From Endomicrobium sp. (GTDB lineage Bacteria; Elusimicrobiota; Endomicrobiia; Endomicrobiales; Endomicrobiaceae): a stretch of DNA of 62,318 nucleotides. The translations under genes and the position numbers were made by a program. The notes beneath the pieces were generated by a model. The model was not told where the DNA came from. It saw only the letters and a list, made by a program, of their open reading frames with translations, and did no database searches. Positions 1 through 62,318 of this stretch are shown here, one piece after another. Each line of letters starts with the position of its first letter. Position 1 is the stretch's first letter. The stretch covers positions 1 through 62,318 of the forward strand of contig JAITOB010000005.1 in the NCBI GenBank assembly GCA_031290155.1, given 5' to 3'.

Positions 1-144
1 AAGATACGGGAAATAGACAAACGTTCAAACGACATAAAGAAAAAAACGAATGAAAAACCGTTAAAAGTTGATATCTCTATGGACGAGTTAGCGAAGTTGT
101 TTTTAAGGACAAAAATCAAGTATGTAATCGAAGAAGAGGCATAA
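1..144 (+). CDS. C-terminal end of an unidentified protein (5' truncated by window)
   Basis: The frame starting at base 1 is open for 47 codons and stops with TAA at 142-144. The visible tail is lysine-rich and ends in an acidic IEEEA. I do not recognise the family. The stop overlaps the ATG (144-146) of the decayed DNA methyltransferase that follows, so the two were probably one translationally coupled operon. A role in the same restriction-modification locus is inference from position only. Confidence 0.5.
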   Translation, partial: KIREIDKRSNDIKKKTNEKPLKVDISMDELAKLFLRTKIKYVIEEEA

Positions 145-1279
145 TGAAATACACTGTATACTAATGATAATTTATACATAATGAACGGAATGAATAGTCA
201 ATCAGTGGATTTAATTTATTTAGATCCACCGTTTAACTCAAAACATGTGTATTCTGTTCCTATAGGGACAAAAGTAGCGGGCACAAGTTTTAGGGATATG
301 TGGACTTGGAGGGACATTGATGAATTTTGTTTGGAGACTATGGCTGATAATTACCTTGCTTTAGTTAATTTCATCGCAAATGCAGGTAAAACTTATGATA
401 AATCAATTATGGTATATTTGACGTACATGTCGCAAAGAATTATTGAAATGTATCGTATACTCAAAGATACAGGAAGTGTGTATTTGCATTGCGATTCTAC
501 AGCAAGTCGTTATTTGAAAGTAGTAATGGATGAAATATTCGGCAAAAATAATTTTAGAAATGAAATTGTTTGGTGCTATAAATCACGTCCGCAATCAAAA
601 AAATATTTTGGAAAAACACATGATATTATTCTTTCCTATACTAAAAGTAAAGATTATACTTTCAACCGGAAAGAAATTCCTCGTCCCTTATCCGAATCTA
701 CCATAAAGAAATATAAATTAAAAGACGAAGGTGGAAGACTTTATCGCTTACAGGGGAGAGGAATAAAAGGCAGTCCTATTAAATCTGCAAAAGATGTTGA
801 CTAAATGGGAAAAAAGCAACCCTGAATTAGTGGTTGGGGTTATTTAGACAGCGGGAAAGGCGTAGTATTAGAAGATTGGTGAGAAATAGACATTATTACC
901 AATCTCCAAAAGAACGAGCAGGATACCCAATACAAAAACCATTAGCATTATTACGCCGTATTATAAAAGCATCAAGCAACGTCGGCGATGTAGTATTTGA
1001 CCCGTTTTGCGGTTGTGTAACGGTGTGGTGTTGCGGCCACGACAATTAGACCAAAAATGTGTTTGTCGTGCATGTGGTGTTAAAATTAATATTTTCCAAT
1101 TTGAGATGGACCATGCTATTATACCTAAAGCAAAAGGCGGTGGCGATTATTATGACAACTATCGACTGCTATGTCCTCATTGTAATGGAACAAAAGGCGA
1201 TAGAACTATGGAATACCTGCGTATGAAAATAAAACATCGTGAAGAAATTATGAAAACAAAAATTGTTTTTGGTGGATAG
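144..1279 (+). pseudogene. Site-specific DNA methyltransferase with C-terminal HNH domain, decayed
   Basis: Remains of an N4/N6-type DNA methyltransferase of a restriction-modification system. The start at 144 reads MKYTVY and then loses one base near 162. The next frame (181-804) carries the catalytic DPPFNS motif about 20 codons in. A further frame reads [17 protein letters not shown] and then DPFCGC, the substrate-binding region and the SAM-binding motif, with shifts near 804, 834-900 and 1010. The end (about 1060-1279) is an HNH-type zinc domain with CRACG, DHAIIPKAKGGG and CPHCNGTKGD. The segment normally lying between the SAM motif and the HNH part appears largely deleted. At least three frameshifts make an active enzyme very unlikely. 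The family is clear; the target sequence cannot be read. Confidence 0.85.
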
Positions 1280-1777
1280 CCCAATCCTCTTGTGGCGTTA
1301 AGTATATAGGTGCCATTAAAATCGTCCGGAAGAAGAAAGAGGTTATTGTAGATTTTTTATAAATAACTCATGAGATGTTAGTGTTTAATATTTATGCAAT
1401 CAGCAGAATGCTGCGATGATTACAAAAGTAACAAATAGAAGATAAATTTTAATACAAGGGTTTGTTAATAATTTTATTATTTTGTAAAATCTGCAGTGTA
1501 AGATTTTATCTTTTTTAAAAAAGGATATAGTTTTACAAGAAGCTGTATGTTTAAAGTATGTTTCAGCAGGCTCTTGGCAGATAGCGCTAAAATTTAATGA
1601 AATATTTATTATAAAAATAATGTTGTACGTTGTTTTAAAAAGATATGATTTATTAAAGAATGTTTTAAGATGATTCTCTTTATGTGTAAATATCATAGAG
1701 CTTTTCCGGGATAAATACTATTAAAAATAATAACACCGCACAATTTATTGTGTGAGGATTTGTCAAAGGACTAGGAA
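1280..1777. other. Intergenic region with a possible reading-frame remnant
   Basis: No intact gene. One frame running on from the HNH region (1273-1362) reads IAQSSCGVKYIGAIKIV and then stops at 1360-1362. It looks protein-like and may be the last codons of a lost companion gene, for instance a restriction enzyme, but I cannot assign it. The rest is AT-rich with nothing recognisable until the short inverted repeat at 1739-1752 before carA. A 98-codon minus-strand frame at 1400-1696 has low-complexity composition and no usable ribosome site. Confidence 0.4.
1739..1752. promoter_or_regulatory. Short inverted repeat upstream of carA
   Basis: CACAA-TTTA-TTGTG is a perfect 5-bp inverted repeat with a 4-base centre, 26 bases before the carA ATG. 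It could be an operator or a small mRNA hairpin. The short arms in AT-rich DNA make chance quite possible. Confidence 0.25.
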
Positions 1778-2944
1778 ATGGAACAAGGGAAAAATATTTT
1801 GGATAAAAAATACAAAAAAGCCTATCTTGAACTTTCAAACGGAATAAGTCTTGAGGGAAATGCTGTCGGTGCCGATGTAAATGTCAGCGGCGAGATGGTT
1901 TTTAATACGGGAATGCTCGGATACAGTGAAGCCATGACAGATCCGTCATATTTAGGGCAAATACTTGTTTTTAGTTTTTGTTTAATTGGTAATTATGGAA
2001 TTCCCATTCCTAAAAATGAGAATTTTTTAATATCTAAAGGATATGAAAGCTCGTCAATCAAAACGCAAGGCATTATTGTTTCAGATATTTATGACGGTTG
2101 TCACCACCATGACGGTGGAACTTCTCTTGAAGAATGGATGAAAGACCAGGGAGTGCCGGGAATTTCAGGTATTGATACCAGATATTTAGTGCAACTGATA
2201 AGAGAAAGCGGAAATCTTTGGGGAAAAATTTTTTCAGAGGGAGCAAAGCTGCAGGGTAAAAATAAATTTGAATTTTTAAAAAATTTTAAAAATGATGAAT
2301 ATATAGATCCGTCAAAATATAATTTAATGCCGTCTGTGTCAACAAAAGAAAAATTGACAATGGGAAAAGGCTCAAAAAAAGTTGCAGTTATAGACTGCGG
2401 CGTAAAATGGAATATTATAAGAATGCTTATTGAAAGAAATTGTGAAGTTGAACTTTTACCTTGGAATGCTGACTTTTCTAAGATAAAATGTGTTGGTTGG
2501 CTTATAAGCAATGGTCCGGGGGATCCCAAAAATACGGGCGACTTAGTTGAAAGAATAAAAAAAGATATTTTAAGTTTAAATAAACCTATTTTAGGGATAT
2601 GTCTTGGACATCAGCTTTTATCTCTAGCCTCTGGAGCAAAAACCAAAAGACTTAATCACGGGCATAGAAGCCATAATCAGCCGGTTTTTTCACTTCCTGA
2701 GAAAAATGCTTATATGTCAAGCCAAAATCACAGGTATGCTGTTGAAAAAAGCTCAATACAATCTGACTGGGAACTATGGTTTGAAAATGCAAATGATGGT
2801 TCCGTAGAGGGATTAAAACATAAAACAAAACCGTTTATGTCGGTACAGTTTCATCCTGAAGCATCAAGCGGTCCAAATGACACGTCTTGGATAATGGACA
2901 AGTTTGTCGCGTTACTGCAGTTATCAGCGGATAAAAAAATATAA
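1778..2944 (+). CDS. carA: Carbamoyl-phosphate synthase small subunit (glutamine amidotransferase)
   Basis: Hydrolyses glutamine and feeds ammonia to CarB to make carbamoyl phosphate for pyrimidines and arginine. At 388 aa it is close to the family norm. The N-terminal CPSase domain shows NTGMLGYSEAMTDPSY. The C-terminal class I amidotransferase domain has the nucleophile elbow GICLGHQ (about residue 277) and the catalytic His/Glu in QFHPEASSGP. The usual Y-P before LIGNYG is F-C here (VFSFCLIGNYG), and RGGNHPV is RSHNQPV; the catalytic residues are kept. AAGGA at about 1765-1769 supports the ATG at 1778. carB lies 2.6 kb downstream beyond a permease instead of next door. Confidence 0.95.
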   Translation: MEQGKNILDKKYKKAYLELSNGISLEGNAVGADVNVSGEMVFNTGMLGYSEAMTDPSYLGQILVFSFCLIGNYGIPIPKNENFLISKGYESSSIKTQGIIVSDIYDGCHHHDGGTSLEEWMKDQGVPGISGIDTRYLVQLIRESGNLWGKIFSEGAKLQGKNKFEFLKNFKNDEYIDPSKYNLMPSVSTKEKLTMGKGSKKVAVIDCGVKWNIIRMLIERNCEVELLPWNADFSKIKCVGWLISNGPGDPKNTGDLVERIKKDILSLNKPILGICLGHQLLSLASGAKTKRLNHGHRSHNQPVFSLPEKNAYMSSQNHRYAVEKSSIQSDWELWFENANDGSVEGLKHKTKPFMSVQFHPEASSGPNDTSWIMDKFVALLQLSADKKI

Positions 2945-3382
2945 AGAAATTTATTATTTTACTGGAGACCTGCGTGTTTATAAAGATAGTCAAAGTCGTT
3001 AGTTAAGTGCTTTTGTTTAGAATTGTTTTATATAAACTAAGAATGGATATAATAAAATAAAAGTAGCAGTATAAAGTTAAATAAGTAATCTTTGTCTCAG
3101 GCAAAATTCATAAATATTTTGGTTTTTTTGAATCAAGGGAGGTTTTTGATTTTATTGCCGTACTTATCTGGTAAATTTGTCGTAATGCGATTTGAAAAAT
3201 TTAAATTTTACTAATTGAAATGTGTTTGAACGATAGCTATGCGTAAACACAATGTGCTTGTGGGTAAAAATGAAACGATATTGAACTATTATGGAAAAAA
3301 TATTTAGTTAAATGAAAGTCTTTATTTTTATTATGCGCAGTTAGCAGTCTGTAAAGATTGCCTAAATCTTAGGAGAGATTAA
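2945..3382. other. Intergenic region between carA and the permease
   Basis: 438 bases with no recognisable gene. A GGGAGG followed by a 22-codon TTG-initiated frame (3146-3214) is present, but the peptide resembles nothing I know. Just before the permease, AGGAGAG (3371-3377) is its ribosome site. No clear promoter or terminator hairpin was seen. Confidence 0.5.
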
Positions 3383-4756
3383 ATGGAACAATCCAATGAA
3401 GAAAACTTACAAAGAGATTTAAGTGAGAGACATGTTCAACTTATAGCAATAGGTGGAGCCATAGGTATTGGTTTATTTCTTGCATCCGGCAGTGCTATTG
3501 CTTCCGCAGGGCCTTCATTATTATTATCATATCTTTTAGCAGGTACGGTTGTTTATTTTGTTATGCGTGCTTTAGGGGAGGTTGCTGTTGAGGATCCTGT
3601 ATCGGGGTCTTTTAGCGCTTATGCTCACAAATTTATTAGCCCTTGCGCTGGATTTATAATAGGGTGGACATACTGGTTTATGTGGGTAGTAACTTGTATG
3701 GCTGAAGTTACGGCAATAGGCATATACTGTACTTTTTGGTGGCCGGAACTTCCTCAATGGATACCTGCTTTAGCTGCTTTAATATGTATAATGACATCAA
3801 ATCTTTTTAATGTAAAAACATTTGGCGAATTTGAGTTTTGGTTTGCATTGATAAAAATTGTAACTATTATAGCGATAATAGCGGCAGGCCTGGCGATTAT
3901 ATTTTTTGGTTTTGGAAGCTCCAGTCATTCTGTGGGAATATCCAATCTCTACGCTCTTAGAGGCGGATTTTTTCCTTTTGGTGTTTCAAGAATTTTTCAG
4001 GTTTTGGGCGTAGCAATAATTGCTTTTGGCGGTGTTGAATTTATTGGTATAACGGCCGGGGAAATAAAAAATCCTGAAAAGGGTATTCCATCTTCAATTA
4101 ATAAAGTTTTGTTTAGAATTATATTGCTTTATATTGGAACACTTTTTGTGATTATGTGTATTTATCCATGGATGAATATCGCAAAAGGCGCCGGTGTTAC
4201 GGAAAGCCCTTTTGTTTCTACATTTTCTGGATTAGGTATAAAACAGGCGGCTGCAATAATAAACTTTGTAGTAATAACGGCATCGTTTTCATCATGCAAT
4301 AGCGGAATGTTCAGCAACGGCAGAATGCTTTATAATTTGGCTTTACAAAAGCAAGCGCCACAATTTTTAGCTAAAGTCAATTCAAATAAGATTCCTGCTA
4401 ATGCCATAATCACTTCATCTATCGTAGCCTTGACAAGCGTGGTATTAAATTTCGTTATGCCTGAGAATTTATTTTTATCATTAATAAGTATTATAACTTT
4501 TTTGTCGCTTTGGGTCTGGGGATCTATAGTAATTATTCAAATGTATTCGCGCCGCGGCAAAAGTGCAGAAGATATCTCAAAACTAAAGTATCCTATGTTA
4601 TTTTATCCCTACACGAATTTCATAGCTCTTATAGCTTTGGCAATTGTAGCTGTTATACTTGTTTTTGAAAAACCTACAGCTGTTATAATAGCTTCTACTT
4701 GGCTTATTATAATTTACTGTTTGTATAAATTGTTTGTTAAAGAGAAAATTACATAA
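3383..4756 (+). CDS. Amino-acid permease, AAT/APC family (CycA-like)
   Basis: Proton-coupled amino-acid importer of the inner membrane. The 457-aa protein is almost wholly hydrophobic, with about 12 membrane helices. It opens with the family hallmark LSERHVQLIAIGGAIGIGLF (about residues 13-32), where helix 1 is broken at the GxG substrate site, and carries GEVAVEDPVSGSF and GGVEFIGITAGE, also typical of the amino-acid transporter family. Closest in style to D-serine/D-alanine/glycine and proline permeases; the exact substrate cannot be called. A strong AGGAGAG precedes the ATG. It stands alone between two long gaps. Nutrient import from a host cell is a reasonable inference. Confidence 0.88.
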   Translation: MEQSNEENLQRDLSERHVQLIAIGGAIGIGLFLASGSAIASAGPSLLLSYLLAGTVVYFVMRALGEVAVEDPVSGSFSAYAHKFISPCAGFIIGWTYWFMWVVTCMAEVTAIGIYCTFWWPELPQWIPALAALICIMTSNLFNVKTFGEFEFWFALIKIVTIIAIIAAGLAIIFFGFGSSSHSVGISNLYALRGGFFPFGVSRIFQVLGVAIIAFGGVEFIGITAGEIKNPEKGIPSSINKVLFRIILLYIGTLFVIMCIYPWMNIAKGAGVTESPFVSTFSGLGIKQAAAIINFVVITASFSSCNSGMFSNGRMLYNLALQKQAPQFLAKVNSNKIPANAIITSSIVALTSVVLNFVMPENLFLSLISIITFLSLWVWGSIVIIQMYSRRGKSAEDISKLKYPMLFYPYTNFIALIALAIVAVILVFEKPTAVIIASTWLIIIYCLYKLFVKEKIT

Positions 4757-5545
4757 AAATTAAATTTTTTAAATAGAAAACTGTAATTAACAATATAAAA
4801 GTAAGAGATACTATTGCGTATAAAATAATATCATGGAGCTGTTTTTTGTAATAAATTTGTTTTAAAAGAAATATTTTATTAATGTTTGATATGTGGTAAT
4901 ATTGTTTTAAAAAAAGTAGCGGCTTAATAGATATCATTTTAAAATATTTGGCAGAAATAAATTAATATGCTGTTGTGTTGGTTATAGTTCTTTATTGATA
5001 ATTTAATACTGGTAAACCAAGCAACAAGTAATTTTTTAGTTGTTCGGTTTGTATTTTTATAATGTTAAGCTCTCGCTTAAAATAAGATTTTTTTAATAAG
5101 CAATACGCATATTAGTTTTATTATTTGTATATGATTATGTAAATTAATTGTTTAAATGGTGTTTTGTTTTGCAGGCCATATAATAATTTTTATACTATTT
5201 TATCGTTACAGACTATACAAGTTTTATATTATTAAAATATTACTTAATGATTTATTTATTAAGGCTTTAATTTAGTGTAGTCGTCTTTATTATGTAGATT
5301 AGATTAAAGATTAGTGATACAAAGGTTTCTGTAAATATTTTTCTATTTTTTAAAGTAAATATAACGTTATAACGTTATATTGTAAAATTTATATTTTACA
5401 GCGAATTTAATGTTATTGTGTAATACTTTACATTTTAAAAATCTTTATTTGATAATTTTATAAAGTAGTTGTTTTAGATATATAATATGTTTGCTTTAGT
5501 GACCAAATGGAATATTTTATTTTTTAATAAAATAGTATAAAGAGT
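4757..5545. other. Long AT-rich intergenic region upstream of carB
   Basis: 789 bases with no recognisable gene; a 62-codon minus-strand frame at 4749-4937 is low-complexity and not convincing. It holds an imperfect hairpin (about 5013-5053, AAACCAAGCAAC against GTTGTTCGGTTT, followed by a T-rich stretch), the strong palindrome pair at 5358-5400, and a TATTTTATT-TTTT-AATAAAATA hairpin (5513-5534) ending 17 bases before the carB ATG. It may hold the carB promoter and an untranslated leader, or a fully eroded gene. Confidence 0.5.
5358..5400. promoter_or_regulatory. Two adjacent perfect palindromes, candidate operator upstream of carB
   Basis: Positions 5358-5381 form a perfect 24-bp palindrome built of two AACGTT cores (centre TAACGTTATAACGTTA). 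Immediately after, overlapping by one base, 5381-5400 is TGTAAAAT-TTAT-ATTTTACA, 8-bp arms around four bases. The pair lies about 150-195 bases before carB. Dyads of this sort are typical of repressor sites; which regulator is unknown. AT-rich composition raises the chance rate, but 12-bp perfect half-sites are long. Confidence 0.4.
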
Positions 5546-5551
5546 GTGAGT

Positions 5552-8500
5552 ATGCCAATTTTAGATTTCTTGCTTTCAAAAAACGGAAAAAAAAAGAAAG
5601 TAATTCTTTTGGGATCTGGGGCTTTATCTATAGGACAAGCTGGAGAATTTGATTATTCAGGTTCTCAAGCCGTAAAAGCTTTGGAGGAAGAAGAACTTGA
5701 AGTTATAATCATTAATCCTAATATTGCTTCTGTTCAGACTAACAGAGGTCCCAATAAGAAAGTTTATTTATATCCTATTACTCCTTTTTGGGTTGAAAAA
5801 ATTATTAAAATTGAAAAACCTGTTGCAATTATTTCAAGCTTTGGCGGTCAGACATCTTTAAATTGCGTTATAGAATTAGAAAAAAGCGGTATTTTAAAAA
5901 AACATAATGTAAAAGTTTTAGGAACTCAAGTTGATTCTCTTGAGATATCCGAGGACAGGGAACTTTTTGCGCAAAAGATGAAGTCAATAAATGCGCCGAT
6001 AGCACAGAGCCATGCTGTTTCAACCGCGGAAAAAGCATTATTAACTGCTGAAAAAATTGGATATCCGGTTATAACAAGATCTGCATTTGCTCTCGGCGGA
6101 CTTGGCAGCGGTCTTGCCCAAAATGCATCTGAACTCAAGAAACTTACGCAAACGGCGCTTATGACTTCTCCTCAGGTTTTAATTGAAAAGTCCCTCCATG
6201 GCTGGAAAGAAATAGAGTATGAAGTTATGCGCGATAAAACCGGCAATACAATAACGATATGTAATATGGAAAATTTTGATCCTATGGGTATACATACGGG
6301 CGATTCCATAGTTATTGCTCCTTGTCAGACCATAAACAATATTGAAAACAATATGTTAAGAGATATGGCTATTAAAATTGCGCAAAATATGGGTATTGTC
6401 GGCGAATGCAATGTGCAATATGCTTTAAATCCAAAAGATTACGATTTTTATGTTATTGAGATAAATGCGAGATTATCGCGTTCAAGCGCTTTAGCCAGCA
6501 AAGCCACTGGTTATCCTATTGCGTATATAGCTGCGAAAATAGTTATAGGGTTTGATTTGCTTGAACTTAAAAATCCTGTTACAGGAACAACTTCAGCGTT
6601 TTATGAACCTTCGCTTGATTATGTTACTTTAAAAGTCCCACGCTGGGATTTAAATAAATTCAGCGGAGTTTCAAAACGTCTTGGCCCACAGATGAAATCT
6701 GTGGGCGAAGTTATGGCTATAGGCAGAAATTTCTGCGAAGTTATGCAGAAAGCTTTAAGGATGGTTAATGAAAATGAAGACGGTATAGCTTTAAATGTTT
6801 TTGCAAATACTTCTGACGATGAACTTGAAAAAGAGCTTTTGTCTCCGACAAATTTAAGAGTTTTTGCGATTTATGAAACATTTAAAAGAGGAAAAACTAT
6901 TGAGTATATACATGATAAAACAAAAATAGATCATTGGTTTTTGTCGCATATTTTATATATTGCGAATGTTGAGACAGATCTGCTTAATTTCTTTAAACTA
7001 AAAGGAAATAAAAACAGCATCGCTCCGCAGGAATTGTATGATGCTTATAAAGAGATATCCAAAGATCATTTACACCGTTTAAAGTCAAGAGGTTTTTCAG
7101 ATTTTCAGCTTACAAAAATATATCTTTTAGCATGTTTAAACAGTAAAATAAAACTCAGCACGAAAGAAATACGGAGGTTGTCTTTTAATATAAGAAAATT
7201 GAGAAAAAAGCTTGGAATTTTGCCTGTTGTAAAACAAATAGACACAACGTCTTCCGAGTATCCTACAAAATCTAATTACTTGTATCTGACTTATGACGGA
7301 ATACACAACGATATATCTCCCAAAAAAAATGAGAAAAGTATTATAACGCTTGGCAGCGGGAGCTATCGTATAGGAAGCAGTTTGGAATTTGACTGGTGTT
7401 CAGTTATGACAAGCAGTTATTTTAAAAATAAGAAGAATGACAGCGTAATTATAAACTGTAATCCTGAAACAGTTTCAACGGATTACAGTGCTTCAGACAG
7501 GCTTTATTTTGAAGAATTATCGTTTGAAAGAGTATTAGACATTATAGATATTGAAGATTCAAAGGGCGTGATTGCTTGTATGGGCGGACAAAATCCTAAT
7601 AATTTAATTCAGCCTTTGAGCGAAGCAAAAGTGAATATTTTAGGTCACAGCCAAAAAAGCGTTGATGGAGCTGAAGATAGGGAAAAGTTTTCCGCTATGC
7701 TTGATAAATTAGGTATAGATCAGCCGGAATGGACTTCAGCTGTTTCTATATCGGACATAGAAAAATTTATAAAAAAAGTTGATTTCCCTGTTTTAATTCG
7801 TCCGAGTTTTGTGCTTTCAGGAACTCTTATGAATGTTGCAAACGACCAGCAAAGTTTAGATTATTATTTGTCTCTTACTAAGGATATTTCAGCTGATTTT
7901 CCTGTAGTTATTTCAAAATTTATTCTTGATGCAAAAGAAATAGAATGCGACGGAGTTGCGCGCAATGGCGAAGTTATTCTTTCGTTAGTAAGCGAACATA
8001 TTGAAAACGCTGGTGTACATAGTGGAGACGCCACCGTGGTATTCCCTTCGCAAAAAATATATACCCACACAACAAACGTTATAAAGGATATAGTGAGAAA
8101 AGTAGTAAAGGGTCTTAATTTAAACGGACCCTTTAATATACAATTTATAGCCAAAGATAATGATGTTAAAGTAATTGAATGTAATGCAAGGGCTTCTAGA
8201 TCCTTTCCGTTCATTTCCAAAGTTTCTGGCGTTAATCTTGTCGAACTTGTGTGCAAAGTAATGAATAATGAGAAAGTAAAAAAGATTTTGATAGATGAAA
8301 GCGAAATACCTCATGTTGGAGTTAAAGCTTCAATGTTTAGTTTTCAAAGACTGGACGGAGCTGACCCGATTGTCGGCGTAGAAATGGCATCTACCGGAGA
8401 AGTAGGTTGCTTAGGAGAAAAGTTTGATCATTCAATGCTCCTTGCAATGGAAGCAACCCAAATAAGAAAACCAAATAAAGGAGTTCTTTTAAGCACAGGC

Positions 8501-8863
8501 AGAGAAAAAGATAAGGTTAAATTTATGGAAGTGATCAATAATCTTTATAAACTTGATGTTCCAGTTTATGCCACAAAAGGTTCTGCAAAATATCTTGAAG
8601 GCAGGGGTTATAAAGTTAATACAGTTCATTGGAACCGTAGTCCTCGTGCGGTTGATATTATTATTGAAGGGAAAGTAGATTTTGTAATAAATATAAACAA
8701 AAATTTAAGCGTAGACGAACTTAATAATAATTCTGAGATAAGAAAAACTGCTGTTAAATGCGGATGTTCTATTTTAACAAATCTGGAAAAAGTAATGTCT
8801 TATTTAAGGGCGTACGATTCCTATGATGAACTTCAAAGTATTGAACATTGTATAAATTTGTAA
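5552..8863 (+). CDS. carB: Carbamoyl-phosphate synthase large subunit
   Basis: Makes carbamoyl phosphate from bicarbonate, two ATP and ammonia channelled from CarA. About 1103 aa, slightly longer than the usual 1070. The two homologous halves are visible: the first ATP-grasp synthetase starts VILLGSGALSIGQAGEFDYS, with the ATP/metal residues EINARLSRSSALASKATGYP. The second starts ITLGSGSYRIGSSLEFDWC and has ECNARASRSFPFISKVSGVN. The C-terminal MGS-type allosteric domain (about 960-1103) contains STGREKDK and the NRSPRAVDIIIEGKVD loop. GTG at 5546 is in frame, but AAAGAG at 5539-5544 is better spaced for ATG 5552. It is separated from carA by a permease and a long gap. Confidence 0.95.
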   Translation: MPILDFLLSKNGKKKKVILLGSGALSIGQAGEFDYSGSQAVKALEEEELEVIIINPNIASVQTNRGPNKKVYLYPITPFWVEKIIKIEKPVAIISSFGGQTSLNCVIELEKSGILKKHNVKVLGTQVDSLEISEDRELFAQKMKSINAPIAQSHAVSTAEKALLTAEKIGYPVITRSAFALGGLGSGLAQNASELKKLTQTALMTSPQVLIEKSLHGWKEIEYEVMRDKTGNTITICNMENFDPMGIHTGDSIVIAPCQTINNIENNMLRDMAIKIAQNMGIVGECNVQYALNPKDYDFYVIEINARLSRSSALASKATGYPIAYIAAKIVIGFDLLELKNPVTGTTSAFYEPSLDYVTLKVPRWDLNKFSGVSKRLGPQMKSVGEVMAIGRNFCEVMQKALRMVNENEDGIALNVFANTSDDELEKELLSPTNLRVFAIYETFKRGKTIEYIHDKTKIDHWFLSHILYIANVETDLLNFFKLKGNKNSIAPQELYDAYKEISKDHLHRLKSRGFSDFQLTKIYLLACLNSKIKLSTKEIRRLSFNIRKLRKKLGILPVVKQIDTTSSEYPTKSNYLYLTYDGIHNDISPKKNEKSIITLGSGSYRIGSSLEFDWCSVMTSSYFKNKKNDSVIINCNPETVSTDYSASDRLYFEELSFERVLDIIDIEDSKGVIACMGGQNPNNLIQPLSEAKVNILGHSQKSVDGAEDREKFSAMLDKLGIDQPEWTSAVSISDIEKFIKKVDFPVLIRPSFVLSGTLMNVANDQQSLDYYLSLTKDISADFPVVISKFILDAKEIECDGVARNGEVILSLVSEHIENAGVHSGDATVVFPSQKIYTHTTNVIKDIVRKVVKGLNLNGPFNIQFIAKDNDVKVIECNARASRSFPFISKVSGVNLVELVCKVMNNEKVKKILIDESEIPHVGVKASMFSFQRLDGADPIVGVEMASTGEVGCLGEKFDHSMLLAMEATQIRKPNKGVLLSTGREKDKVKFMEVINNLYKLDVPVYATKGSAKYLEGRGYKVNTVHWNRSPRAVDIIIEGKVDFVININKNLSVDELNNNSEIRKTAVKCGCSILTNLEKVMSYLRAYDSYDELQSIEHCINL

Positions 8864-9052
8864 ATTTAAATGTTCAGCAGGGCTTGATTTAATATTATTT
8901 TAAGTGTATAATTCGTTTTTTAATTGATTCATTACTTCCAAATTAATTATCTTTTTATTTTCAAAGTAAAAGCGATATGAATTGGACCCGATGTGCGCTT
9001 AGTTGGGCGCAAGATTTGTGTTTTCGTTTTGTTTGAAAAGAGGTAAGAATTT

Positions 9053-10432
9053 ATGTGCGGAATAATTGGTGTTGAAAATAATGAAAATGCTTCTGTTTTA
9101 GCTTCAGCTGGTCTTATTACTTTACAGCATAGAGGAGAAGAGTCTGCCGGCATAACAATAAGCGGTAAAAAAAAGATGAAAACTTTTAAGGCAATGGGGC
9201 TTGTCTCGCGAATATTCAATGAAGAAATTTTATTGAATAAACTTCCCGGAACCGCTGCTATAGGTCATGTGCGTTATACAACTTCTTCAAAAAGTTCTTT
9301 AACAAATGCTCAACCTTTTCAAATAAATTGTATTCATGACAATATTTCTGTAGCGCATAACGGAAACATCACTAATTTTCCTAAGATAAAAGAAATGCTT
9401 TTGAAAAAGGGAGCAATTTTTAGTCATACTTCAGATACGGAAATATTACTTCATCTTATAGCAATGTCTAAAGGAAATCTTGCGGATATAGTTGCAAATT
9501 CATTGCGTAAACTTGAGGGAGCTTTCTCGCTTGTAATCCTTAAAGATAAAACTCTTATAGGCGCGAGAGACGAGAATGGTTTTAGGCCCTTGGTTTTGGG
9601 GAAAATAGATAACTCTTATATAATAGCTTCAGAAAGCGCTGCGATTGAAGTTATAGGCGGTAAATATATAAGAGATATAAAGCCCGCTGAAATTATAGTT
9701 ATAGAAAACGGACAAATTAAGAAATCGTTTCTGTATAAAACACCTAAGAAACAAAATACTTGTATTTTTGAGCAGGTTTATTTTTCAAGGCCTGACAGTG
9801 TAATGTTTGACCAGACTGTAAAAGAAGCCAGAGTAAAAATGGGAGAATGTCTTGCGTGCCAGATGAAAAATATAAAAGCTGACGTTGTTGTGCCTGTTCC
9901 AGACACGGGTTATTTTGCGGCATTAGGATTTTCAAGAGAGTCTAATATACTTTTTGAAAACGGTTTTGTGAGAAATCATTATGTAGGGAGATCTTTTATT
10001 AAACCTTCGCAAAGCTTAAGAGATTTGACTGCAAAGCTTAAACTTCGTCCGATAAAAGAAGTTGTAAAAGACAAAGAGATAGTACTTATTGACGACTCAA
10101 TAGTAAGAGGCACTACTTCAAAGAGAATAATAAATATGTTGAAAGAAACCGGGTCTAAAAAAATACATTTTGCTCTGTCTTGTCCGCCAATAATAAGTTC
10201 ATGTTATTACGGAATTGATACGTCCAGCAAAGATCATTTAATAGCTGCGAATCATTCCGTGGAAGAAATAAGAAAATATTTAGATGTTGATAGTTTAACT
10301 TTTTTAAGTTTAAATAATCTTATTAAAGCTTGTTCTTTTGGCAATAAAAAAGACAATGTTTTTTGCACGGCATGTTTTACAGGCAAATATCCAACGAGAA
10401 TTTCAAAAAATACATATAAAAAGAGCTGTTAA
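9053..10432 (+). CDS. purF: Amidophosphoribosyltransferase
   Basis: First committed step of purine synthesis: PRPP + glutamine to phosphoribosylamine. 459 aa. The N-terminal nucleophile Cys2 (MCGIIGV) directly follows Met, so no propeptide like that of Bacillus PurF is present. The Ntn domain includes LQHRGEESAG. The phosphoribosyltransferase PRPP loop is VLIDDSIVRGTTS (about residue 347). The C-terminus keeps FCTACFTGKYPT, the cysteine pair of Fe-S-containing PurF enzymes. The stop overlaps the pyrG ATG by one base (TAATG), so the two are translationally coupled. De novo synthesis may be essential here because hpt is broken (29182-29679). Confidence 0.95.
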   Translation: MCGIIGVENNENASVLASAGLITLQHRGEESAGITISGKKKMKTFKAMGLVSRIFNEEILLNKLPGTAAIGHVRYTTSSKSSLTNAQPFQINCIHDNISVAHNGNITNFPKIKEMLLKKGAIFSHTSDTEILLHLIAMSKGNLADIVANSLRKLEGAFSLVILKDKTLIGARDENGFRPLVLGKIDNSYIIASESAAIEVIGGKYIRDIKPAEIIVIENGQIKKSFLYKTPKKQNTCIFEQVYFSRPDSVMFDQTVKEARVKMGECLACQMKNIKADVVVPVPDTGYFAALGFSRESNILFENGFVRNHYVGRSFIKPSQSLRDLTAKLKLRPIKEVVKDKEIVLIDDSIVRGTTSKRIINMLKETGSKKIHFALSCPPIISSCYYGIDTSSKDHLIAANHSVEEIRKYLDVDSLTFLSLNNLIKACSFGNKKDNVFCTACFTGKYPTRISKNTYKKSC

Positions 10433-12012
10433 TGGCAAAATACGTTTTTATTACAGGAGGTGTTGTCAGTTCTCTAGGTAAAGGCATTTCGGGCGCCAGT
10501 GTGGGGAAGCTTTTGCAACTCCACGGATTTAAGGTGAATATGATAAAGTTTGATCCTTATATTAACGTGGATCCGGGGACAATGAATCCTTACCAGCACG
10601 GAGAAGTTTTTGTTACAGTAGATGGAACGGAATCAGATTTGGATCTTGGAACTTATGAAAGGTTTTTAGATGTTTATACAAGCAAAGCAAATACAAATAC
10701 TGCAGGCGATATTTATCAAACTGTTATTAATAGAGAAAGAATGGGAGTTTATGACGGAGCTACTGTTCAGGTTATACCTCATATCACCGATGAGATAAAG
10801 AGACGTTTTATAGCGTTAAAGAACGATTGCGATATTTCTATAATTGAAATCGGCGGAACAGTAGGGGATATTGAAGGACTTCCTTTTATGGAATCTGTAA
10901 GACAGTTTCAGCTTGAAAATAATAAAGAAGATATTTTAAGTATACATGTTACTCTTGTTCCCTATATTACGGCTGCACGCGAGTTAAAAACTAAACCTAC
11001 GCAGCATTCAGTTAATAAATTAAGAGAAATAGGTATCTCGCCCGATATGATAATATGCAGAACGGAATATCAACTTGACGATTCGTTAAAGAAAAAAATA
11101 TCTCTTTTTTGCAACGTAAAGGAAGACTGTGTAATTGAAGCGTTGGACGCTTCGTCAATTTATTACATTCCGGAAGCTCTTTATAAACAGAATGTTGACT
11201 CGTTGGTAATGGAAAAGCTTAAAATAAAACCTAAAAGAAAATTTGATAAAACGTGGTTTAAAAAAATAAAATCAATGAGTAAATTTGATAAAACAGTTAA
11301 AATCGCTATTGTAGGAAAATATGCAGATCTAAAAGATGCTTACAAGTCTATTGACGAATCCTTAAACATTGCTGCGGCAGAATTAAAGACAAAAGCTGAA
11401 GTACACTATCTTGGATCTGAAGATAAAGACTTAATTGGGAAATTAAAGCATTATAATGCTATTTTGGTTCCAGGCGGATTTGGACACAGGGGTATAAATG
11501 GTAAGATAAAAGCGGTAACATATGCAAGAGAAAATAAAATCCCGTTTCTTGGCATATGTCTGGGAATGCAGTGCAGCGTTATAGAAGCGTCAAGAAACTT
11601 AGCAAACCTTGAAGGCGCAAATTCTACGGAATTTGACAAGAATACAAAGTATCCTGTAATAAAAATTCTTGATGAACAAAAAAATATTAAATATAGAGGC
11701 GGCACGATGAGACTTGGAAATTATAAAGCTGAAATCAAAAAGAGTACATTGGCGCATAATTTATATAAAATTGAGGAAGTTGATGAAAGACACAGACACA
11801 GGTATGAAATGAATCCCGAATTTATAGAAATATTGGAAAAAACCGGTTTTTTCGTAAGCGCATACCATAAAGGGATACTTCCAGAAATTGTAGAGATAAA
11901 AAATCATCCATTTTTTATTGGCGTACAGTTTCATCCTGAGTTTGACTCAAGACCTATGAAGGCGCATCCTCTTTTTAAGGGTTTAATAAATGCGGCGCTG
12001 AAAATCATATAA
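10432..12012 (+). CDS. pyrG: CTP synthase
   Basis: Aminates UTP to CTP using glutamine and ATP. 526 aa, normal length. The N-terminal amidoligase domain starts KYVFITGGVVSSLGKG (P-loop-like) and contains MNPYQHGEVFVTVDGTESD. The C-terminal class I amidotransferase domain has the nucleophile motif LGICLGMQ (about residue 377) and the His/Glu pair in QFHPEFDSRP near the end. It overlaps purF by one base. After it comes a short gap holding the def promoter. Confidence 0.96.
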   Translation: MAKYVFITGGVVSSLGKGISGASVGKLLQLHGFKVNMIKFDPYINVDPGTMNPYQHGEVFVTVDGTESDLDLGTYERFLDVYTSKANTNTAGDIYQTVINRERMGVYDGATVQVIPHITDEIKRRFIALKNDCDISIIEIGGTVGDIEGLPFMESVRQFQLENNKEDILSIHVTLVPYITAARELKTKPTQHSVNKLREIGISPDMIICRTEYQLDDSLKKKISLFCNVKEDCVIEALDASSIYYIPEALYKQNVDSLVMEKLKIKPKRKFDKTWFKKIKSMSKFDKTVKIAIVGKYADLKDAYKSIDESLNIAAAELKTKAEVHYLGSEDKDLIGKLKHYNAILVPGGFGHRGINGKIKAVTYARENKIPFLGICLGMQCSVIEASRNLANLEGANSTEFDKNTKYPVIKILDEQKNIKYRGGTMRLGNYKAEIKKSTLAHNLYKIEEVDERHRHRYEMNPEFIEILEKTGFFVSAYHKGILPEIVEIKNHPFFIGVQFHPEFDSRPMKAHPLFKGLINAALKII

Positions 12013-12030
12013 TTACATTATTGCGCTGTG

Positions 12031-12060
12031 TTGAAACTTTATAAAATAAAATGGTAGAAT
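12031..12060 (+). promoter_or_regulatory. Probable promoter for def, possibly giving a leaderless mRNA
   Basis: TTGAAA (12031-12036), an 18-base spacer and TAGAAT (12055-12060) preceded by TGG, an extended -10. The def ATG starts at 12068, only seven bases after the -10 box, where transcription would normally begin, and there is no Shine-Dalgarno sequence in AGCGGCT. The transcript could therefore start at or next to the AUG. Confidence 0.5.
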
Positions 12061-12067
12061 AGCGGCT

Positions 12068-12514
12068 ATGTCAAAATTAGAAATAAAAAAATATGGCGAT
12101 CCCGTTTTGAGAAAAAAAACAACCGCAGTATTAGAAATTAATGCTGATATAAAAAAACTCGCCTCAAATATGCTTGAGACAATGTACTTAGCTAAAGGAG
12201 TAGGTCTTGCCGCTCCGCAAGTTGGTATTTCTTTGAGACTTTGCGTGATTGATGTAGATCCAAATAAAAAATATCCTGTTGTTATGATAAATCCTGAAAT
12301 TATTTCTGGTGAAAATAAAGTATCCGCAGGAGAAGGCTGTTTGTCTTTTCCTGGTGTATATGAAAATGTGGAACGTTTTGGCAACGTTGTTGCGAAATAC
12401 ACTGATTTAAACGGAAAACAATGTGAAGTTAAAGCTCAAGACTTGCTGGCAAAAGCTATGCAGCATGAGATAGATCATTTAGACGGCAAACTTTTTATAG
12501 ATTATCTTTGCTGA
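12068..12514 (+). CDS. def: Peptide deformylase
   Basis: Removes the formyl group from the N-terminal Met of new proteins. At 148 aa it is a short but complete enzyme of this family. All three signature motifs are present: GVGLAAPQVG (about residue 45), EGCLSFPG (metal-binding Cys) and QHEIDHLDG (HExxH metal site). It is paired with fmt, which adds the formyl group, 50 bases downstream. No ribosome-binding site precedes the ATG, and the candidate promoter sits almost on top of the start. Confidence 0.96.
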   Translation: MSKLEIKKYGDPVLRKKTTAVLEINADIKKLASNMLETMYLAKGVGLAAPQVGISLRLCVIDVDPNKKYPVVMINPEIISGENKVSAGEGCLSFPGVYENVERFGNVVAKYTDLNGKQCEVKAQDLLAKAMQHEIDHLDGKLFIDYLC

Positions 12515-12564
12515 CGGTAAAAGAAAATCTATTGAAAAAGAAATAAAGAGAAAATAGGTGGTTG

Positions 12565-13503
12565 GTGAAGATTTTATTTTTTGGTACTTCTCTTGTTTCA
12601 AAACTTTTTCTTGAAGATTTATATAAAAACAATCATGAAATTTTTATTATAACAATACCCGACAAACACGCTTTAAGAGGTCAAAAACTTATATATCAGG
12701 CTGTAAAAATTTACGCTATAAAAAATAATATCAGTTTTATACAACCCGCAGAATTTACAACTGATATTATTAAAAAGGTAGGAAATTTTGACCCGGATGC
12801 GGGTATTGCAATAGCTTATGGTAAACTTATTCCCGAAGTTGTTTTTAATATCCCTAAATATAAAACTTTTAATATACATTTTTCGCTGCTGCCTAAATAT
12901 AGAGGGGCATCTCCCGTACAGTATGCTTTATGTAATGGAGAGGCCGAAACCGGTGTTTCCTCTTTCCATATTTCAGAAAAATTTGACACAGGCAATATAA
13001 TAATTCAAGAAAAACTTAATATAGATATAAGAGATAACGCCAAAACTTTATTTAACAAACTTATTCCTTTAGGCGTAGATGTTATGAATAAAACTCTTAA
13101 ACTTGGGCGGAATGCTCTGTTAAGTTCAAAAGACCAATCAGGGTGTCCAAGTTTTGCTCCTCTTTTAAAAAAGGAAGACGGGCTGGTTGATTGGAGGAAA
13201 AGCGCAGGTGATATATACAATCAGTTTAGAGGCTTATATATTTGGCCGGGGACATATTCAATAATATCGCAAGGTAAATTGGCAGGCAAAAGAATTAAAT
13301 TTATAGAAATAGAAATATTTGACAGCGTTTCAATCAATAAAGATTTCGGGACAGTACATTCTATAGAAAAATATAATGGATTTACAGTTTTATGTGCTGT
13401 TGGAAAAATTTTGGTAGTTAAATTACAACCTGAAAACAAGGATATTATGGCTGCATGGAATTTTGTTCAAGGCGGACAGCTGTCAATAGGCGACTATTTT
13501 TAA
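12565..13503 (+). CDS. fmt: Methionyl-tRNA formyltransferase
   Basis: Formylates Met-tRNAi with 10-formyl-THF for translation initiation. 312-313 aa, normal size. The formyltransferase domain has the catalytic region FNIHFSLLPKYRGASPVQYA (about residues 105-124, with Asn-x-His) and the Asp in FDTGNIIIQ. The C-terminal OB-like tRNA-binding domain follows (RGLYIWPGTYS). The start is either TTG 12562 or GTG 12565; GTG gives the typical VKILFFGT opening and better spacing from AGG at 12556-12558. Forms a functional pair with def; folate for the formyl donor is made by folE/folP further on. Confidence 0.95.
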   Translation: MKILFFGTSLVSKLFLEDLYKNNHEIFIITIPDKHALRGQKLIYQAVKIYAIKNNISFIQPAEFTTDIIKKVGNFDPDAGIAIAYGKLIPEVVFNIPKYKTFNIHFSLLPKYRGASPVQYALCNGEAETGVSSFHISEKFDTGNIIIQEKLNIDIRDNAKTLFNKLIPLGVDVMNKTLKLGRNALLSSKDQSGCPSFAPLLKKEDGLVDWRKSAGDIYNQFRGLYIWPGTYSIISQGKLAGKRIKFIEIEIFDSVSINKDFGTVHSIEKYNGFTVLCAVGKILVVKLQPENKDIMAAWNFVQGGQLSIGDYF

Positions 13504-13544
13504 ATTATGTTGTAATATAAACATCGAGTAAGGAGAATTTTGTT

Positions 13545-13874
13545 ATGGCTACTGAAGTTAATGAAAGTAATTTTTCACAAGAAGTATTATTATCAAATAA
13601 ACCGGTATTGGTTGATTTTTGGGCGCATTGGTGCGGTCCGTGTAAAATGCTTGCTCCTATTATGGATGAGATTGCTGTTGAATATGAAGATAAAGTAAAA
13701 ATATATAAAGTTGATACGGATAAAAATATGTCTTTATCGACTAAATTTCAAATTACGTCAATTCCATGTTTAATTCTGTTTAAAAATGGAACAGCGGTAC
13801 AAAAAATAATAGGATTTAAATCTAAGAATGAGATAAAAAGAATTATTGATAGTATGTTAATTAATATAGTTTAA
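13545..13874 (+). CDS. trxA: Thioredoxin
   Basis: Small cytosolic disulfide reductase, 109 aa. The redox motif is WCGPC (about residue 29-33) in VDFWAHWCGPCKML, with the cis-Pro loop ITSIPCLILF and the C-terminal helix. AAGGAG sits before the ATG. It is 216 bases upstream of trxB, the reductase that recharges it with NADPH electrons. An ordinary member of the family; an extra Cys follows the cis-Pro. Confidence 0.95.
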   Translation: MATEVNESNFSQEVLLSNKPVLVDFWAHWCGPCKMLAPIMDEIAVEYEDKVKIYKVDTDKNMSLSTKFQITSIPCLILFKNGTAVQKIIGFKSKNEIKRIIDSMLINIV

Positions 13875-14090
13875 TTACAGCATAGCACAGTATTTTCTTG
13901 TAATTTCCATATTAATTAAATTATTTTAGTTTAAAAATAAATTTGGCGAAAGCTGTTTAAGCTGTTTAAAATGTTTTATTTTTAGAATATTTTATTGGGA
14001 AATATATAGATTTTGAATTTAACTTATAGCGATAGCAGCAGAAGTAATTATAAAATACGACTGTGCGTTGGACTAACTTAAGGATTTATT

Positions 14091-14999
14091 ATGGTTTATG
14101 ATGTTGTTGTTATAGGCGGAGGCCCGGCAGGATTATCAGCAGCGATATATGCTTCAAGAGCAAAGCTTAGTATATTGCTTATAGAAAAAAATAGCTGCGG
14201 CGGACATATAATAATAACAGACTCCCTTGACAATTATCCTGGTTTTGATGGGGGAATTAATGGTTTTGAACTTGCCGTTAAACTTGAAACCCAGGCAAAA
14301 AAATTTGGGACAAAGATAGTTTATGACGAAGTTTCCGGTATTGAAACCGGAAATATAAAAAAAGTAATTACTGTAAATTCTGTTTATGAAACCAAAACTA
14401 TTATTACTGCTGCTGGAACGCACGTAAGAGAAATGAATATACCTGGAGAATCAAAATTTAAGGGCAGAGGAGTATCTTTTTGCGCTACATGCGATGCCCC
14501 TTTTTATAAAGATAAAGATGTATTGGTTGTCGGCGGCGGCGATTCAGCAGTTCAGGAATCTATTTATCTTTCAAAATTTGCAAAAAGTGTAACTATAATT
14601 CATAGAAATGCCAAGTTAAGATCTACAAAAATTCTGCAGGATAGAATGTTAACGTATCCAAATATTTCAGTAATATATAATACTGTTATTAAGGAAATTT
14701 GCGGTGAAGATTTCCCTGAAAAAGTAACAATAACGAATGTTAATACAAAAGAAAGCAGAGATTTAAAAACTAACGGTATTTTTGTTTTTATAGGCTTAGT
14801 TCCAAACACTTCTTTTTTTTCAAGTCTTACTCTTGATAATACGGGATATATTATAACAGATGAAAATATGAATACTTCCATTCCCGGTATTTTCGCTTGC
14901 GGCGATATAAGAAAAAAACAGTTAAGACAAGTTGTAACAGCTGCGTCAGATGGAGCTCAAGCAGCTATAAGCGCACAACACTACATAGAAAATCTATGA
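14091..14999 (+). CDS. trxB: Thioredoxin reductase
   Basis: NADPH-dependent flavoprotein that reduces thioredoxin. 302 aa. FAD-binding GGGPAGLSAAIYASRA at the N-terminus, the redox-active CATC in SFCATCDAPFYK (about residue 133), the NADPH-binding VVGGGDSAVQE, and the C-terminal FAD motif IFACGDIR. Its TGA overlaps the polA ATG (ATGA at 14996-14999), so polA translation is coupled to it, an unusual pairing. Confidence 0.96.
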   Translation: MVYDVVVIGGGPAGLSAAIYASRAKLSILLIEKNSCGGHIIITDSLDNYPGFDGGINGFELAVKLETQAKKFGTKIVYDEVSGIETGNIKKVITVNSVYETKTIITAAGTHVREMNIPGESKFKGRGVSFCATCDAPFYKDKDVLVVGGGDSAVQESIYLSKFAKSVTIIHRNAKLRSTKILQDRMLTYPNISVIYNTVIKEICGEDFPEKVTITNVNTKESRDLKTNGIFVFIGLVPNTSFFSSLTLDNTGYIITDENMNTSIPGIFACGDIRKKQLRQVVTAASDGAQAAISAQHYIENL

Positions 15000-17842
15000 A
15001 AAAATTCTTTATTATAGACGGTAATGCGTATATTCATAGAGCATATCATGCTTTACCGCCTCTTGTTACTTCAAATAATCAGCAAATTAACGCGATTTAT
15101 GGTTTTATAAAATTATTATTTAAAATTAAAAACAATTTTAATCCGGATTACATTGCGGTTTGTTTTGATTATCCATCAAAAAATTTTAGGCATGAAATTT
15201 TTAAAAATTATAAAGCAAATAGAAGACCGCTTGACGAGGCACTTATAAGCCAGATGCCTATTGCAAGAGAAGCTGCAAAAGCTTTAAATATTGCGGATAT
15301 AGAAATACAAGGCTATGAAGCGGATGATTTAATTGCCACATTAGCCCAGAATAATAAAAAAAATAATATGCAGACCGTTATTGTAACAGGCGATAAGGAT
15401 ATTTTACAATTAGCTGAGGATGAAAATATTTTAATTTGGAATGATTCCAAAGATATTATGCACAATACAAAAAGTGTTAAAGAAAAATATGGAGTTGAAC
15501 CTAAACAGCTTACTGACGTTTTTGCTTTAATGGGAGACGCTGTTGATAATGTTCCCGGTATAAAAGGTATTGGAGAAAAAACAGCGGTAAAACTTATAAA
15601 AGAATTCGGGAATCTTGAAAATGTTTTAAAGAATGCAGATTTTGTAAAAGGAAATTTAGGAAGACTGCTCAAACAAGGTAAAGAAGAAGCATTATTAAGT
15701 AAAAAATTAATAGAACTAAATAAACAAGTTCATTTACGTTATGAAATCTCAGAGTTTGAAAGTAAAGATTTAGATTTGAGTAATGCAATTCTTTTTTTTG
15801 AAAAATATGAGTTTAAAAGTTTGCTGAATAAGTATTCAGGCACGGCTGCTAAACCTGTTGCCACAGCAACTTCATCAACAGCTGATTATTCCCATTCAAT
15901 GGTGAAACCTGAAATAGAGGGCAATGATATTTCCTCCGCCGGCGCCGTAAAGCCGAATTTTCTAAAAACACATATCTTAAAAAAAGAACAAAGTGATGTT
16001 AATTCAGGTCAAGTGGTAAGTAAAAATACGAATTTGTCATTCAATGTATTTGAATCCGAAATAGTAGATACTCCTGAAAAAGCAATTAAAGTTGTAAAGA
16101 TAATAGAAGAGGCGGGAATTTTTGCTTTAAAAACAATAGGATCTGCCAATGATTTTTTTAAGATGCAGATAGTAGGCGTATCGTTATGTATTGAAAATAA
16201 AGCTTTCTATTTTCCCATCGGGCATAACTATTTAACCGCGCAGCAAATGACTTTTAATGATTTTAAGAATATTTTCTCTCATCTGTTTTATTCAAATAAT
16301 ATAAAGAAAGTAGGATATGATTTAAAGCAGGAAAGGAATATTTACAAGACGTTAGGACTAGTTTTCAATAACATATATTTTGACATAATGCTTGCGTCGT
16401 ACTGTTTGAATCCTGCAAAATCGCATAGTTTGCCGGATATATCAAATGAATATGTCGGTTTTACAGCTGGCGACGAATCTTATTTTAAGAAAGGAACGAA
16501 AAAAATTACGTTTGCGGATTCTTTGATAGGGGATAATGCAAAATATGCCAATTTAATTTCTTATGCAATTTTTGCCATGTATAAAATATTTGATTTCCGA
16601 ATAAAAGATAAAAAGCTCGCATCGCTTTTTTTTGATATAGAAATGCCTTTAATTGAAGTTCTTTCTGAAATGGAAATTGCAGGAATAAAAGTTGATTCGT
16701 CTTTTTTACATAAATTTAATGAAAAAATCGTTTTTGAATTAAAAAAAATTGAAAATAACATATATAAAATTGCGGATAAAGAATTTAATGTTAATTCTCC
16801 AAAACAGCTTTCTTCAGTAATGTTTGAAAAGCTTAACCTGCCGGTAATTAAAAGAACCAAAACAGGTTATTCCACAGATGAAGAAGTATTGACAGAATTA
16901 TCTTCATATGAGTTGCCGGCTGAAGTATTAAAACACAGAGAGCTTCAAAAATTAAAAAGTACTTATATAGATTCTACAACAAACTACTGTGTTTATTATG
17001 GCAGTAGAATTCATACCGTTTTCAATCAGGCAGTAACAACTACGGGGAGATTGTCTTCCACAGAACCTAATTTACAAAATATTCCTATAAAATCTGTTTA
17101 CGGTAAAGAATTTAGGAAAGTGTTTGTGCCTGAAGATGATAAAATTTTTATCTCTGCGGATTATTCGCAGATTGATTTAAGAGTTTTAGCTCATATTTCA
17201 AATGATGAAAAACTTATAGAAGCTTTTAAAAAGGGTGCAGACATACACAGCGCAACAGCAAGAGAAATTTTTAATATTCCGCCAAGAGAACCTTTACCTG
17301 GTAATTTAAGAAGCGCTGCAAAATCCATAAATTTTGGGATAGTTTACGGTATGTCTCCGTTTGGACTTTCAAAACAGTTAAATATCCCGTTTGGAAAAGC
17401 AAAAGAATATATTGACGGATATTTTGATAGATATAAAGGGGTAAAAATATGGATGAAACATATTGTCGAGCAGGCATTAAAAGACGGATATGTCAGTACA
17501 ATTACCGGAAGAATAAGATATATGCCTGAACTGAATTCAAATAATGTTCTAATTAGAAATGCCGGTGAAAGGATAGCTTTAAATACTCCTGTGCAGGGCA
17601 GTTCTGCGGATATTATAAAAATTGCAATGATTAATATATATAATGAAATTAAACTTAAAGGCTATAAGTCTTTAATGCTTTTACAGGTGCACGACGATCT
17701 GCTTTTTGAAGTTCCTAGTGTTGAAGCTGAAAAATTGGTTTTAATTATTAAAGACAAAATGGAAAATTCCGTAAAATTGCGTATTCCTGTAGTTGTTGAT
17801 ATTAAAACCGGTAAAAACTGGGGGGAAATGCAAAAAATATGA
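14996..17842 (+). CDS. polA: DNA polymerase I (proofreading residues missing)
   Basis: Okazaki-fragment processing and repair polymerase, 948 aa. The open frame extends upstream into trxB, but MKKFFIIDGNAYIHRAYHAL at 14996 is the family N-terminus. The 5'-3' exonuclease domain spans about 1-290, with GYEADDLIAT and GDAVDNVPGIKGIGEKTA. Residues 290-370 are a low-complexity linker. In the 3'-5' exonuclease domain (about 370-560) the catalytic acidic residues are gone: the motif I DxE position reads FALKTIG, and motif III reads YAIFAMYK. The polymerase is intact: motif A SADYSQIDLR, motif B RSAAKSINFGIVYG, motif C VHDDLLFE. Overlaps coaE by ATGA. Loss of proofreading in Pol I is known in other bacteria. 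Confidence 0.96.
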   Translation: MKKFFIIDGNAYIHRAYHALPPLVTSNNQQINAIYGFIKLLFKIKNNFNPDYIAVCFDYPSKNFRHEIFKNYKANRRPLDEALISQMPIAREAAKALNIADIEIQGYEADDLIATLAQNNKKNNMQTVIVTGDKDILQLAEDENILIWNDSKDIMHNTKSVKEKYGVEPKQLTDVFALMGDAVDNVPGIKGIGEKTAVKLIKEFGNLENVLKNADFVKGNLGRLLKQGKEEALLSKKLIELNKQVHLRYEISEFESKDLDLSNAILFFEKYEFKSLLNKYSGTAAKPVATATSSTADYSHSMVKPEIEGNDISSAGAVKPNFLKTHILKKEQSDVNSGQVVSKNTNLSFNVFESEIVDTPEKAIKVVKIIEEAGIFALKTIGSANDFFKMQIVGVSLCIENKAFYFPIGHNYLTAQQMTFNDFKNIFSHLFYSNNIKKVGYDLKQERNIYKTLGLVFNNIYFDIMLASYCLNPAKSHSLPDISNEYVGFTAGDESYFKKGTKKITFADSLIGDNAKYANLISYAIFAMYKIFDFRIKDKKLASLFFDIEMPLIEVLSEMEIAGIKVDSSFLHKFNEKIVFELKKIENNIYKIADKEFNVNSPKQLSSVMFEKLNLPVIKRTKTGYSTDEEVLTELSSYELPAEVLKHRELQKLKSTYIDSTTNYCVYYGSRIHTVFNQAVTTTGRLSSTEPNLQNIPIKSVYGKEFRKVFVPEDDKIFISADYSQIDLRVLAHISNDEKLIEAFKKGADIHSATAREIFNIPPREPLPGNLRSAAKSINFGIVYGMSPFGLSKQLNIPFGKAKEYIDGYFDRYKGVKIWMKHIVEQALKDGYVSTITGRIRYMPELNSNNVLIRNAGERIALNTPVQGSSADIIKIAMINIYNEIKLKGYKSLMLLQVHDDLLFEVPSVEAEKLVLIIKDKMENSVKLRIPVVVDIKTGKNWGEMQKI

Positions 17843-18435
17843 TAATAGGTTTGACTGGCGGAATTGCTACGGGTAAAAGTGAAAGCGCTAAATATTTTGA
17901 AATGCTTGGCGCTTATGTTGTAGATGCCGATGCGATATCCTGTGATATTACTGCTAAAGGCATGCCTGCTTTAAATGAACTTGTAAAGAATTTAGGAGAT
18001 AATATTCTCTTCTCAAATGGAACTTTAAACAGAAAAAAGCTTGCTGGTATAATTTTTTCAGACAAAAAAATAAAACTCATAGTTGAAAAAATTCTTCACG
18101 CCCGTATAATTTCAAGAGTAAATAAGACAATCAAGCTAAAGAAAAATGAATACGATAATATAGTAATTAATGCGCCTCTTCTTTTTGAGGCAGGTTTAAA
18201 TAAAATATGCGATAAGACCGTAGTTGTATGGGCGCCTTATGATATTCAGGCGCGGCGTCTTGTATTACGTGATAAATTAGGTGTAGAACAAATAAAGAAG
18301 AGAATTTATTCACAAATGCCCATAGGGGAAAAAATTGAGCTTACTGATTTTACAATAGATAATACGGGTTCTAAAAAAGACTTGAAAAAAAACATAAAAG
18401 CTTTATATATATTATTGACATCTAAAAGCAAATAA
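17839..18435 (+). CDS. coaE: Dephospho-CoA kinase
   Basis: Last step of coenzyme A synthesis, phosphorylating dephospho-CoA at the 3'-OH. 198 aa. The P-loop is LTGGIATGKS at the very N-terminus, followed by VDADAIS (the catalytic Asp region) and APLLFEAGLNK, all family hallmarks; the lid region has RLVLRDKLG. Its ATG overlaps the polA stop (ATGA), the usual polA-coaE gene order of several phyla. Last gene of the trxB-polA-coaE operon before a 149-base gap. Confidence 0.94.
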   Translation: MIIGLTGGIATGKSESAKYFEMLGAYVVDADAISCDITAKGMPALNELVKNLGDNILFSNGTLNRKKLAGIIFSDKKIKLIVEKILHARIISRVNKTIKLKKNEYDNIVINAPLLFEAGLNKICDKTVVVWAPYDIQARRLVLRDKLGVEQIKKRIYSQMPIGEKIELTDFTIDNTGSKKDLKKNIKALYILLTSKSK

Positions 18436-18584
18436 TATAAAATTCTGAGGTCTGATTGTAATTTTTTCAAATCAAAAGAATAAATCAAATCAAATTAGTA
18501 AATAAAGACGGATATGCCGAGTCGTAGAAATCTTTTTATAACAATCAAATAATTGAAAATGCGTTCAAAAACTCTGGAGGGTTA

Positions 18585-19877
18585 ATGGAAAAGGATAAGT
18601 CTATGGATGTATCGGTTTTATCAAAAAAGACAATGGCGGAACTTATAGAAATGGCTAAGAATCTTAAACTTGATTCTGTTGCCGGTTTAAGAAAACAAGA
18701 ACTGATAGCAAAAATTTTTGAAGCCCAGACAAAAGCAAATAAATTGGTTTATGATGAAGGGGTTTTAGAAATATTACCAGATGGCTTTGGTTTTTTACGG
18801 TCTCCGGATTATAATTATTTACCAGGCCCGGACGATATATATATATCTCCTTCACAGATAAAGAAGTTTGCTTTAAGAAAGGGCGATACAGTCGCCGGAT
18901 ATGTCCGGCCACCACAGGCGCAGCAAGAACGTTATTTTGCGCTTTTACAGGTTAAATCAATTAATGGACAAGAAAATCTTGAAAATATAAGAGATCGTGC
19001 GCTTTTTGATAATTTAACGCCTTTGTATCCTAATGAAAAAATAATTCTTGAAACAAAAAAAGAAGAAGTGTCCACAAGAATTATAGATATGCTTGTTCCA
19101 ATCGGTAAAGGGCAGAGAGTTTTAATTAACGCAGCTCCAAGAACTGGTAAAACTGTTCTTTTACAAAAAATAGCAAATGCGATAACGGAAAATAATCCTA
19201 ATATTGTGCTTATGGTTTTGTTAATAGATGAAAGGCCTGAAGAAGTTACAGATATGCAGCGTTCGGTGAAAGGAGAAGTAATATCTTCAACTTTTGATGA
19301 ACCGGCGGACAGACATATACAAGTTGCTGAAATGGTTATAGAAAAAGCCAAAAGAATGGTTGAAAATGGTAAAAATGTTGTTGTACTTTTAGATTCTATT
19401 ACGAGACTTGCAAGAGCATATAACACAACTATTCCGTCAAGCGGAAGAGTTCTATCCGGTGGGCTTGATTCAAATGCTCTACAGAGGCCTAAAAGATTTT
19501 TCGGAGCTGCTAGAAATATTGAAGAAGGAGGCAGCCTTACTATTATAGGCACCGCTCTTGTTGAAACAGGAAGCAGAATGGACGATGTTATATTTGAAGA
19601 GTTTAAAGGAACTGGAAATTGTGAAATTTACCTTGACAGGAAGCTAGCTGATAGAAGAGTGTTTCCTGCGATAGATCTTTTGCGTTCAGGAACAAGAAAG
19701 GAAGAGCTTCTTTTAAATGAAGACGAAAAAAACAAAATGTGGATAATAAGAAAATGGATGAATTCAATGAATTCCATAGAAGTTATGGAAGAATTAAGCA
19801 AGAGATTAATGCACTCGAAATCCAATAAAGATTTTTTAAAACAAATGGAACTATCTAGTATGGAAGGATTATTATAA
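18585..19877 (+). CDS. rho: Transcription termination factor Rho
   Basis: Hexameric RNA-dependent ATPase that ends transcription. 430 aa, normal length. N-terminal Rho_N helices (about 10-50), then the cold-shock-like RNA-binding domain with [20 protein letters not shown]. The ATPase domain has Walker A APRTGKT (about residue 185), Walker [17 protein letters not shown] and the Q/R-loop region. GGAGGG precedes the ATG. With Rho present and few hairpin-plus-U-run terminators visible in this window, Rho-dependent ending is probably common here. Confidence 0.96.
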
Positions 19878-19880
19878 TGC

Positions 19881-19912
19881 CCGCTTCAGTCATTTGTACA
19901 ACTACTGAAGGG
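19881..19912 (+). terminator. Possible hairpin after rho
   Basis: CTTCAGT (19884-19890) pairs with ACTGAAG (19904-19910) across a 13-base loop, flanked by CC and GG that can extend the stem. It sits four bases after the rho stop. There is no U-run behind it, so it is only a weak terminator candidate. Confidence 0.3.
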
Positions 19913-20490
19913 TTAATATTAGTCCTGGAATGTTATTGTTAGACTAAGTTTTCATATTTTTGTTCTTAAGATTTTTAAAAAGCATAAAATACTATGTAAA
20001 TTTAAAATAAAATAAGAAATTTTTCAAAATTACAAAGAACACGAATATTTGAAAAAATTTAACTATAAATTAGAAAAATAGAAAATAAAACAATTATCTG
20101 ATTGTCCAAAAATAGCGTGTATAAGTGTATGCATATATATCCTATAATTTATGAATAACCAACTAGTGGTAAGAGATTATACTGTATTAAATCTAAAAAT
20201 GCTTTTACATATGAGTGGCGTGTTTATATTTAATCAATATAAAAAAATACAGATGCTTGCTCTTGACAGCCAATTTATTTTTTGCTACAAGTCAAGTAAT
20301 GGTAACAGTTGATTTTAATTGGTTATATTGTATCTCGATTCATTTCATTTTTTTGTTAAGTTAAAAAAATTATTTTTTAATAGTCTGGAAATATAAATTT
20401 CGGTTTTTGTTAGCATATAATTGATGTATAGATTGTAGTTTTAATGTTGTGTCACAATAGTTAAATTAGAAAATAAGGAGGAGTGCTTTT
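19913..20490. other. Intergenic region between rho and a small secreted-protein pseudogene
   Basis: About 580 bases with no gene. A TTGACA (20263-20268) lies 17 bases before TACAAG (20286-20291), a plausible sigma-70 promoter for the short gene that follows, although CTTGAC and GTCAAG there also form a 6-bp inverted repeat. TATAAT occurs at 20416-20421 without a matching -35. Otherwise AT-rich and featureless. Confidence 0.35.
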
Positions 20491-20638
20491 ATGAAAGACT
20501 TTAACTGTAGCATGTTTGTTATTATCAGTCATTGTGTTTAATGTCTATGCATGGCTTGATTTTGCGGACTTTTATTCGCTTCAAGCATTGATGGTCTTGG
20601 CTTCCTCAGCCTCGGATTCCGTTTTCATCGATTTCTAA
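20491..20638 (+). pseudogene. Remnant of a small exported protein (signal peptide, frameshifted)
   Basis: A strong AGGAGG (about 20475-20482) precedes ATG 20491, but that frame stops after 16 codons. Removing one T from the run at 20500-20502 gives MKDLTVACLLLSVIVFNVYA, a textbook Sec signal peptide with an AxA-like end, followed by about 28 residues starting WLDFADFY and a stop at 20636-20638. The reading is mine; the family is unknown. The good ribosome site and signal peptide argue that a real secreted or membrane protein was once made. The 48-residue length suggests later truncation or a genuinely tiny exported peptide. Confidence 0.5.
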
Positions 20639-20735
20639 TTGCTGTCTATAATAGCTCAGTAAGCACCAGTACCAATTCATTGTCAGCACACTGCTAATAC
20701 TCCTAGGTAAAGGACAATAATATAGATATATAAAA

Positions 20736-21035
20736 TTATAATAGTCCTGGAATTTCTATTTCGCCGGTGAGTTTTTTGGCTTCTTCAGCCATAACATTTT
20801 GGGCTTTTTGTCCTGCTTCTTCAAAAGCAGATAGTATGGTTTTTTCTATTTTATCTTTTTTTTCATGAAGCAAGCTTTCAGGAATATTTAAGCTTAGAAA
20901 TTCATTTTTAGCATTTACTTGTATTTTTATACCTTCGTATTCAACATCCATAATTTGAGATTTTAATTTCTTATCCATTTCGCTTAATTTACTTCTCATG
21001 GTCATTGCTTCTTTTACCATTTTAAATAATTCCAT
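20736..21035 (-). CDS. ybaB: YbaB/EbfC family nucleoid-associated protein
   Basis: Small dimeric DNA-binding protein of the YbaB/EbfC family, 99 aa. Visible hallmarks are the N-terminal helix MVKEAMTMRSKLSEMDKKL, the central strand EYEGIKIQVNAKNEF with the alternating hydrophobic pattern of the family, and the C-terminal EEAKKLTGEIEIPGL. The usual dnaX and recR neighbours are absent. Its ribosome site AGGGG lies inside the last codons of the upstream membrane-protein gene, so the two are coupled. Confidence 0.88.
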   Translation of the reverse strand: MELFKMVKEAMTMRSKLSEMDKKLKSQIMDVEYEGIKIQVNAKNEFLSLNIPESLLHEKKDKIEKTILSAFEEAGQKAQNVMAEEAKKLTGEIEIPGLL

Positions 21036-21038
21036 TTT

Positions 21039-21245
21039 TTATCCCCTGTTTATTTTTTTAAACTTTAATTTCTTATCTTTTATTATTAAAGTCCTTACAA
21101 ACACAGCAAGTACGGCCCATACGAACACCAATATCCAGCCTAAAACAATTAACTGCTTATAAAGAGCATATACTCCCGAAACTCCGGATACAGTGGATGT
21201 TAAAAAAATATATATGTATATGATTACTTTTTTATCTTGGGACAT
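21039..21245 (-). CDS. Small two-helix membrane protein, unknown function
   Basis: 68 aa: a short charged start (MSQDKK), two hydrophobic segments (about residues 8-26 and 30-49) and a basic tail (KDKKLKFKKINRG), so both ends are probably cytoplasmic. I do not recognise the family. AGGGA stands six bases before the ATG, and the gene ends three bases before ybaB, whose ribosome site it contains. That spacing supports a real gene. The link to ybaB may be operon convenience only. Confidence 0.6.
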   Translation of the reverse strand: MSQDKKVIIYIYIFLTSTVSGVSGVYALYKQLIVLGWILVFVWAVLAVFVRTLIIKDKKLKFKKINRG

Positions 21246-21465
21246 TATTCCCTGCTTTTATAATTTTTAAAATTATAATATAGGCTCTTATATCTAAAAT
21301 AAGGAAAACAGCAGACGTAATGAGTCCTGCAAAACAAATTTATAAATTTTGCAACAATACAGCCTGCAAAGACATCTAAATAAAAAAGAATGCAAAAAAA
21401 TTTTTAACTTGGTTTTTTTCATTTGGATTACAATACTCGCTTATTAATAAATCAAGACAATAATC

Positions 21466-22386
21466 TTATATTATATGTTCAAGTTTATTCCCTGTCTTTA
21501 CAATAAGCATTCCGTTTGCATCAATGCCTAGATTTTTACCGATTATTATACTGTGTCCGCTTTCAACAATTATAGTCTTATTTTTATGCGCAATTTTATT
21601 ATTATATTCTTCTAGAAATTGTTTAAAACCGTTTTTTTGAAAATCAAAATATAAATCTTCAAATTCTGTTAAAAATTCAGAAAGAAATTGTGATCTATCT
21701 ATTTCTATATTTAAAATTTTCCTCAAAGAAACTGCCGCATACTTTAAATATTTTGGAAAACTATTATTGATATTGACACCTATGCCTGCAACAATCCAGT
21801 TTATTATACCTTGTCCTGCAGACATTTCTATTATTATTCCCGCAATCTTTTTCCCGCATACAAGAATATCGTTAGGCCATTTTATTTCAGAATTAATTTT
21901 ATATTTTCTTTCAAGAACTCTACTTAACGCAATACTTAACAACAATGCCAGTTTCGAAGATTCATCAGGACGTATTGCAGGTTTTAAAAGCATAGAAAAC
22001 CATAAGCCTCCGTAATTTGAGTCCCATGCTCTTTTAACGCGTCCATAGCCTTTATTCTGTTTTTCTGCAACAACAATAAGTCCTTCTTCAAAATTTTTTT
22101 CTGCCAATTTTTTAACAGTAATTTGAGTTGAGTCTAATTCTTTATAATATTTAATAGTTTTACATATATTAAGATGCCTTTTTATATTTAATTCTATTTC
22201 GTATTTATTAAAAAGCTTATCGCTTTTTAATAAAGCGTAACCTTTAGAAGAAGATTTTATTGTATAGCCCATACTTTTTAATTTATTGATTTGTTTATGA
22301 ACGGCAACTCTTGATATACCAAGAAGTTTTCCTATTTCATTCCCTGAAATACATTCCATTAAAGAAAGAACTTCAAGAATATTCAT
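21466..22386 (-). CDS. birA: Biotin-protein ligase / biotin operon repressor
   Basis: Attaches biotin to carboxylase carrier domains and, in the long form, represses transcription. 306 aa with both parts: N-terminal winged helix (about 1-60, GNEIGKLLGISRVAVHKQIN), then the ligase domain with the biotinyl-AMP loop EKQNKGYGRVKRAW (GRGRxGR degenerated to GYGRVKR), the catalytic lysine motif KWPNDI and the C-terminal SH3-like domain. The start overlaps the nadC stop by four bases. No biotin synthesis genes are in the window. Confidence 0.93.
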   Translation of the reverse strand: MNILEVLSLMECISGNEIGKLLGISRVAVHKQINKLKSMGYTIKSSSKGYALLKSDKLFNKYEIELNIKRHLNICKTIKYYKELDSTQITVKKLAEKNFEEGLIVVAEKQNKGYGRVKRAWDSNYGGLWFSMLLKPAIRPDESSKLALLLSIALSRVLERKYKINSEIKWPNDILVCGKKIAGIIIEMSAGQGIINWIVAGIGVNINNSFPKYLKYAAVSLRKILNIEIDRSQFLSEFLTEFEDLYFDFQKNGFKQFLEEYNNKIAHKNKTIIVESGHSIIIGKNLGIDANGMLIVKTGNKLEHII

Positions 22387-23225
22387 TCTATTGTGATTTC
22401 AAGAGTGGTATCTAAAGCAGCAGAAGAGTGTGTGAGCATTCCTATGGAAATTCTATCTACATCAAGTTTTGCAAATGTCTTTACAGTTTTTAGATTTACT
22501 CCTCCTGAAATTTCTATCTCGGGTTTATATTCTTTTGCAGAATTTTTCCTTATAACGTTAATCAGTTTTTTTGTATTTTTAAAGGTTGTGTTATCAAGCA
22601 TTATCACATCGGCTTTTGCATCTAAAGCTTGTTTAATCTGCTCAATATTTTCGCATTCAACCTCAACGGGAATATTTTTATATTTTTTCCTAAATTTATT
22701 TATTTCTACAGTTAAATCTTTTGTGAATTTTAAATGATTGTCTTTTATAAGAGCCATATCAGCAAGACTCATCCTATGATTGGTTCCTCCTCCGCACTTT
22801 ACCGCATATTTTGCAAGTTCCCTGTATCCTGGAATAGTCTTTCTTGTGTCATATATTTTTATTTTGCTGTTATTGGTAGCTGTTACAAATTTATTTGTCA
22901 AAGTGGCAATTCCTGACATATGCTGCAAAAAATTAAGAGCGGTTCTTTCACCAGATAAAATCGCACAAGCAGGTCCGGTAATTTCTAAAATTTTATCCCC
23001 TTGACTAACTTTTGCGCAGTCTTTGGCTTTTAAAAATACTTTGCATCTTTTATCTATAGCTTTGAATACCCTAGCAAAGAACTCAACTCCGCAAACAATC
23101 CCGCTTTGATTTGCGATCAACACTGCTTTAGAGCATTTATCTTTTGGTATAAATTCTTTGGTAGTTACATCATTAAAAACATTATCTTCTTCTAGCGCAA
23201 TATTAAGTAGAATATCTGTATTCAT
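22383..23225 (-). CDS. nadC: Nicotinate-nucleotide pyrophosphorylase (quinolinate phosphoribosyltransferase)
   Basis: Converts quinolinate and PRPP to nicotinate mononucleotide in de novo NAD synthesis. 280 aa, normal. N-terminal NVFNDVTTKEF, then SGERTALNFLQHMSGIATLT, DTRKTIPGYRELAKYAVKCGGG with the substrate-binding Arg/Lys, NHRMSLADMALIKDNHL, and EISGGVNL near the C-terminus. First gene of the nadC-birA minus-strand pair, divergent from the OGG gene; the two starts are 90 bases apart. Confidence 0.95.
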   Translation of the reverse strand: MNTDILLNIALEEDNVFNDVTTKEFIPKDKCSKAVLIANQSGIVCGVEFFARVFKAIDKRCKVFLKAKDCAKVSQGDKILEITGPACAILSGERTALNFLQHMSGIATLTNKFVTATNNSKIKIYDTRKTIPGYRELAKYAVKCGGGTNHRMSLADMALIKDNHLKFTKDLTVEINKFRKKYKNIPVEVECENIEQIKQALDAKADVIMLDNTTFKNTKKLINVIRKNSAKEYKPEIEISGGVNLKTVKTFAKLDVDRISIGMLTHSSAALDTTLEITIE

Positions 23226-23303
23226 AACTATTTAATTCTATAAAATATTAAATCGAAATTCAATACTGTGTATTGGTTAAATATAAATGCGTTATTTTTA
23301 TTG

Positions 23304-23309
23304 TATAAT
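23304..23309 (+). promoter_or_regulatory. -10 box directly before the OGG gene
   Basis: A perfect TATAAT lies six bases before the most likely ATG (23316), so transcription would start at or near the AUG. No good -35 was found at 17 bases, and no Shine-Dalgarno sequence lies in the six intervening bases (ACGGAC). It resembles the arrangement at def. Confidence 0.35.
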
Positions 23310-23315
23310 ACGGAC

Positions 23316-24011
23316 ATGAAAAACAGTTTAATACCAATTAATTTTTTAAAGACGCAGACTGATAATTCCTGTACAATTGAGGGATTAAAAAATTTTTGGA
23401 AAACGGTCTTGCCGCTTATTTCACATAGGGAAAAACATTTTGAAAATGTATGGAAAAACGGTACAGAAGAGGAAATATTTGCAGAACTTGTATTTTGTCT
23501 TTTTACTCCGCAGAGCAAAGCTGTAATATGTTGGGCTGCAGTAAATGATCTCGCCGGTAAAAATATGATATTTGATTCAAAATATACAGATATAGCTAAA
23601 GTAATAAATAAAGTCAGGTTTAGAAATAATAAAGCAAAGTATGTTGTAGAAGCAAGGAAACTTTTTATTATTAACGACAATGTGAAGATAAAAGAAAAAC
23701 TTATCTCTTTTAAAAATATATATGATTTGAGAAATTGGCTCGTACAAAATATTAAGGGAATCGGATATAAAGAAGCGGGACATTTTTTAAGAAATATATC
23801 TATAGGCAAAGATCTTGCAATACTAGACAGGCATATATTAAAAAATCTTCAAGTTTACGGCGGAATAAATGAAACTCCTAAAATATTAAATATAAAAACA
23901 TATTTAGAAATTGAAAAACAAATGCAGAGTTTTGCAAAAAATATAGAAATTCCAATGGCTCATTTAGATATGCTACTTTGGTGTAAAAATACAGGCGGAA
24001 TTTTTAAATAA
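23316..24011 (+). CDS. 8-oxoguanine DNA glycosylase/AP lyase, archaeal-type (Ogg2)
   Basis: Removes oxidised guanine from DNA and nicks the abasic site. About 231 aa from ATG 23316; an in-frame start at 23268 would add 16 hydrophobic residues that do not look native. The helix-hairpin-helix is IKGIGYKEAGHFLRNI, with its catalytic lysine, followed by the catalytic Asp in LAILDRHILKNL. FCLFTPQSKA near residue 60 is typical of the Ogg2 group found in archaea and a few bacteria such as Thermotoga. It matters because the AP endonuclease gene xth is a pseudogene here; the enzyme's own lyase activity may substitute. Confidence 0.88.
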   Translation: MKNSLIPINFLKTQTDNSCTIEGLKNFWKTVLPLISHREKHFENVWKNGTEEEIFAELVFCLFTPQSKAVICWAAVNDLAGKNMIFDSKYTDIAKVINKVRFRNNKAKYVVEARKLFIINDNVKIKEKLISFKNIYDLRNWLVQNIKGIGYKEAGHFLRNISIGKDLAILDRHILKNLQVYGGINETPKILNIKTYLEIEKQMQSFAKNIEIPMAHLDMLLWCKNTGGIFK

Positions 24012-24825
24012 TAAATTCCTCTTTATTTAAAATCAACGTAATATCTTGGCGTTTAAATTATTATCTTACTAGTTTAGAAAGCCTTGAATCAGTTCCTTAA
24101 CTTCAAAATGGAACTTATGTTTCTATTTATTAAGCATATATATGATTTAGTTTGTAATACCGGAGTTATTATTTTATTGCAGAATAATAGTTAATGCTGG
24201 ATATGATTACTCGACAGTACGGGTATGTTGATATTTCTTTAAGCATCATTCAAGTTATTTAAATATACGTAGCGCATCTTTTAGACTTCTTAAAAGAAAC
24301 TTTAACTTATATTTTTGTTAAATGCAAAGAAAAGTTAAATACTAGTATTATAATTAATGGAATTATAAAGTACATTATTATATACATTTAAAAATTTATA
24401 AGTTCAAAAACAAGAAATAATACTATCCTTTTAACTCTGTGTGTTGTACGCTTATTGCTTATAAAACAAGAACAGCATACAACTTCAATATTTCAGTGGA
24501 AAACTAATAATATATTAATTACTCCTATAGCTCAAAAAATAAAGAAAAGTAATTACTCTGTAAAACTTTTTAATGAAAAGTTAAAAAATAATTTATAACA
24601 TAATACTGTTCCTTTCCTTTAATAATTTTTGATAATTATAGATAACTAAATAAAAAATTAGTTGAATATTTAGTTTTATAAAAGATCAAAAAGTCCGCGC
24701 CGTTTAAAGCTTTTTAAGTCTTTGAATGTTTGATAATTTAAGTAGTATTAAAATTTATTCCTTTTTTTACTGTATATTATAAAATTTGCCGATAACGCTA
24801 ATAAAATATTGATATAAAATAAATT
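24012..24825. other. Long intergenic region
   Basis: 814 AT-rich bases without a recognisable gene or clear gene remnant. No tRNA-like cloverleaf was noticed. A promoter-like TATTATAAAA stands at about 24775-24785, before the ABC gene. I see nothing else I can support. Confidence 0.5.
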
Positions 24826-25611
24826 ATGAACAAATTTATTGAATTAAAAAAAGTTTCTGTATTACGCGGCGACAAAAAGATTTTAGATAATATAAATCTT
24901 GATATAAGTTCAAATGAGAATGTTGCGATAATAGGCCCAAACGGTTCAGGAAAATCTACTTTTATAAAACTTATATCCGGTAGAATTTATCCGTCTTATA
25001 CAGGGGATGATACGGTTTGCAGACTCTTTGGGCGTACAAAATGGAATATACACGATATGCGCAGCACTCTTGGAATAGTAACAAACGAACTACAATATGA
25101 TTTTCATAATGAGATAACTGGTTTTGAAGCTGTTTTATCAGGTTTTTTCTCAAGTATCGGCATATCAAGCAATCACATTGTTGTAAAAGAAATGGTTGAA
25201 AAAGCTGAAGATATGATTAATTTTTTAGAAATATTTTCTCTAAAGGATAAAAAACTTGAAACTATGTCATCCGGCGAAGCAAGAAGATTTTTAATTGCTA
25301 GAGCGCTTGTGAATAATCCAAAAGTTTTGGTTTTAGATGAGCCTTCAAATAGTTTGGATATTGCTTCGTCCTTAAAACTCCATAATACAATGAAAAAAAT
25401 CTCCGCATTAGGAACAAAAATAATACTTGTAACACATTTGGTTTCTGATATTATTCCAGAAATGAACAGATTTATTTTTTTTAAAAATGGTAAAATATTT
25501 GCTGACGGACAGCGTGGAGAAATTTTTACCGGAGATGAACTTTCTTCTCTTTTTGGTATAAAAGTCAGGCTAGATGAAAATAACGGTTTGTACGGGATTG
25601 TGGCAGTATAA
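24826..25611 (+). CDS. ABC transporter ATP-binding protein
   Basis: ATP-hydrolysing subunit, 261 aa. Walker A IGPNGSGKST (about residue 37), a signature degraded to SSGEARR in place of LSGGQ, Walker B VLVLDEPSNSLD and the switch His in VTHL. The length and the GEARRFLIARAL motif recall ModF/YlmA-like single ATPases. No permease partner is adjacent; the next gene, 20 bases on, is the membrane protein MprF. The transported substrate or partner is unknown. No obvious ribosome site precedes the ATG. Confidence 0.85.
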   Translation: MNKFIELKKVSVLRGDKKILDNINLDISSNENVAIIGPNGSGKSTFIKLISGRIYPSYTGDDTVCRLFGRTKWNIHDMRSTLGIVTNELQYDFHNEITGFEAVLSGFFSSIGISSNHIVVKEMVEKAEDMINFLEIFSLKDKKLETMSSGEARRFLIARALVNNPKVLVLDEPSNSLDIASSLKLHNTMKKISALGTKIILVTHLVSDIIPEMNRFIFFKNGKIFADGQRGEIFTGDELSSLFGIKVRLDENNGLYGIVAV

Positions 25612-25631
25612 GTGGATAAAGGTTTAAAGCA

Positions 25632-28193
25632 ATGAAAAAATGGATAAAATTTGTTCTTGTCCCCTTGAGTTTTTTAGCTTTTCTGGGAGCGCTTGCCCTG
25701 CTTCATAATCAATTAAAAAATTTAAGTTATATTGATATTATAAATGCATTAAAAGCTATACCTGCGTTTAAAATTACAATAGCTTTATTTTTAGCTTTAT
25801 TATACTACTTGGTTTTAGGCGGGTATGATGTCATTGCATTTAAGTATATAGATGCAAAAGTTCAGTTAAAGCCTAAAGATATCCTATTTACATGTTTTAT
25901 AAGCAATATTTTAGGCAGCAATACCGGTTATTCAATGCTTTTTGGCGGGTCAATACGTTACAGACTTTATTCAATCTATAATGTTTCAATGGTTGACGTT
26001 ACCAAAGTTCTTCTTTTTTCTTCGGCGACAATATGGCTTGGTCTTTTAACAATAGGCGGATTTATTTTTACTTTTGTGCCTAGTTCTTTGGAAGGAATGG
26101 TTAATTTTAATTTTTCCACAAGAACATTAGGCATATTTTTCATTACCGTCGTCATTTTGTATATAATGCTGAGTATATTGCATTCAAAATCTATAAAAGT
26201 ATTTAAATGGACCATCAATTTTCCAGAGATTAGAATTGTTTCTTCTCAAATTATTCTTGCTACGTCAGACTGGCTTATAGCATCTCTTATTCTTTACATT
26301 CTTTTGCCCGGCGGAGAAATATCATATTTTGTTTTACTTAAGGTTTTTCTTGTGTCGCAATTTGTTGGTATTATAAGCCAAGTGCCCGGGGGTATGGGTT
26401 TTTTTGAAGCTTCTATTGCGCTGATGCTGCCAAATTCTGCAAGTAATCCGGGAGTTATTGGAGGTTTGCTTGCTTACAGGGCAATATTCTATTTTTTCCC
26501 GCTTTTGATAGCGCTTGTTCTTTTAGGTTCTTTTGAACTAATGATAATTACGAAGAAATTTAATAAGACGGCAAAAATTTTTGGAAAAACTATTTCTTCA
26601 GTTATGGTACAGGTTATTGCTTTATCGTCATTTTTTGCCGGTATGATTGCAATGTTTTCAACATCTACGCCTTTTGATGTTGCGCAGCTGAAATTTGTAA
26701 TAAACTTCCTTCCCGCTTGGTTTGCTGATTTGTCGCATTTTATGTTGAGCACTACGGCGTTAGGACTGCTTTTTATTTCAAGAGCCTTGCAGCTTAGAAT
26801 TAAAAATGCATGGAATATTGCTTGTTTTCTGATAAGTTTTGCTATTCTTCTTATACTTATAGTAGGCGAACCGCTTTTGGTGTTGCTATGTTTTATAGTG
26901 CTGTCGGCCGTACTTTTAATTTCGAAAAAGTATTTTTATAGAAGAATTTCAATATTAAATACGGCTTTCAGCACATGGTGGTTTAGTGCGATCGGCGGGG
27001 TTTTTGTTTTGTCAGTATGGATAGGTTTTTTTGTAAACAAGCAGAATATTTTTTCCTGGAAACATTTAGAAATATTTTTTTATAATATTTTAAGCACTAC
27101 GGACACTGCGAGATTTTTAAGGGCAAGTTTAGGGGTAGGAATTATAATCTTTATAGTTATTTTAGAACAAATATCAAAGAATTTTTTAAAAAAACACGTT
27201 TCATATACAAAACAAGATATAAACAATATAATTGATTTTTCAGATTATACTTATTCATTTAATGCTCTCGCTTTAGATAAAAGCTATATTCTCAACGATG
27301 AAAAAGATGCGTTTATTATATATTCAAAATCAAAAAATAGTTGGATTGCCTTGGGCGACCCTGTCGGAAAATATGAGCATAAAAATGAACTTTTATGGAA
27401 GTTTAAAGAAATTACGGACAGTGCTTCTGCAAAGCCAGCATTTGTTGGAATAGACCATAAATACGTTCAAATCTATGGCGATATAGGACTTGACATTTTT
27501 AATATAGGACAGGAAGCGAAAATACCTTTAAGAGTTTTTGATAAAAAAGATAAACATTTCAGCTATTTCTGTTATATTGAAAAAACAATTGAAGACGCAG
27601 GATTTAAATACAATGTAGTAGAAACTGGACAATTTGCGCAGTATAGAGATGTGTTTGCAAAAATAGATAAAGAATGGACGGAAAATACAAATTATCTTGA
27701 GAGAAACTTTATACCCGGTAAATACGACGAATCTTATATGAAAAATATGGATTTCGGAATAGTAGAAAAAGACGGGGGAGTTTGTGCTTTTTCTGTTATT
27801 TTAAAAACTAAAAATAAATATGAAATGTCTTCTGGAGTCGTAAGGTATATAAAATGCGAAAAGGACGTTTTTTCTTATATAATATTTAAAAATATTTTAT
27901 GGGCTAAGGAAAACGAATATAAATGGTTTGATTTGGGAATTGCTTATTTAGACAGTGGGGACGAAGTAATAAAGCATTTTGCAAAAATGTTTATGTTTGC
28001 CGAACATTTTAATTATAATCTTGTATCTTTGAGAAACTTTAAAAATAAGTTTTATCCAGTGTGGCATAATAAGTATATAGCTATCCACCCAGATAATCAT
28101 ATAATTACTTTTATTAAGAATTTTACTACGCTTCTTTCTCCCTTTAAAACTGCTGATAAAAAACGTTTTTTAAAAAGGTTCTTTAAGAGATGA
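25632..28193 (+). CDS. mprF: Lysylphosphatidylglycerol synthetase/flippase MprF
   Basis: Makes aminoacyl-phosphatidylglycerol (typically lysyl-PG) from aminoacyl-tRNA and moves it to the outer leaflet, lowering the negative surface charge. 853 aa, full length. Residues about 1-530 are a multi-helix membrane flippase domain including SQVPGGMGFFEASIALMLP; about 545-853 form the cytosolic GNAT-like synthetase domain with IALGDPVG, NTNYLERNF and WFDLGIAYLD. Lies between an ABC ATPase and tilS, whose ATG overlaps its stop. In Gram-positives this gives resistance to cationic peptides; here it may protect against host peptides (inference). Confidence 0.93.
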   Translation: MKKWIKFVLVPLSFLAFLGALALLHNQLKNLSYIDIINALKAIPAFKITIALFLALLYYLVLGGYDVIAFKYIDAKVQLKPKDILFTCFISNILGSNTGYSMLFGGSIRYRLYSIYNVSMVDVTKVLLFSSATIWLGLLTIGGFIFTFVPSSLEGMVNFNFSTRTLGIFFITVVILYIMLSILHSKSIKVFKWTINFPEIRIVSSQIILATSDWLIASLILYILLPGGEISYFVLLKVFLVSQFVGIISQVPGGMGFFEASIALMLPNSASNPGVIGGLLAYRAIFYFFPLLIALVLLGSFELMIITKKFNKTAKIFGKTISSVMVQVIALSSFFAGMIAMFSTSTPFDVAQLKFVINFLPAWFADLSHFMLSTTALGLLFISRALQLRIKNAWNIACFLISFAILLILIVGEPLLVLLCFIVLSAVLLISKKYFYRRISILNTAFSTWWFSAIGGVFVLSVWIGFFVNKQNIFSWKHLEIFFYNILSTTDTARFLRASLGVGIIIFIVILEQISKNFLKKHVSYTKQDINNIIDFSDYTYSFNALALDKSYILNDEKDAFIIYSKSKNSWIALGDPVGKYEHKNELLWKFKEITDSASAKPAFVGIDHKYVQIYGDIGLDIFNIGQEAKIPLRVFDKKDKHFSYFCYIEKTIEDAGFKYNVVETGQFAQYRDVFAKIDKEWTENTNYLERNFIPGKYDESYMKNMDFGIVEKDGGVCAFSVILKTKNKYEMSSGVVRYIKCEKDVFSYIIFKNILWAKENEYKWFDLGIAYLDSGDEVIKHFAKMFMFAEHFNYNLVSLRNFKNKFYPVWHNKYIAIHPDNHIITFIKNFTTLLSPFKTADKKRFLKRFFKR

Positions 28194-29161
28194 AAGTATG
28201 GGATATTTTTTATAAAAATATTTTTCAGAACGATTTTATTAGACCTGGAGATAAAATTATTTTAGCGGTATCCGGCGGCATAGATTCTATGTGTATGCTT
28301 CATTTATTTTGGCGCCTTGCGAAAAAAATAAATACTGATCTTTTAGTTGTAAATTTTAATCATAATTTAAGAAAAGACTCTGTAAAAGAAGCAAAGGCTG
28401 TCAAAAATCTGGCAGTTAGGCTTGGGATAGATTATATTCTTGAAGAAATAGACGTAAAAGAATATTCCCAAAAAAATTTAGTTTCAATTGAGACAGCTGG
28501 AAGAATTTTAAGATATTCAATTCTTGAAAAAACCGCAAAGCAAAATAAATGCAATAAAATTGCCACTGCGCATAATGCAAATGATAATGCAGAAACCGTG
28601 CTTATGTGGCTTTTAAGGGGCAGCGGGAATTTTAACGGTATACCAATGATAAGACGATTAAATAAAAATCTTGTTATAATGCGTCCGTTGCTTCCAATTA
28701 AAAGAAGTTTAATAGAAGAATATGTTAAAAATCAGCAGATACCGTTTTGTGTTGATAAATCTAATTTTAAAAATATATACACGAGAAATAAAATACGATT
28801 GTCGCTTATTCCCGTTTGTGAAAACATAAATCCTATGGCTGTTGAACATATTTTTAATTTAAGCCGTATACAAACAAGGGAAGATGCTTATTTGGAAACA
28901 ATTGCATATAAATATTTGAAGCAGTGTGTTAAAATTGTAAAAAATAAAATTTTGCTTGAATTGCCGATGTTTTTACGATATAATGAAACGATAAAATTTA
29001 GAATTCTAAAAAGGATATTGCCAGAAAAAAAAAATAATTCATACATTGACTTAATAATGTATAAAATTTTATCGGCAGATAAATCTATTTATAGACTTTC
29101 TGCCGATTGGATTTTTAAGATAAAATCAGATAAAGCTTTTTTTATAAAAAATAAAATCTAG
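28190..29161 (+). CDS. tilS: tRNA(Ile)-lysidine synthase
   Basis: Attaches lysine to C34 of the AUA-reading tRNA-Ile using ATP. 323 aa: the N-terminal PP-loop ATPase has SGGIDSMCMLHL, with NFNHNLRKDS and ATAHNANDNAETVLMWLLRG following. The protein lacks the extra C-terminal tRNA-binding domain of E. coli TilS (432 aa) and resembles short forms such as that of Aquifex. Its ATG overlaps the mprF stop. In this A/T-rich genome AUA codons are abundant, so the gene should be essential. Confidence 0.93.
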   Translation: MKVWDIFYKNIFQNDFIRPGDKIILAVSGGIDSMCMLHLFWRLAKKINTDLLVVNFNHNLRKDSVKEAKAVKNLAVRLGIDYILEEIDVKEYSQKNLVSIETAGRILRYSILEKTAKQNKCNKIATAHNANDNAETVLMWLLRGSGNFNGIPMIRRLNKNLVIMRPLLPIKRSLIEEYVKNQQIPFCVDKSNFKNIYTRNKIRLSLIPVCENINPMAVEHIFNLSRIQTREDAYLETIAYKYLKQCVKIVKNKILLELPMFLRYNETIKFRILKRILPEKKNNSYIDLIMYKILSADKSIYRLSADWIFKIKSDKAFFIKNKI

Positions 29162-29181
29162 GGATAATTAGAGAGGAATAT

Positions 29182-29679
29182 ATGATGAACGTTCTTTTTT
29201 CTGAAGATTTGATAAAAAACGCGTTTCTGAGGTTGCATCTAAAGTATCAGAAGATTTTAAAGATAAAGAAATTTTGATTATTGCGGTTTAAACGGCAGTT
29301 TTATTTTTTGTGCCGATCTTGTACGCAACCTTAATTTAAAACTTGCAATAGATTTTATATCGTTAAGTTCTTATTCGGGCGCTCAGTCAAAGGGAAAAGT
29401 AAGAATAATTTCAGAATTTAAAGAGGATATAGCCGGGAAAGATGTGCTTATAGTTGAAGATATTGTAAACACAGGCATAACTTTGGATTTTTAATTAAAG
29501 AAATTGCGGCAAAAACCCCCAAGTAGCATTAAAACTTGTGTTTTGCTTGATAAAAATGCGCACGTACGAAGGAAGTTCCTGTTGAATACAGTTGTTTTGA
29601 GATTGGAAATGATTTTATTGCAGGATACGGTTTGGATTATAACGGATTTTTCAGAGGATTGCCTTATATAGAAAATTAA
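29182..29679 (+). pseudogene. hpt: Hypoxanthine phosphoribosyltransferase, decayed
   Basis: Purine salvage enzyme remnant between tilS and ftsH, its common genomic position. A good ribosome site (GAGAGGAA) precedes ATG 29182. Several frames must be stitched: EVASKVSEDFKDKEILIIA, ADLVRNLNLKLAIDFISLSS, then the PRPP-binding VLIVEDIVNTG at about 29450-29475, and ECGYGLDYNGFFRGLPYI-like residues before the stop at 29677-29679. At least three frameshifts (near 29215, 29290, 29490) abolish the protein. No part is long enough to work alone. De novo purF is intact. Confidence 0.85.
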
Positions 29680-29693
29680 AAGGAGTTTGTTAA

Positions 29694-31604
29694 ATGAAGA
29701 AGAGAAATCCATGGTTTATATTTTTCTGGGTAGCTTTATTTGTTATTATATTTATGCTTATGAATTCTGCCAGACAAACAGGCCATGAAGTAGAACTGGA
29801 ATACTCTCAATTCAAACAATATATTAGAGCAGGAAGCGTATCAAAAGTTTTAGTTGCTCCGGAACTTATTAAAGGCCAGTTTGTGGATAGAGACGGTGTT
29901 TTGAAAAACTTTAAAACTGTTCCTATGAAAGATCCAAATCTTATAAAAGATATGGAAGACAATAAAGTGCTTGAATTTACAGCTACGGGAAGAAACGACT
30001 GGATTGGCCCGATATTGTTAAACTGGGGGCCAATGATACTTTTAATTTTATTCTGGCTTTGGATAATGCGCGGCATGTATTCAGGAAGCAAACAGGCTAT
30101 GTCTTTTGGAAAAACGAAAGCAAGAGTTGCCGGGAACGACATTACTAAAATTACTTTTAAAGATGTTGCGGGCTGCGATGAGGCTAAAGAAGAACTTCAA
30201 GAAATAATAGAGTTTTTAAAAGATCCGGTAAGATTTCAGAAGCTTGGAGGAAAAATTCCAAAAGGCGTATTGCTTTTCGGAGCTCCTGGTACGGGGAAAA
30301 CGTTGCTTGCAAAAGCTGTTTCGGGTGAAGCAGGCGTCCCGTTTTTTTCTGCGAGCGGTTCTGAGTTTGTAGAGATGTTTGTCGGTGTTGGAGCTTCTAG
30401 AGTCAGAGATTTATTTGCCCGGGGCAGAAAATCATCGCCGTGTTTATTATTTATAGACGAAATAGACGCCGTAGGCAGACGCAGATTTGCCGGAATCGGT
30501 GGCGGTCACGACGAGAGAGAACAGACATTGAACCAGCTTCTTGTAGAAATGGACGGTTTTGAGACTAAAGAAGGCGTTATTTTAATTGCCGCTACAAACA
30601 GGCCGGATGTTTTAGATCCAGCGCTTTTAAGACCAGGAAGATTTGACAGACATATTATAGTTCCAAGCCCCGGTCTTAAGGACAGAGAGGAAATACTTGG
30701 TGTTCATTCAAAAAAGATAAAACTTGACGCTGATATAAATTTAAACGTTATCGCAAGAAGAACTACCGGATTTGTTGGTGCTGATCTTGCGAATGTTGTA
30801 AATGAAGCGGCTTTGCTTGCCGCAAGAAATGCTCAGAAAACTGTAAATATGAAAAATATGGAAGAAGCGATAGACAGGATTATTGCAGGTCCACAGAGAA
30901 AGTCGCATTTAATGTCTGAAAAAGAAAGGAAAATTATTGCTTATCATGAAGCAGGGCATACTCTTGTTGCAAAATTTTTGCCTACGGCAGATCCTGTTCA
31001 TAAAGTTTCCATTATGCCCAGAGGGTCTGCTTTAGGATATACGTTACAGCTGCCCGAGGAAGACAAGTACTTAACTTCAAAATCGGAGCTTTTAGACAAA
31101 CTTGCGGTATTATTTGGCGGGCGTATTGCTGAAGAACTTGTTTTTTCTGAAATTACTACAGGCGCTCAGAATGATATATCCAGAGCTACGGAAATAGCTA
31201 TGAGAATGGTTACCGAATTCGGTATGAGTGATAAAATAGGACCTCTAGCTCTGCAGAGACCAAATGAAGAGGTATTTTTGGGAAGAGATATTTCAAGAGA
31301 AGTCAGACATTCAGGGAAAACATCCGAGGTCATAGATGAAGAAGTAAAAAGCATTATAGATACTGCAAGAAATAAAGCTTCTAAAATTATTAAAGATAAT
31401 ATGGAAATTTTAAATAAAATCGTAGATTGTCTTTTAGAAAAAGAAAGTTTAGACGGTGAAGATATAGATAATATAATAAAAGATAAAGAACGGGAATCTT
31501 TATGTAAAAATGACTCTATAAAGGTTGAAGATAAAAAAGAAAATTCTGTTGAAAAGACAATTGTGAAAGGACAAATTTTGCAAAATGAAAACATCTTCTT
31601 TTGA
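29694..31604 (+). CDS. ftsH: ATP-dependent zinc metalloprotease FtsH
   Basis: Membrane-anchored AAA+ protease for damaged and regulated membrane proteins. 636 aa. Two N-terminal helices (about 6-22 and 108-124) flank a periplasmic loop. The AAA domain has Walker [20 protein letters not shown], Walker [16 protein letters not shown] and the second region of homology [20 protein letters not shown]. The protease site is HEAGH in [20 protein letters not shown] precedes the ATG. Its 3' end overlaps the folE start by 20 bases. The acidic tail after residue 600 is lineage-specific. Confidence 0.97.
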
Positions 31605-32160
31605 TGAAAAAAAAGTGCAAAAAGCTATAAAACTTTTGCTTAAATCTTTTGGCGAAGATTTGAAAAGGGAAGGTCTTAGACGCACGCCTGAAAGAGTTGC
31701 AGAGTTTTATAAAGAAATATTCTCCGAGAATACTATAGATCCTTTAAAATTTATTCCTGTGCATTATGCTACAGAAGATCACGAAGAGATAATTTTAATT
31801 AAAGATATTTCGTTTTACTCTCTATGTGAACATCATTTACTGCCTTTTTTTGGTAAAGCGCATATAGCATATATCCCTAAAAAGGATGGAATAATGGGGG
31901 TATCAAAACTTATAAGACTTGTTGAAATTTTTGCAAATAGACTGCAACTTCAGGAAAAACTTACAAAACAGGTTGCAGATGCTGTAATGCTATCAATAAA
32001 ACCTCGGGGAATTATGGTAGTTATTGAAGCAGAACATTTATGCGTTACCATGAGAGGAGTTAAAAAGCCTGGATCAAAGATGGTCACTTCTGCAATGCGC
32101 GGCATATTTTTAAAAGATGTAAGGACACGTTCTGAAGCAATGTCTTTGTTAAGAGAATAA
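31585..32160 (+). CDS. folE: GTP cyclohydrolase I
   Basis: First step of folate (pterin) synthesis, converting GTP to dihydroneopterin triphosphate. 191 aa. The zinc/active-site signature SLCEHHLLPFFGKAHIAYIP (about residues 72-91) and the C-terminal CVTMRGVKKPGSKMVTSAMRG are complete. It starts inside the ftsH 3' end; AAAGGA at 31566-31571 is 13 bases from the ATG, on the long side. folP follows 156 bases downstream. Confidence 0.96.
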   Translation: MKTSSFDEKKVQKAIKLLLKSFGEDLKREGLRRTPERVAEFYKEIFSENTIDPLKFIPVHYATEDHEEIILIKDISFYSLCEHHLLPFFGKAHIAYIPKKDGIMGVSKLIRLVEIFANRLQLQEKLTKQVADAVMLSIKPRGIMVVIEAEHLCVTMRGVKKPGSKMVTSAMRGIFLKDVRTRSEAMSLLRE

Positions 32161-32316
32161 GCCTGTCATTAAACCGAAAGTATCAGTCGGGAAGTCTAAT
32201 TTTAAAATGAATTATGTTTGCATGTTGACAGATTTTTGTATGGTGGTGATTACAAATAATATTTTTGTCATCGTTGATTTTAGGTATTGACTGGTAGGTT
32301 TATATGGAAAAAGTAA

Positions 32317-33483
32317 ATGCTAATAAGAAAAGTAAATATCAATGATTTTAATGATGCTTTAAAACTTGTAAAGAATACTGGATGTTACGATACTGTTCAA
32401 AAGTTTATTGCCAAAAAAGGTATTTTCAGCCCTATAATTATAGAAAATATAGACAATAGGGCGGCAAATATTTTAAAACAGGAAGCTATTTCTGTAGGAG
32501 CAAATACGGCGGTAAACGAAAATGTTAGTAAGTTTAAAAAAGGCAGTTCTGATACAATTTTATTCGCCACTTTAGCTCAAATTGAGAAATTAACCAACAA
32601 ACTTTATTTACAGCCGTTTGGCTTAAAAGAAATTGCTTTAAAATTTAAAGATATTCTAACTAGGGAAAAAGTCTTTAAATGCAGAGGAAAATTTATTGAT
32701 ATATCGACTCCGGTTGTTATGGGTATTGTGAATATGGATCCAGGTTCTTTTTCCGGAGACGGACTTAGAGATGCTGATAAAGCGCTGGAACAAGCGGTTG
32801 AATTTGAAAAACTTGGCGCCGGAATAATAGATATAGGCGCAGAATCTTCAAGACCCGGAGTAAAATTTGTAGATGCAAGAACAGAAATAAGCAGATTACT
32901 TCCTGCTCTAAAAAAAATAAGAAAAAATATCAAGATTCCAATTTCTGTAGACACTTATAAATATGAAACAGCAAAAATAGCTCTTTATGAAGGCGCAGAT
33001 ATTGTTAATGATATTTTTGCTTTAAGAAGGGGTAAAGAGAAATTAGCAAAGCTTATTGCGGATACAAAAGCAGGTTTAATACTTATGCATATGAAAGGAA
33101 TACCTAAAAATATGCAGATAAATCCTGAATATAAAAACTGTACGTCAGAGATATATGAATTCCTTGCCGAACGAAAAGAATATGCTGAAAGTTTTGGCAT
33201 AGAAGAGCAGAATATTGCGGTTGATCCTGGTCCCGGTTTTGGAAAAACCGTACAACACAATGTTGAATTAATAAAAAATATTAATATTTTTTCAACGCTA
33301 GGCGCAGTTGTAGGCGCTGTATCAAGAAAAAAATTTGTGAGAACTCTTGCAGGTGAAGATAAATCAGCTTTTATTGTTGCAAATTTTCTTACAGCATTTT
33401 GTGGAGCTGACATTCTAAGAGTACATGATGTAAAAGAAACGGTAAACGTTTTAAAAATAATTGAGATTTTTCGGAGAGTGTAA
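32317..33483 (+). CDS. folP: Dihydropteroate synthase with N-terminal extension
   Basis: Condenses pterin pyrophosphate with p-aminobenzoate in folate synthesis. 388 aa, about 110-120 longer than classic FolP (about 280): residues 1-125 form an extra N-terminal region of uncertain function, then the TIM barrel. Pterin-site motifs are visible: VMGIVNMDPGSFSGDG (classically NVTPDSFSDGG), DIGAESSRPG, SVDTYK, IVNDIFALR, LMHMKG and DPGPGFGKT. The NVTPDSFS loop, the site of sulfonamide contacts, is NMDPGSFS here, a notable change. Long DHPS versions are known in some archaea and deep-branching bacteria. Confidence 0.9.
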   Translation: MLIRKVNINDFNDALKLVKNTGCYDTVQKFIAKKGIFSPIIIENIDNRAANILKQEAISVGANTAVNENVSKFKKGSSDTILFATLAQIEKLTNKLYLQPFGLKEIALKFKDILTREKVFKCRGKFIDISTPVVMGIVNMDPGSFSGDGLRDADKALEQAVEFEKLGAGIIDIGAESSRPGVKFVDARTEISRLLPALKKIRKNIKIPISVDTYKYETAKIALYEGADIVNDIFALRRGKEKLAKLIADTKAGLILMHMKGIPKNMQINPEYKNCTSEIYEFLAERKEYAESFGIEEQNIAVDPGPGFGKTVQHNVELIKNINIFSTLGAVVGAVSRKKFVRTLAGEDKSAFIVANFLTAFCGADILRVHDVKETVNVLKIIEIFRRV

Positions 33484-33484
33484 A

Positions 33485-34252
33485 TTGGGAACTTTGTTAA
33501 ATATTTACAATAAATACCTAATCAACGTTCTTGATATCTTTATACTTGCAGCAATATTTTACAGAGTTATTCTTATTATAAAGGGAACAAGAGCAATACA
33601 AATTATGGTTGGCATATTATTTATTTTAAGTTTTACATTACTTGTAAAAAATGTTTTACATCTTAGGGCGTTGTCATGGCTTTTAGAAAAGTTTTGGCTT
33701 GCTGCATTTATTATCTTTGCCATTATATTTCAAATTGAAATACGAAACGTTCTTGCTCAACTTGGCGGCCGGATTTGGGGGTTGAAAGCAAAAGTAAAAG
33801 ACTCTTATATAACGGAAATTATTGATGCAGTTAAAGATATTAGCGCCTCTATGGCAGGCGGGCTCATAGCCATTGAAAATGAAATAGGTTTAAAGAATTT
33901 TACTGAAACAGGGATATCTTTGAATGCAAATATTTCAAAAGAATTATTGCTTTCAATTTTTAAGAATAAATCTGCGCCGCTGCACGATGGAGCGGTGATA
34001 ATATTTAATGATAAAATTTCAGCTGCAGGGTGTTTGCTTCCTTTAAGTCATGATACCGATGTAAAAATATTTGGCACAAGACACAGAGCGGCTCTTGGTT
34101 TAAGTGAAGCGACTGATGCGGTTATAATTGTTGTTTCAGAAGAAACAGGACAGATATCTGTTGCTTATAAAGGCAGATTATATGAGAATATACCGTACGG
34201 ACAACTTAAAGAAATAATTAATACAAACGGCGAGGCTTTAAACTCAAAATGA
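33485..34252 (+). CDS. cdaA: Diadenylate cyclase, CdaA type (c-di-AMP synthase)
   Basis: Makes the second messenger c-di-AMP from two ATP. Three N-terminal membrane helices (to about residue 90) anchor the DAC domain. The DAC signature has KSAPLHDGAVII (DGA motif) and GTRHRAALGLSEATDA (RHR motif), then VVSEETGQISVA. Start chosen at TTG 33485: GGAGAG at 33473-33478 is spaced six bases, while upstream ATG 33461 lies inside folP and adds eight odd residues. The next frames are a tiny CdaR-like remnant and glmM, the conserved cdaA-cdaR-glmM order that ties c-di-AMP to cell-wall precursor synthesis. Confidence 0.93.
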   Translation: MGTLLNIYNKYLINVLDIFILAAIFYRVILIIKGTRAIQIMVGILFILSFTLLVKNVLHLRALSWLLEKFWLAAFIIFAIIFQIEIRNVLAQLGGRIWGLKAKVKDSYITEIIDAVKDISASMAGGLIAIENEIGLKNFTETGISLNANISKELLLSIFKNKSAPLHDGAVIIFNDKISAAGCLLPLSHDTDVKIFGTRHRAALGLSEATDAVIIVVSEETGQISVAYKGRLYENIPYGQLKEIINTNGEALNSK

Positions 34253-34329
34253 AAAAGAACTGGCAGTTTAAACTAATTGCTTTAGCACTCGCTCTTTTTG
34301 TCTGGCTGTATGCGGTAAATATAAAATGA
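34249..34329 (+). CDS. 26-residue YbbR/CdaR-like micro-ORF (N-terminal anchor only)
   Basis: In the place where cdaR (ybbR) sits in many bacteria there is only ATG-26 codons-TGA. The peptide starts MKKNWQFKLIALALALF and continues WLYAVNIK, a single membrane helix matching the N-terminal anchor of YbbR-domain proteins, normally followed by several 80-residue YbbR repeats. Both junctions remain perfect: ATGA with the cdaA stop (34249-34252) and ATGA with the glmM start (34326-34329). Either a clean in-frame deletion left a translation-coupling stub, or the membrane peptide itself still acts on CdaA. Family assignment rests on position and the short anchor; a database search would be needed for certainty. 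Confidence 0.6.
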   Translation: MKKNWQFKLIALALALFVWLYAVNIK

Positions 34330-35669
34330 AACTATTTGGAACTGACGGAATAAGAGGAGATTCGTCAAGATTTCCGTTTGACAATGCGACTCTTGAGATT
34401 ATTGGCAAATCAATAGCTGAAACTTTAAAAACTGAAAAAAATATTCTTATTATTCGCGATACGAGAGGATCTGGAATAAGAATACAAAAAGAATTGGCAA
34501 AAGGAATTTTAAATGCCGGGTTGACACCTGTTTTTGGCGGTGTTATGCCTACATCTGCTGCTTCTTTCATCATGCAACGCGGTAAATATTCTGCCGCCAT
34601 AGTAATATCAGCCAGCCATAATCCGTATATGGATAATGGGATAAAAATTTTCAATTCAAGGGGATTTAAGCTTAAAGACAATGTAGAGTTAAAAATTGAA
34701 AAGAAGATAAAAAAATATCTTAACTTAAATGCAACTGTGCTAAATAAAGATATAAAAATAAAAGAATATCCGCAATTTTTAAAATTTTATGAACGATTCA
34801 TTGTAGAAAAATTTACAGGGATTTCTCTTAAAGGTAAAACAATAGTTATAGACTGCGCTAACGGTTCTTCTTATAAATGCGCTCCTTATGTTTTAAAAAA
34901 GCTTGGAGCTAAAATTATTGTGCTAAACAACAAGCCGGATGGTAAAAATATAAATTTAAATTGCGGCGCGTTACATCCTGAGTATGCCGCAAAAATAGTA
35001 AAGGAACGCAAAGCATTCTGCGGTTTTGCTTTTGACGGTGATGCCGACAGGTTAATATGTATTGATGAAAATGGCGTTATTAAAGACGGCGATTATTTTC
35101 TTGCTTCAATGGCTGTCTGGCTGAAAAACAAAAAGAAACTTAAAAATGATACTTTAGTTACAACGGTTATGGCTAATATGGGACTTTTAGAGACGATGAA
35201 AAAGGAACATATAAAAACAGTGTCTGCAAAAGTAGGTGATAGATATGTTATTGAGAATATGAAAAGATATAAAGCATCATTTGGCGGGGAACAGTCCGGA
35301 CATTTTATCTTTAAGGATATTTTGACTACAGGCGACGGACTTTTAAGTTCAATTATGCTTCTTGCGGCGTTAAACGATAGAAATAAAACTATGTCGGAAT
35401 TTATGAATATAATTGAAAAATTCCCACAAGTACTTGTAAATAAAAAAGTTAAAGAAAAAGTTCCTATTAAAAAACTTTTAAATTCTTATAAGCTTATTAA
35501 AGATCATGGGAAAGTACTTGGCGTAAACGGACGTATACTTGTAAGGTATTCAGGTACAGAAAACTTTGTTAGAATTATGGTTGAAGGCAAAGATATTAAA
35601 ACAATCGAAACAATATCCGAGAATGTATTAACTAGTATTGAAAATGAAATTGCAAGTTATAATAAATAA
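34326..35669 (+). CDS. glmM: Phosphoglucosamine mutase
   Basis: Interconverts glucosamine-6-P and glucosamine-1-P for peptidoglycan and LPS precursors. 447 aa. N-terminal KLFGTDGIRGDSSRFPF, phosphoserine loop VISASHNPYMDNGIK (about residue 98), metal-binding FAFDGDADR (about residue 237), sugar-binding GGEQSGHFIF and phosphate-binding RYSGTENFVRIMVEG. Overlaps the CdaR-like stub by ATGA. With glmS two genes on, both early steps of UDP-GlcNAc synthesis lie together. In Gram-positives GlmM also binds and inhibits CdaA. Confidence 0.97.
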   Translation: MKLFGTDGIRGDSSRFPFDNATLEIIGKSIAETLKTEKNILIIRDTRGSGIRIQKELAKGILNAGLTPVFGGVMPTSAASFIMQRGKYSAAIVISASHNPYMDNGIKIFNSRGFKLKDNVELKIEKKIKKYLNLNATVLNKDIKIKEYPQFLKFYERFIVEKFTGISLKGKTIVIDCANGSSYKCAPYVLKKLGAKIIVLNNKPDGKNINLNCGALHPEYAAKIVKERKAFCGFAFDGDADRLICIDENGVIKDGDYFLASMAVWLKNKKKLKNDTLVTTVMANMGLLETMKKEHIKTVSAKVGDRYVIENMKRYKASFGGEQSGHFIFKDILTTGDGLLSSIMLLAALNDRNKTMSEFMNIIEKFPQVLVNKKVKEKVPIKKLLNSYKLIKDHGKVLGVNGRILVRYSGTENFVRIMVEGKDIKTIETISENVLTSIENEIASYNK

Positions 35670-35734
35670 CCTTGTTGTTCTCTTTTTTATATTTTCTTAG
35701 CAGCAGCTATAAATATTAACTTTTGGAGGAGACA

Positions 35735-36463
35735 ATGATAAAGCTTGGCGTAAATATTGATCATGTAGCAACAATAAGACAGGCAAGACGAGAAGGGTTT
35801 CCTTCGATAGTTGAAGCTGCGGCAATGTGCGAAAAGGCCGGAGCAGACAGTATAACAGTACATTTAAGAGAAGACAGGAGACATACCCAAGATAAAGACG
35901 TTTACAGTTTAAGAGAGTCGCTTAGAACTAAACTGAATCTTGAAATGGCTGCGAGTGAAGAGATATTTGGAGTGGCTTTAGATGTAAAACCGGATTTTGT
36001 GTGTATTGTTCCTGAAAAAAGAGAAGAATTAACAACTGAAGGAGGCCTTGACGTCAAAAACCAGAAAAATAAACTTGCAGATATTGTCGATAGATTAAAA
36101 AGCGCCGGGATTGTTGTAAGTATGTTTATTGATACAGATATAGAGCAAATATCGGCTTGTATTGATATAAAAGCCGATGCAGTGGAATTGCATACAGGGA
36201 AATATGCAAAGTTTTTTAAAGATAATGGAGCAAATTCTTCTGAGTTTAAAGAAGAAGTGGATAGAATTTTCAGGACGTCATGTGCAGCGGTAAAAAACGG
36301 ACTTATATTAAACGCAGGACACGGATTGGATTATGAAAACATAGAACAAATCTGTAAAGTTCCGTTTATGAATGAGTTTAATATAGGTTTTTCAATAATA
36401 GCAAAAGCAGTATTTATCGGTCTTGAGGCGGCGGTCAAAGATATGAAAAAGCTTATTAATTAA
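35735..36463 (+). CDS. pdxJ: Pyridoxine 5'-phosphate synthase
   Basis: Closes the pyridoxine ring from 3-amino-1-hydroxyacetone phosphate and DXP in the PdxA/PdxJ route to PLP. 242 aa TIM barrel. KLGVNIDHVATIRQARR at the start, then GADSITVHLREDRRH and the C-terminal LNAGHGLDYEN. The upstream TTG 35723 is in frame but lies within the GGAGGAG ribosome site; ATG 35735 is the right start. Sits between glmM and glmS, 20 bases before the latter. Confidence 0.96.
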   Translation: MIKLGVNIDHVATIRQARREGFPSIVEAAAMCEKAGADSITVHLREDRRHTQDKDVYSLRESLRTKLNLEMAASEEIFGVALDVKPDFVCIVPEKREELTTEGGLDVKNQKNKLADIVDRLKSAGIVVSMFIDTDIEQISACIDIKADAVELHTGKYAKFFKDNGANSSEFKEEVDRIFRTSCAAVKNGLILNAGHGLDYENIEQICKVPFMNEFNIGFSIIAKAVFIGLEAAVKDMKKLIN

Positions 36464-36483
36464 TTTGTAGCAAGGATTAAAAA

Positions 36484-38325
36484 ATGTGCGGAATCGTTGG
36501 ATATGTAGGAAAGAATAATGCTGTAGATATAATATTTAAAGGTTTGAAAAAACTTGAATATAGAGGTTATGATTCTGCAGGTATTGCTATTATTATAGAT
36601 AAAAAATTAGAGATCAAAAGAAGCGTTGGCAAACTATGCAATCTTGGTGCAATGCTTGATAAAAATCCTATAAGCGCAGATATAGGAATAGGTCATACTC
36701 GCTGGGCTACACACGGCAGACCGTCTGAAGAAAATGCGCATCCCCATACGGATCCTACAAAAAGCGTTGTTGTTGTTCATAACGGTATAATAGAAAATTA
36801 TATTGAATTAAGAAATAAACTTAAGAAAGGAATACAGGAATTTCAATCTGAAACTGATACCGAAGTAATAGCGCATCTGGTAAAAAAACATTATAAAAAT
36901 AATCTGTTATCCGCTGTTCAAAAAACTTTATGCGAACTAAAAGGTTCATACGCTCTTGGAATTGTATGCTCTGAAGAACCGGATAAAATAATATGCGCAA
37001 GGCAAGACGCTCCTTTAATTATAGGTGTAGGTAAAGGCGAAAATTTTATAGCTTCCGATATACCGGCGTTGCTTCCGTATACGCGCAATATGATTTTTCT
37101 TGAAAATGGCGATATTGCGGAAATCACAGCGGAGAAAATTATTATAAAAGATATTAAAAATAATATAAGAAACAGAGGGGTGAAAAACATACGGTGGGAT
37201 GCAGTACAGGCTGAAAAGGACGGCTATAAACATTTTATGTTAAAAGAAATATTCGAACAGCCGCGTACAATAGAAGATACTTTTAGGGGAAGAATTTATC
37301 CAGATGAAGGAAGGGTTTATATTGAAGAAATTGAACTGGAAGAAAAATATATTAAGGATATATCCAATATTTATGTCGTAGGTTGCGGAACGGCATATCA
37401 TGCGGGGCTTGTATCAAAGTTTTTGTTTGAAAGTTTTGCAAAAATACCAACTGAAGTTGATATAGCTTCCGAGTTTAGGTACAGAGAACCTATTTTAAAT
37501 GAAAAAACTTTAATTATAGTTATTTCACAATCTGGCGAGACCGCAGACACTTTAGCAGCTTTAAGGCTTGCAAGGAGTAAAGGCTGTCGTACTATTGCAG
37601 TATGTAATGTTGTTGGTTCAAGTATAAGCCGCGAAGCTATGAATGTAATTTATACGCACTGCGGGCCTGAAATAGGTGTTGCCTCCACTAAAGCTTTTAC
37701 AGGGCAGCTTACCGCTGTTTATATACTTGCTTTAGATTGGGGTTGTAAAAGAGGAAAACTTACAAATAAAGAATTAAGAAAATATTTAAAAGAATTATGG
37801 GAAATTCCTTTAAAAATCAGCGAATTTTTAAAAAATGCTAATGATGTCTGTAATATTGCAAAAATATTTGCGCAGAAAAAGCATAAAAGAGATTTTTTAT
37901 ATTTAGGAAGACATATAAATTATCCTATAGCGTTAGAAGGAGCTTTAAAGCTTAAAGAACTTTCATATATACACGCTGAAGGATATGCCGCGGGTGAAAT
38001 GAAGCATGGCCCGATAGCTTTAATTGACGAATCTATGCCTATAGTTGCGATAGTTATTAAAAAAAGCAAGGTGTATACAAAAATGATTTCAAATATAGAA
38101 GAAGCAAAGGCCAGAGGAGGAACTATTATACTGGTATCAGATAAGAATAATAAAGAAATTGCCGCTAAAAGCGAACATATAATTTATATTCCTCAAACCG
38201 ATGAATTTGTATCGCCGCTTATGACTGTAATACCATTACAGCTTTTGGCTTATTATACTTCGGTTCTTCTCGGTTGTGATGTGGATCAGCCAAGAAATCT
38301 TGCTAAATCAGTAACAGTAGAGTGA
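36484..38325 (+). CDS. glmS: Glutamine-fructose-6-phosphate aminotransferase
   Basis: Makes glucosamine-6-P from fructose-6-P and glutamine. 613 aa. N-terminal Ntn amidotransferase with nucleophile Cys2 (MCGIVGYVG), GHTRWATHGRPSEENAHPH and VVVHNGIIENY; two SIS isomerase domains with VGCGTAYHAG, ISQSGETADTLAALR, and the C-terminal DQPRNLAKSVTVE. Only 20 bases separate it from pdxJ, so there is no room for a glmS ribozyme. AAGGA precedes the ATG. Confidence 0.97.
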   Translation: MCGIVGYVGKNNAVDIIFKGLKKLEYRGYDSAGIAIIIDKKLEIKRSVGKLCNLGAMLDKNPISADIGIGHTRWATHGRPSEENAHPHTDPTKSVVVVHNGIIENYIELRNKLKKGIQEFQSETDTEVIAHLVKKHYKNNLLSAVQKTLCELKGSYALGIVCSEEPDKIICARQDAPLIIGVGKGENFIASDIPALLPYTRNMIFLENGDIAEITAEKIIIKDIKNNIRNRGVKNIRWDAVQAEKDGYKHFMLKEIFEQPRTIEDTFRGRIYPDEGRVYIEEIELEEKYIKDISNIYVVGCGTAYHAGLVSKFLFESFAKIPTEVDIASEFRYREPILNEKTLIIVISQSGETADTLAALRLARSKGCRTIAVCNVVGSSISREAMNVIYTHCGPEIGVASTKAFTGQLTAVYILALDWGCKRGKLTNKELRKYLKELWEIPLKISEFLKNANDVCNIAKIFAQKKHKRDFLYLGRHINYPIALEGALKLKELSYIHAEGYAAGEMKHGPIALIDESMPIVAIVIKKSKVYTKMISNIEEAKARGGTIILVSDKNNKEIAAKSEHIIYIPQTDEFVSPLMTVIPLQLLAYYTSVLLGCDVDQPRNLAKSVTVE

Positions 38326-38492
38326 TTTTTTTTGAACTTTTACGGACGTTTGTTTATAATGACGTTGAATTAAAATGTTTTACGAATCCTGCAAACTAAA
38401 AAATAATTCTGGCAGGTTTAGTTTACTAGTAAGAAATTTATTGCTGTGTTAATATCGTTTGATGATTCATTGTTTTTAGCGAGGTGTACCGT

Positions 38493-38828
38493 ATGAATAT
38501 AGGTGTAGATATTGAAGAAGTTAAAAGATTTAAAAAATATGTAAATAATAAAAAATATTTGGAACATATTTTTGCAAAAGAAGAGATATCATACTCATTT
38601 CTAAAAAAAAATACTGCACAACATTTGGCGGCAAGATTTGCTGCGAAAGAAGCTGTTTGGAAAGCGCTAAGCACAAAAAATAAGAATCTTAGTATTACAG
38701 ATATCTCGGTTAAAAATACCAAAGAAGGCAAACCTCAGGTTTATGTTAAAAATAAAAAATATAAAAAAATAGATGTATCACTGTCGCACACAGAAAAATA
38801 TGTAGCTGCAGTTGCTCTTGTTTTTTAA
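38493..38828 (+). CDS. acpS: Holo-[acyl-carrier-protein] synthase
   Basis: Transfers phosphopantetheine from CoA to acyl carrier protein. 111 aa. N-terminal GVDIEEVKRF with the Mg-binding Asp, AARFAAKEAVWKAL (Glu-binding helix) and SLSHTEKYVAAVALV near the end. GAGG (38481-38484) is correctly spaced for ATG 38493; an in-frame GTG at 38484 overlaps that site. Followed eight bases later by nnrD, a common neighbour. Confidence 0.94.
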   Translation: MNIGVDIEEVKRFKKYVNNKKYLEHIFAKEEISYSFLKKNTAQHLAARFAAKEAVWKALSTKNKNLSITDISVKNTKEGKPQVYVKNKKYKKIDVSLSHTEKYVAAVALVF

Positions 38829-38836
38829 AAAAATTT

Positions 38837-39691
38837 ATGGAAAAACAAGAAATTAAAAACTTTATTTCAAAATTAAAAAGAAACCCTGATAGTCATAAAT
38901 ATGATTACGGGCATGTTCTAGTGATCGCAGGCTCTATAATTATGCCTGGAGCAGGCATATTATGCTGTTTAGGTGCTTTGCGTTCTGGCGCCGGGCTTGT
39001 GACTTATGCCGTTGAAGATGAATTTTTAAGTCAGGTAGGCGCAATATCAAAACCTGAAATAATGTTTTTTATATATAAAACGGCTGCAGATATTCTTAAA
39101 TTTATTAAATCTAGAAACGTTTCGTCTATTGTCATAGGACCCGGGTTAAAAACGGACAATGATATTTTATACAAGCTTATTAAGGAAATTATTGATTCAG
39201 TCGACGTTCCTGTTGTTTTAGATGCCTCAGGACTTGCATGTTTTAATGGCATTACTTATAGAATTAAAAATACAAAAGCCAAACTTATAATAACACCTCA
39301 CTTATTTGAGTTTTCTAAACTTTTAAATATAGCGCCTGCGACAATAAAAAGTGATAGAGATAAAATAACAATAGATTTTGCAAAAACGCATTCTCTTATT
39401 TGCATACTTAAAGGCAATAATAGTATTGTGTCTTCTGGCGAAGAGACATACAAAAATGATACAGGCACTCCCGCAATGGCAACGGCTGGAAGCGGTGACG
39501 TATTAAGTGGAATAATATCTTCTTTTGCAAATATTACAGATGATAAGTTTGAAGCTGCTAAATTTGCAGTTTTTGTTCACGGTCTTGCAGGGGAAATTGC
39601 GGAACAAGATAAAGGGACAACCGGCGTTGTTGCAAGCGATATTGCCGAGAGTGTTTGTTATGCTATAAAAAAGTTAGGAGATATAAAATGA
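38837..39691 (+). CDS. nnrD: ADP-dependent NAD(P)H-hydrate dehydratase
   Basis: Repairs hydrated NAD(P)H. 284 aa, ribokinase-like fold, carbohydrate-kinase (YjeF C-terminal) domain only; the N-terminal epimerase domain often fused to it is absent. Visible: HKYDYGHVLVIAGS, GALRSGAGLVTYA, VIGPGLKTDND, TPHLFEFSKL and the catalytic AGSGDVLSGII. The stop overlaps the ATG of the decayed M20 peptidase gene. The lone domain is normal in many bacteria. Confidence 0.9.
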   Translation: MEKQEIKNFISKLKRNPDSHKYDYGHVLVIAGSIIMPGAGILCCLGALRSGAGLVTYAVEDEFLSQVGAISKPEIMFFIYKTAADILKFIKSRNVSSIVIGPGLKTDNDILYKLIKEIIDSVDVPVVLDASGLACFNGITYRIKNTKAKLIITPHLFEFSKLLNIAPATIKSDRDKITIDFAKTHSLICILKGNNSIVSSGEETYKNDTGTPAMATAGSGDVLSGIISSFANITDDKFEAAKFAVFVHGLAGEIAEQDKGTTGVVASDIAESVCYAIKKLGDIK

Positions 39692-40824
39692 CTTTTGAAA
39701 GTGAAATTATAAATATAAGAAGATACGTACACAAAAATCCGGAGTTAGGAGGAAATGAGTATAGTACGTCAAAATTTATTGAATCCAAACTTAAAGAGCT
39801 AAAAATACCGTATAAACGTATAGGAAAGACAGGCGTAATAGGCGCTGAAAGGTGTAAATAAGAAAAACGATAGCGTTAAGAGCGGATATAGACGCTTTGC
39901 CTGTTTGTGAAAACAACAAAGTTGAATATAAATCAATAAAAACCGGAGTGATGCATGCCCGCGGACACGATGGGCATATCGCAATAATACTTGGGGTGGC
40001 AAAACTTTTGCAGCAAAAAAGCGAATTAAAAGGCAATATCGGATTATTTTTCAGCCAAGCGAAGAGACTTCAAACGGTGCAATTATGATGATTAAGGGAG
40101 GGGCTTTAAAAAATCCAAATGTTGATTTTATTTTGGGAACGCATGTTAGTCCGTAGATAAAAACTGGGAAAGTGGTTAAAATTCGGGGCGATAATGTCTG
40201 CTGTTGATGAAGTAAAGATAGATATCATTGGTATAATAGCCCATGGAGCATATTCTCATGATGGGAAAGATGCTTTAGTTGCAGCGTCTGTATTTATCAA
40301 TATGGTTCAATGTGTTGTTTCAAGAGAACTAGATCCTTTGGAGCCGGCAGTTATAACTTTTGGAAAAATTGAAGGCGCCGATTCGTATAATATAATATGT
40401 AAAAAAGTAACAATATACGGGACAGTGAGAAGTTTTAATAGTAAAATTAAGAGATTTTATAAAAACAAGTATTTTAAACAAACTTAAAGCCGTAGAAATA
40501 GCTTACGGAGTTAAACGCACAACTGACTATAATAAAAATAGGAGATGCTCTTATTAGGATACATACGAAATTACAAAAATATGTGTTAAAACTGCTAAAG
40601 ATTTTTATGGAGAAAAGAACGTTGAAGTATTAGAAAAACCGTCTATGGGCGGAGAAGATTTTTCAAATATTTAAGTATAGTGCCTGGTAATTTTATATAT
40701 GTAGGGACTGCTAAAAATAAGGACACCTCTTACTCATGTTAACATTGACGAAACAGCCTTGCTGAAAGCCGCAAGATACATTGCGTATACTGCAACTGGT
40801 TTACTGAATGGAAAACAGATATAG
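39688..40824 (+). pseudogene. M20 family amidohydrolase/peptidase (hippurate-hydrolase type), decayed
   Basis: Remains of a zinc amidohydrolase. Begins by ATGA overlap with nnrD: MTFESEIINIRRYVHKNPELG, then a shift at about 39850 to ALRADIDALPVCENN and MHARGHDGHIAIILG. The usual metal-site Cys of MHACGHDGH is Arg here. Later frames read GAIMMIKGGALKNPNVDFILGTH, a stop in SP*IKTGK, MSAVDEVKIDIIG...HDGKDALVAASVFINM, PSMGGEDFS and a C-terminus ending TGLLNGKQI (stop 40822-40824). At least five frameshifts or stops. Substrate unknown; such enzymes hydrolyse N-acyl amino acids. Confidence 0.85.
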
Positions 40825-41030
40825 TATAAAGGATAGTAATGTTTGTAATGTTTTTTTACCAGACTTGACTTGATTTGATATATTAGTATCAGATAAATAA
40901 AATATAACTAAAAAAGTATTTTTTATATTTTCTTCTATATTTAGAAATAGAAATAAATGTAATAATGATGCGAATAATTAAATAATAAAATTTGTAAAAG
41001 GATCTTTTTAATTTTGAGCTTTTATTGTAC

Positions 41031-41836
41031 TTAATAAAATACTTTAAAATTATAATCGTCATTATTTATATAACCGTCAGGAAAGTTAATTTTTTTTAGT
41101 AAATTAATTATCGCAGGCACAGCGTTACCTATACTATCCGAGCGTTTAATGCTTTGTACTATGAGGCCTACAAAAGATTGAATGTATTTGTAAAATAATT
41201 TTTCTTCATTTAAATAAACATAAATATTTTTAATTACTTTAAAAATATCTTTCCGACTATTTTTAATTATTTCTTAGTCTGTAAGTATAAAGAGGTTTAC
41301 CTATAAAATATACTTTTTTTAGATTTTGTGTAAAAACGGTAATAAAATTCTACGTCTTCAAAAAAAACAGCCCTTCGGACCATACTATATTGTTTTTTTA
41401 TAAAATCCAGTTTATATAACTTGCATGTGAGCACTGGAAAATCATTAATATTTTGCGGAGTGATAGTTTATTGTATTATTGGACGCTTCAGGGTGATATT
41501 TGTTGTAAAAATTATTTTTATGAAATTGCTTTTTATTATTGTTAAAAATCACCAAATTAACCCAAACGCTGTCAAAACCGGTTTCTTTTAATTTTGCAAG
41601 CTCAAACATTTATTTCTAGCTGCGCCTAGTCCATTATTTTTGCTTAATTTTATTATTTTTACTCTATTGTCTTTTGCAGCGTAATTTTTAGCTATATTTA
41701 TTGAATTATCGCCGCCACAATCATCTATGCACAATATTTCTATGTCTTTGAAAGTTTGTGTTGTAATACTCTCAAGACATTGTTCTATATAGGGTTCTAC
41801 ATTGTAAATGAGTATGACAACAGAAATTTTAGGCAT
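41031..41836 (-). pseudogene. Family 2 glycosyltransferase, decayed
   Basis: Starts at 41836 (minus) with KISVVILIYNVEPYIEQCLE, CIDDCGGDNS and NNGLGAARNKCL, the GT2 nucleotide-sugar-binding start (about 82 codons), then stops at 41588. Downstream frames on the same strand continue as FDSVWVNLVIFN, CKLYKLDFIKKQ, FFEDVEFYYRFYTKSKKVYF and GKPLYTYRLRNN, family-typical C-terminal sequence, with several shifts, ending near 41031. Normally adds sugars to surface polysaccharide. Stands alone, so the loss is consistent with a thinned-out surface coat in a host-enclosed cell (inference). Confidence 0.8.
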
Positions 41837-41958
41837 AATAAGATATTTATGAATGAATATTAATTAAAATAATTTTACGAGACTTATATGAAATTATTTA
41901 TGTTATTGTAATTTAATTATTACAACATACAATCTTTTACTTGCTATCATTATTGTCA

Positions 41959-42705
41959 TTAATAAGTACAGTACATATTTGAATAGGGATTTTTGTTGAC
42001 AGCAACGTATTTAGAAAATAGTTTTATATTTAAACGGTTTAAGTCTTTTTTAAAAGTTTTTGAATAAAAATCAATATGTTTTTTAAGAAATACAATATCT
42101 TCGTCACTAAGTTCAGCTTTTACAGCCTCTTTTCCAAAGTTATATTTCTCTGGAGTTTCATTTAAATAAATAACTCCACCGTGCATGCCTGTACCGCAGA
42201 ATCTTCCAGTTATATTCTCGTCTTTTACAAGATTTAAGCCGAGTAGAATAATGGCGCCACCTGCCATATATTCGCCTAAAAATTCTCCGGCCTTACCTCC
42301 TACTACTATAACTGGCTTCATTTCTTTATACTCTTTCATATGGATGCCGGCTCTGTATCCAACATCTCTTTCAACATAAATTTCTCCGCCTCTCATAGCA
42401 TATCCTAGAGTATCTCCGCAACTACCGTGGATTACTATTTTCCCATAATTCATAGTATTTCCTATGGCATCCTGTCCGTTGCCAAATACTTCAAGTTCAG
42501 CTCCATCCATATATACAGCCATATCATTCCCTGGAGTGCCGTAAATTTTTATTTTAACTTCTTCAAGCAGACCTCTTCCTATATATCTTTGTCCGAAGAC
42601 ATTTTTTAAAGTAATATTTCTGTCGATTTTGATTGCGTCGTCTATCAGGCTGTTTAGATCGCCGAAAGAAGTGTTTAATGCGTCTATAGTTTTCATAGAC
42701 TGCAT
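41959..42705 (-). CDS. Glutamate synthase GXGXG-domain subunit (split type)
   Basis: Free-standing version of the C-terminal beta-helix of glutamate synthase. 248 aa with the glycine-rich repeats KIYGTPGNDMAVYMDGAELE, NGQDAIGNTMNYGKIVIHGS, CGDTLGYAMRGGEIYVERD and GYRAGIHMKEYKE, each turning at GxGxG-like corners, and AGEFLGEYMAGG. It lies last in a five-gene minus-strand operon with amidotransferase, FMN/Fe-S, ferredoxin and flavoprotein subunits, overlapping the flavoprotein gene by 13 bases. In methanogens these parts are separate genes in the same way. Confidence 0.88.
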   Translation of the reverse strand: MQSMKTIDALNTSFGDLNSLIDDAIKIDRNITLKNVFGQRYIGRGLLEEVKIKIYGTPGNDMAVYMDGAELEVFGNGQDAIGNTMNYGKIVIHGSCGDTLGYAMRGGEIYVERDVGYRAGIHMKEYKEMKPVIVVGGKAGEFLGEYMAGGAIILLGLNLVKDENITGRFCGTGMHGGVIYLNETPEKYNFGKEAVKAELSDEDIVFLKKHIDFYSKTFKKDLNRLNIKLFSKYVAVNKNPYSNMYCTY

Positions 42706-43964
42706 CCTTTATAATCCCAAATTTTTTTTGTTCTTTCTTCTTTAGGATATACGCTGAGACTGATGTCTTTTAACGTTATGTCGTATTCAAGGGTTGAAAG
42801 TTTTGTTCTGTCATTTATAAGCGCTGTATAAATGCCGGCTCTCTGGTTATCATTGATAAGAATAAAACCTATTAAATTATCATTTAGAATATTTAGTCTG
42901 CGAAGATTATTTTTTGTCGAATAAGTAATGCCGTTGTTTAAATTTAAACCGCTTATAATACCTGCTGAAATAAGCTGCAGTCCGAAAAATGAAATTGCGT
43001 TCATTGCAAAAGCTGCAGGAGCCTTTTTTTTTGTTCCGGCCATATTAAAACCTGCTGTTTCGCCTTGATTAGAAGCATTAGGCCATAAGGCGAGAATTTT
43101 ACTTTTATTTGAAAGTAAATCTAAAGATTCTACGCAATCGCCTGCGGCATAAATATCTTTTTCCGAAGTTTGCATATATTTATTAACAATTATTCCTTTT
43201 GCAGTCTTTATGCCTGCGGAGTACGCAAGATTTATATTAGGGCGTACGCCTACGGCGACTATCAAAATATCGCAGTTAAGAATCTCTCCGTTTGAAAGAA
43301 TAATTCTGCTAATATTTTGTTCACCATCAACTTCGCAGATATTTGTCTGAAGTTTAAAATCAATGTCATTTTGTTCTATATGGCTTTGTATGTCATCAGC
43401 AACTGGTTTATCTAAAATTGAGGTCATAACTCTATCTGCCAAATCTACAACCGTTATGCTAGCGACCTGTCCAAACAAACCTTCGGCTGCTTTCAATCCT
43501 ATAAGACCTGCTCCGGCTATAACTACTTTTGATTTTTTTGTTACTTTTGTTTTAAGTTTTATACTGTCTTTATATGTTAGAAATGTAAAAACATTTTTTT
43601 GTTTATCCATATCTAAATTTTTAATTTGTGGAATAAACGGGCTGCTGCCGGTTGCTATAAGAAGTTTATCGTAAGAGAGTTTTACATCTCCGCTTATAGA
43701 AATTTCTTTGTTTTTTATATCTATTTTTTCTGCTTCAGTATTTAACAATACTTCTATATTTCTAGATTTATAGAAATCTACACTTCTATAATTCATATTT
43801 TCTGGTTTTACTTTACCGCTTAAATAATAAGAAATTAGGGGTCTGCCGTAAGCATTGAACTCTTCATTTGATATTATCGTTATACTGCTTTTTTTATCAT
43901 TTGCTCTTATAATGTTTGCGGCATTGATTCCTGCCGCACTGTTTCCTATTATTAAATATTTCAT
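42693..43964 (-). CDS. FAD/NAD(P)-dependent oxidoreductase, likely electron-input subunit of glutamate synthase
   Basis: 423 aa pyridine-nucleotide-disulfide oxidoreductase fold. FAD motif IIGNSAAGINAANIIR at the start, NAD-binding VVIAGAGLIGLKAAEGL (about residue 150), ATG motif LLIATGSSPFIP, and the second FAD motif DIYAAGDCVE. No redox-active CxxxxC pair is seen, so it is of the NADH-oxidase/ferredoxin-reductase group. The ATG overlaps the ferredoxin-gene stop by four bases. Likely passes electrons from NAD(P)H to the Fe-S subunits (inference from operon). Confidence 0.85.
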   Translation of the reverse strand: MKYLIIGNSAAGINAANIIRANDKKSSITIISNEEFNAYGRPLISYYLSGKVKPENMNYRSVDFYKSRNIEVLLNTEAEKIDIKNKEISISGDVKLSYDKLLIATGSSPFIPQIKNLDMDKQKNVFTFLTYKDSIKLKTKVTKKSKVVIAGAGLIGLKAAEGLFGQVASITVVDLADRVMTSILDKPVADDIQSHIEQNDIDFKLQTNICEVDGEQNISRIILSNGEILNCDILIVAVGVRPNINLAYSAGIKTAKGIIVNKYMQTSEKDIYAAGDCVESLDLLSNKSKILALWPNASNQGETAGFNMAGTKKKAPAAFAMNAISFFGLQLISAGIISGLNLNNGITYSTKNNLRRLNILNDNLIGFILINDNQRAGIYTALINDRTKLSTLEYDITLKDISLSVYPKEERTKKIWDYKGCSL

Positions 43965-44422
43965 TTCAATGCCTCCGCTTCGTTTTCGTTAAGAAGCTTT
44001 ATTGCTTCGTTAGGGCAATACTCTATGCAAAGAGATTTTCCATAATCTATGCATAAATCACATTTTGAAACAGTTTTGCCGTTAATACTCTTTTTTATTG
44101 CGCCAAAAGGGCAAACCAAAACACATGACAGACAGCTCACGCATTTTTCTTTGTCGTTACGGACTATTCCTTTTTCATCTTTATACATTGCTCCGGATAT
44201 ACAGGCTTTTACGCATTTTGGACTTGAACAGTGTCTGCACTGTAGTGCAAAATATGAAACGGCCTTTGGCTGTAAAATTTCTTCAATCACTATTGCGGAG
44301 GTTATATTTTCCTGCTTATGAGCTTTTATTATGTCTTTAGATTTTGAGTGTGCTGTTTTACAGTAGACCTCACATAATCCGCATCCTAAACATTTACTTT
44401 CAAACGCATAAATTTTTTTCAT
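43961..44422 (-). CDS. 4Fe-4S ferredoxin-type subunit
   Basis: 153 aa with four cysteine clusters of ferredoxin type: CLGCGLCEVYC, CRHCSSPKCVKAC, CVSCLSCVLVCPFGAIKK and CDLC...CIEYCPNEAIK, arranged as in HycB/DMSO-reductase-like electron-transfer proteins. Overlaps the flavoprotein gene, and AGAG in front of its ATG is a modest ribosome site. Probably shuttles electrons between the flavoprotein and the glutamate-synthase FMN subunit. Separated by 186 bases from the upstream FMN subunit gene. Confidence 0.85.
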   Translation of the reverse strand: MKKIYAFESKCLGCGLCEVYCKTAHSKSKDIIKAHKQENITSAIVIEEILQPKAVSYFALQCRHCSSPKCVKACISGAMYKDEKGIVRNDKEKCVSCLSCVLVCPFGAIKKSINGKTVSKCDLCIDYGKSLCIEYCPNEAIKLLNENEAEALK

Positions 44423-44608
44423 CTTTTTCTCTCATGGTTTAAATAAAATAAATTCCATATACAAAACATCAATAATCAACAATACTTTATCCTGAAATAA
44501 ATATGTTACTTTACAAGCATTCAGATTTAACGCCCGTTTATGGCTTATAAATTTGTACTTATTGATAGTTTTCTAACTATTCCTTGCAAGAAAAATAGGA
44601 AAATATAA

Positions 44609-46114
44609 TCATTCTCCCGCATATTTTATGGCAAGAATATTTAACTCTTTTTCATTCAGTCCTATGCCTCTCAGCATAAGTCTGTTGCCTCTTAAGCTGT
44701 CAATAGCATTTATTCCCATTCCGCCGAGCATTTCCTGAATTTCATGGTTCCATGCAGATACCAAATTCACCAGTCTTTTATACATAATGTCAGGGTTAAG
44801 TCTCTTTACAAGTTCAAGCTCCTGCGTAGCTATTCCCCAATTACATTTCCCGGTAGAGCATGAATGACACATATGACAGCCCAAAGCAATAACAGCAGCT
44901 GATCCTATGTAAACAGCATCTGCTCCCAACGCAACAGCTTTTACTATATCAGCGCTGTTTCTTATGCTTCCAGAAATAATGAGAGAAACCCGATTCCTTA
45001 TTTCCTCTTCCCTTAATCTTTGATCTATTGCAGCCAAAGCAAGTTCAATCGGAATACCTACATTATCTCTTACTCTGGTAGGGGCTGCTCCCGTGCCTCC
45101 GCGGAAACCGTCAACTACAACAGCATCTGCTCCGGCTCTTACTATCCCTGAAGCTATAGCGGCTGCATTATGAACTGCAGCAATTTTTACAAAAACAGGT
45201 TTTTTATAATTTGTAGTTTCTTTCAGAGAATATATCAGTTGTCTTAAATCTTCTATTGAGTAAATATCGTGATGAGGGGCGGGAGAAATAGCATCAGAAC
45301 CTATAGGTATCATTCTTGTTGCAGAAACATCTTCGCCCACTTTTTTACCTGGCAAATGCCCGCCTATACCTGGCTTTGCTCCCTGTCCTATTTTAATTTC
45401 AATAGCAGCCCCAGCGTTTAAATAATCTCTATGAACACCAAATCTACCTGAAGCTACTTGAACAATTGTATTTTTTCCATATTTATAAAAATCTCTGTTT
45501 AAACCGCCTTCACCTGTGTTATAACAAATTCCAAGCTCTGTCGCCGCTCTGGCAAGAGCCTCATGAGCATTCCTTGAAATTGAACCGTAACTCATAGCTG
45601 AAAACATAATTGGCATTCTAAGTTCAACCTGAGGAGGCATCTTGGTCATAAGTTTTCCTTTAGCGTCAAAATCAAGTTTTTCAGGTTTTCCGCCTATCAT
45701 AACTTTTGTTTCCATTGGTTCTCGGAGCGGATCTATTGATGGATTTGTGACCTGGCTTGCATTAAGCAGCATCCTATCCCAGTAGATTGGAAAAGGTTTT
45801 GGATTTCCCATACTTGAAAGCAAAACGCCTCCAGTCTGGGACTGTTTATGAATTTCTTTTATTACGCTGCTGGTCCAATTTGCGTTTTCCCTGAACTCAA
45901 GAGGATACTTTCTTATTATCAAAGCTTTTGTGGGACAAAGAATAACGCATCTATGGCAGTTAACACATTTTATATCATCTGTACAAACAACATTATCTTG
46001 TGAATCATATGAGTGTACCTTATTAGAACACTGGCGCACACATACCTGGCACTGGATGCATTTTTTTTCATTTCTTATTACTTCAAATACGGGAGTGTTA
46101 AAATCTAATCCCAT
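44609..46114 (-). CDS. gltB: Glutamate synthase FMN/Fe-S catalytic subunit (archaeal type)
   Basis: Core enzyme that reductively aminates 2-oxoglutarate to glutamate. 501 aa. The N-terminus has two 4Fe-4S motifs, CIQCQVCVRQC and CVNCHRCVILCP. The FMN barrel shows FSAMSYGSISRNAHEALARA, GEGG, QVASGRFGV, KIGQGAKPGIGGHLPG, AVVVDGFRGGTGAAPT and the 3Fe-4S site CHMCHSCSTGKCNWGIAT. It lacks amidotransferase and GXGXG domains, which are supplied by neighbours. Ten-base overlap with the upstream amidotransferase gene. Confidence 0.93.
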   Translation of the reverse strand: MGLDFNTPVFEVIRNEKKCIQCQVCVRQCSNKVHSYDSQDNVVCTDDIKCVNCHRCVILCPTKALIIRKYPLEFRENANWTSSVIKEIHKQSQTGGVLLSSMGNPKPFPIYWDRMLLNASQVTNPSIDPLREPMETKVMIGGKPEKLDFDAKGKLMTKMPPQVELRMPIMFSAMSYGSISRNAHEALARAATELGICYNTGEGGLNRDFYKYGKNTIVQVASGRFGVHRDYLNAGAAIEIKIGQGAKPGIGGHLPGKKVGEDVSATRMIPIGSDAISPAPHHDIYSIEDLRQLIYSLKETTNYKKPVFVKIAAVHNAAAIASGIVRAGADAVVVDGFRGGTGAAPTRVRDNVGIPIELALAAIDQRLREEEIRNRVSLIISGSIRNSADIVKAVALGADAVYIGSAAVIALGCHMCHSCSTGKCNWGIATQELELVKRLNPDIMYKRLVNLVSAWNHEIQEMLGGMGINAIDSLRGNRLMLRGIGLNEKELNILAIKYAGE

Positions 46115-47238
46115 TCTTGTTCACCTTCTAATAAAGCAATAACCGGTTCTCCGCCTTTAGGTGCCCATAATTTATCCGGACTATTACATAATATTCTTAT
46201 TGCGCTTTCCTCGCTTGCAATATAAGTTCTGTCGTCTTTTTCAGCGGCAATTAAAGAGCGAAGCTTAATTCTGTCATTTAAAGCTATCATACCTTTTTCA
46301 TATCCTAAAATTATAGAAAATGGACCATTAATCAAAGCATTTGCATAAACAGACCTAATACTTTTTAGTTCATTTTGTAACTCTTTATTTAATCTTTCAA
46401 TGTCATCCCAAAAAGGAGCTGCAATTATTTTTATAGCTTTTCTCATAGGAATTTTGTGTTTTCTTACAAGCATGTCAAATAGATATGTTATTACTTCAGT
46501 ATCAGTCTGGAGCGTGCATTTATATCCATACATTTCTACAAATCTTCTGTTGGCGTCATAAGAAGATATTTCGCCGTTATGCACTACTGACCAGTTAAGC
46601 AGCGTAAAAGGGTGCGCTCCGCCCCACCAGCCGGGAGTATTTGTGGGAAATCTCCCGTGAGCAGTCCACATATAAGCTTCATAAGTATCAAGCATAAAAA
46701 ATTCACCTATATCTTCAGGGTATCCGACGCCTTTAAATGTTCCCATATTTTTTCCGCTTGAAAAAACGTGCGCGCCTTTATAATCTTTATTTATTCTTAT
46801 AATACATTTGGAAGTAAATTCAGCTTCATCCATAAAACCTTCTTTTGCCATATAGGTTCTCGGATATACAAAATAACGCCAAATTAATGGGCTGTTAATT
46901 ACGCTAGGTACGGGTTTTGTAGGAATGTTTCCAGCACTTTCGATATCAAAATGTTTTGCAAGAAAATCTTCCGTTTGCGTTTTAATAGTTAAATTATCAT
47001 AAAATATGTGGAGAGCATAAAAATCTTTATACTGCGGATAAATACCGTAAGCTGCAAAACCGCCGCCTAATCCGTTTGAACGATCATGCATTAAAGCAAT
47101 AGATTTAATTATTTCCTCGCCGTTAAATCTGTTGCCTTTTTTATCTATTATACCGCTTATGGCACATCCAGATGGGATTCTTAACTCACCTTCTTTTAGC
47201 ATTAAACCCTCCATGCAGATGAACAACACATCATACAT
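46105..47238 (-). CDS. Class II glutamine amidotransferase subunit of split glutamate synthase
   Basis: 377 aa Ntn-hydrolase subunit that frees ammonia from glutamine. The likely nucleophile is Cys25 in IPSGCAISGI, so either a 24-residue propeptide is removed or the true start lies closer (an in-frame Met at residue 13 exists). Further motifs: SNGLGGGFAAYGIYP, TAHGRFPTNTPGWWGGAHPF, WSVVHNGEISSYDANRRF and LQTDTEVITYLFD, as in PurF/GltB-type domains. AGGA stands before the ATG. First gene of the operon, divergent from thrC. Confidence 0.88.
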   Translation of the reverse strand: MYDVLFICMEGLMLKEGELRIPSGCAISGIIDKKGNRFNGEEIIKSIALMHDRSNGLGGGFAAYGIYPQYKDFYALHIFYDNLTIKTQTEDFLAKHFDIESAGNIPTKPVPSVINSPLIWRYFVYPRTYMAKEGFMDEAEFTSKCIIRINKDYKGAHVFSSGKNMGTFKGVGYPEDIGEFFMLDTYEAYMWTAHGRFPTNTPGWWGGAHPFTLLNWSVVHNGEISSYDANRRFVEMYGYKCTLQTDTEVITYLFDMLVRKHKIPMRKAIKIIAAPFWDDIERLNKELQNELKSIRSVYANALINGPFSIILGYEKGMIALNDRIKLRSLIAAEKDDRTYIASEESAIRILCNSPDKLWAPKGGEPVIALLEGEQEWD

Positions 47239-47455
47239 AAAAACATCCTGAAAATAATCTTTTTGGAAATTTTTAGGATTTTGTTACAATAATACCGGTT
47301 AAAGTTTACAGAAAATGTTATAAGATGTCAAGAGATTATGTTTGTTTGATACAGATGCATTATTTCCTTACAAAAATCTTACCACATAAATAGCATTATA
47401 AAAATATCTCACAACTCTCTGCTACTTTGATGAGTCGTTTACGTATATGCTTTTA

Positions 47456-47484
47456 TTGATTTAACGCTCTTAAAATAATATAAT
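47456..47484 (+). promoter_or_regulatory. Sigma-70-type promoter for thrC
   Basis: TTGATT (47456-47461), 17-base spacer and a perfect TATAAT (47479-47484). Transcription would start near 47491, leaving about 33 bases before the thrC ATG with its AAAGGAG site. Good match and position. Confidence 0.65.
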
Positions 47485-47523
47485 CAAGATGTTATGTAAA
47501 TTTTTAAAAGGAGAACTAAAAAA

Positions 47524-48597
47524 ATGGTTTATCAGGGCTTAATTGAAAAATATAAAGATTTTTTGCCGGTTAATAACAGAACTCCCATAATATCTCTTTA
47601 TGAAGGTAATACGCCCCTAATACCTGCGAATAATCTGTTAAAGAAACTCAGATTTGACGGAAAAATATACTTTAAATTTGAGGGAATGAATCCAACAGGT
47701 TCTTTTAAAGACAGAGGAATGACAATAGCGGTTTCAAAAGCTGTTGAAAATGGAAGTAAAGCCGTTATTTGTGCTTCTACTGGAAATACTGCAGCATCCG
47801 CTGCAGCCTATGCTGCAAAAGCTGGAATACAATGCGTAGTATTGATACCTGAAGGGAAAATAGCTATGGGAAAACTTTCACAGGCTGTTATTCATGGAGC
47901 TGAAGTTTTATCAGTTGATGGGAACTTTGATGAAACATTGAATCTTGTAAGAGAATTAAGCGGTCAATATCCTGTTACTTTGGTTAATTCTATCAATCCT
48001 TTCAGAATAGATGGACAAAAAACTGCCGCTTACGAAATATGTGAAAGTCTGGGACAATCTCCGGATTATCAGTTTATGCCTGTCGGTAATGCGGGAAATA
48101 TTACTGCATACTGGAAAGGATATAAAGAATATGCTGAAGCAGAACCGAAAAAATATTCTTTACCTAAAATGATGGGATTTCAAGCGTCAGGTTCAGCTCC
48201 ATTAGTTGAAGGCTATCCTATTTTAAATCCCGAAACGATAGCAACTGCTATAAGAATAGGCAATCCGGTTTCTTGGAAATATGCCGAAGAAGCAAGGGAT
48301 GAATCCGGAGGTATAATAGATAAAGTAACTGATGATGAAATACTTAATGCTTATACGCTTATAGCTGAAACAGAAGGAATTTTTTGCGAACCAGCTTCTG
48401 CTGCATCTATAGCGGGACTTATAAAGTGCATTAGACATGAGTACTTTGACAAACTCAATCCTGTAAAAATCGTTTGTATACTTACGGGACACGGTTTAAA
48501 AGATCCGGATACGGTGTTAGCAAATGCTGTTAAACTAAAAAAAATTAAAAGTGTTAAAGCAGATATCAAAGATATTATAAGCGCCGTGGAGTTATAG
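47524..48597 (+). CDS. thrC: Threonine synthase
   Basis: PLP enzyme turning O-phosphohomoserine into threonine. 357 aa, the short class. The PLP-lysine motif is PTGSFKDRGMTIAVSKA (about residue 60), with CASTGNTAASAAAYAAKAG, VPVGNAGN-like PVGNAGNITAYWKGY for phosphate binding, and EPASAASIAGL near the C-terminus. AAAGGAG ribosome site. Divergent from the glutamate-synthase operon, with 285 bases between them that must carry both promoters. Confidence 0.95.
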   Translation: MVYQGLIEKYKDFLPVNNRTPIISLYEGNTPLIPANNLLKKLRFDGKIYFKFEGMNPTGSFKDRGMTIAVSKAVENGSKAVICASTGNTAASAAAYAAKAGIQCVVLIPEGKIAMGKLSQAVIHGAEVLSVDGNFDETLNLVRELSGQYPVTLVNSINPFRIDGQKTAAYEICESLGQSPDYQFMPVGNAGNITAYWKGYKEYAEAEPKKYSLPKMMGFQASGSAPLVEGYPILNPETIATAIRIGNPVSWKYAEEARDESGGIIDKVTDDEILNAYTLIAETEGIFCEPASAASIAGLIKCIRHEYFDKLNPVKIVCILTGHGLKDPDTVLANAVKLKKIKSVKADIKDIISAVEL

Positions 48598-48606
48598 AAA
48601 AAAAAT

Positions 48607-49789
48607 ATGAAAATTGAACTTATTTGTACTGGCAGCGAACTTCTTGCAGAAAAAGTTAATACCAATGCCGCCTATATAGGCTCAAGATTTTCTGCTGTAG
48701 GGTTGGTGATAAGAAACAGGATTTATGCAGGAATTAAAAAAGCTTTCAAAAGAAGTGATGTTATTATTGTTACGGGGGGGGGTGGACTCGGTCCAACATT
48801 TGATGATATAACAGTTGAAACTGCCGCGAATGTTTAGATATTGGTACATATTCTGATAAAAAAGGTTTTAAATTCTATTGCAAAATATTTTTTTAAACGA
48901 GGAGTCACTTCAGTTCCTAAAATCAATGAAAATCAAGCGAATATTATTAAAGGATTTTATTTTTACTTTCTGGTCCTCCAAAAGAAACGGCGTCTATGTT
49001 TGAAGAAAATATTGACCCGTTTTAATTGTACGCTGGGAATAAAGAAAAACGTTGTATTGCATGTGTTTGGTATTTCAGAGTCGGCTGTTGAAGAAATGAT
49101 AAAGCCTATTATGCAGCAGGTTATGTTTGACGATTCAAAGTCTGTAAAATTTGGCATTATTGCAAATGAATCGTTATAGATATAAAGTTTTCAGTTTGTG
49201 GTACAGATGAACCGTTTGTTGACAAAACAATAGATGATTTGAAACTCAAATTTGCCGGCGTTTTAAAAGATAATATTTTTGGTGTGGGTGATGATGATAC
49301 GTTTGCTTCTATTATAAAGCAAATGCTGTTTTGTAAGAAAAAGACAATTTCTTTTGTAGAGTCATGCACCGTCGGAATTATAGCTGTGGCGATTACGGAT
49401 ATTCCTGGCAGTTCTTTATATTTTAAAAGTTCAGTTGTTGCGTATTCAAATGAATCCAGAATAAAACTTTTCAGCGTGAAAAGAAGATACTTTAAATAAA
49501 TTTTAGAGTTGTAAGCAAAGAGACTGCCAAAGAAATTGCAGAAGGTGTTTTGAAACTTTCAAACAACGATTATGCTTTCAGTAACAGAAATTGTGGGGCC
49601 GTCGGACGGTGCAAAAGAAAAACCGGTTGGACTTGTATATGTATAGGTTCTGCTGATAAAAATAAAACTGAAATCTTTAAATTTAATTTTATTTTATCGG
49701 AACAAGAAAAGACATAAGAAAAAACTGTAAATACAGTTTTGGAGTTATTTAGAGGGAAACTGCTTATGGAATTTAATAAAGTGGAATAA
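48607..49789 (+). pseudogene. cinA: CinA (competence/damage-inducible protein; NMN deamidase), decayed
   Basis: Two CinA domains can be seen in pieces. The N-terminal MoCF-like domain reads LICTGSELLAEKVNTNAAYIG and VTGGGGLGPTFDDITVE, then stops at 48838. The C-terminal deamidase domain reads KKTISFVESCTVGIIAVAITD and SVVAYSNESRIKLFSV (family: ESCTGG), with shifts near 48840, 49020, 49180, 49490 and 49600, and a final stop at 49787-49789. A run of nine G (48774-48782) expands the usual TGGLGPT to TGGGGLGPT. CinA is often linked to recA and competence; in many bacteria its C-terminal part recycles NMN. Confidence 0.88.
48774..48782 (+). repeat. G9 homopolymer tract in cinA pseudogene
   Basis: Nine consecutive G in an AT-rich genome, at the codons for TGGLGPT. 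The tract gives two extra glycine codons compared with the family consensus and is a replication-slippage site. A second G9 tract lies in the DUF58 pseudogene. Confidence 0.9.
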
Positions 49790-49852
49790 TTTTTATAATT
49801 AAACAATAAAGCAATATTATTTTTTTCTCAATGACAAAAAACTGGAGTACAG

Positions 49853-50317
49853 ATGCTCAAAGAATTTTCCTGCGGGGCAGTAATTTATAAAATTCAAAAT
49901 AACAGTCCTGTATTTTTGCTCGTAATGTCAAAAAGAAGCGGAGGATGGTGTTTTCCAAAAGGACATATTGAAAACGGAGAGAGCGAAATAGATACGGCAA
50001 AAAGAGAAATTTTTGAAGAAACTGGAATTAAAAAACTTAAGTTTATTGAAAATTTTAGACAGGAAGATATTTATATAATCAATGGTATTTTAAGTTCTAA
50101 TAGATGTGAGAGAGTAGAAAAACATTCTATATATTTTCTTGCTTTGGCGCTTGAAGATGGTATGGATTTTGACAGAAATGAAATATCTGAATTAAAATGG
50201 TTTAATATAATACAGGCACAGAATTTACTTTTTTTTGCAAGACAGAAGAAAATTATAAATATGGCATACAAGTTAATTATTGGAGGGCAAGATGAGCAAT
50301 CCGCTTTTAAAAGATAA
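49853..50317 (+). CDS. Nudix hydrolase
   Basis: Hydrolyses a nucleoside diphosphate linked to another group; the length and FPKGHIENGES recall the diadenosine-tetraphosphatase/MutT-like group. 154 aa. The complete Nudix box (GX5EX7REUXEEXGU) is GHIENGESEIDTAKREIFEE followed by TGI (about residues 42-64), so it should be active. GGAG precedes the ATG. Its 3' end overlaps the next gene by 26 bases and contains that gene's ribosome site. Exact substrate not inferable. Confidence 0.9.
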   Translation: MLKEFSCGAVIYKIQNNSPVFLLVMSKRSGGWCFPKGHIENGESEIDTAKREIFEETGIKKLKFIENFRQEDIYIINGILSSNRCERVEKHSIYFLALALEDGMDFDRNEISELKWFNIIQAQNLLFFARQKKIINMAYKLIIGGQDEQSAFKR

Positions 50318-51002
50318 TATTTTTCAATCGCCTGTAAAAAGCAATGAAGTTATGACTGCATCAGGAGCAGTGAACAAAACTATAATCTTATGTATTTTTC
50401 TTTCTATAAGCGCATTTTATGCGTGGACGCATCCGGATATTATAATGCCTTTATTGTTTCCGATGTTAATAGCAGCTTTTATTTTAGCTGTTGTTTCAAT
50501 ATTTAAAAAAACAACTTCGCCGTTTTTATCTCCACTTTACGCCGTATGCGAGGGACTTATTCTTGGCGTAGTTTCTTTGTATTTTGAGAAAGTATACCCT
50601 GGAATTGTAGTAAATGCAGTTTTTTTAACAATATGCGTTTTATTTTGTATGCTTGCATCTTACAAAACAGGAATACTCAAAGCTACTCCCAGGTTTCAAA
50701 AAATTATTTTTATTTCAACATCTGCCGTGGCATTTGTTTATATACTGAATATGCTTTTAAATATTTTTGGATGTGGGAGTTTTCCATATCTTCACGATTC
50801 ATCTACTTTGGGAATTATTATAAGCTTTGCAATAGTTGCCGTTGCTTCATTAAACTTTATTATTGATTTTGATTTAATTGAAAACGGTGCTCGTTACGGT
50901 GCCCCTAAGTATATGGAATGGTACAGCGCTTTTTCTCTTGTCGTAACTCTTATATGGCTTTATCTTGAAATATTAAGACTTCTTTCAAAGTTGAGAGACT
51001 AA
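50292..51002 (+). CDS. Bax inhibitor-1/YccA family membrane protein
   Basis: 236-aa inner-membrane protein with about seven helices. Typical family features are the N-terminal NPLLKDNIFQ, GLILGVVSLYFEKVYPGIV, and the C-terminal pair with EWYSAFSLVVTLIWLYLEIL; an acidic IDFDLIENGARYG precedes it, as in YccA-like proteins. TTG 50280 is in frame, but GGAGG right behind it is the ribosome site for ATG 50292. In E. coli, YccA modulates FtsH and secretion; FtsH is encoded in this window but not nearby. Confidence 0.88.
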   Translation: MSNPLLKDNIFQSPVKSNEVMTASGAVNKTIILCIFLSISAFYAWTHPDIIMPLLFPMLIAAFILAVVSIFKKTTSPFLSPLYAVCEGLILGVVSLYFEKVYPGIVVNAVFLTICVLFCMLASYKTGILKATPRFQKIIFISTSAVAFVYILNMLLNIFGCGSFPYLHDSSTLGIIISFAIVAVASLNFIIDFDLIENGARYGAPKYMEWYSAFSLVVTLIWLYLEILRLLSKLRD

Positions 51003-51611
51003 GTGTTAGAGAAAACTGTTTTTTTTAGAGCTACGACGGAAGCAAATTCTATGCCAAAGAGTGCCGCTGAAATTATTATTTCTGGAAGATCTAATGTTGG
51101 AAAAAGCAGTATTATAAATGCTTTGTGTTCACAAAAGAATTTAGCCAGAGTATCGAAAACCCCCGGAAGAACAAGGAGCATAAATATTTATAGTGTTTCT
51201 ATGGGAAAATGGATAATAGATTTACCGGGATATGGATTTGCAAGAGTGAGCAGCCAATGTAAAGCGCTCTGGAAGAATATGATAGAAGAATGTATAATAA
51301 AAAGAAATAGTAAAAAAGTAATTTATACCATTATAGATGCTTTTGTAGGACCTACAGAATTGGATTTTAATGTGGTTAAATGGATAAGCATAAATAGTAT
51401 TCCTTTTAAAATTATAGCGAATAAATGCGATAAAGTGCCTAAAAATATTTCTATAGATGAAATACAAAGTAAAATAGCAGAATATTTTAACATAGATAAA
51501 TCAAATGTATTTGCAGTAAGCGCAAAATTAAAAAATGGTTTTAATAAGCTTCAATTAGACATTATAAAGTTTTTAGATAATAGTCGTTCTATCAATGCCC
51601 CGCCGTTATAA
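51003..51611 (+). CDS. engB: Ribosome-biogenesis GTPase EngB (YsxC/YihA)
   Basis: Essential GTPase for 50S subunit assembly. 202 aa. G1 P-loop GRSNVGKSS (about residue 31), G2/G3 TPGRTRSINIY and DLPGYGFA, G4 ANKCDKVP (usual TKxD), G5 VSAKLKNG. Starts at GTG 51003 immediately after the YccA stop (50998-51002 region), with GAGAG five bases upstream. Complete and ordinary. Confidence 0.94.
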   Translation: MLEKTVFFRATTEANSMPKSAAEIIISGRSNVGKSSIINALCSQKNLARVSKTPGRTRSINIYSVSMGKWIIDLPGYGFARVSSQCKALWKNMIEECIIKRNSKKVIYTIIDAFVGPTELDFNVVKWISINSIPFKIIANKCDKVPKNISIDEIQSKIAEYFNIDKSNVFAVSAKLKNGFNKLQLDIIKFLDNSRSINAPPL

Positions 51612-51724
51612 GTATAAAACTAATAGTTTATCTGAATAAAGGTTGATGATTTTCTATGCTGAAGCCCGATGTATGATAGTTTGAAGTTGCAAAATTGAAA
51701 CTTTTATTGCAGAGAGGTGTATAA

Positions 51725-52476
51725 TCGGAAATAGTTTCATGGAATGTTAACGGTGCAAGAGCAGTATATAAAAAGAATTTTATATACCTGTTTAAAAATA
51801 TCAATGCTGACATTATTTATGTTCAGGAAACAAAAGCTGCCGAAACACAATTTCCGAAAGATATAAAAAATTTTAACGGATATAATTTTATTGTTCTTCT
51901 ACGGAGAAAAAAGGGTATAGAGGCGTTGCGGTGTGGTCAAAAATTAAGCTAAAATTGTGAATACGAGTATTGAAAATAAAATTTTTGACAATGAAGGCAG
52001 GATACTTAGACTTGATTTTAAAGATTTTATTCTTTTCAACATTTACTTTCCAAACGGTGGTGCATCTTCAGACCGTCTTAAATATAAAATGGAATTTCAT
52101 GATTATCTAATAGAATATTTAAAACAATTTAAAAATAGAGTAGTTATATGTGGCGATTATAATACGGCGCACTGCATCTATAGGTTTGACAAAACCATAA
52201 GAAAATGAAAAAGTTTCCAGTTTTATGTCTGAAGAAAGAGAAAAACTCGATAACCTTATTTTATCAGGATGTGTTGATACATTCAGACATTTTAATAAAG
52301 ATCCTGGCAAAAAATTATACATGGCGGGACCATAAAACCGCCGCAAGATCAAGAAGTACGGGCTGGAGGATAGATTATTCACATCCCCCACCTCCCGTAA
52401 ATATTTAAAATCTGCAGATACAAATAGATCAGTTATGGGTTCTGACCACTGTCCCGTTTCAATCGGTATTTTTTAG
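51725..52476 (+). pseudogene. xth: Exodeoxyribonuclease III (AP endonuclease), decayed
   Basis: Remains of the EEP-family AP endonuclease. The start codon is gone (IVSWNVNGARAVYKK appears without a Met), then QETKAAETQFPKD, RGVAVWSKIKLK after a shift near 51893, RILRLDFKDFILFNIYFPNG, VVICGDYNTAH (metal site) and, after shifts near 52190 and 52385, EREKLDNLILSGCVDTFRHF, STGWRIDY and GSDHCPVSIGIF with the catalytic DHxP, ending at 52474-52476. At least four lesions. Loss would leave AP-site cleavage to glycosylase lyases or another nuclease not visible here. Confidence 0.88.
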
Positions 52477-52606
52477 TATTTTTTTATATAGTTGTATGAA
52501 ATAAACTTATCAATTTTATTTAAAAAAAATAAGACAATTGTATCATCTTTTTAATTTTTATCACATCAAAATATTCAATAAAAGGTATGCATTCAGTTTT
52601 TTCATA

Positions 52607-53800
52607 TTAACATTTGCTGCAGCAAGCTTCTTCTAATCTATCAATACCGGTCTTAATATTTTCAATAGAAACAGCATAAGAAAGTCTTATATGCCCCTCG
52701 GCTCCAAAAGCAGAACCTGGCACGACAGCAATTTTAGCTGTATCAAGCAGATAATCTGCAAGCTCAATATCTGTATTGATAATTTTTCCGTTAAAAGTTT
52801 TTCCTAAAAAGACTTTAATATTTGGAAAAACATAAAATGCGCCTTCAGGTTTTATGCATACAACACCTTCTAGTGCGTTAAGTCTTTCAACGATAAAATT
52901 TCTCCTTTTTTCAAATTTATCCCGCATTGATTCAACACATTCCTGTGTTCCGTTCAGTGCTTCTGTCGCGGCTTTAATTGAAATTGACGAAGCATTTGAA
53001 GTTGACTGGCTTTGCACTTTTGTCATTGCTGCAATAATATTTTTAGGACCTGCGGCATAACCAATTCTCCAGCCTGTCATAGAATACGCTTTAGAAACTC
53101 CGTTTACCACAACGATAAATTCTTTTGCTTGTGGAGAAACTTCTGCAATGGACGTAAATTTGAAATTATCATACACAAGTTTTTCATATATGTCGTCTGA
53201 AATTATAAGAATTTTATGCTTTACGCACACTTGAGCTATTGCTTTAAGTTCTTCACCTGTATATGTAACGCCGGTGGGGTTTGACGGCGAATTAACTATA
53301 ATAGCTTTTGTTTTTGCTGTTAAAGTTTTTTCTATAGCCGCAGGAGTCACTTTAAAATTTATTTTATCGTTTGTTTGAATTATTACGGGTTTTCCGCCTG
53401 CAAGAATAACCATATCAGGATAAGAAACCCAGTAAGGAGCAAGGATTATAACTTCGTCGCCGTCATCAATTATAGACTGAAAAAGATTGTAAAGGGAATG
53501 CTTGGCGCCGTTTGAAACTATAATTTCCTCAGGAGAATAAGCAATCCCGTTATCTCTTTTAAGTTTGTTAATAATAGCATTTTTTATTTCTAGAGTTCCG
53601 GAAACGGGACAATATTTTGTAAAATTTTCATTAATTGCCAAAATTGCCGCTTCTTTTATATTGACAGGCGTATTAAAATCAGGTTCTCCCACACCGAAAT
53701 TAACGATATCAATTGACTGCTGTTTAAGTGCCTTGGCTTTTGCATCTATTGCAAGTGTTGGGGACGGTTTAATTGAGTTTACTCTTTTTGATATATACAT
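52607..53800 (-). CDS. aspC: Aspartate aminotransferase (class I, PLP-dependent)
   Basis: Transfers the amino group between glutamate/2-oxoglutarate and oxaloacetate/aspartate. 397 aa. Family motifs: FGVGEPDFNTP, SNGAKHSLYN, APYWVSYPDM, VNSPSNPTG, DDIYEKLVYD and the PLP lysine in VNGVSKAYSMTGWRIGY. It belongs to the gamma subgroup common in thermophiles and Gram-positives. AAAGGAGG precedes the ATG. Uses the glutamate made by the split glutamate synthase. Divergent from rplU. Confidence 0.93.
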   Translation of the reverse strand: MYISKRVNSIKPSPTLAIDAKAKALKQQSIDIVNFGVGEPDFNTPVNIKEAAILAINENFTKYCPVSGTLEIKNAIINKLKRDNGIAYSPEEIIVSNGAKHSLYNLFQSIIDDGDEVIILAPYWVSYPDMVILAGGKPVIIQTNDKINFKVTPAAIEKTLTAKTKAIIVNSPSNPTGVTYTGEELKAIAQVCVKHKILIISDDIYEKLVYDNFKFTSIAEVSPQAKEFIVVVNGVSKAYSMTGWRIGYAAGPKNIIAAMTKVQSQSTSNASSISIKAATEALNGTQECVESMRDKFEKRRNFIVERLNALEGVVCIKPEGAFYVFPNIKVFLGKTFNGKIINTDIELADYLLDTAKIAVVPGSAFGAEGHIRLSYAVSIENIKTGIDRLEEACCSKC

Positions 53801-53871
53801 TTTGTATTCCTCCTTTACCTATATAAAGCACCATTGACCTTATAGTTTTAGAAGTTTATAATTGATTTAAT

Positions 53872-53900
53872 TTGACAAATTTATTTAATTTTGATAAATT
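53872..53900 (+). promoter_or_regulatory. Promoter for rplU-rpmA-obgE
   Basis: Perfect -35 TTGACA (53872-53877), 17-base spacer, -10 TAAATT (53895-53900). Transcription would start near 53907, leaving 19 bases before the rplU ATG with AAAGGAG at 53912-53918. Confidence 0.6.
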
Positions 53901-53925
53901 ATACCAATTAGAAAGGAGCATGTCA

Positions 53926-54240
53926 ATGTATGCAATTGTTAAAACAGGCGGAAAGCAGTATAGAGTAGAAGAAGGCATTAACATAGTAGTAGAAAAACTT
54001 AATGGAGCTGAAGCAGGACAAGAAATTGTTCTTGATGAAGTTCTTTTACTTGCAGACGGCGTAAAAGCAACAATTGGAAAGCCTGTAATTAAAGGCGCGA
54101 GCGCAGTCGCAAAAGTTGTTGCGCAAAAAAGAGCTCCTAAGATTTTAGTATTTAAAAGAAAACCCAAAAAAGGTTACAAAAAACTTCAAGGACATCGTCA
54201 GTACGTGACAGAATTAGAAATTACAAAGATTAATGCTTAA
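53926..54240 (+). CDS. rplU: 50S ribosomal protein L21
   Basis: Binds 23S rRNA in the large subunit. 104 aa. MYAIVKTGGKQYRVEEG is the family start, and KRKPKKGYKKLQGHRQYVTE is the rRNA-binding signature near the C-terminus. In-frame starts exist at 53872 and 53920, but AGGAG at 53914-53918 is properly spaced only for ATG 53926, and the promoter overlaps the longest version. Leads the conserved rplU-rpmA-obgE operon. Confidence 0.96.
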   Translation: MYAIVKTGGKQYRVEEGINIVVEKLNGAEAGQEIVLDEVLLLADGVKATIGKPVIKGASAVAKVVAQKRAPKILVFKRKPKKGYKKLQGHRQYVTELEITKINA

Positions 54241-54278
54241 CTAAAACGCAGGTTAAATTTTATTAGGAGACCAATAAG

Positions 54279-54530
54279 ATGGCACATGTTAAAGCGCAAG
54301 GTTCGTCTACTAACGGGCGCGATTCGCACGGTCAAAGATTAGGCGTAAAAATATACGGAGATCAAAAAGCTTCCGCAGGTTCAATTATAGTGCGTCAGAG
54401 AGGAACAAAATATTATCCAGGATTAAATACTGGAATGGGAAAAGATAACACCATTTTTGCAAAAGTTGAAGGAATAGTTAAGTTTATAAGAAAAGCTGGT
54501 AATAAATGTTATGTAAATATTGAACAATAA
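54279..54530 (+). CDS. rpmA: 50S ribosomal protein L27
   Basis: Large-subunit protein whose N-terminal tail reaches the peptidyl-transferase centre. 83 aa. [20 protein letters not shown] shows the usual GSSxNGRDS tail with the normal KKGG partly changed to [24 protein letters not shown] is the core signature. TAGGAG precedes the ATG. Between rplU and obgE as in most bacteria. Confidence 0.96.
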
Positions 54531-54553
54531 AAATTCAGGAGTACATTGCTTCA

Positions 54554-55813
54554 ATGTTTATAGATAAAGTCAGTATTTCTCTTACAGCAGGACGAGGCGG
54601 TGACGGCTGTATTTCTTTTAGAAGGGAAAAGTATGTTCCCTATGGCGGGCCGAATGGCGGTAACGGCGGCAAAGGCGGTGATATATATTTTGAAGGAGAT
54701 CCTCATAAAACCACCCTTTTGGATTTATCTTATACGCCGAAATTTAAGGCTGAAGACGGGCAAAAAGGTTTGTCGAGCAATAAGTTTGGCAAATATGGTG
54801 AAGATTTAATAATAAAAATTCCTTTAGGAACTTTAGTTTTTAAAAACAAAGAACTTTTTGTTGACTTAAAGAATCCATATGAAAGAGCTTTAATTGTTAA
54901 AGGCGGCCAAGGCGGCCGAGGTAATTCTTCTTTTAAAACTAATAAATATACGGCTCCAAGAATTGCAGAAAAAGGCGGATTTGGAGAAACTGCAGAGGTA
55001 AAATTAGAACTTCGTTTAATTGCAGACGTAGGCTTTGTAGGTCTCCCTAATGCAGGAAAATCCACTCTTTTATCTAAAATTTCAGCTGCAAAACCTAAAA
55101 TTGCAGACTATCCCTTTACAACATTAACTCCAAATTTAGGCGTCGTTGAATATAAAGGCAAACATTTTGTAGCTGCGGACATTCCCGGGATAATTGAAGG
55201 CGCTCACAAAGGTAAGGGACTTGGCTTTGAGTTTTTAAGGCATATAAGACGTACGAAAGTTCTTATACATGTTATAGATGTAAGTGGTTTTGACGGTAAG
55301 GATCCTTACGAAAACTATAAAATAATCAATAATGAGTTAAAAAAATATTCAAAATATATTTCAAAAAAACATATTATAATAGTCTTAAATAAAATTGATT
55401 TGCCATGTTCTCAAAAACATATAAAAAACTTTAAAAAACATTTAAAATATAAAAAATTATTTGAAATTTCTGCAGCAACGGGCGATAATGTTGATATTTT
55501 GATTAAGGAAATACTAAAAATGCTTGAAAGCCCCTTTGCTTTTAATCCTGAAGAAGAAATAGAGACAATACCTGTAAAGAGATATGTTTACGAACCCGAG
55601 TTTAAAATTAATATTGAAGACGGCACTTTTGTAGTTACAGGTGCTAAAATTGAAACGCTTACCGATATGACTAGATTTAGTGAAGATGAATCGTTAAGAC
55701 GCTATCAAAATATACTTAAGAAAATGGGTTTGGAAAAAGAACTTGAAAAAATGGGTGCTAAGGCAGGAGACAACGTCAGAATTGGCAGTTTTAAATTTAC
55801 TTTTGAAAAATAA
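54554..55813 (+). CDS. obgE: GTPase Obg/CgtA
   Basis: GTPase acting in 50S assembly and stress control. 419 aa with all three domains: glycine-rich Obg fold (1-157; YGGPNGGNGGKGGDIYFEGD), the G domain (G1 GLPNAGKST about residue 165, G3 DIPGIIEGAHKGKGLG, G4 LNKIDLP, G5 SAATG) and the C-terminal OCT domain (about 345-419). Ends the rplU-rpmA-obgE operon. The palindromic element at 55835-55935 begins 21 bases after the stop. Confidence 0.96.
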   Translation: MFIDKVSISLTAGRGGDGCISFRREKYVPYGGPNGGNGGKGGDIYFEGDPHKTTLLDLSYTPKFKAEDGQKGLSSNKFGKYGEDLIIKIPLGTLVFKNKELFVDLKNPYERALIVKGGQGGRGNSSFKTNKYTAPRIAEKGGFGETAEVKLELRLIADVGFVGLPNAGKSTLLSKISAAKPKIADYPFTTLTPNLGVVEYKGKHFVAADIPGIIEGAHKGKGLGFEFLRHIRRTKVLIHVIDVSGFDGKDPYENYKIINNELKKYSKYISKKHIIIVLNKIDLPCSQKHIKNFKKHLKYKKLFEISAATGDNVDILIKEILKMLESPFAFNPEEEIETIPVKRYVYEPEFKINIEDGTFVVTGAKIETLTDMTRFSEDESLRRYQNILKKMGLEKELEKMGAKAGDNVRIGSFKFTFEK

Positions 55814-55834
55814 ATGTTATATCAAACCGTTATA

Positions 55835-55935
55835 AAAAATCTCGTAAATTAACGAAACAACGGATTTCTAACAAATTTCTCAATAGTATATTGAGAAATT
55901 TGTTTAGTTGTTATACTAAATCTGACGAGGTTTTT
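55835..55935. repeat. Multi-stem palindromic element downstream of obgE
   Basis: An inner perfect 16-bp inverted repeat (AACAAATTTCTCAATA at 55870-55885, its complement at 55889-55904, loop GTA) lies inside a 6-bp stem (AACAAC 55856-55861 with GTTGTT 55907-55912) and an 11-bp outer stem (55835-55845 with 55925-55935, one G-T pair). GATTT at 55863-55867 could alternatively pair with AAATC at 55918-55922. The outer right arm ends in five T. It could end obgE transcription or be a mobile or REP-like palindrome; it does not encode a protein. Confidence 0.75.
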
Positions 55936-55998
55936 CTGTAATTGTTGTATGTGTTTTATTTAAGGATTTTATAATTATAGAGCAGTTGGAGGTTTGAA

Positions 55999-56780
55999 AT
56001 GGTATTTGTTGATATTGACTCATTAAACAAAAAAAATAATGCAAAAGTATTTTTGTTTCAAAACTTTTAAATGAAATTTCTAATTATTGTAGGTCAAAAG
56101 TATGTTTTAGAAAGAATGTTGATAGGACTTCTTTTACTGGAAGATCTTCCGGGTCTGGCGAAAAACTCTAACTGTAAAAAGTTTAGCGGCTGCAATACAA
56201 GCTGAATACAGTTTACTCCGGATCTATTGCCTGCAGATATATTGGAATTTTAATTTATAATCCTCAAAGCGGTGATTTTTCTGTAAAAAAAGGTCTGTTT
56301 TGCAAATATAGTTCTTGCAGACAGCATCAACCGCGCGGCTACTAAAGTACAGAGCGCATTGCTTGAAGCAATGCAGGAAAAGCAAGCTACAATATCGGCG
56401 ATACTACATACGATCTGCCAAATTCCTTTTTAGTTATGGCGATTCAGAACTATAGAGCAGGAAGGGACATATCTGCTTCCTGAAACTCAAATTGACAGAT
56501 TTATGCTAAAACTTAAGATTTCTTATCCTGATAAAGTTGACGAAAAAATTATTTTGGAAAGAATGACACATTCAGTTGCTAAAATAAATTCTGTAATTGA
56601 TTTAAAAGAGGTGCAAAAAGCAAAAGATTTAAAGAGTCTTATTGCTTACGGCGCCTCGTCGTCTAGAGCTACAATCAACTTAACGCTTGCACAAAAGCTT
56701 ATGCCTTTTTGCAGGGCAGAGATTATGTTATTTCGGAAGATATAATTGCCAGAATCTTTGGCGGCGTAAAAGTCCCCTGA
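55999..56780 (+). pseudogene. MoxR-family AAA ATPase, decayed
   Basis: First member of the dead aerotolerance-type operon. GGAGG precedes ATG 55999. The pieces read MVFVDIDSLNKKNNAKV, then VGQKYVLERMLIGLL, LEDLPGLAKTLTVKSLAAAI (Walker A region) and [31 protein letters not shown] (Walker B; the usual DEINRAxPK reads DSINRAATK), MAIQNPIEQEGTYLLPE, RFMLKLKISYPD. A last frame ends ISEDIIARIFGGV at 56780. At least six frameshifts, and the start-to-end span lacks some of the usual 310 residues. MoxR chaperones partner VWA proteins such as BatA/B. Confidence 0.88.
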
Positions 56781-56856
56781 AAAATGTTTTTTATATCTTC
56801 AGCACGTCTTTAGGCTGTAAATCAGATGTGCCTGTATTTAGGGATTTATAATTTAT

Positions 56857-57722
56857 ATGTTAGACAAGGACATACTTAAAAAACGAATACAACAACTTGA
56901 AATAAAATCAAATAAACTTGTAAGTGAAATCTTGCCGGCCAATATCAAAGTGTTTTTAGAGGCCAGGGAATAGAATTTGCAGAGGTTAGAGAGTATCAGA
57001 TCGGCGATGATTTTAGAAGCATTGATCGTAATATTACCGCTCGTTACGGTAAACCTTATATAAAACTTTATATAAAACTTTTTTCAGAAGAAAGAGAACT
57101 TACGATAATTTTTCTTATAGATGTCTCATTATCGCAAGCATTTAGCAGTAATGATAAATTAAAGCCTGGAATTGCTGCAGAAGTCGCGGCTTTTTGGCAT
57201 TTGCTTCTTTAAAAAATAATGACAGAACGGGAATGCTTGCCTTACTGATAAAGTTGAAAAAGTTATTCCGCCGCGTAAAGGTAAAAATAATATTTTAAGA
57301 ATTATAAATACTCAATTCAAATCCGTCAGGCACAAAAATTTCTATATCAACGGCATTAAAAGCAGCGAATGAAATATGGCGTAGAAAAGGGGGATTTTTC
57401 TTATCTCAGATTTCCAAGATGAAAATTATGGGAGAGATTTAACAATAACAGCAACAAGACATGATTTAATTATGTATAAAATAGAAGATAACCGTGAAAA
57501 CGTTTTGTCGGGCCTAGGTTTGGCTGAAATGGAGGGTTCGGAAACAAAAGAAAGGATAATAGTTGACACGTCCGCCGTATCTGAAGCGTTTAAACAAAAA
57601 AAGCGGCTCATTTAAAAAAACAAAAGTCGGGGGGGGGTATAAATTTAAACACAGGCGAGTCTTATGTAAAACCGCTTATAAATTTTTTTAAAGAAAGAGA
57701 AAGACATATAAGTTTAAGGTAA
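56857..57722 (+). pseudogene. DUF58 protein, decayed
   Basis: Second gene of the moxR-bat cluster. MLDKDILKKRIQQLEIKSNK, then after a shift FRGQGIEFAEVREYQIGDDF, RSIDRNITARYGKPYIK, the DUF58 signature, then IDVSLSQAFSSN, NNDRTGMLA, TALKAANEIWRR and FFLISDFQDE. The stop at 57720-57722 overlaps the next ATG. A 12-bp tandem duplication at 57056-57079 inserts LYIK into KPYIKLF, and a G9 run sits at 57629-57637. Several frameshifts. Function of DUF58 proteins is unknown apart from association with MoxR. Confidence 0.85.
57629..57637 (+). repeat. G9 homopolymer tract in DUF58 pseudogene
   Basis: Nine G in a row in the late part of the decayed DUF58 gene, in the same genome where G-runs above five are otherwise rare in this window. 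Matches the G9 tract in the cinA pseudogene. Confidence 0.9.
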
Positions 57723-58570
57723 TGCGATATAAAATTTTTGATTTTATACGCTTTATTTATTTTTACAGGGTCTTCACTGCATGCGCAGGAGATCATAAAC
57801 TCTTTTATAGGCGATGTAACTAAATTTACTGTAAAAATGCAGCTGCCCTAAAACGCTCAAATAAACGTATCTCGAAATCTTAATTTTAATGATTTTGATA
57901 TCATAAGTTCAAATATTAAACATATTCCTGCTTCAGAAAATATTTACGAATTAATTTTTAATATTGCGGCGTATAAACTAGACTCTCTTACAATAAATCC
58001 TCTTACAATTTTATAGATTCCAATGGGTCTGCCAATTCATTTTTAACCACGAGAGCTAATGTTGAAGTTATAAGTATTATGGAAAACGAAACGGTACTGG
58101 ACATAAAAGATATTAAAGCCTTAAAAACATTGAAAATTAAAGCGGTGCATATATACTTAATAATTCCTATATTTATATTACTTTTTATCTCTACTATATC
58201 CGTTGTCAGAACTATCATAATACTGAAAAAGAAGCAAGAGCAAATTGAAATAGATATTAAAACTCAGGCTTTAAAAATTTTAAATGATTTATATGAAAAT
58301 AGAAACAATATAAGCACAAAAATCTTTTATTATAAAATGTCTGAAATTTTAAGAACGTACGTATCTAAATAGCATAATTTTGATGCCATGGAAATGACTA
58401 CGTCAGAATTTTTAATAAAATTAAAGTTTTCTTCCTAAAGAAATAAATATAAACGAATTTAAACATTATTAGAAATCTTTAATTTAGCAACATCTGCCGA
58501 TTTTATGCCGAATGAAATTGAAACTGAAAACAACTATAATTTTACCAAAAAGCTTTTGGAGCTGTTGTGA
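57722..58570 (+). pseudogene. Bat-operon membrane protein with signal peptide (DUF4381-like), decayed
   Basis: Starts by TAATG overlap with the DUF58 gene. Stitched frames give a signal peptide ending in SLHAQEIINSF, a beta-rich outer region (VTKFTVKMQLP, NINFNDFDIISSNIKHIPAS), a single membrane helix (about 58150-58215, HIYLIIPIFILLFISTISVV) and a C-terminal cytosolic part KMSEILRTYVSK...MEMTTSEFLIKLK, which resembles the small membrane protein found between DUF58 and BatA. Several frameshifts and stops (near 57735, 57850, 58014, 58372). Assigned mainly by position and topology. Confidence 0.7.
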
Positions 58571-59536
58571 GGTTTGCAAGTCCTTTATATCTTTTAATAT
58601 TTTTTTTATTGCTTATATTTGTATATTAACATTATAAAGAAAGATTCTTTTGTTTCTTACATTAGTTTTTCAAGAGTAAAACTTCTTAAAGACGATGGCA
58701 AAAAATTAAAAATCATATTTTTCAATATATTAAAGATTTTAAAATATATTGTTTTTATTTTAGTTATTATTTCTCTTGCAAGATCGCAGAAAGGAAGGGC
58801 TTTTGAACGGTCAACAGATAAAGGCATTGATATTATGATAGCGCTTGATACTTCAACAAGCATGCGTTCATTGGATTTTAAACCGTTAAATAGAATAGAG
58901 TCTGCAAAAAGTTACTGAAGGATTTGCAAAAGCAAGAAAATGCGACAGAATCGGACTTGTAATTTTTTCAGGTCTTGCTTTTACGCAGTGTCCGCTTACG
59001 ACTGACAAAGACTCTCTCGTTGAATTTATAAAATATAGATATTGGAGGACGGTACGACTGCAATAATGACTTCTGTAAATAGGCTGAAAGATAGCCCCGC
59101 TAAAAGTAAAATCATAATTCTTGTTACAGACGGTAATAATAATATGGGCGAGATTGATCCTGCAACTGCTTCAAAAATAGCCAAAGAAACATGCATAAAA
59201 ATTTACACTGTAGGCGTGGGCAGTCTTAAGGGCGCAATTTATGAAGTAGATGATCCTTTCTTTGTCAAAAGGGAAATTTTGTATACGCAGGATGCAATAA
59301 ATGAAAATGTTTTAAAAAAAAATAGCGCATAATACTGGTGGCGAGTATTTCAGAGCGCAGGATACAAAATCCTTTGAAAAAATAATGAAGCGGATAGATA
59401 AACTGGAAAAAGATGAGATTCAAGTTACGCAGTTTAATAACTACGACGAGTTATACAGATACTTTTTAATTCTGGCGTTTCTTTTGATTTTACTAATAAT
59501 AATTTTAGAAAATACATTTTTGAGAAAATCACCTTG
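58567..59536 (+). pseudogene. batA: BatA-like VWA membrane protein, decayed
   Basis: GTG 58567 overlaps the preceding stop (GTGA). N-terminal membrane helix FASPLYLLIFF, then a shift at 58629, a second helix (KYIVFILVIISLARS) and the von Willebrand A domain with MIDAS DTSTSM (DxSxS), RIGLVIFSGLAFTQCPLTTDKD, ILVTDGNNNMGEIDP and IYTVGVGS. It closes with a membrane helix (YFLILAFLLILLIIILE) and a stop at 59534-59536. Frameshifts near 58629, 58912, 59040, 59320. In Bacteroides, Bat proteins aid aerotolerance; the true role is periplasmic or membrane stress response. Confidence 0.87.
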
Positions 59537-59623
59537 AGATTTTTTAGTTATTCTTTTTAAAAAGATATTCTCAGGACATTATTAGAAATCTGTAAGATTA
59601 ATTATAAATATGGTTCTTGGTGT

Positions 59624-60613
59624 GTGTATTATTTTGTGTTTGCAGATAAAATTTATTTATTACTGTTGCTTTTAATGCCGTTTTTAGCTTTTTTCTTTAT
59701 TGCATTTAAAAACAGAAAAACAGCGTTGCATTTGTTAGTATCGCATGTGAATATATCGTCGCTTACAAACGTTAATTTAAAAGCGTATATAATAAAATAT
59801 ATTTTCTTCTGACGGAACTTTTTATTATTCTTGCAATAGCTCGTCCGCAGTACGGTGAAAGCTTGAAAACAGTTATTAAAGAATCTTCAGAAATAATTGT
59901 AGCTTTAGATATTTCAAAAAGTATGCTCGCTGAAGATTTAAAACCAAACAGGCTTGAAAAAGCTAAGATGATGGCTGAAAGAGTAATTGAAGGAAATCCA
60001 GGCGAAAAAATAGGTATCATTGTTTTTTCAGGGACAGCGATATGGCAATCCTACGACTTATGATTTAGAAGCGTTAAAGATGTTTTTAAAGCGTTGAGGT
60101 AAACGCTCTTCCTTTAGGAGACACAGGAATAAGCGATGCGGTTATTCCTGTGTCTCCTAAAGCGGTAAGCATTAAGTCTCTGACGCAGCTTTAGGGAGAG
60201 TATTGCTGCTGATAAGCGATGGAGAAGATCACGATTTAAAAATAAAAGAAGCAGTAAATGCAGCAAAAGGCGGGTTTAAAGATTATTTCTGTGCAATAGA
60301 AACACAAGAAGGATCTCCTGTTCCAATAAGAGATGGGGGCAGGTACGATAAAGGATTATTTAAAAGACAGGAATGCAGTATAGTCGTTAGTAAAGTAAAT
60401 TCAGTTTTGTTGAAAAATGTTGCTAAAGAAACAGGCGGAAAATATTTTGACGCTGCAGACAAAGATATTTCTTCAATTGTTGCGGAAACAATCTGCCGTT
60501 TAGATAAAAATAAAATTAAAACTGGCGAAAGAAATAGTAAAATAGACAGGTTTCAGATATTTTTGCTGGATGTCTTAATTGCACTGTTTGCGGAGTTTTT
60601 TTGTTTCCGTTAA
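59624..60613 (+). pseudogene. batB: BatB-like VWA membrane protein, decayed
   Basis: Second VWA protein of the operon. GTG 59624 starts YYFVFADKIYLLLLLLMPFL, a helix; after a shift at 59812 comes a second helix (LFIILAIARPQYGES), and the VWA MIDAS is DISKSMLAEDLKP, then EKIGIIVFSGTA, ISDAV..., LLLISDGEDHDLKIKEAVNA, RDGGRYDKGLFK and a C-terminal helix ending at 60613. Shifts near 59812, 60045, 60080 and a stop near 60194. A perfect 21-bp inverted duplication at 60112-60162 interrupts the VWA domain in frame. Confidence 0.87.
60112..60162. repeat. Perfect 21-bp inverted repeat inside batB
   Basis: CTTTAGGAGACACAGGAATAA (60112-60132), nine bases GCGATGCGG, then its exact reverse complement (60142-60162). 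The left arm encodes the expected LPLGDTGIS of BatB; the right arm is foreign to the family and is flanked by GCGG on both sides (60138-60141 and 60162-60165 region). It reads as an in-frame insertion of about 24 bp. Confidence 0.92.
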
Positions 60614-60773
60614 GATAAAAATAGAATTATTAAAGTTTATAAAGCGTATATATTTTTTGTATATGCCATTATTATATGTAATGTAAAAATAAATTTTAGC
60701 ATATGAACAAAATATTATAATAAGAAACCGAATATGAAGTTGTGATGATATATATTTTTAAAAGGTATTAATA

Positions 60774-61431
60774 ATGATAAATACGGTTCAAAAAAATTTG
60801 AGTATTAAAATATTTGCTGCTGTATTGCTGTTTATTTTTTATTTTCCTTTTAATTTTTTCACGTAAAGATATAAAAGGCAATAATAGAGCGGTAAAATAT
60901 TTTAACAAAGGTAATTTTGAAGTTGCATCTAAAAATTTTAATAAGGAACTTTGAAAGCTGTCCGGTAACTGCAGTATATTAAATATTACGGCAGGAATAT
61001 AAACTATATAAATTTGACGAAGCTCAAATGGAATATAATGCAGTTTTACAGTCTTTATGCGCTAACAGGGATGAAAAATTTACAGCTTTATATAGTTTGG
61101 AAATATTGAATATAAAAACAATAATTTTCAAAAGGCTGTGGATTTATATAAAGAAACGCTGAAGTTAAATCCAAAAGATAAAGATGCAAAATATAATCTT
61201 GAAGTAGCGTTACTGAAATTGAATAAACAAAACAATCAAAAAAAGCAGCCAAGACCAGAATAGAATCCAAGATGAAAATAATAAGCAGGATAAACGCAAT
61301 AACAATAGCGATAAAAATAAAAGTTTAGCAAATCAAAAAGAACGAAATGAACAAAACCAAGATAAACATTCAGAAATAAAAGGGCAGTTATGGATTTTTC
61401 ATCGCCTGATACAATAGATGATTTTTTTTAA
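60774..61431 (+). pseudogene. BatC-like TPR protein, decayed
   Basis: Preceded by AAAGG. An N-terminal hydrophobic anchor (FAAVLLFIFYFPF, shift near 60845) is followed by TPR-type repeats: NRAVKYFNKGNFEVASKNF, YKLYKFDEAQMEYNAVL and NNNFQKAVDLYKETLKLNP with KDAKYNLEVALLKLN, and then a polar tail rich in Asn, Gln and Lys (61240-61370) ending near MDFSSPDTIDDFF (stop 61429-61431). This N/Q/K tail is usual for BatC. Stops and shifts at 60865, 60950, 60990, 61100 and 61260. The gap back to batB (160 bases) is longer than normal for this operon. Confidence 0.8.
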
Positions 61432-62146
61432 TAATGTCTCAAATATGGGGCAAGGACAAAATAAAAATTTGGAAACTAATTCCATAGAAGTAAAAATTAT
61501 TGTCGTTCCTAGTGAAGGTAAACCTGTTGATTTTACAGGTTCTACAGGCGATTTTAAAATCAAGAGTTCTATTGATAAACAAAATGTCAAAACAAACGAA
61601 CCTGTAACTTTAACTGTAATTGTAAGCGGTATAAATTTTAATGCTTATGACGGTTTTGATAAGTATGACACTATTATTGCAAACACTAATGACAATTCAA
61701 AAGAATTTAAAACAATATTTATTTCTCTTGTTCCGGGTGAAAAAGAAATACCTGCGACAAGTCTTTCTTTTTTTTAATCCGTTAAAAACAATACGAAATA
61801 ATAAAAACACAATCGTATAAAATTACGGTAAACGGCGCACCTGTGTATGGTAATGAAAATTTTGAAAACAAGTCAAAAATCAAGTTGTTTCTTCCTTTTG
61901 TTTTATTTTTTATTATAACCTTAGCCTAAAAAAATATATGTGAAAAAAATGTCACTAAACCCGTTTGAAAAATTTAAAACCAATCGCTTTATAAAAGTAC
62001 AGAAATTAATAAAAAAATCTAAAAATGAAATAGTTGGAAATAATTTTGAAGTAGCCGAAGATTTAATTTATCAGGTTCTTATTGAGACTATAAATATTAA
62101 GATTGGTATTATATCAGACAATTTGCCAGCAGATTCAGATAATTGA
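61432..62146 (+). pseudogene. BatD-like protein, decayed and shortened
   Basis: Only part of a normally 500-600-aa protein. A 120-codon stretch (open 61418-61777) reads EVKIIVVPSEGKPVDFTGST and SIDKQNVKTNEPVTLTVIVS, the repeated beta-domain signature of BatD, and after a shift FENKSKIKLFLPFVLFF (membrane helix) and a cytosolic tail MSLNPFEKFKTNRFIKVQKL ending at 62146. The N-terminal half and the join to BatC are missing, so an internal deletion probably fused the end of batC to the middle of batD. Two shifts are visible near 61778 and 61930. Confidence 0.75.
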
Positions 62147-62181
62147 AAATTTACTAAACTAATAATTTTAAAAGGAGTAGT

Positions 62182-62318
62182 ATGGGAAACGAGTCAGAAA
62201 TGGCAGGATGTTTACTGGTGCCAATACAATATCTAACAGTGTGCTTGAAATATATGCTAATGACGATATAAATTATGAACTGTGCTTAGGAACTAATGGC
62301 AGACTGAATTATTATTGT
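62182..62318 (+). pseudogene. Fragment running off the window, possibly batE TPR gene
   Basis: AAAGGAG stands five bases before ATG 62182. The ATG frame closes within 29 codons; the next frame reads ANTISNSVLEIYANDDINYE and LCLGTNGRLNYY, which loosely resembles a TPR repeat (NYELCYNLGNAYYRLG-type). By gene order moxR-DUF58-batA-batB-batC-batD, a batE TPR gene would come next. The evidence is position plus a vague resemblance, and the 3' end is outside the window. Confidence 0.35.

Follow-up and report, generated by a model that had tools for sequence, protein, structure and literature searches.

In Endomicrobium sp., the product of the 26-codon reading frame between cdaA and glmM is probably a CdaR anchor that stands alone and serves the diadenylate cyclase CdaA as a small membrane subunit, which would support the assembly, orientation or activity of the enzyme; we put the probability of this reading at about 0.7. 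The window analysed is a stretch of 62,318 nucleotides (contig JAITOB010000005.1), and all positions given below refer to it.

A short reading frame at the cdaR position

The frame lies at positions 34249–34329 of the forward strand, running from ATG to TGA over 26 codons. Its product, MKKNWQFKLIALALALFVWLYAVNIK, which we call mini-CdaR on the basis of its sequence, the selection acting on it and its homology to the CdaR anchor, is a single-helix membrane peptide of 26 residues with the N-terminal basic head and single transmembrane anchor typical of CdaR. To judge from sequence, the gene on its 5' side (33485–34252, forward strand) encodes the membrane diadenylate cyclase CdaA, with a three-helix CdaA_N region and a DAC domain; the Pfam matches were obtained with the CdaA of a relative (L016; PF02457 DAC at 3e-38, PF19293 CdaA_N at 5e-6). 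The start codon of cdaA at 33485–33487 is apparently TTG, with no ATG near the aligned N-terminus. Further upstream is a folP-like gene (32317–33483, forward strand), assigned from its sequence and from genomes without cdaA. The gene on the 3' side (34326–35669, forward strand) is GlmM-like, a phosphoglucosamine mutase, and mini-CdaR occupies the place of CdaR in the cdaA-cdaR-glmM operon.

Both ends of the frame overlap a neighbor through ATGA, at 34249–34252 with the cdaA stop and at 34326–34329 with the glmM start (both forward strand), as the first-pass annotation had described and as the sequence confirms. The perfect coupling to cdaA and glmM that it also claimed holds in the window and is common elsewhere, but is not universal, since gaps and overlaps differ among relatives and one genome (G047, see below) has its cdaA on another contig.

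Conservation and selection within Endomicrobium

We detected cdaA in 31 of the 42 genomes of the genus, with a small frame of 26–36 residues directly 3' of it (consensus approximately MKKLxxKIKKNWQLKLLALxLAxFVWLYAxYM) at junctions that are mostly tight or overlapping. At 26 residues, versus about 32 elsewhere in the genus, the window copy is the shortest, and it differs from the copy at locus L005 by an in-frame shortening of 21 nucleotides in the basic head. In the copy at L007 a conserved Trp is replaced by Arg and the end is altered. The frame is nevertheless open in all 28 genus copies that accompany a non-degenerate cdaA.

Over the 22 ungapped codons of these 28 copies the pooled pN/pS is 0.27 in the true frame, compared with 0.71 and 1.63 in the other two forward frames, where 26 and 17 of the 28 rows are interrupted by stops, and with 0.83 ± 0.18 (minimum 0.45) in a column-shuffle null (n = 300). 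Third codon positions are the most variable and second positions the least, and the median dN/dS over 232 genus pairs, a calculation that had been proposed with the original annotation, is 0.19. Because the frame stays open in every non-degenerate copy and its pN/pS falls below that of the other frames and the shuffles, the frame is present beyond chance. The peptide is under purifying selection, which bears out the earlier suggestion of selection, and the comparison of junctions in relatives likewise turned up neither a missing frame nor a random spacer as the general condition.

Relation to the CdaR anchor

We trained a hidden Markov model on Elusimicrobiota peptides only and searched 5,980 reading frames from 80 cdaA loci of many phyla with it. 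Genes immediately 3' of cdaA ranked first, and all matches with E < 0.5 were either such genes or CdaA fusions. In full-length CdaR the matching segment was the N-terminal anchor, with E-values down to 8e-10, and the full-length genes tested from among these matches carry the YbbR domain PF07949. Since a profile from Elusimicrobiota alone finds the N-terminal anchor of the YbbR/CdaR proteins encoded after cdaA, the peptide is a CdaR anchor without YbbR domains, and the likeness to YbbR-protein anchors first noticed by eye is supported by profile matches.

The conserved core spans codons 3–20 (34255–34308, forward strand) and presents K8, A11, A15 and W19 on one helix face. This pattern, K-x2-[AS]-x3-A-x3-W, is common to the peptides and to full CdaR anchors. 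The two middle places are occupied by small residues in 85/85 Elusimicrobiota peptides, 53/54 Omnitrophota peptides and 53/53 anchors of full CdaR. Between the sets, column information correlates with r = 0.73–0.77 (0.77 for peptides versus full CdaR anchors). For the helical moment of conservation, p is <0.001 in full CdaR, 0.002 in the Elusimicrobiota set and 0.06 in the Omnitrophota set. The likeness is somewhat inflated, since the sets, including the 53 full anchors, were picked by a profile of the same family.

PF07949 was searched for in the peptide and is absent, and for this reason we do not class mini-CdaR as a YbbR-domain protein. The same model has no match in the window's genome (1.11 Mb, 85% complete), and against Pfam and NCBIfam the peptide gave weak chance matches only, none above a curated cut-off. 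Among 290 Elusimicrobiota genomes PF07949 is present in four, and no free CdaR was found by this search. In three of the four (G044, G274 and G116) the frame with the YbbR match also reads as a diadenylate cyclase, the second of the genome, with cyclase and YbbR domain fused in single proteins (L177, L178 and L179, respectively). For G044 a single protein matched both Pfam families, and this genome has the peptide behind its main cdaA as well. The fourth genome has a 903-residue frame of a different kind.

Mini-CdaR and CdaR/YbbR thus share the gene place after cdaA, a homologous N-terminal anchor and the same helix face, but the peptide lacks the YbbR domain and has 24–50 residues where CdaR has roughly 200–500. 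KdpF, CydX and AcrZ are small single-pass subunits of membrane enzymes; each is likewise a single short helix that acts on a larger membrane protein or is encoded next to it. They are unrelated to mini-CdaR in sequence, and the partner and effect that we propose for mini-CdaR are putative.

Distribution and natural fusions

The reduction is not private to the window's genome. At 93 Elusimicrobiota junctions the peptide lies within 350 nt of cdaA in 82, is fused to CdaA in three and is absent from eight. Its length in the phylum ranges from 24 to 50 residues, and in some members it is kept with other downstream genes (glgP-like, pdxJ-like). A whole-genome profile search of seven Elusimicrobiota genomes without an adjacent copy found no peptide in six, and in those genomes CdaA can do without it. 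Family f8, one of the families of the class, is an example, with no peptide in the four genomes searched whole; here gyrB-like genes directly follow cdaA (L070, L072, L073, L077 and L078). In the remaining genome, G047, the peptide is encoded directly before glmM and after an unrelated gene (L263, G047:C34), with cdaA on another contig. The gene for the peptide therefore need not adjoin cdaA, and this arrangement also allows for GlmM as a partner.

In genome G041 (L016) the frame continues from cdaA, giving a CdaA of 287–293 residues whose C-terminal tail is the peptide. This fusion could rest on a single indel, and the internal ATG is retained. The fusions at L046 and L051 (genomes G113 and G134) have a common longer linker, and a further CdaA-anchor fusion occurs in one Omnitrophota genome (L156). 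In all four the anchor alone is joined to CdaA; they resemble the DAC-YbbR proteins of G044, G274 and G116 in the covalent joining of a cyclase to parts of its partner, whereas the YbbR domain is kept in the latter. An AlphaFold model of the L016 fusion has a mean pLDDT of 84.7, with about 58–78 in the peptide part, and predicts a basic helix at 257–270 and a transmembrane helix at 272–292. A PDB fold search with this model recovered only the cytoplasmic domain of CdaA.

The anchor-only state is spread through Elusimicrobiota and common to Omnitrophota. We sampled Omnitrophota non-randomly, reading 30 close junctions and 40 picked by hand; most are anchor-only (about 27–59 residues), about a dozen have a full CdaR of roughly 310–334 residues and a few are intermediates of 140–154 residues. 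That these lengths occur side by side suggests that a full CdaR was shortened. At least seven changes between anchor-only and longer CdaR are required on a tree of 237 CdaA proteins, six counting only Omnitrophota rows, but this single-protein FastTree has many poorly supported forks and drew long-branch warnings, and is too weak to count truncations. A contig titled 'Clostridia bacterium' (L100) encodes an anchor-only peptide of 31 residues after a CdaA 46% identical to that of the window, and possibly belongs to a misnamed genome bin.

Loss with cdaA and not with glmM

Profile A2 of the peptide matches the same 31 of 42 genus genomes in which cdaA was detected, in each case beside cdaA, and gave no convincing match away from cdaA in the 42; the genomes are related, and these counts are not independent events. 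The losses within the genus cleanly separate the two neighbors, the peptide tracking cdaA and not glmM. In three genomes with a degenerate cdaA and no detected glmM the peptide is broken, by a stop in place of the conserved Trp (G003), by a frameshift (G004) or by loss of the conserved Trp residues and the end (G009). In two others (G012 and G032, 85% and 60% complete) cdaA and the peptide are intact and glmM was not detected; the stretches 3' of the peptide hold other cluster genes and no glmM. Conversely, in G013, G022, G025 and G034 glmM is kept, cdaA is gone and no trace of the peptide is left, the folP-like gene abutting glmM. These four lineages appear to be without this c-di-AMP cyclase; at their loci (L254–L259) cdaA and the peptide have been cleanly lost between the folP-like gene and glmM.

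Proposed role and alternative explanations

We infer that mini-CdaR is made from the same operon as cdaA through the start/stop overlap, that CdaA is its partner, and that it would insert with the basic head in the cytoplasm and the short tail outside. The conserved face (Lys, small, small, Trp) may pack on the three-helix membrane bundle of CdaA, and the packed peptide would support assembly, orientation or activity of the cyclase. Two-hybrid experiments placed the binding of CdaR/YbbR on the membrane region of CdaA (PMC6368335), and therefore the anchor alone is expected to keep this contact. A supportive subunit is favored because separate lineages have joined the anchor to the C-terminus of CdaA. 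Such a fusion fits the predicted topology, in which the end of the cyclase is cytoplasmic, the basic stretch stays inside and the helix crosses outward. The extracytoplasmic YbbR domains, presumably sensing in other bacteria, would have been lost, and the envelope input that CdaR would give may be missing or come from elsewhere.

An opposite effect, in which the bound anchor would silence CdaA or tether inhibitory GlmM to it, appears unlikely. GlmM inhibits CdaA/DacA and an S. aureus ybbR transposon mutant had raised c-di-AMP (PMC11520302, PMC8573169), and the peptide adjoins glmM in G047. However, permanent fusion to CdaA would be hard to understand for an inhibitor, the peptide is retained in G012 and G032 with no glmM detected, and YbbR supports synthesis in Chlamydia (PMC12422730). 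Against a supportive role, in turn, no clear effect of full YbbR on DacA was found in S. aureus (PMC6368335), and CdaR is described as activating or repressing according to the conditions (PMC8573169). The frame might instead serve only to carry ribosomes from cdaA to glmM, its sequence being a mere translatable spacer or membrane-targeting leader, and the ATGA overlaps in the window and the tight or overlapping junctions of most of the genus would suit such an element. Yet selection acts on the amino-acid sequence, the peptide stands before glgP- or pdxJ-like genes in some genomes, and it has been fused to CdaA. An exact deletion leaving a coupling stub, one of the two origins offered in the first-pass annotation, is rejected because the peptide persists without glmM downstream and vanishes with cdaA though glmM stays, and the anchor-only state is phylum-wide and extends to Omnitrophota. 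The coupling explanation is thus largely refuted and we give it only a slight chance.

Two further possibilities are highly improbable. Decay of a CdaR relic under relaxed constraint would agree with the window copy being the shortest of the genus and with the altered copy at L007, but the peptide is present throughout the phylum with low pN/pS, and the truly dead cdaA loci of the same genus carry broken peptides, so that decay is visible once constraint is gone. Conservation in two phyla refutes this relic. The position of a short frame between two genes would also suit a regulatory leader peptide or attenuator that works through RNA or the ribosome; against this, the conserved residues form one membrane-helix face common to full-length CdaR, protein fusions exist, and G047 looks like natural trans-complementation from another locus. 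The lone helix as a minimal regulator of CdaA, the other origin offered at first, is the most likely reading given its loss with cdaA and its natural fusions to CdaA, and appears well supported by evolution. What began as a curiosity of one genome has broadened to a conserved protein of two phyla, and a minimal CdaA regulator is, we consider, likely to be the right explanation of it.

Implications for CdaR function

Searches of the open-access literature found no description of mini-CdaR or of c-di-AMP in these phyla, and the mode of CdaR control over CdaA is stated to be unclear (PMC8573169). We think it somewhat probable that CdaA of Elusimicrobiota and of much of Omnitrophota works with a dedicated single-helix subunit of 24–60 residues, all that remains of CdaR. 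The subunit would be a conserved gene of fewer than 50 codons with no match above the cut-off in Pfam or NCBIfam. Its conserved face offers four residues to change, and a ligand of only 26 residues would lend itself to studies of full-length CdaA with synthetic peptides, NMR or cryo-EM. If this is true, it is the membrane helix that CdaR cannot do without, and the YbbR sensor is an optional part that has been discarded repeatedly. Whole lineages that retain the anchor only, some of which weld it to the cyclase, amount to a natural deletion experiment, and would narrow the mechanism of CdaR to helix-helix contact in the membrane.
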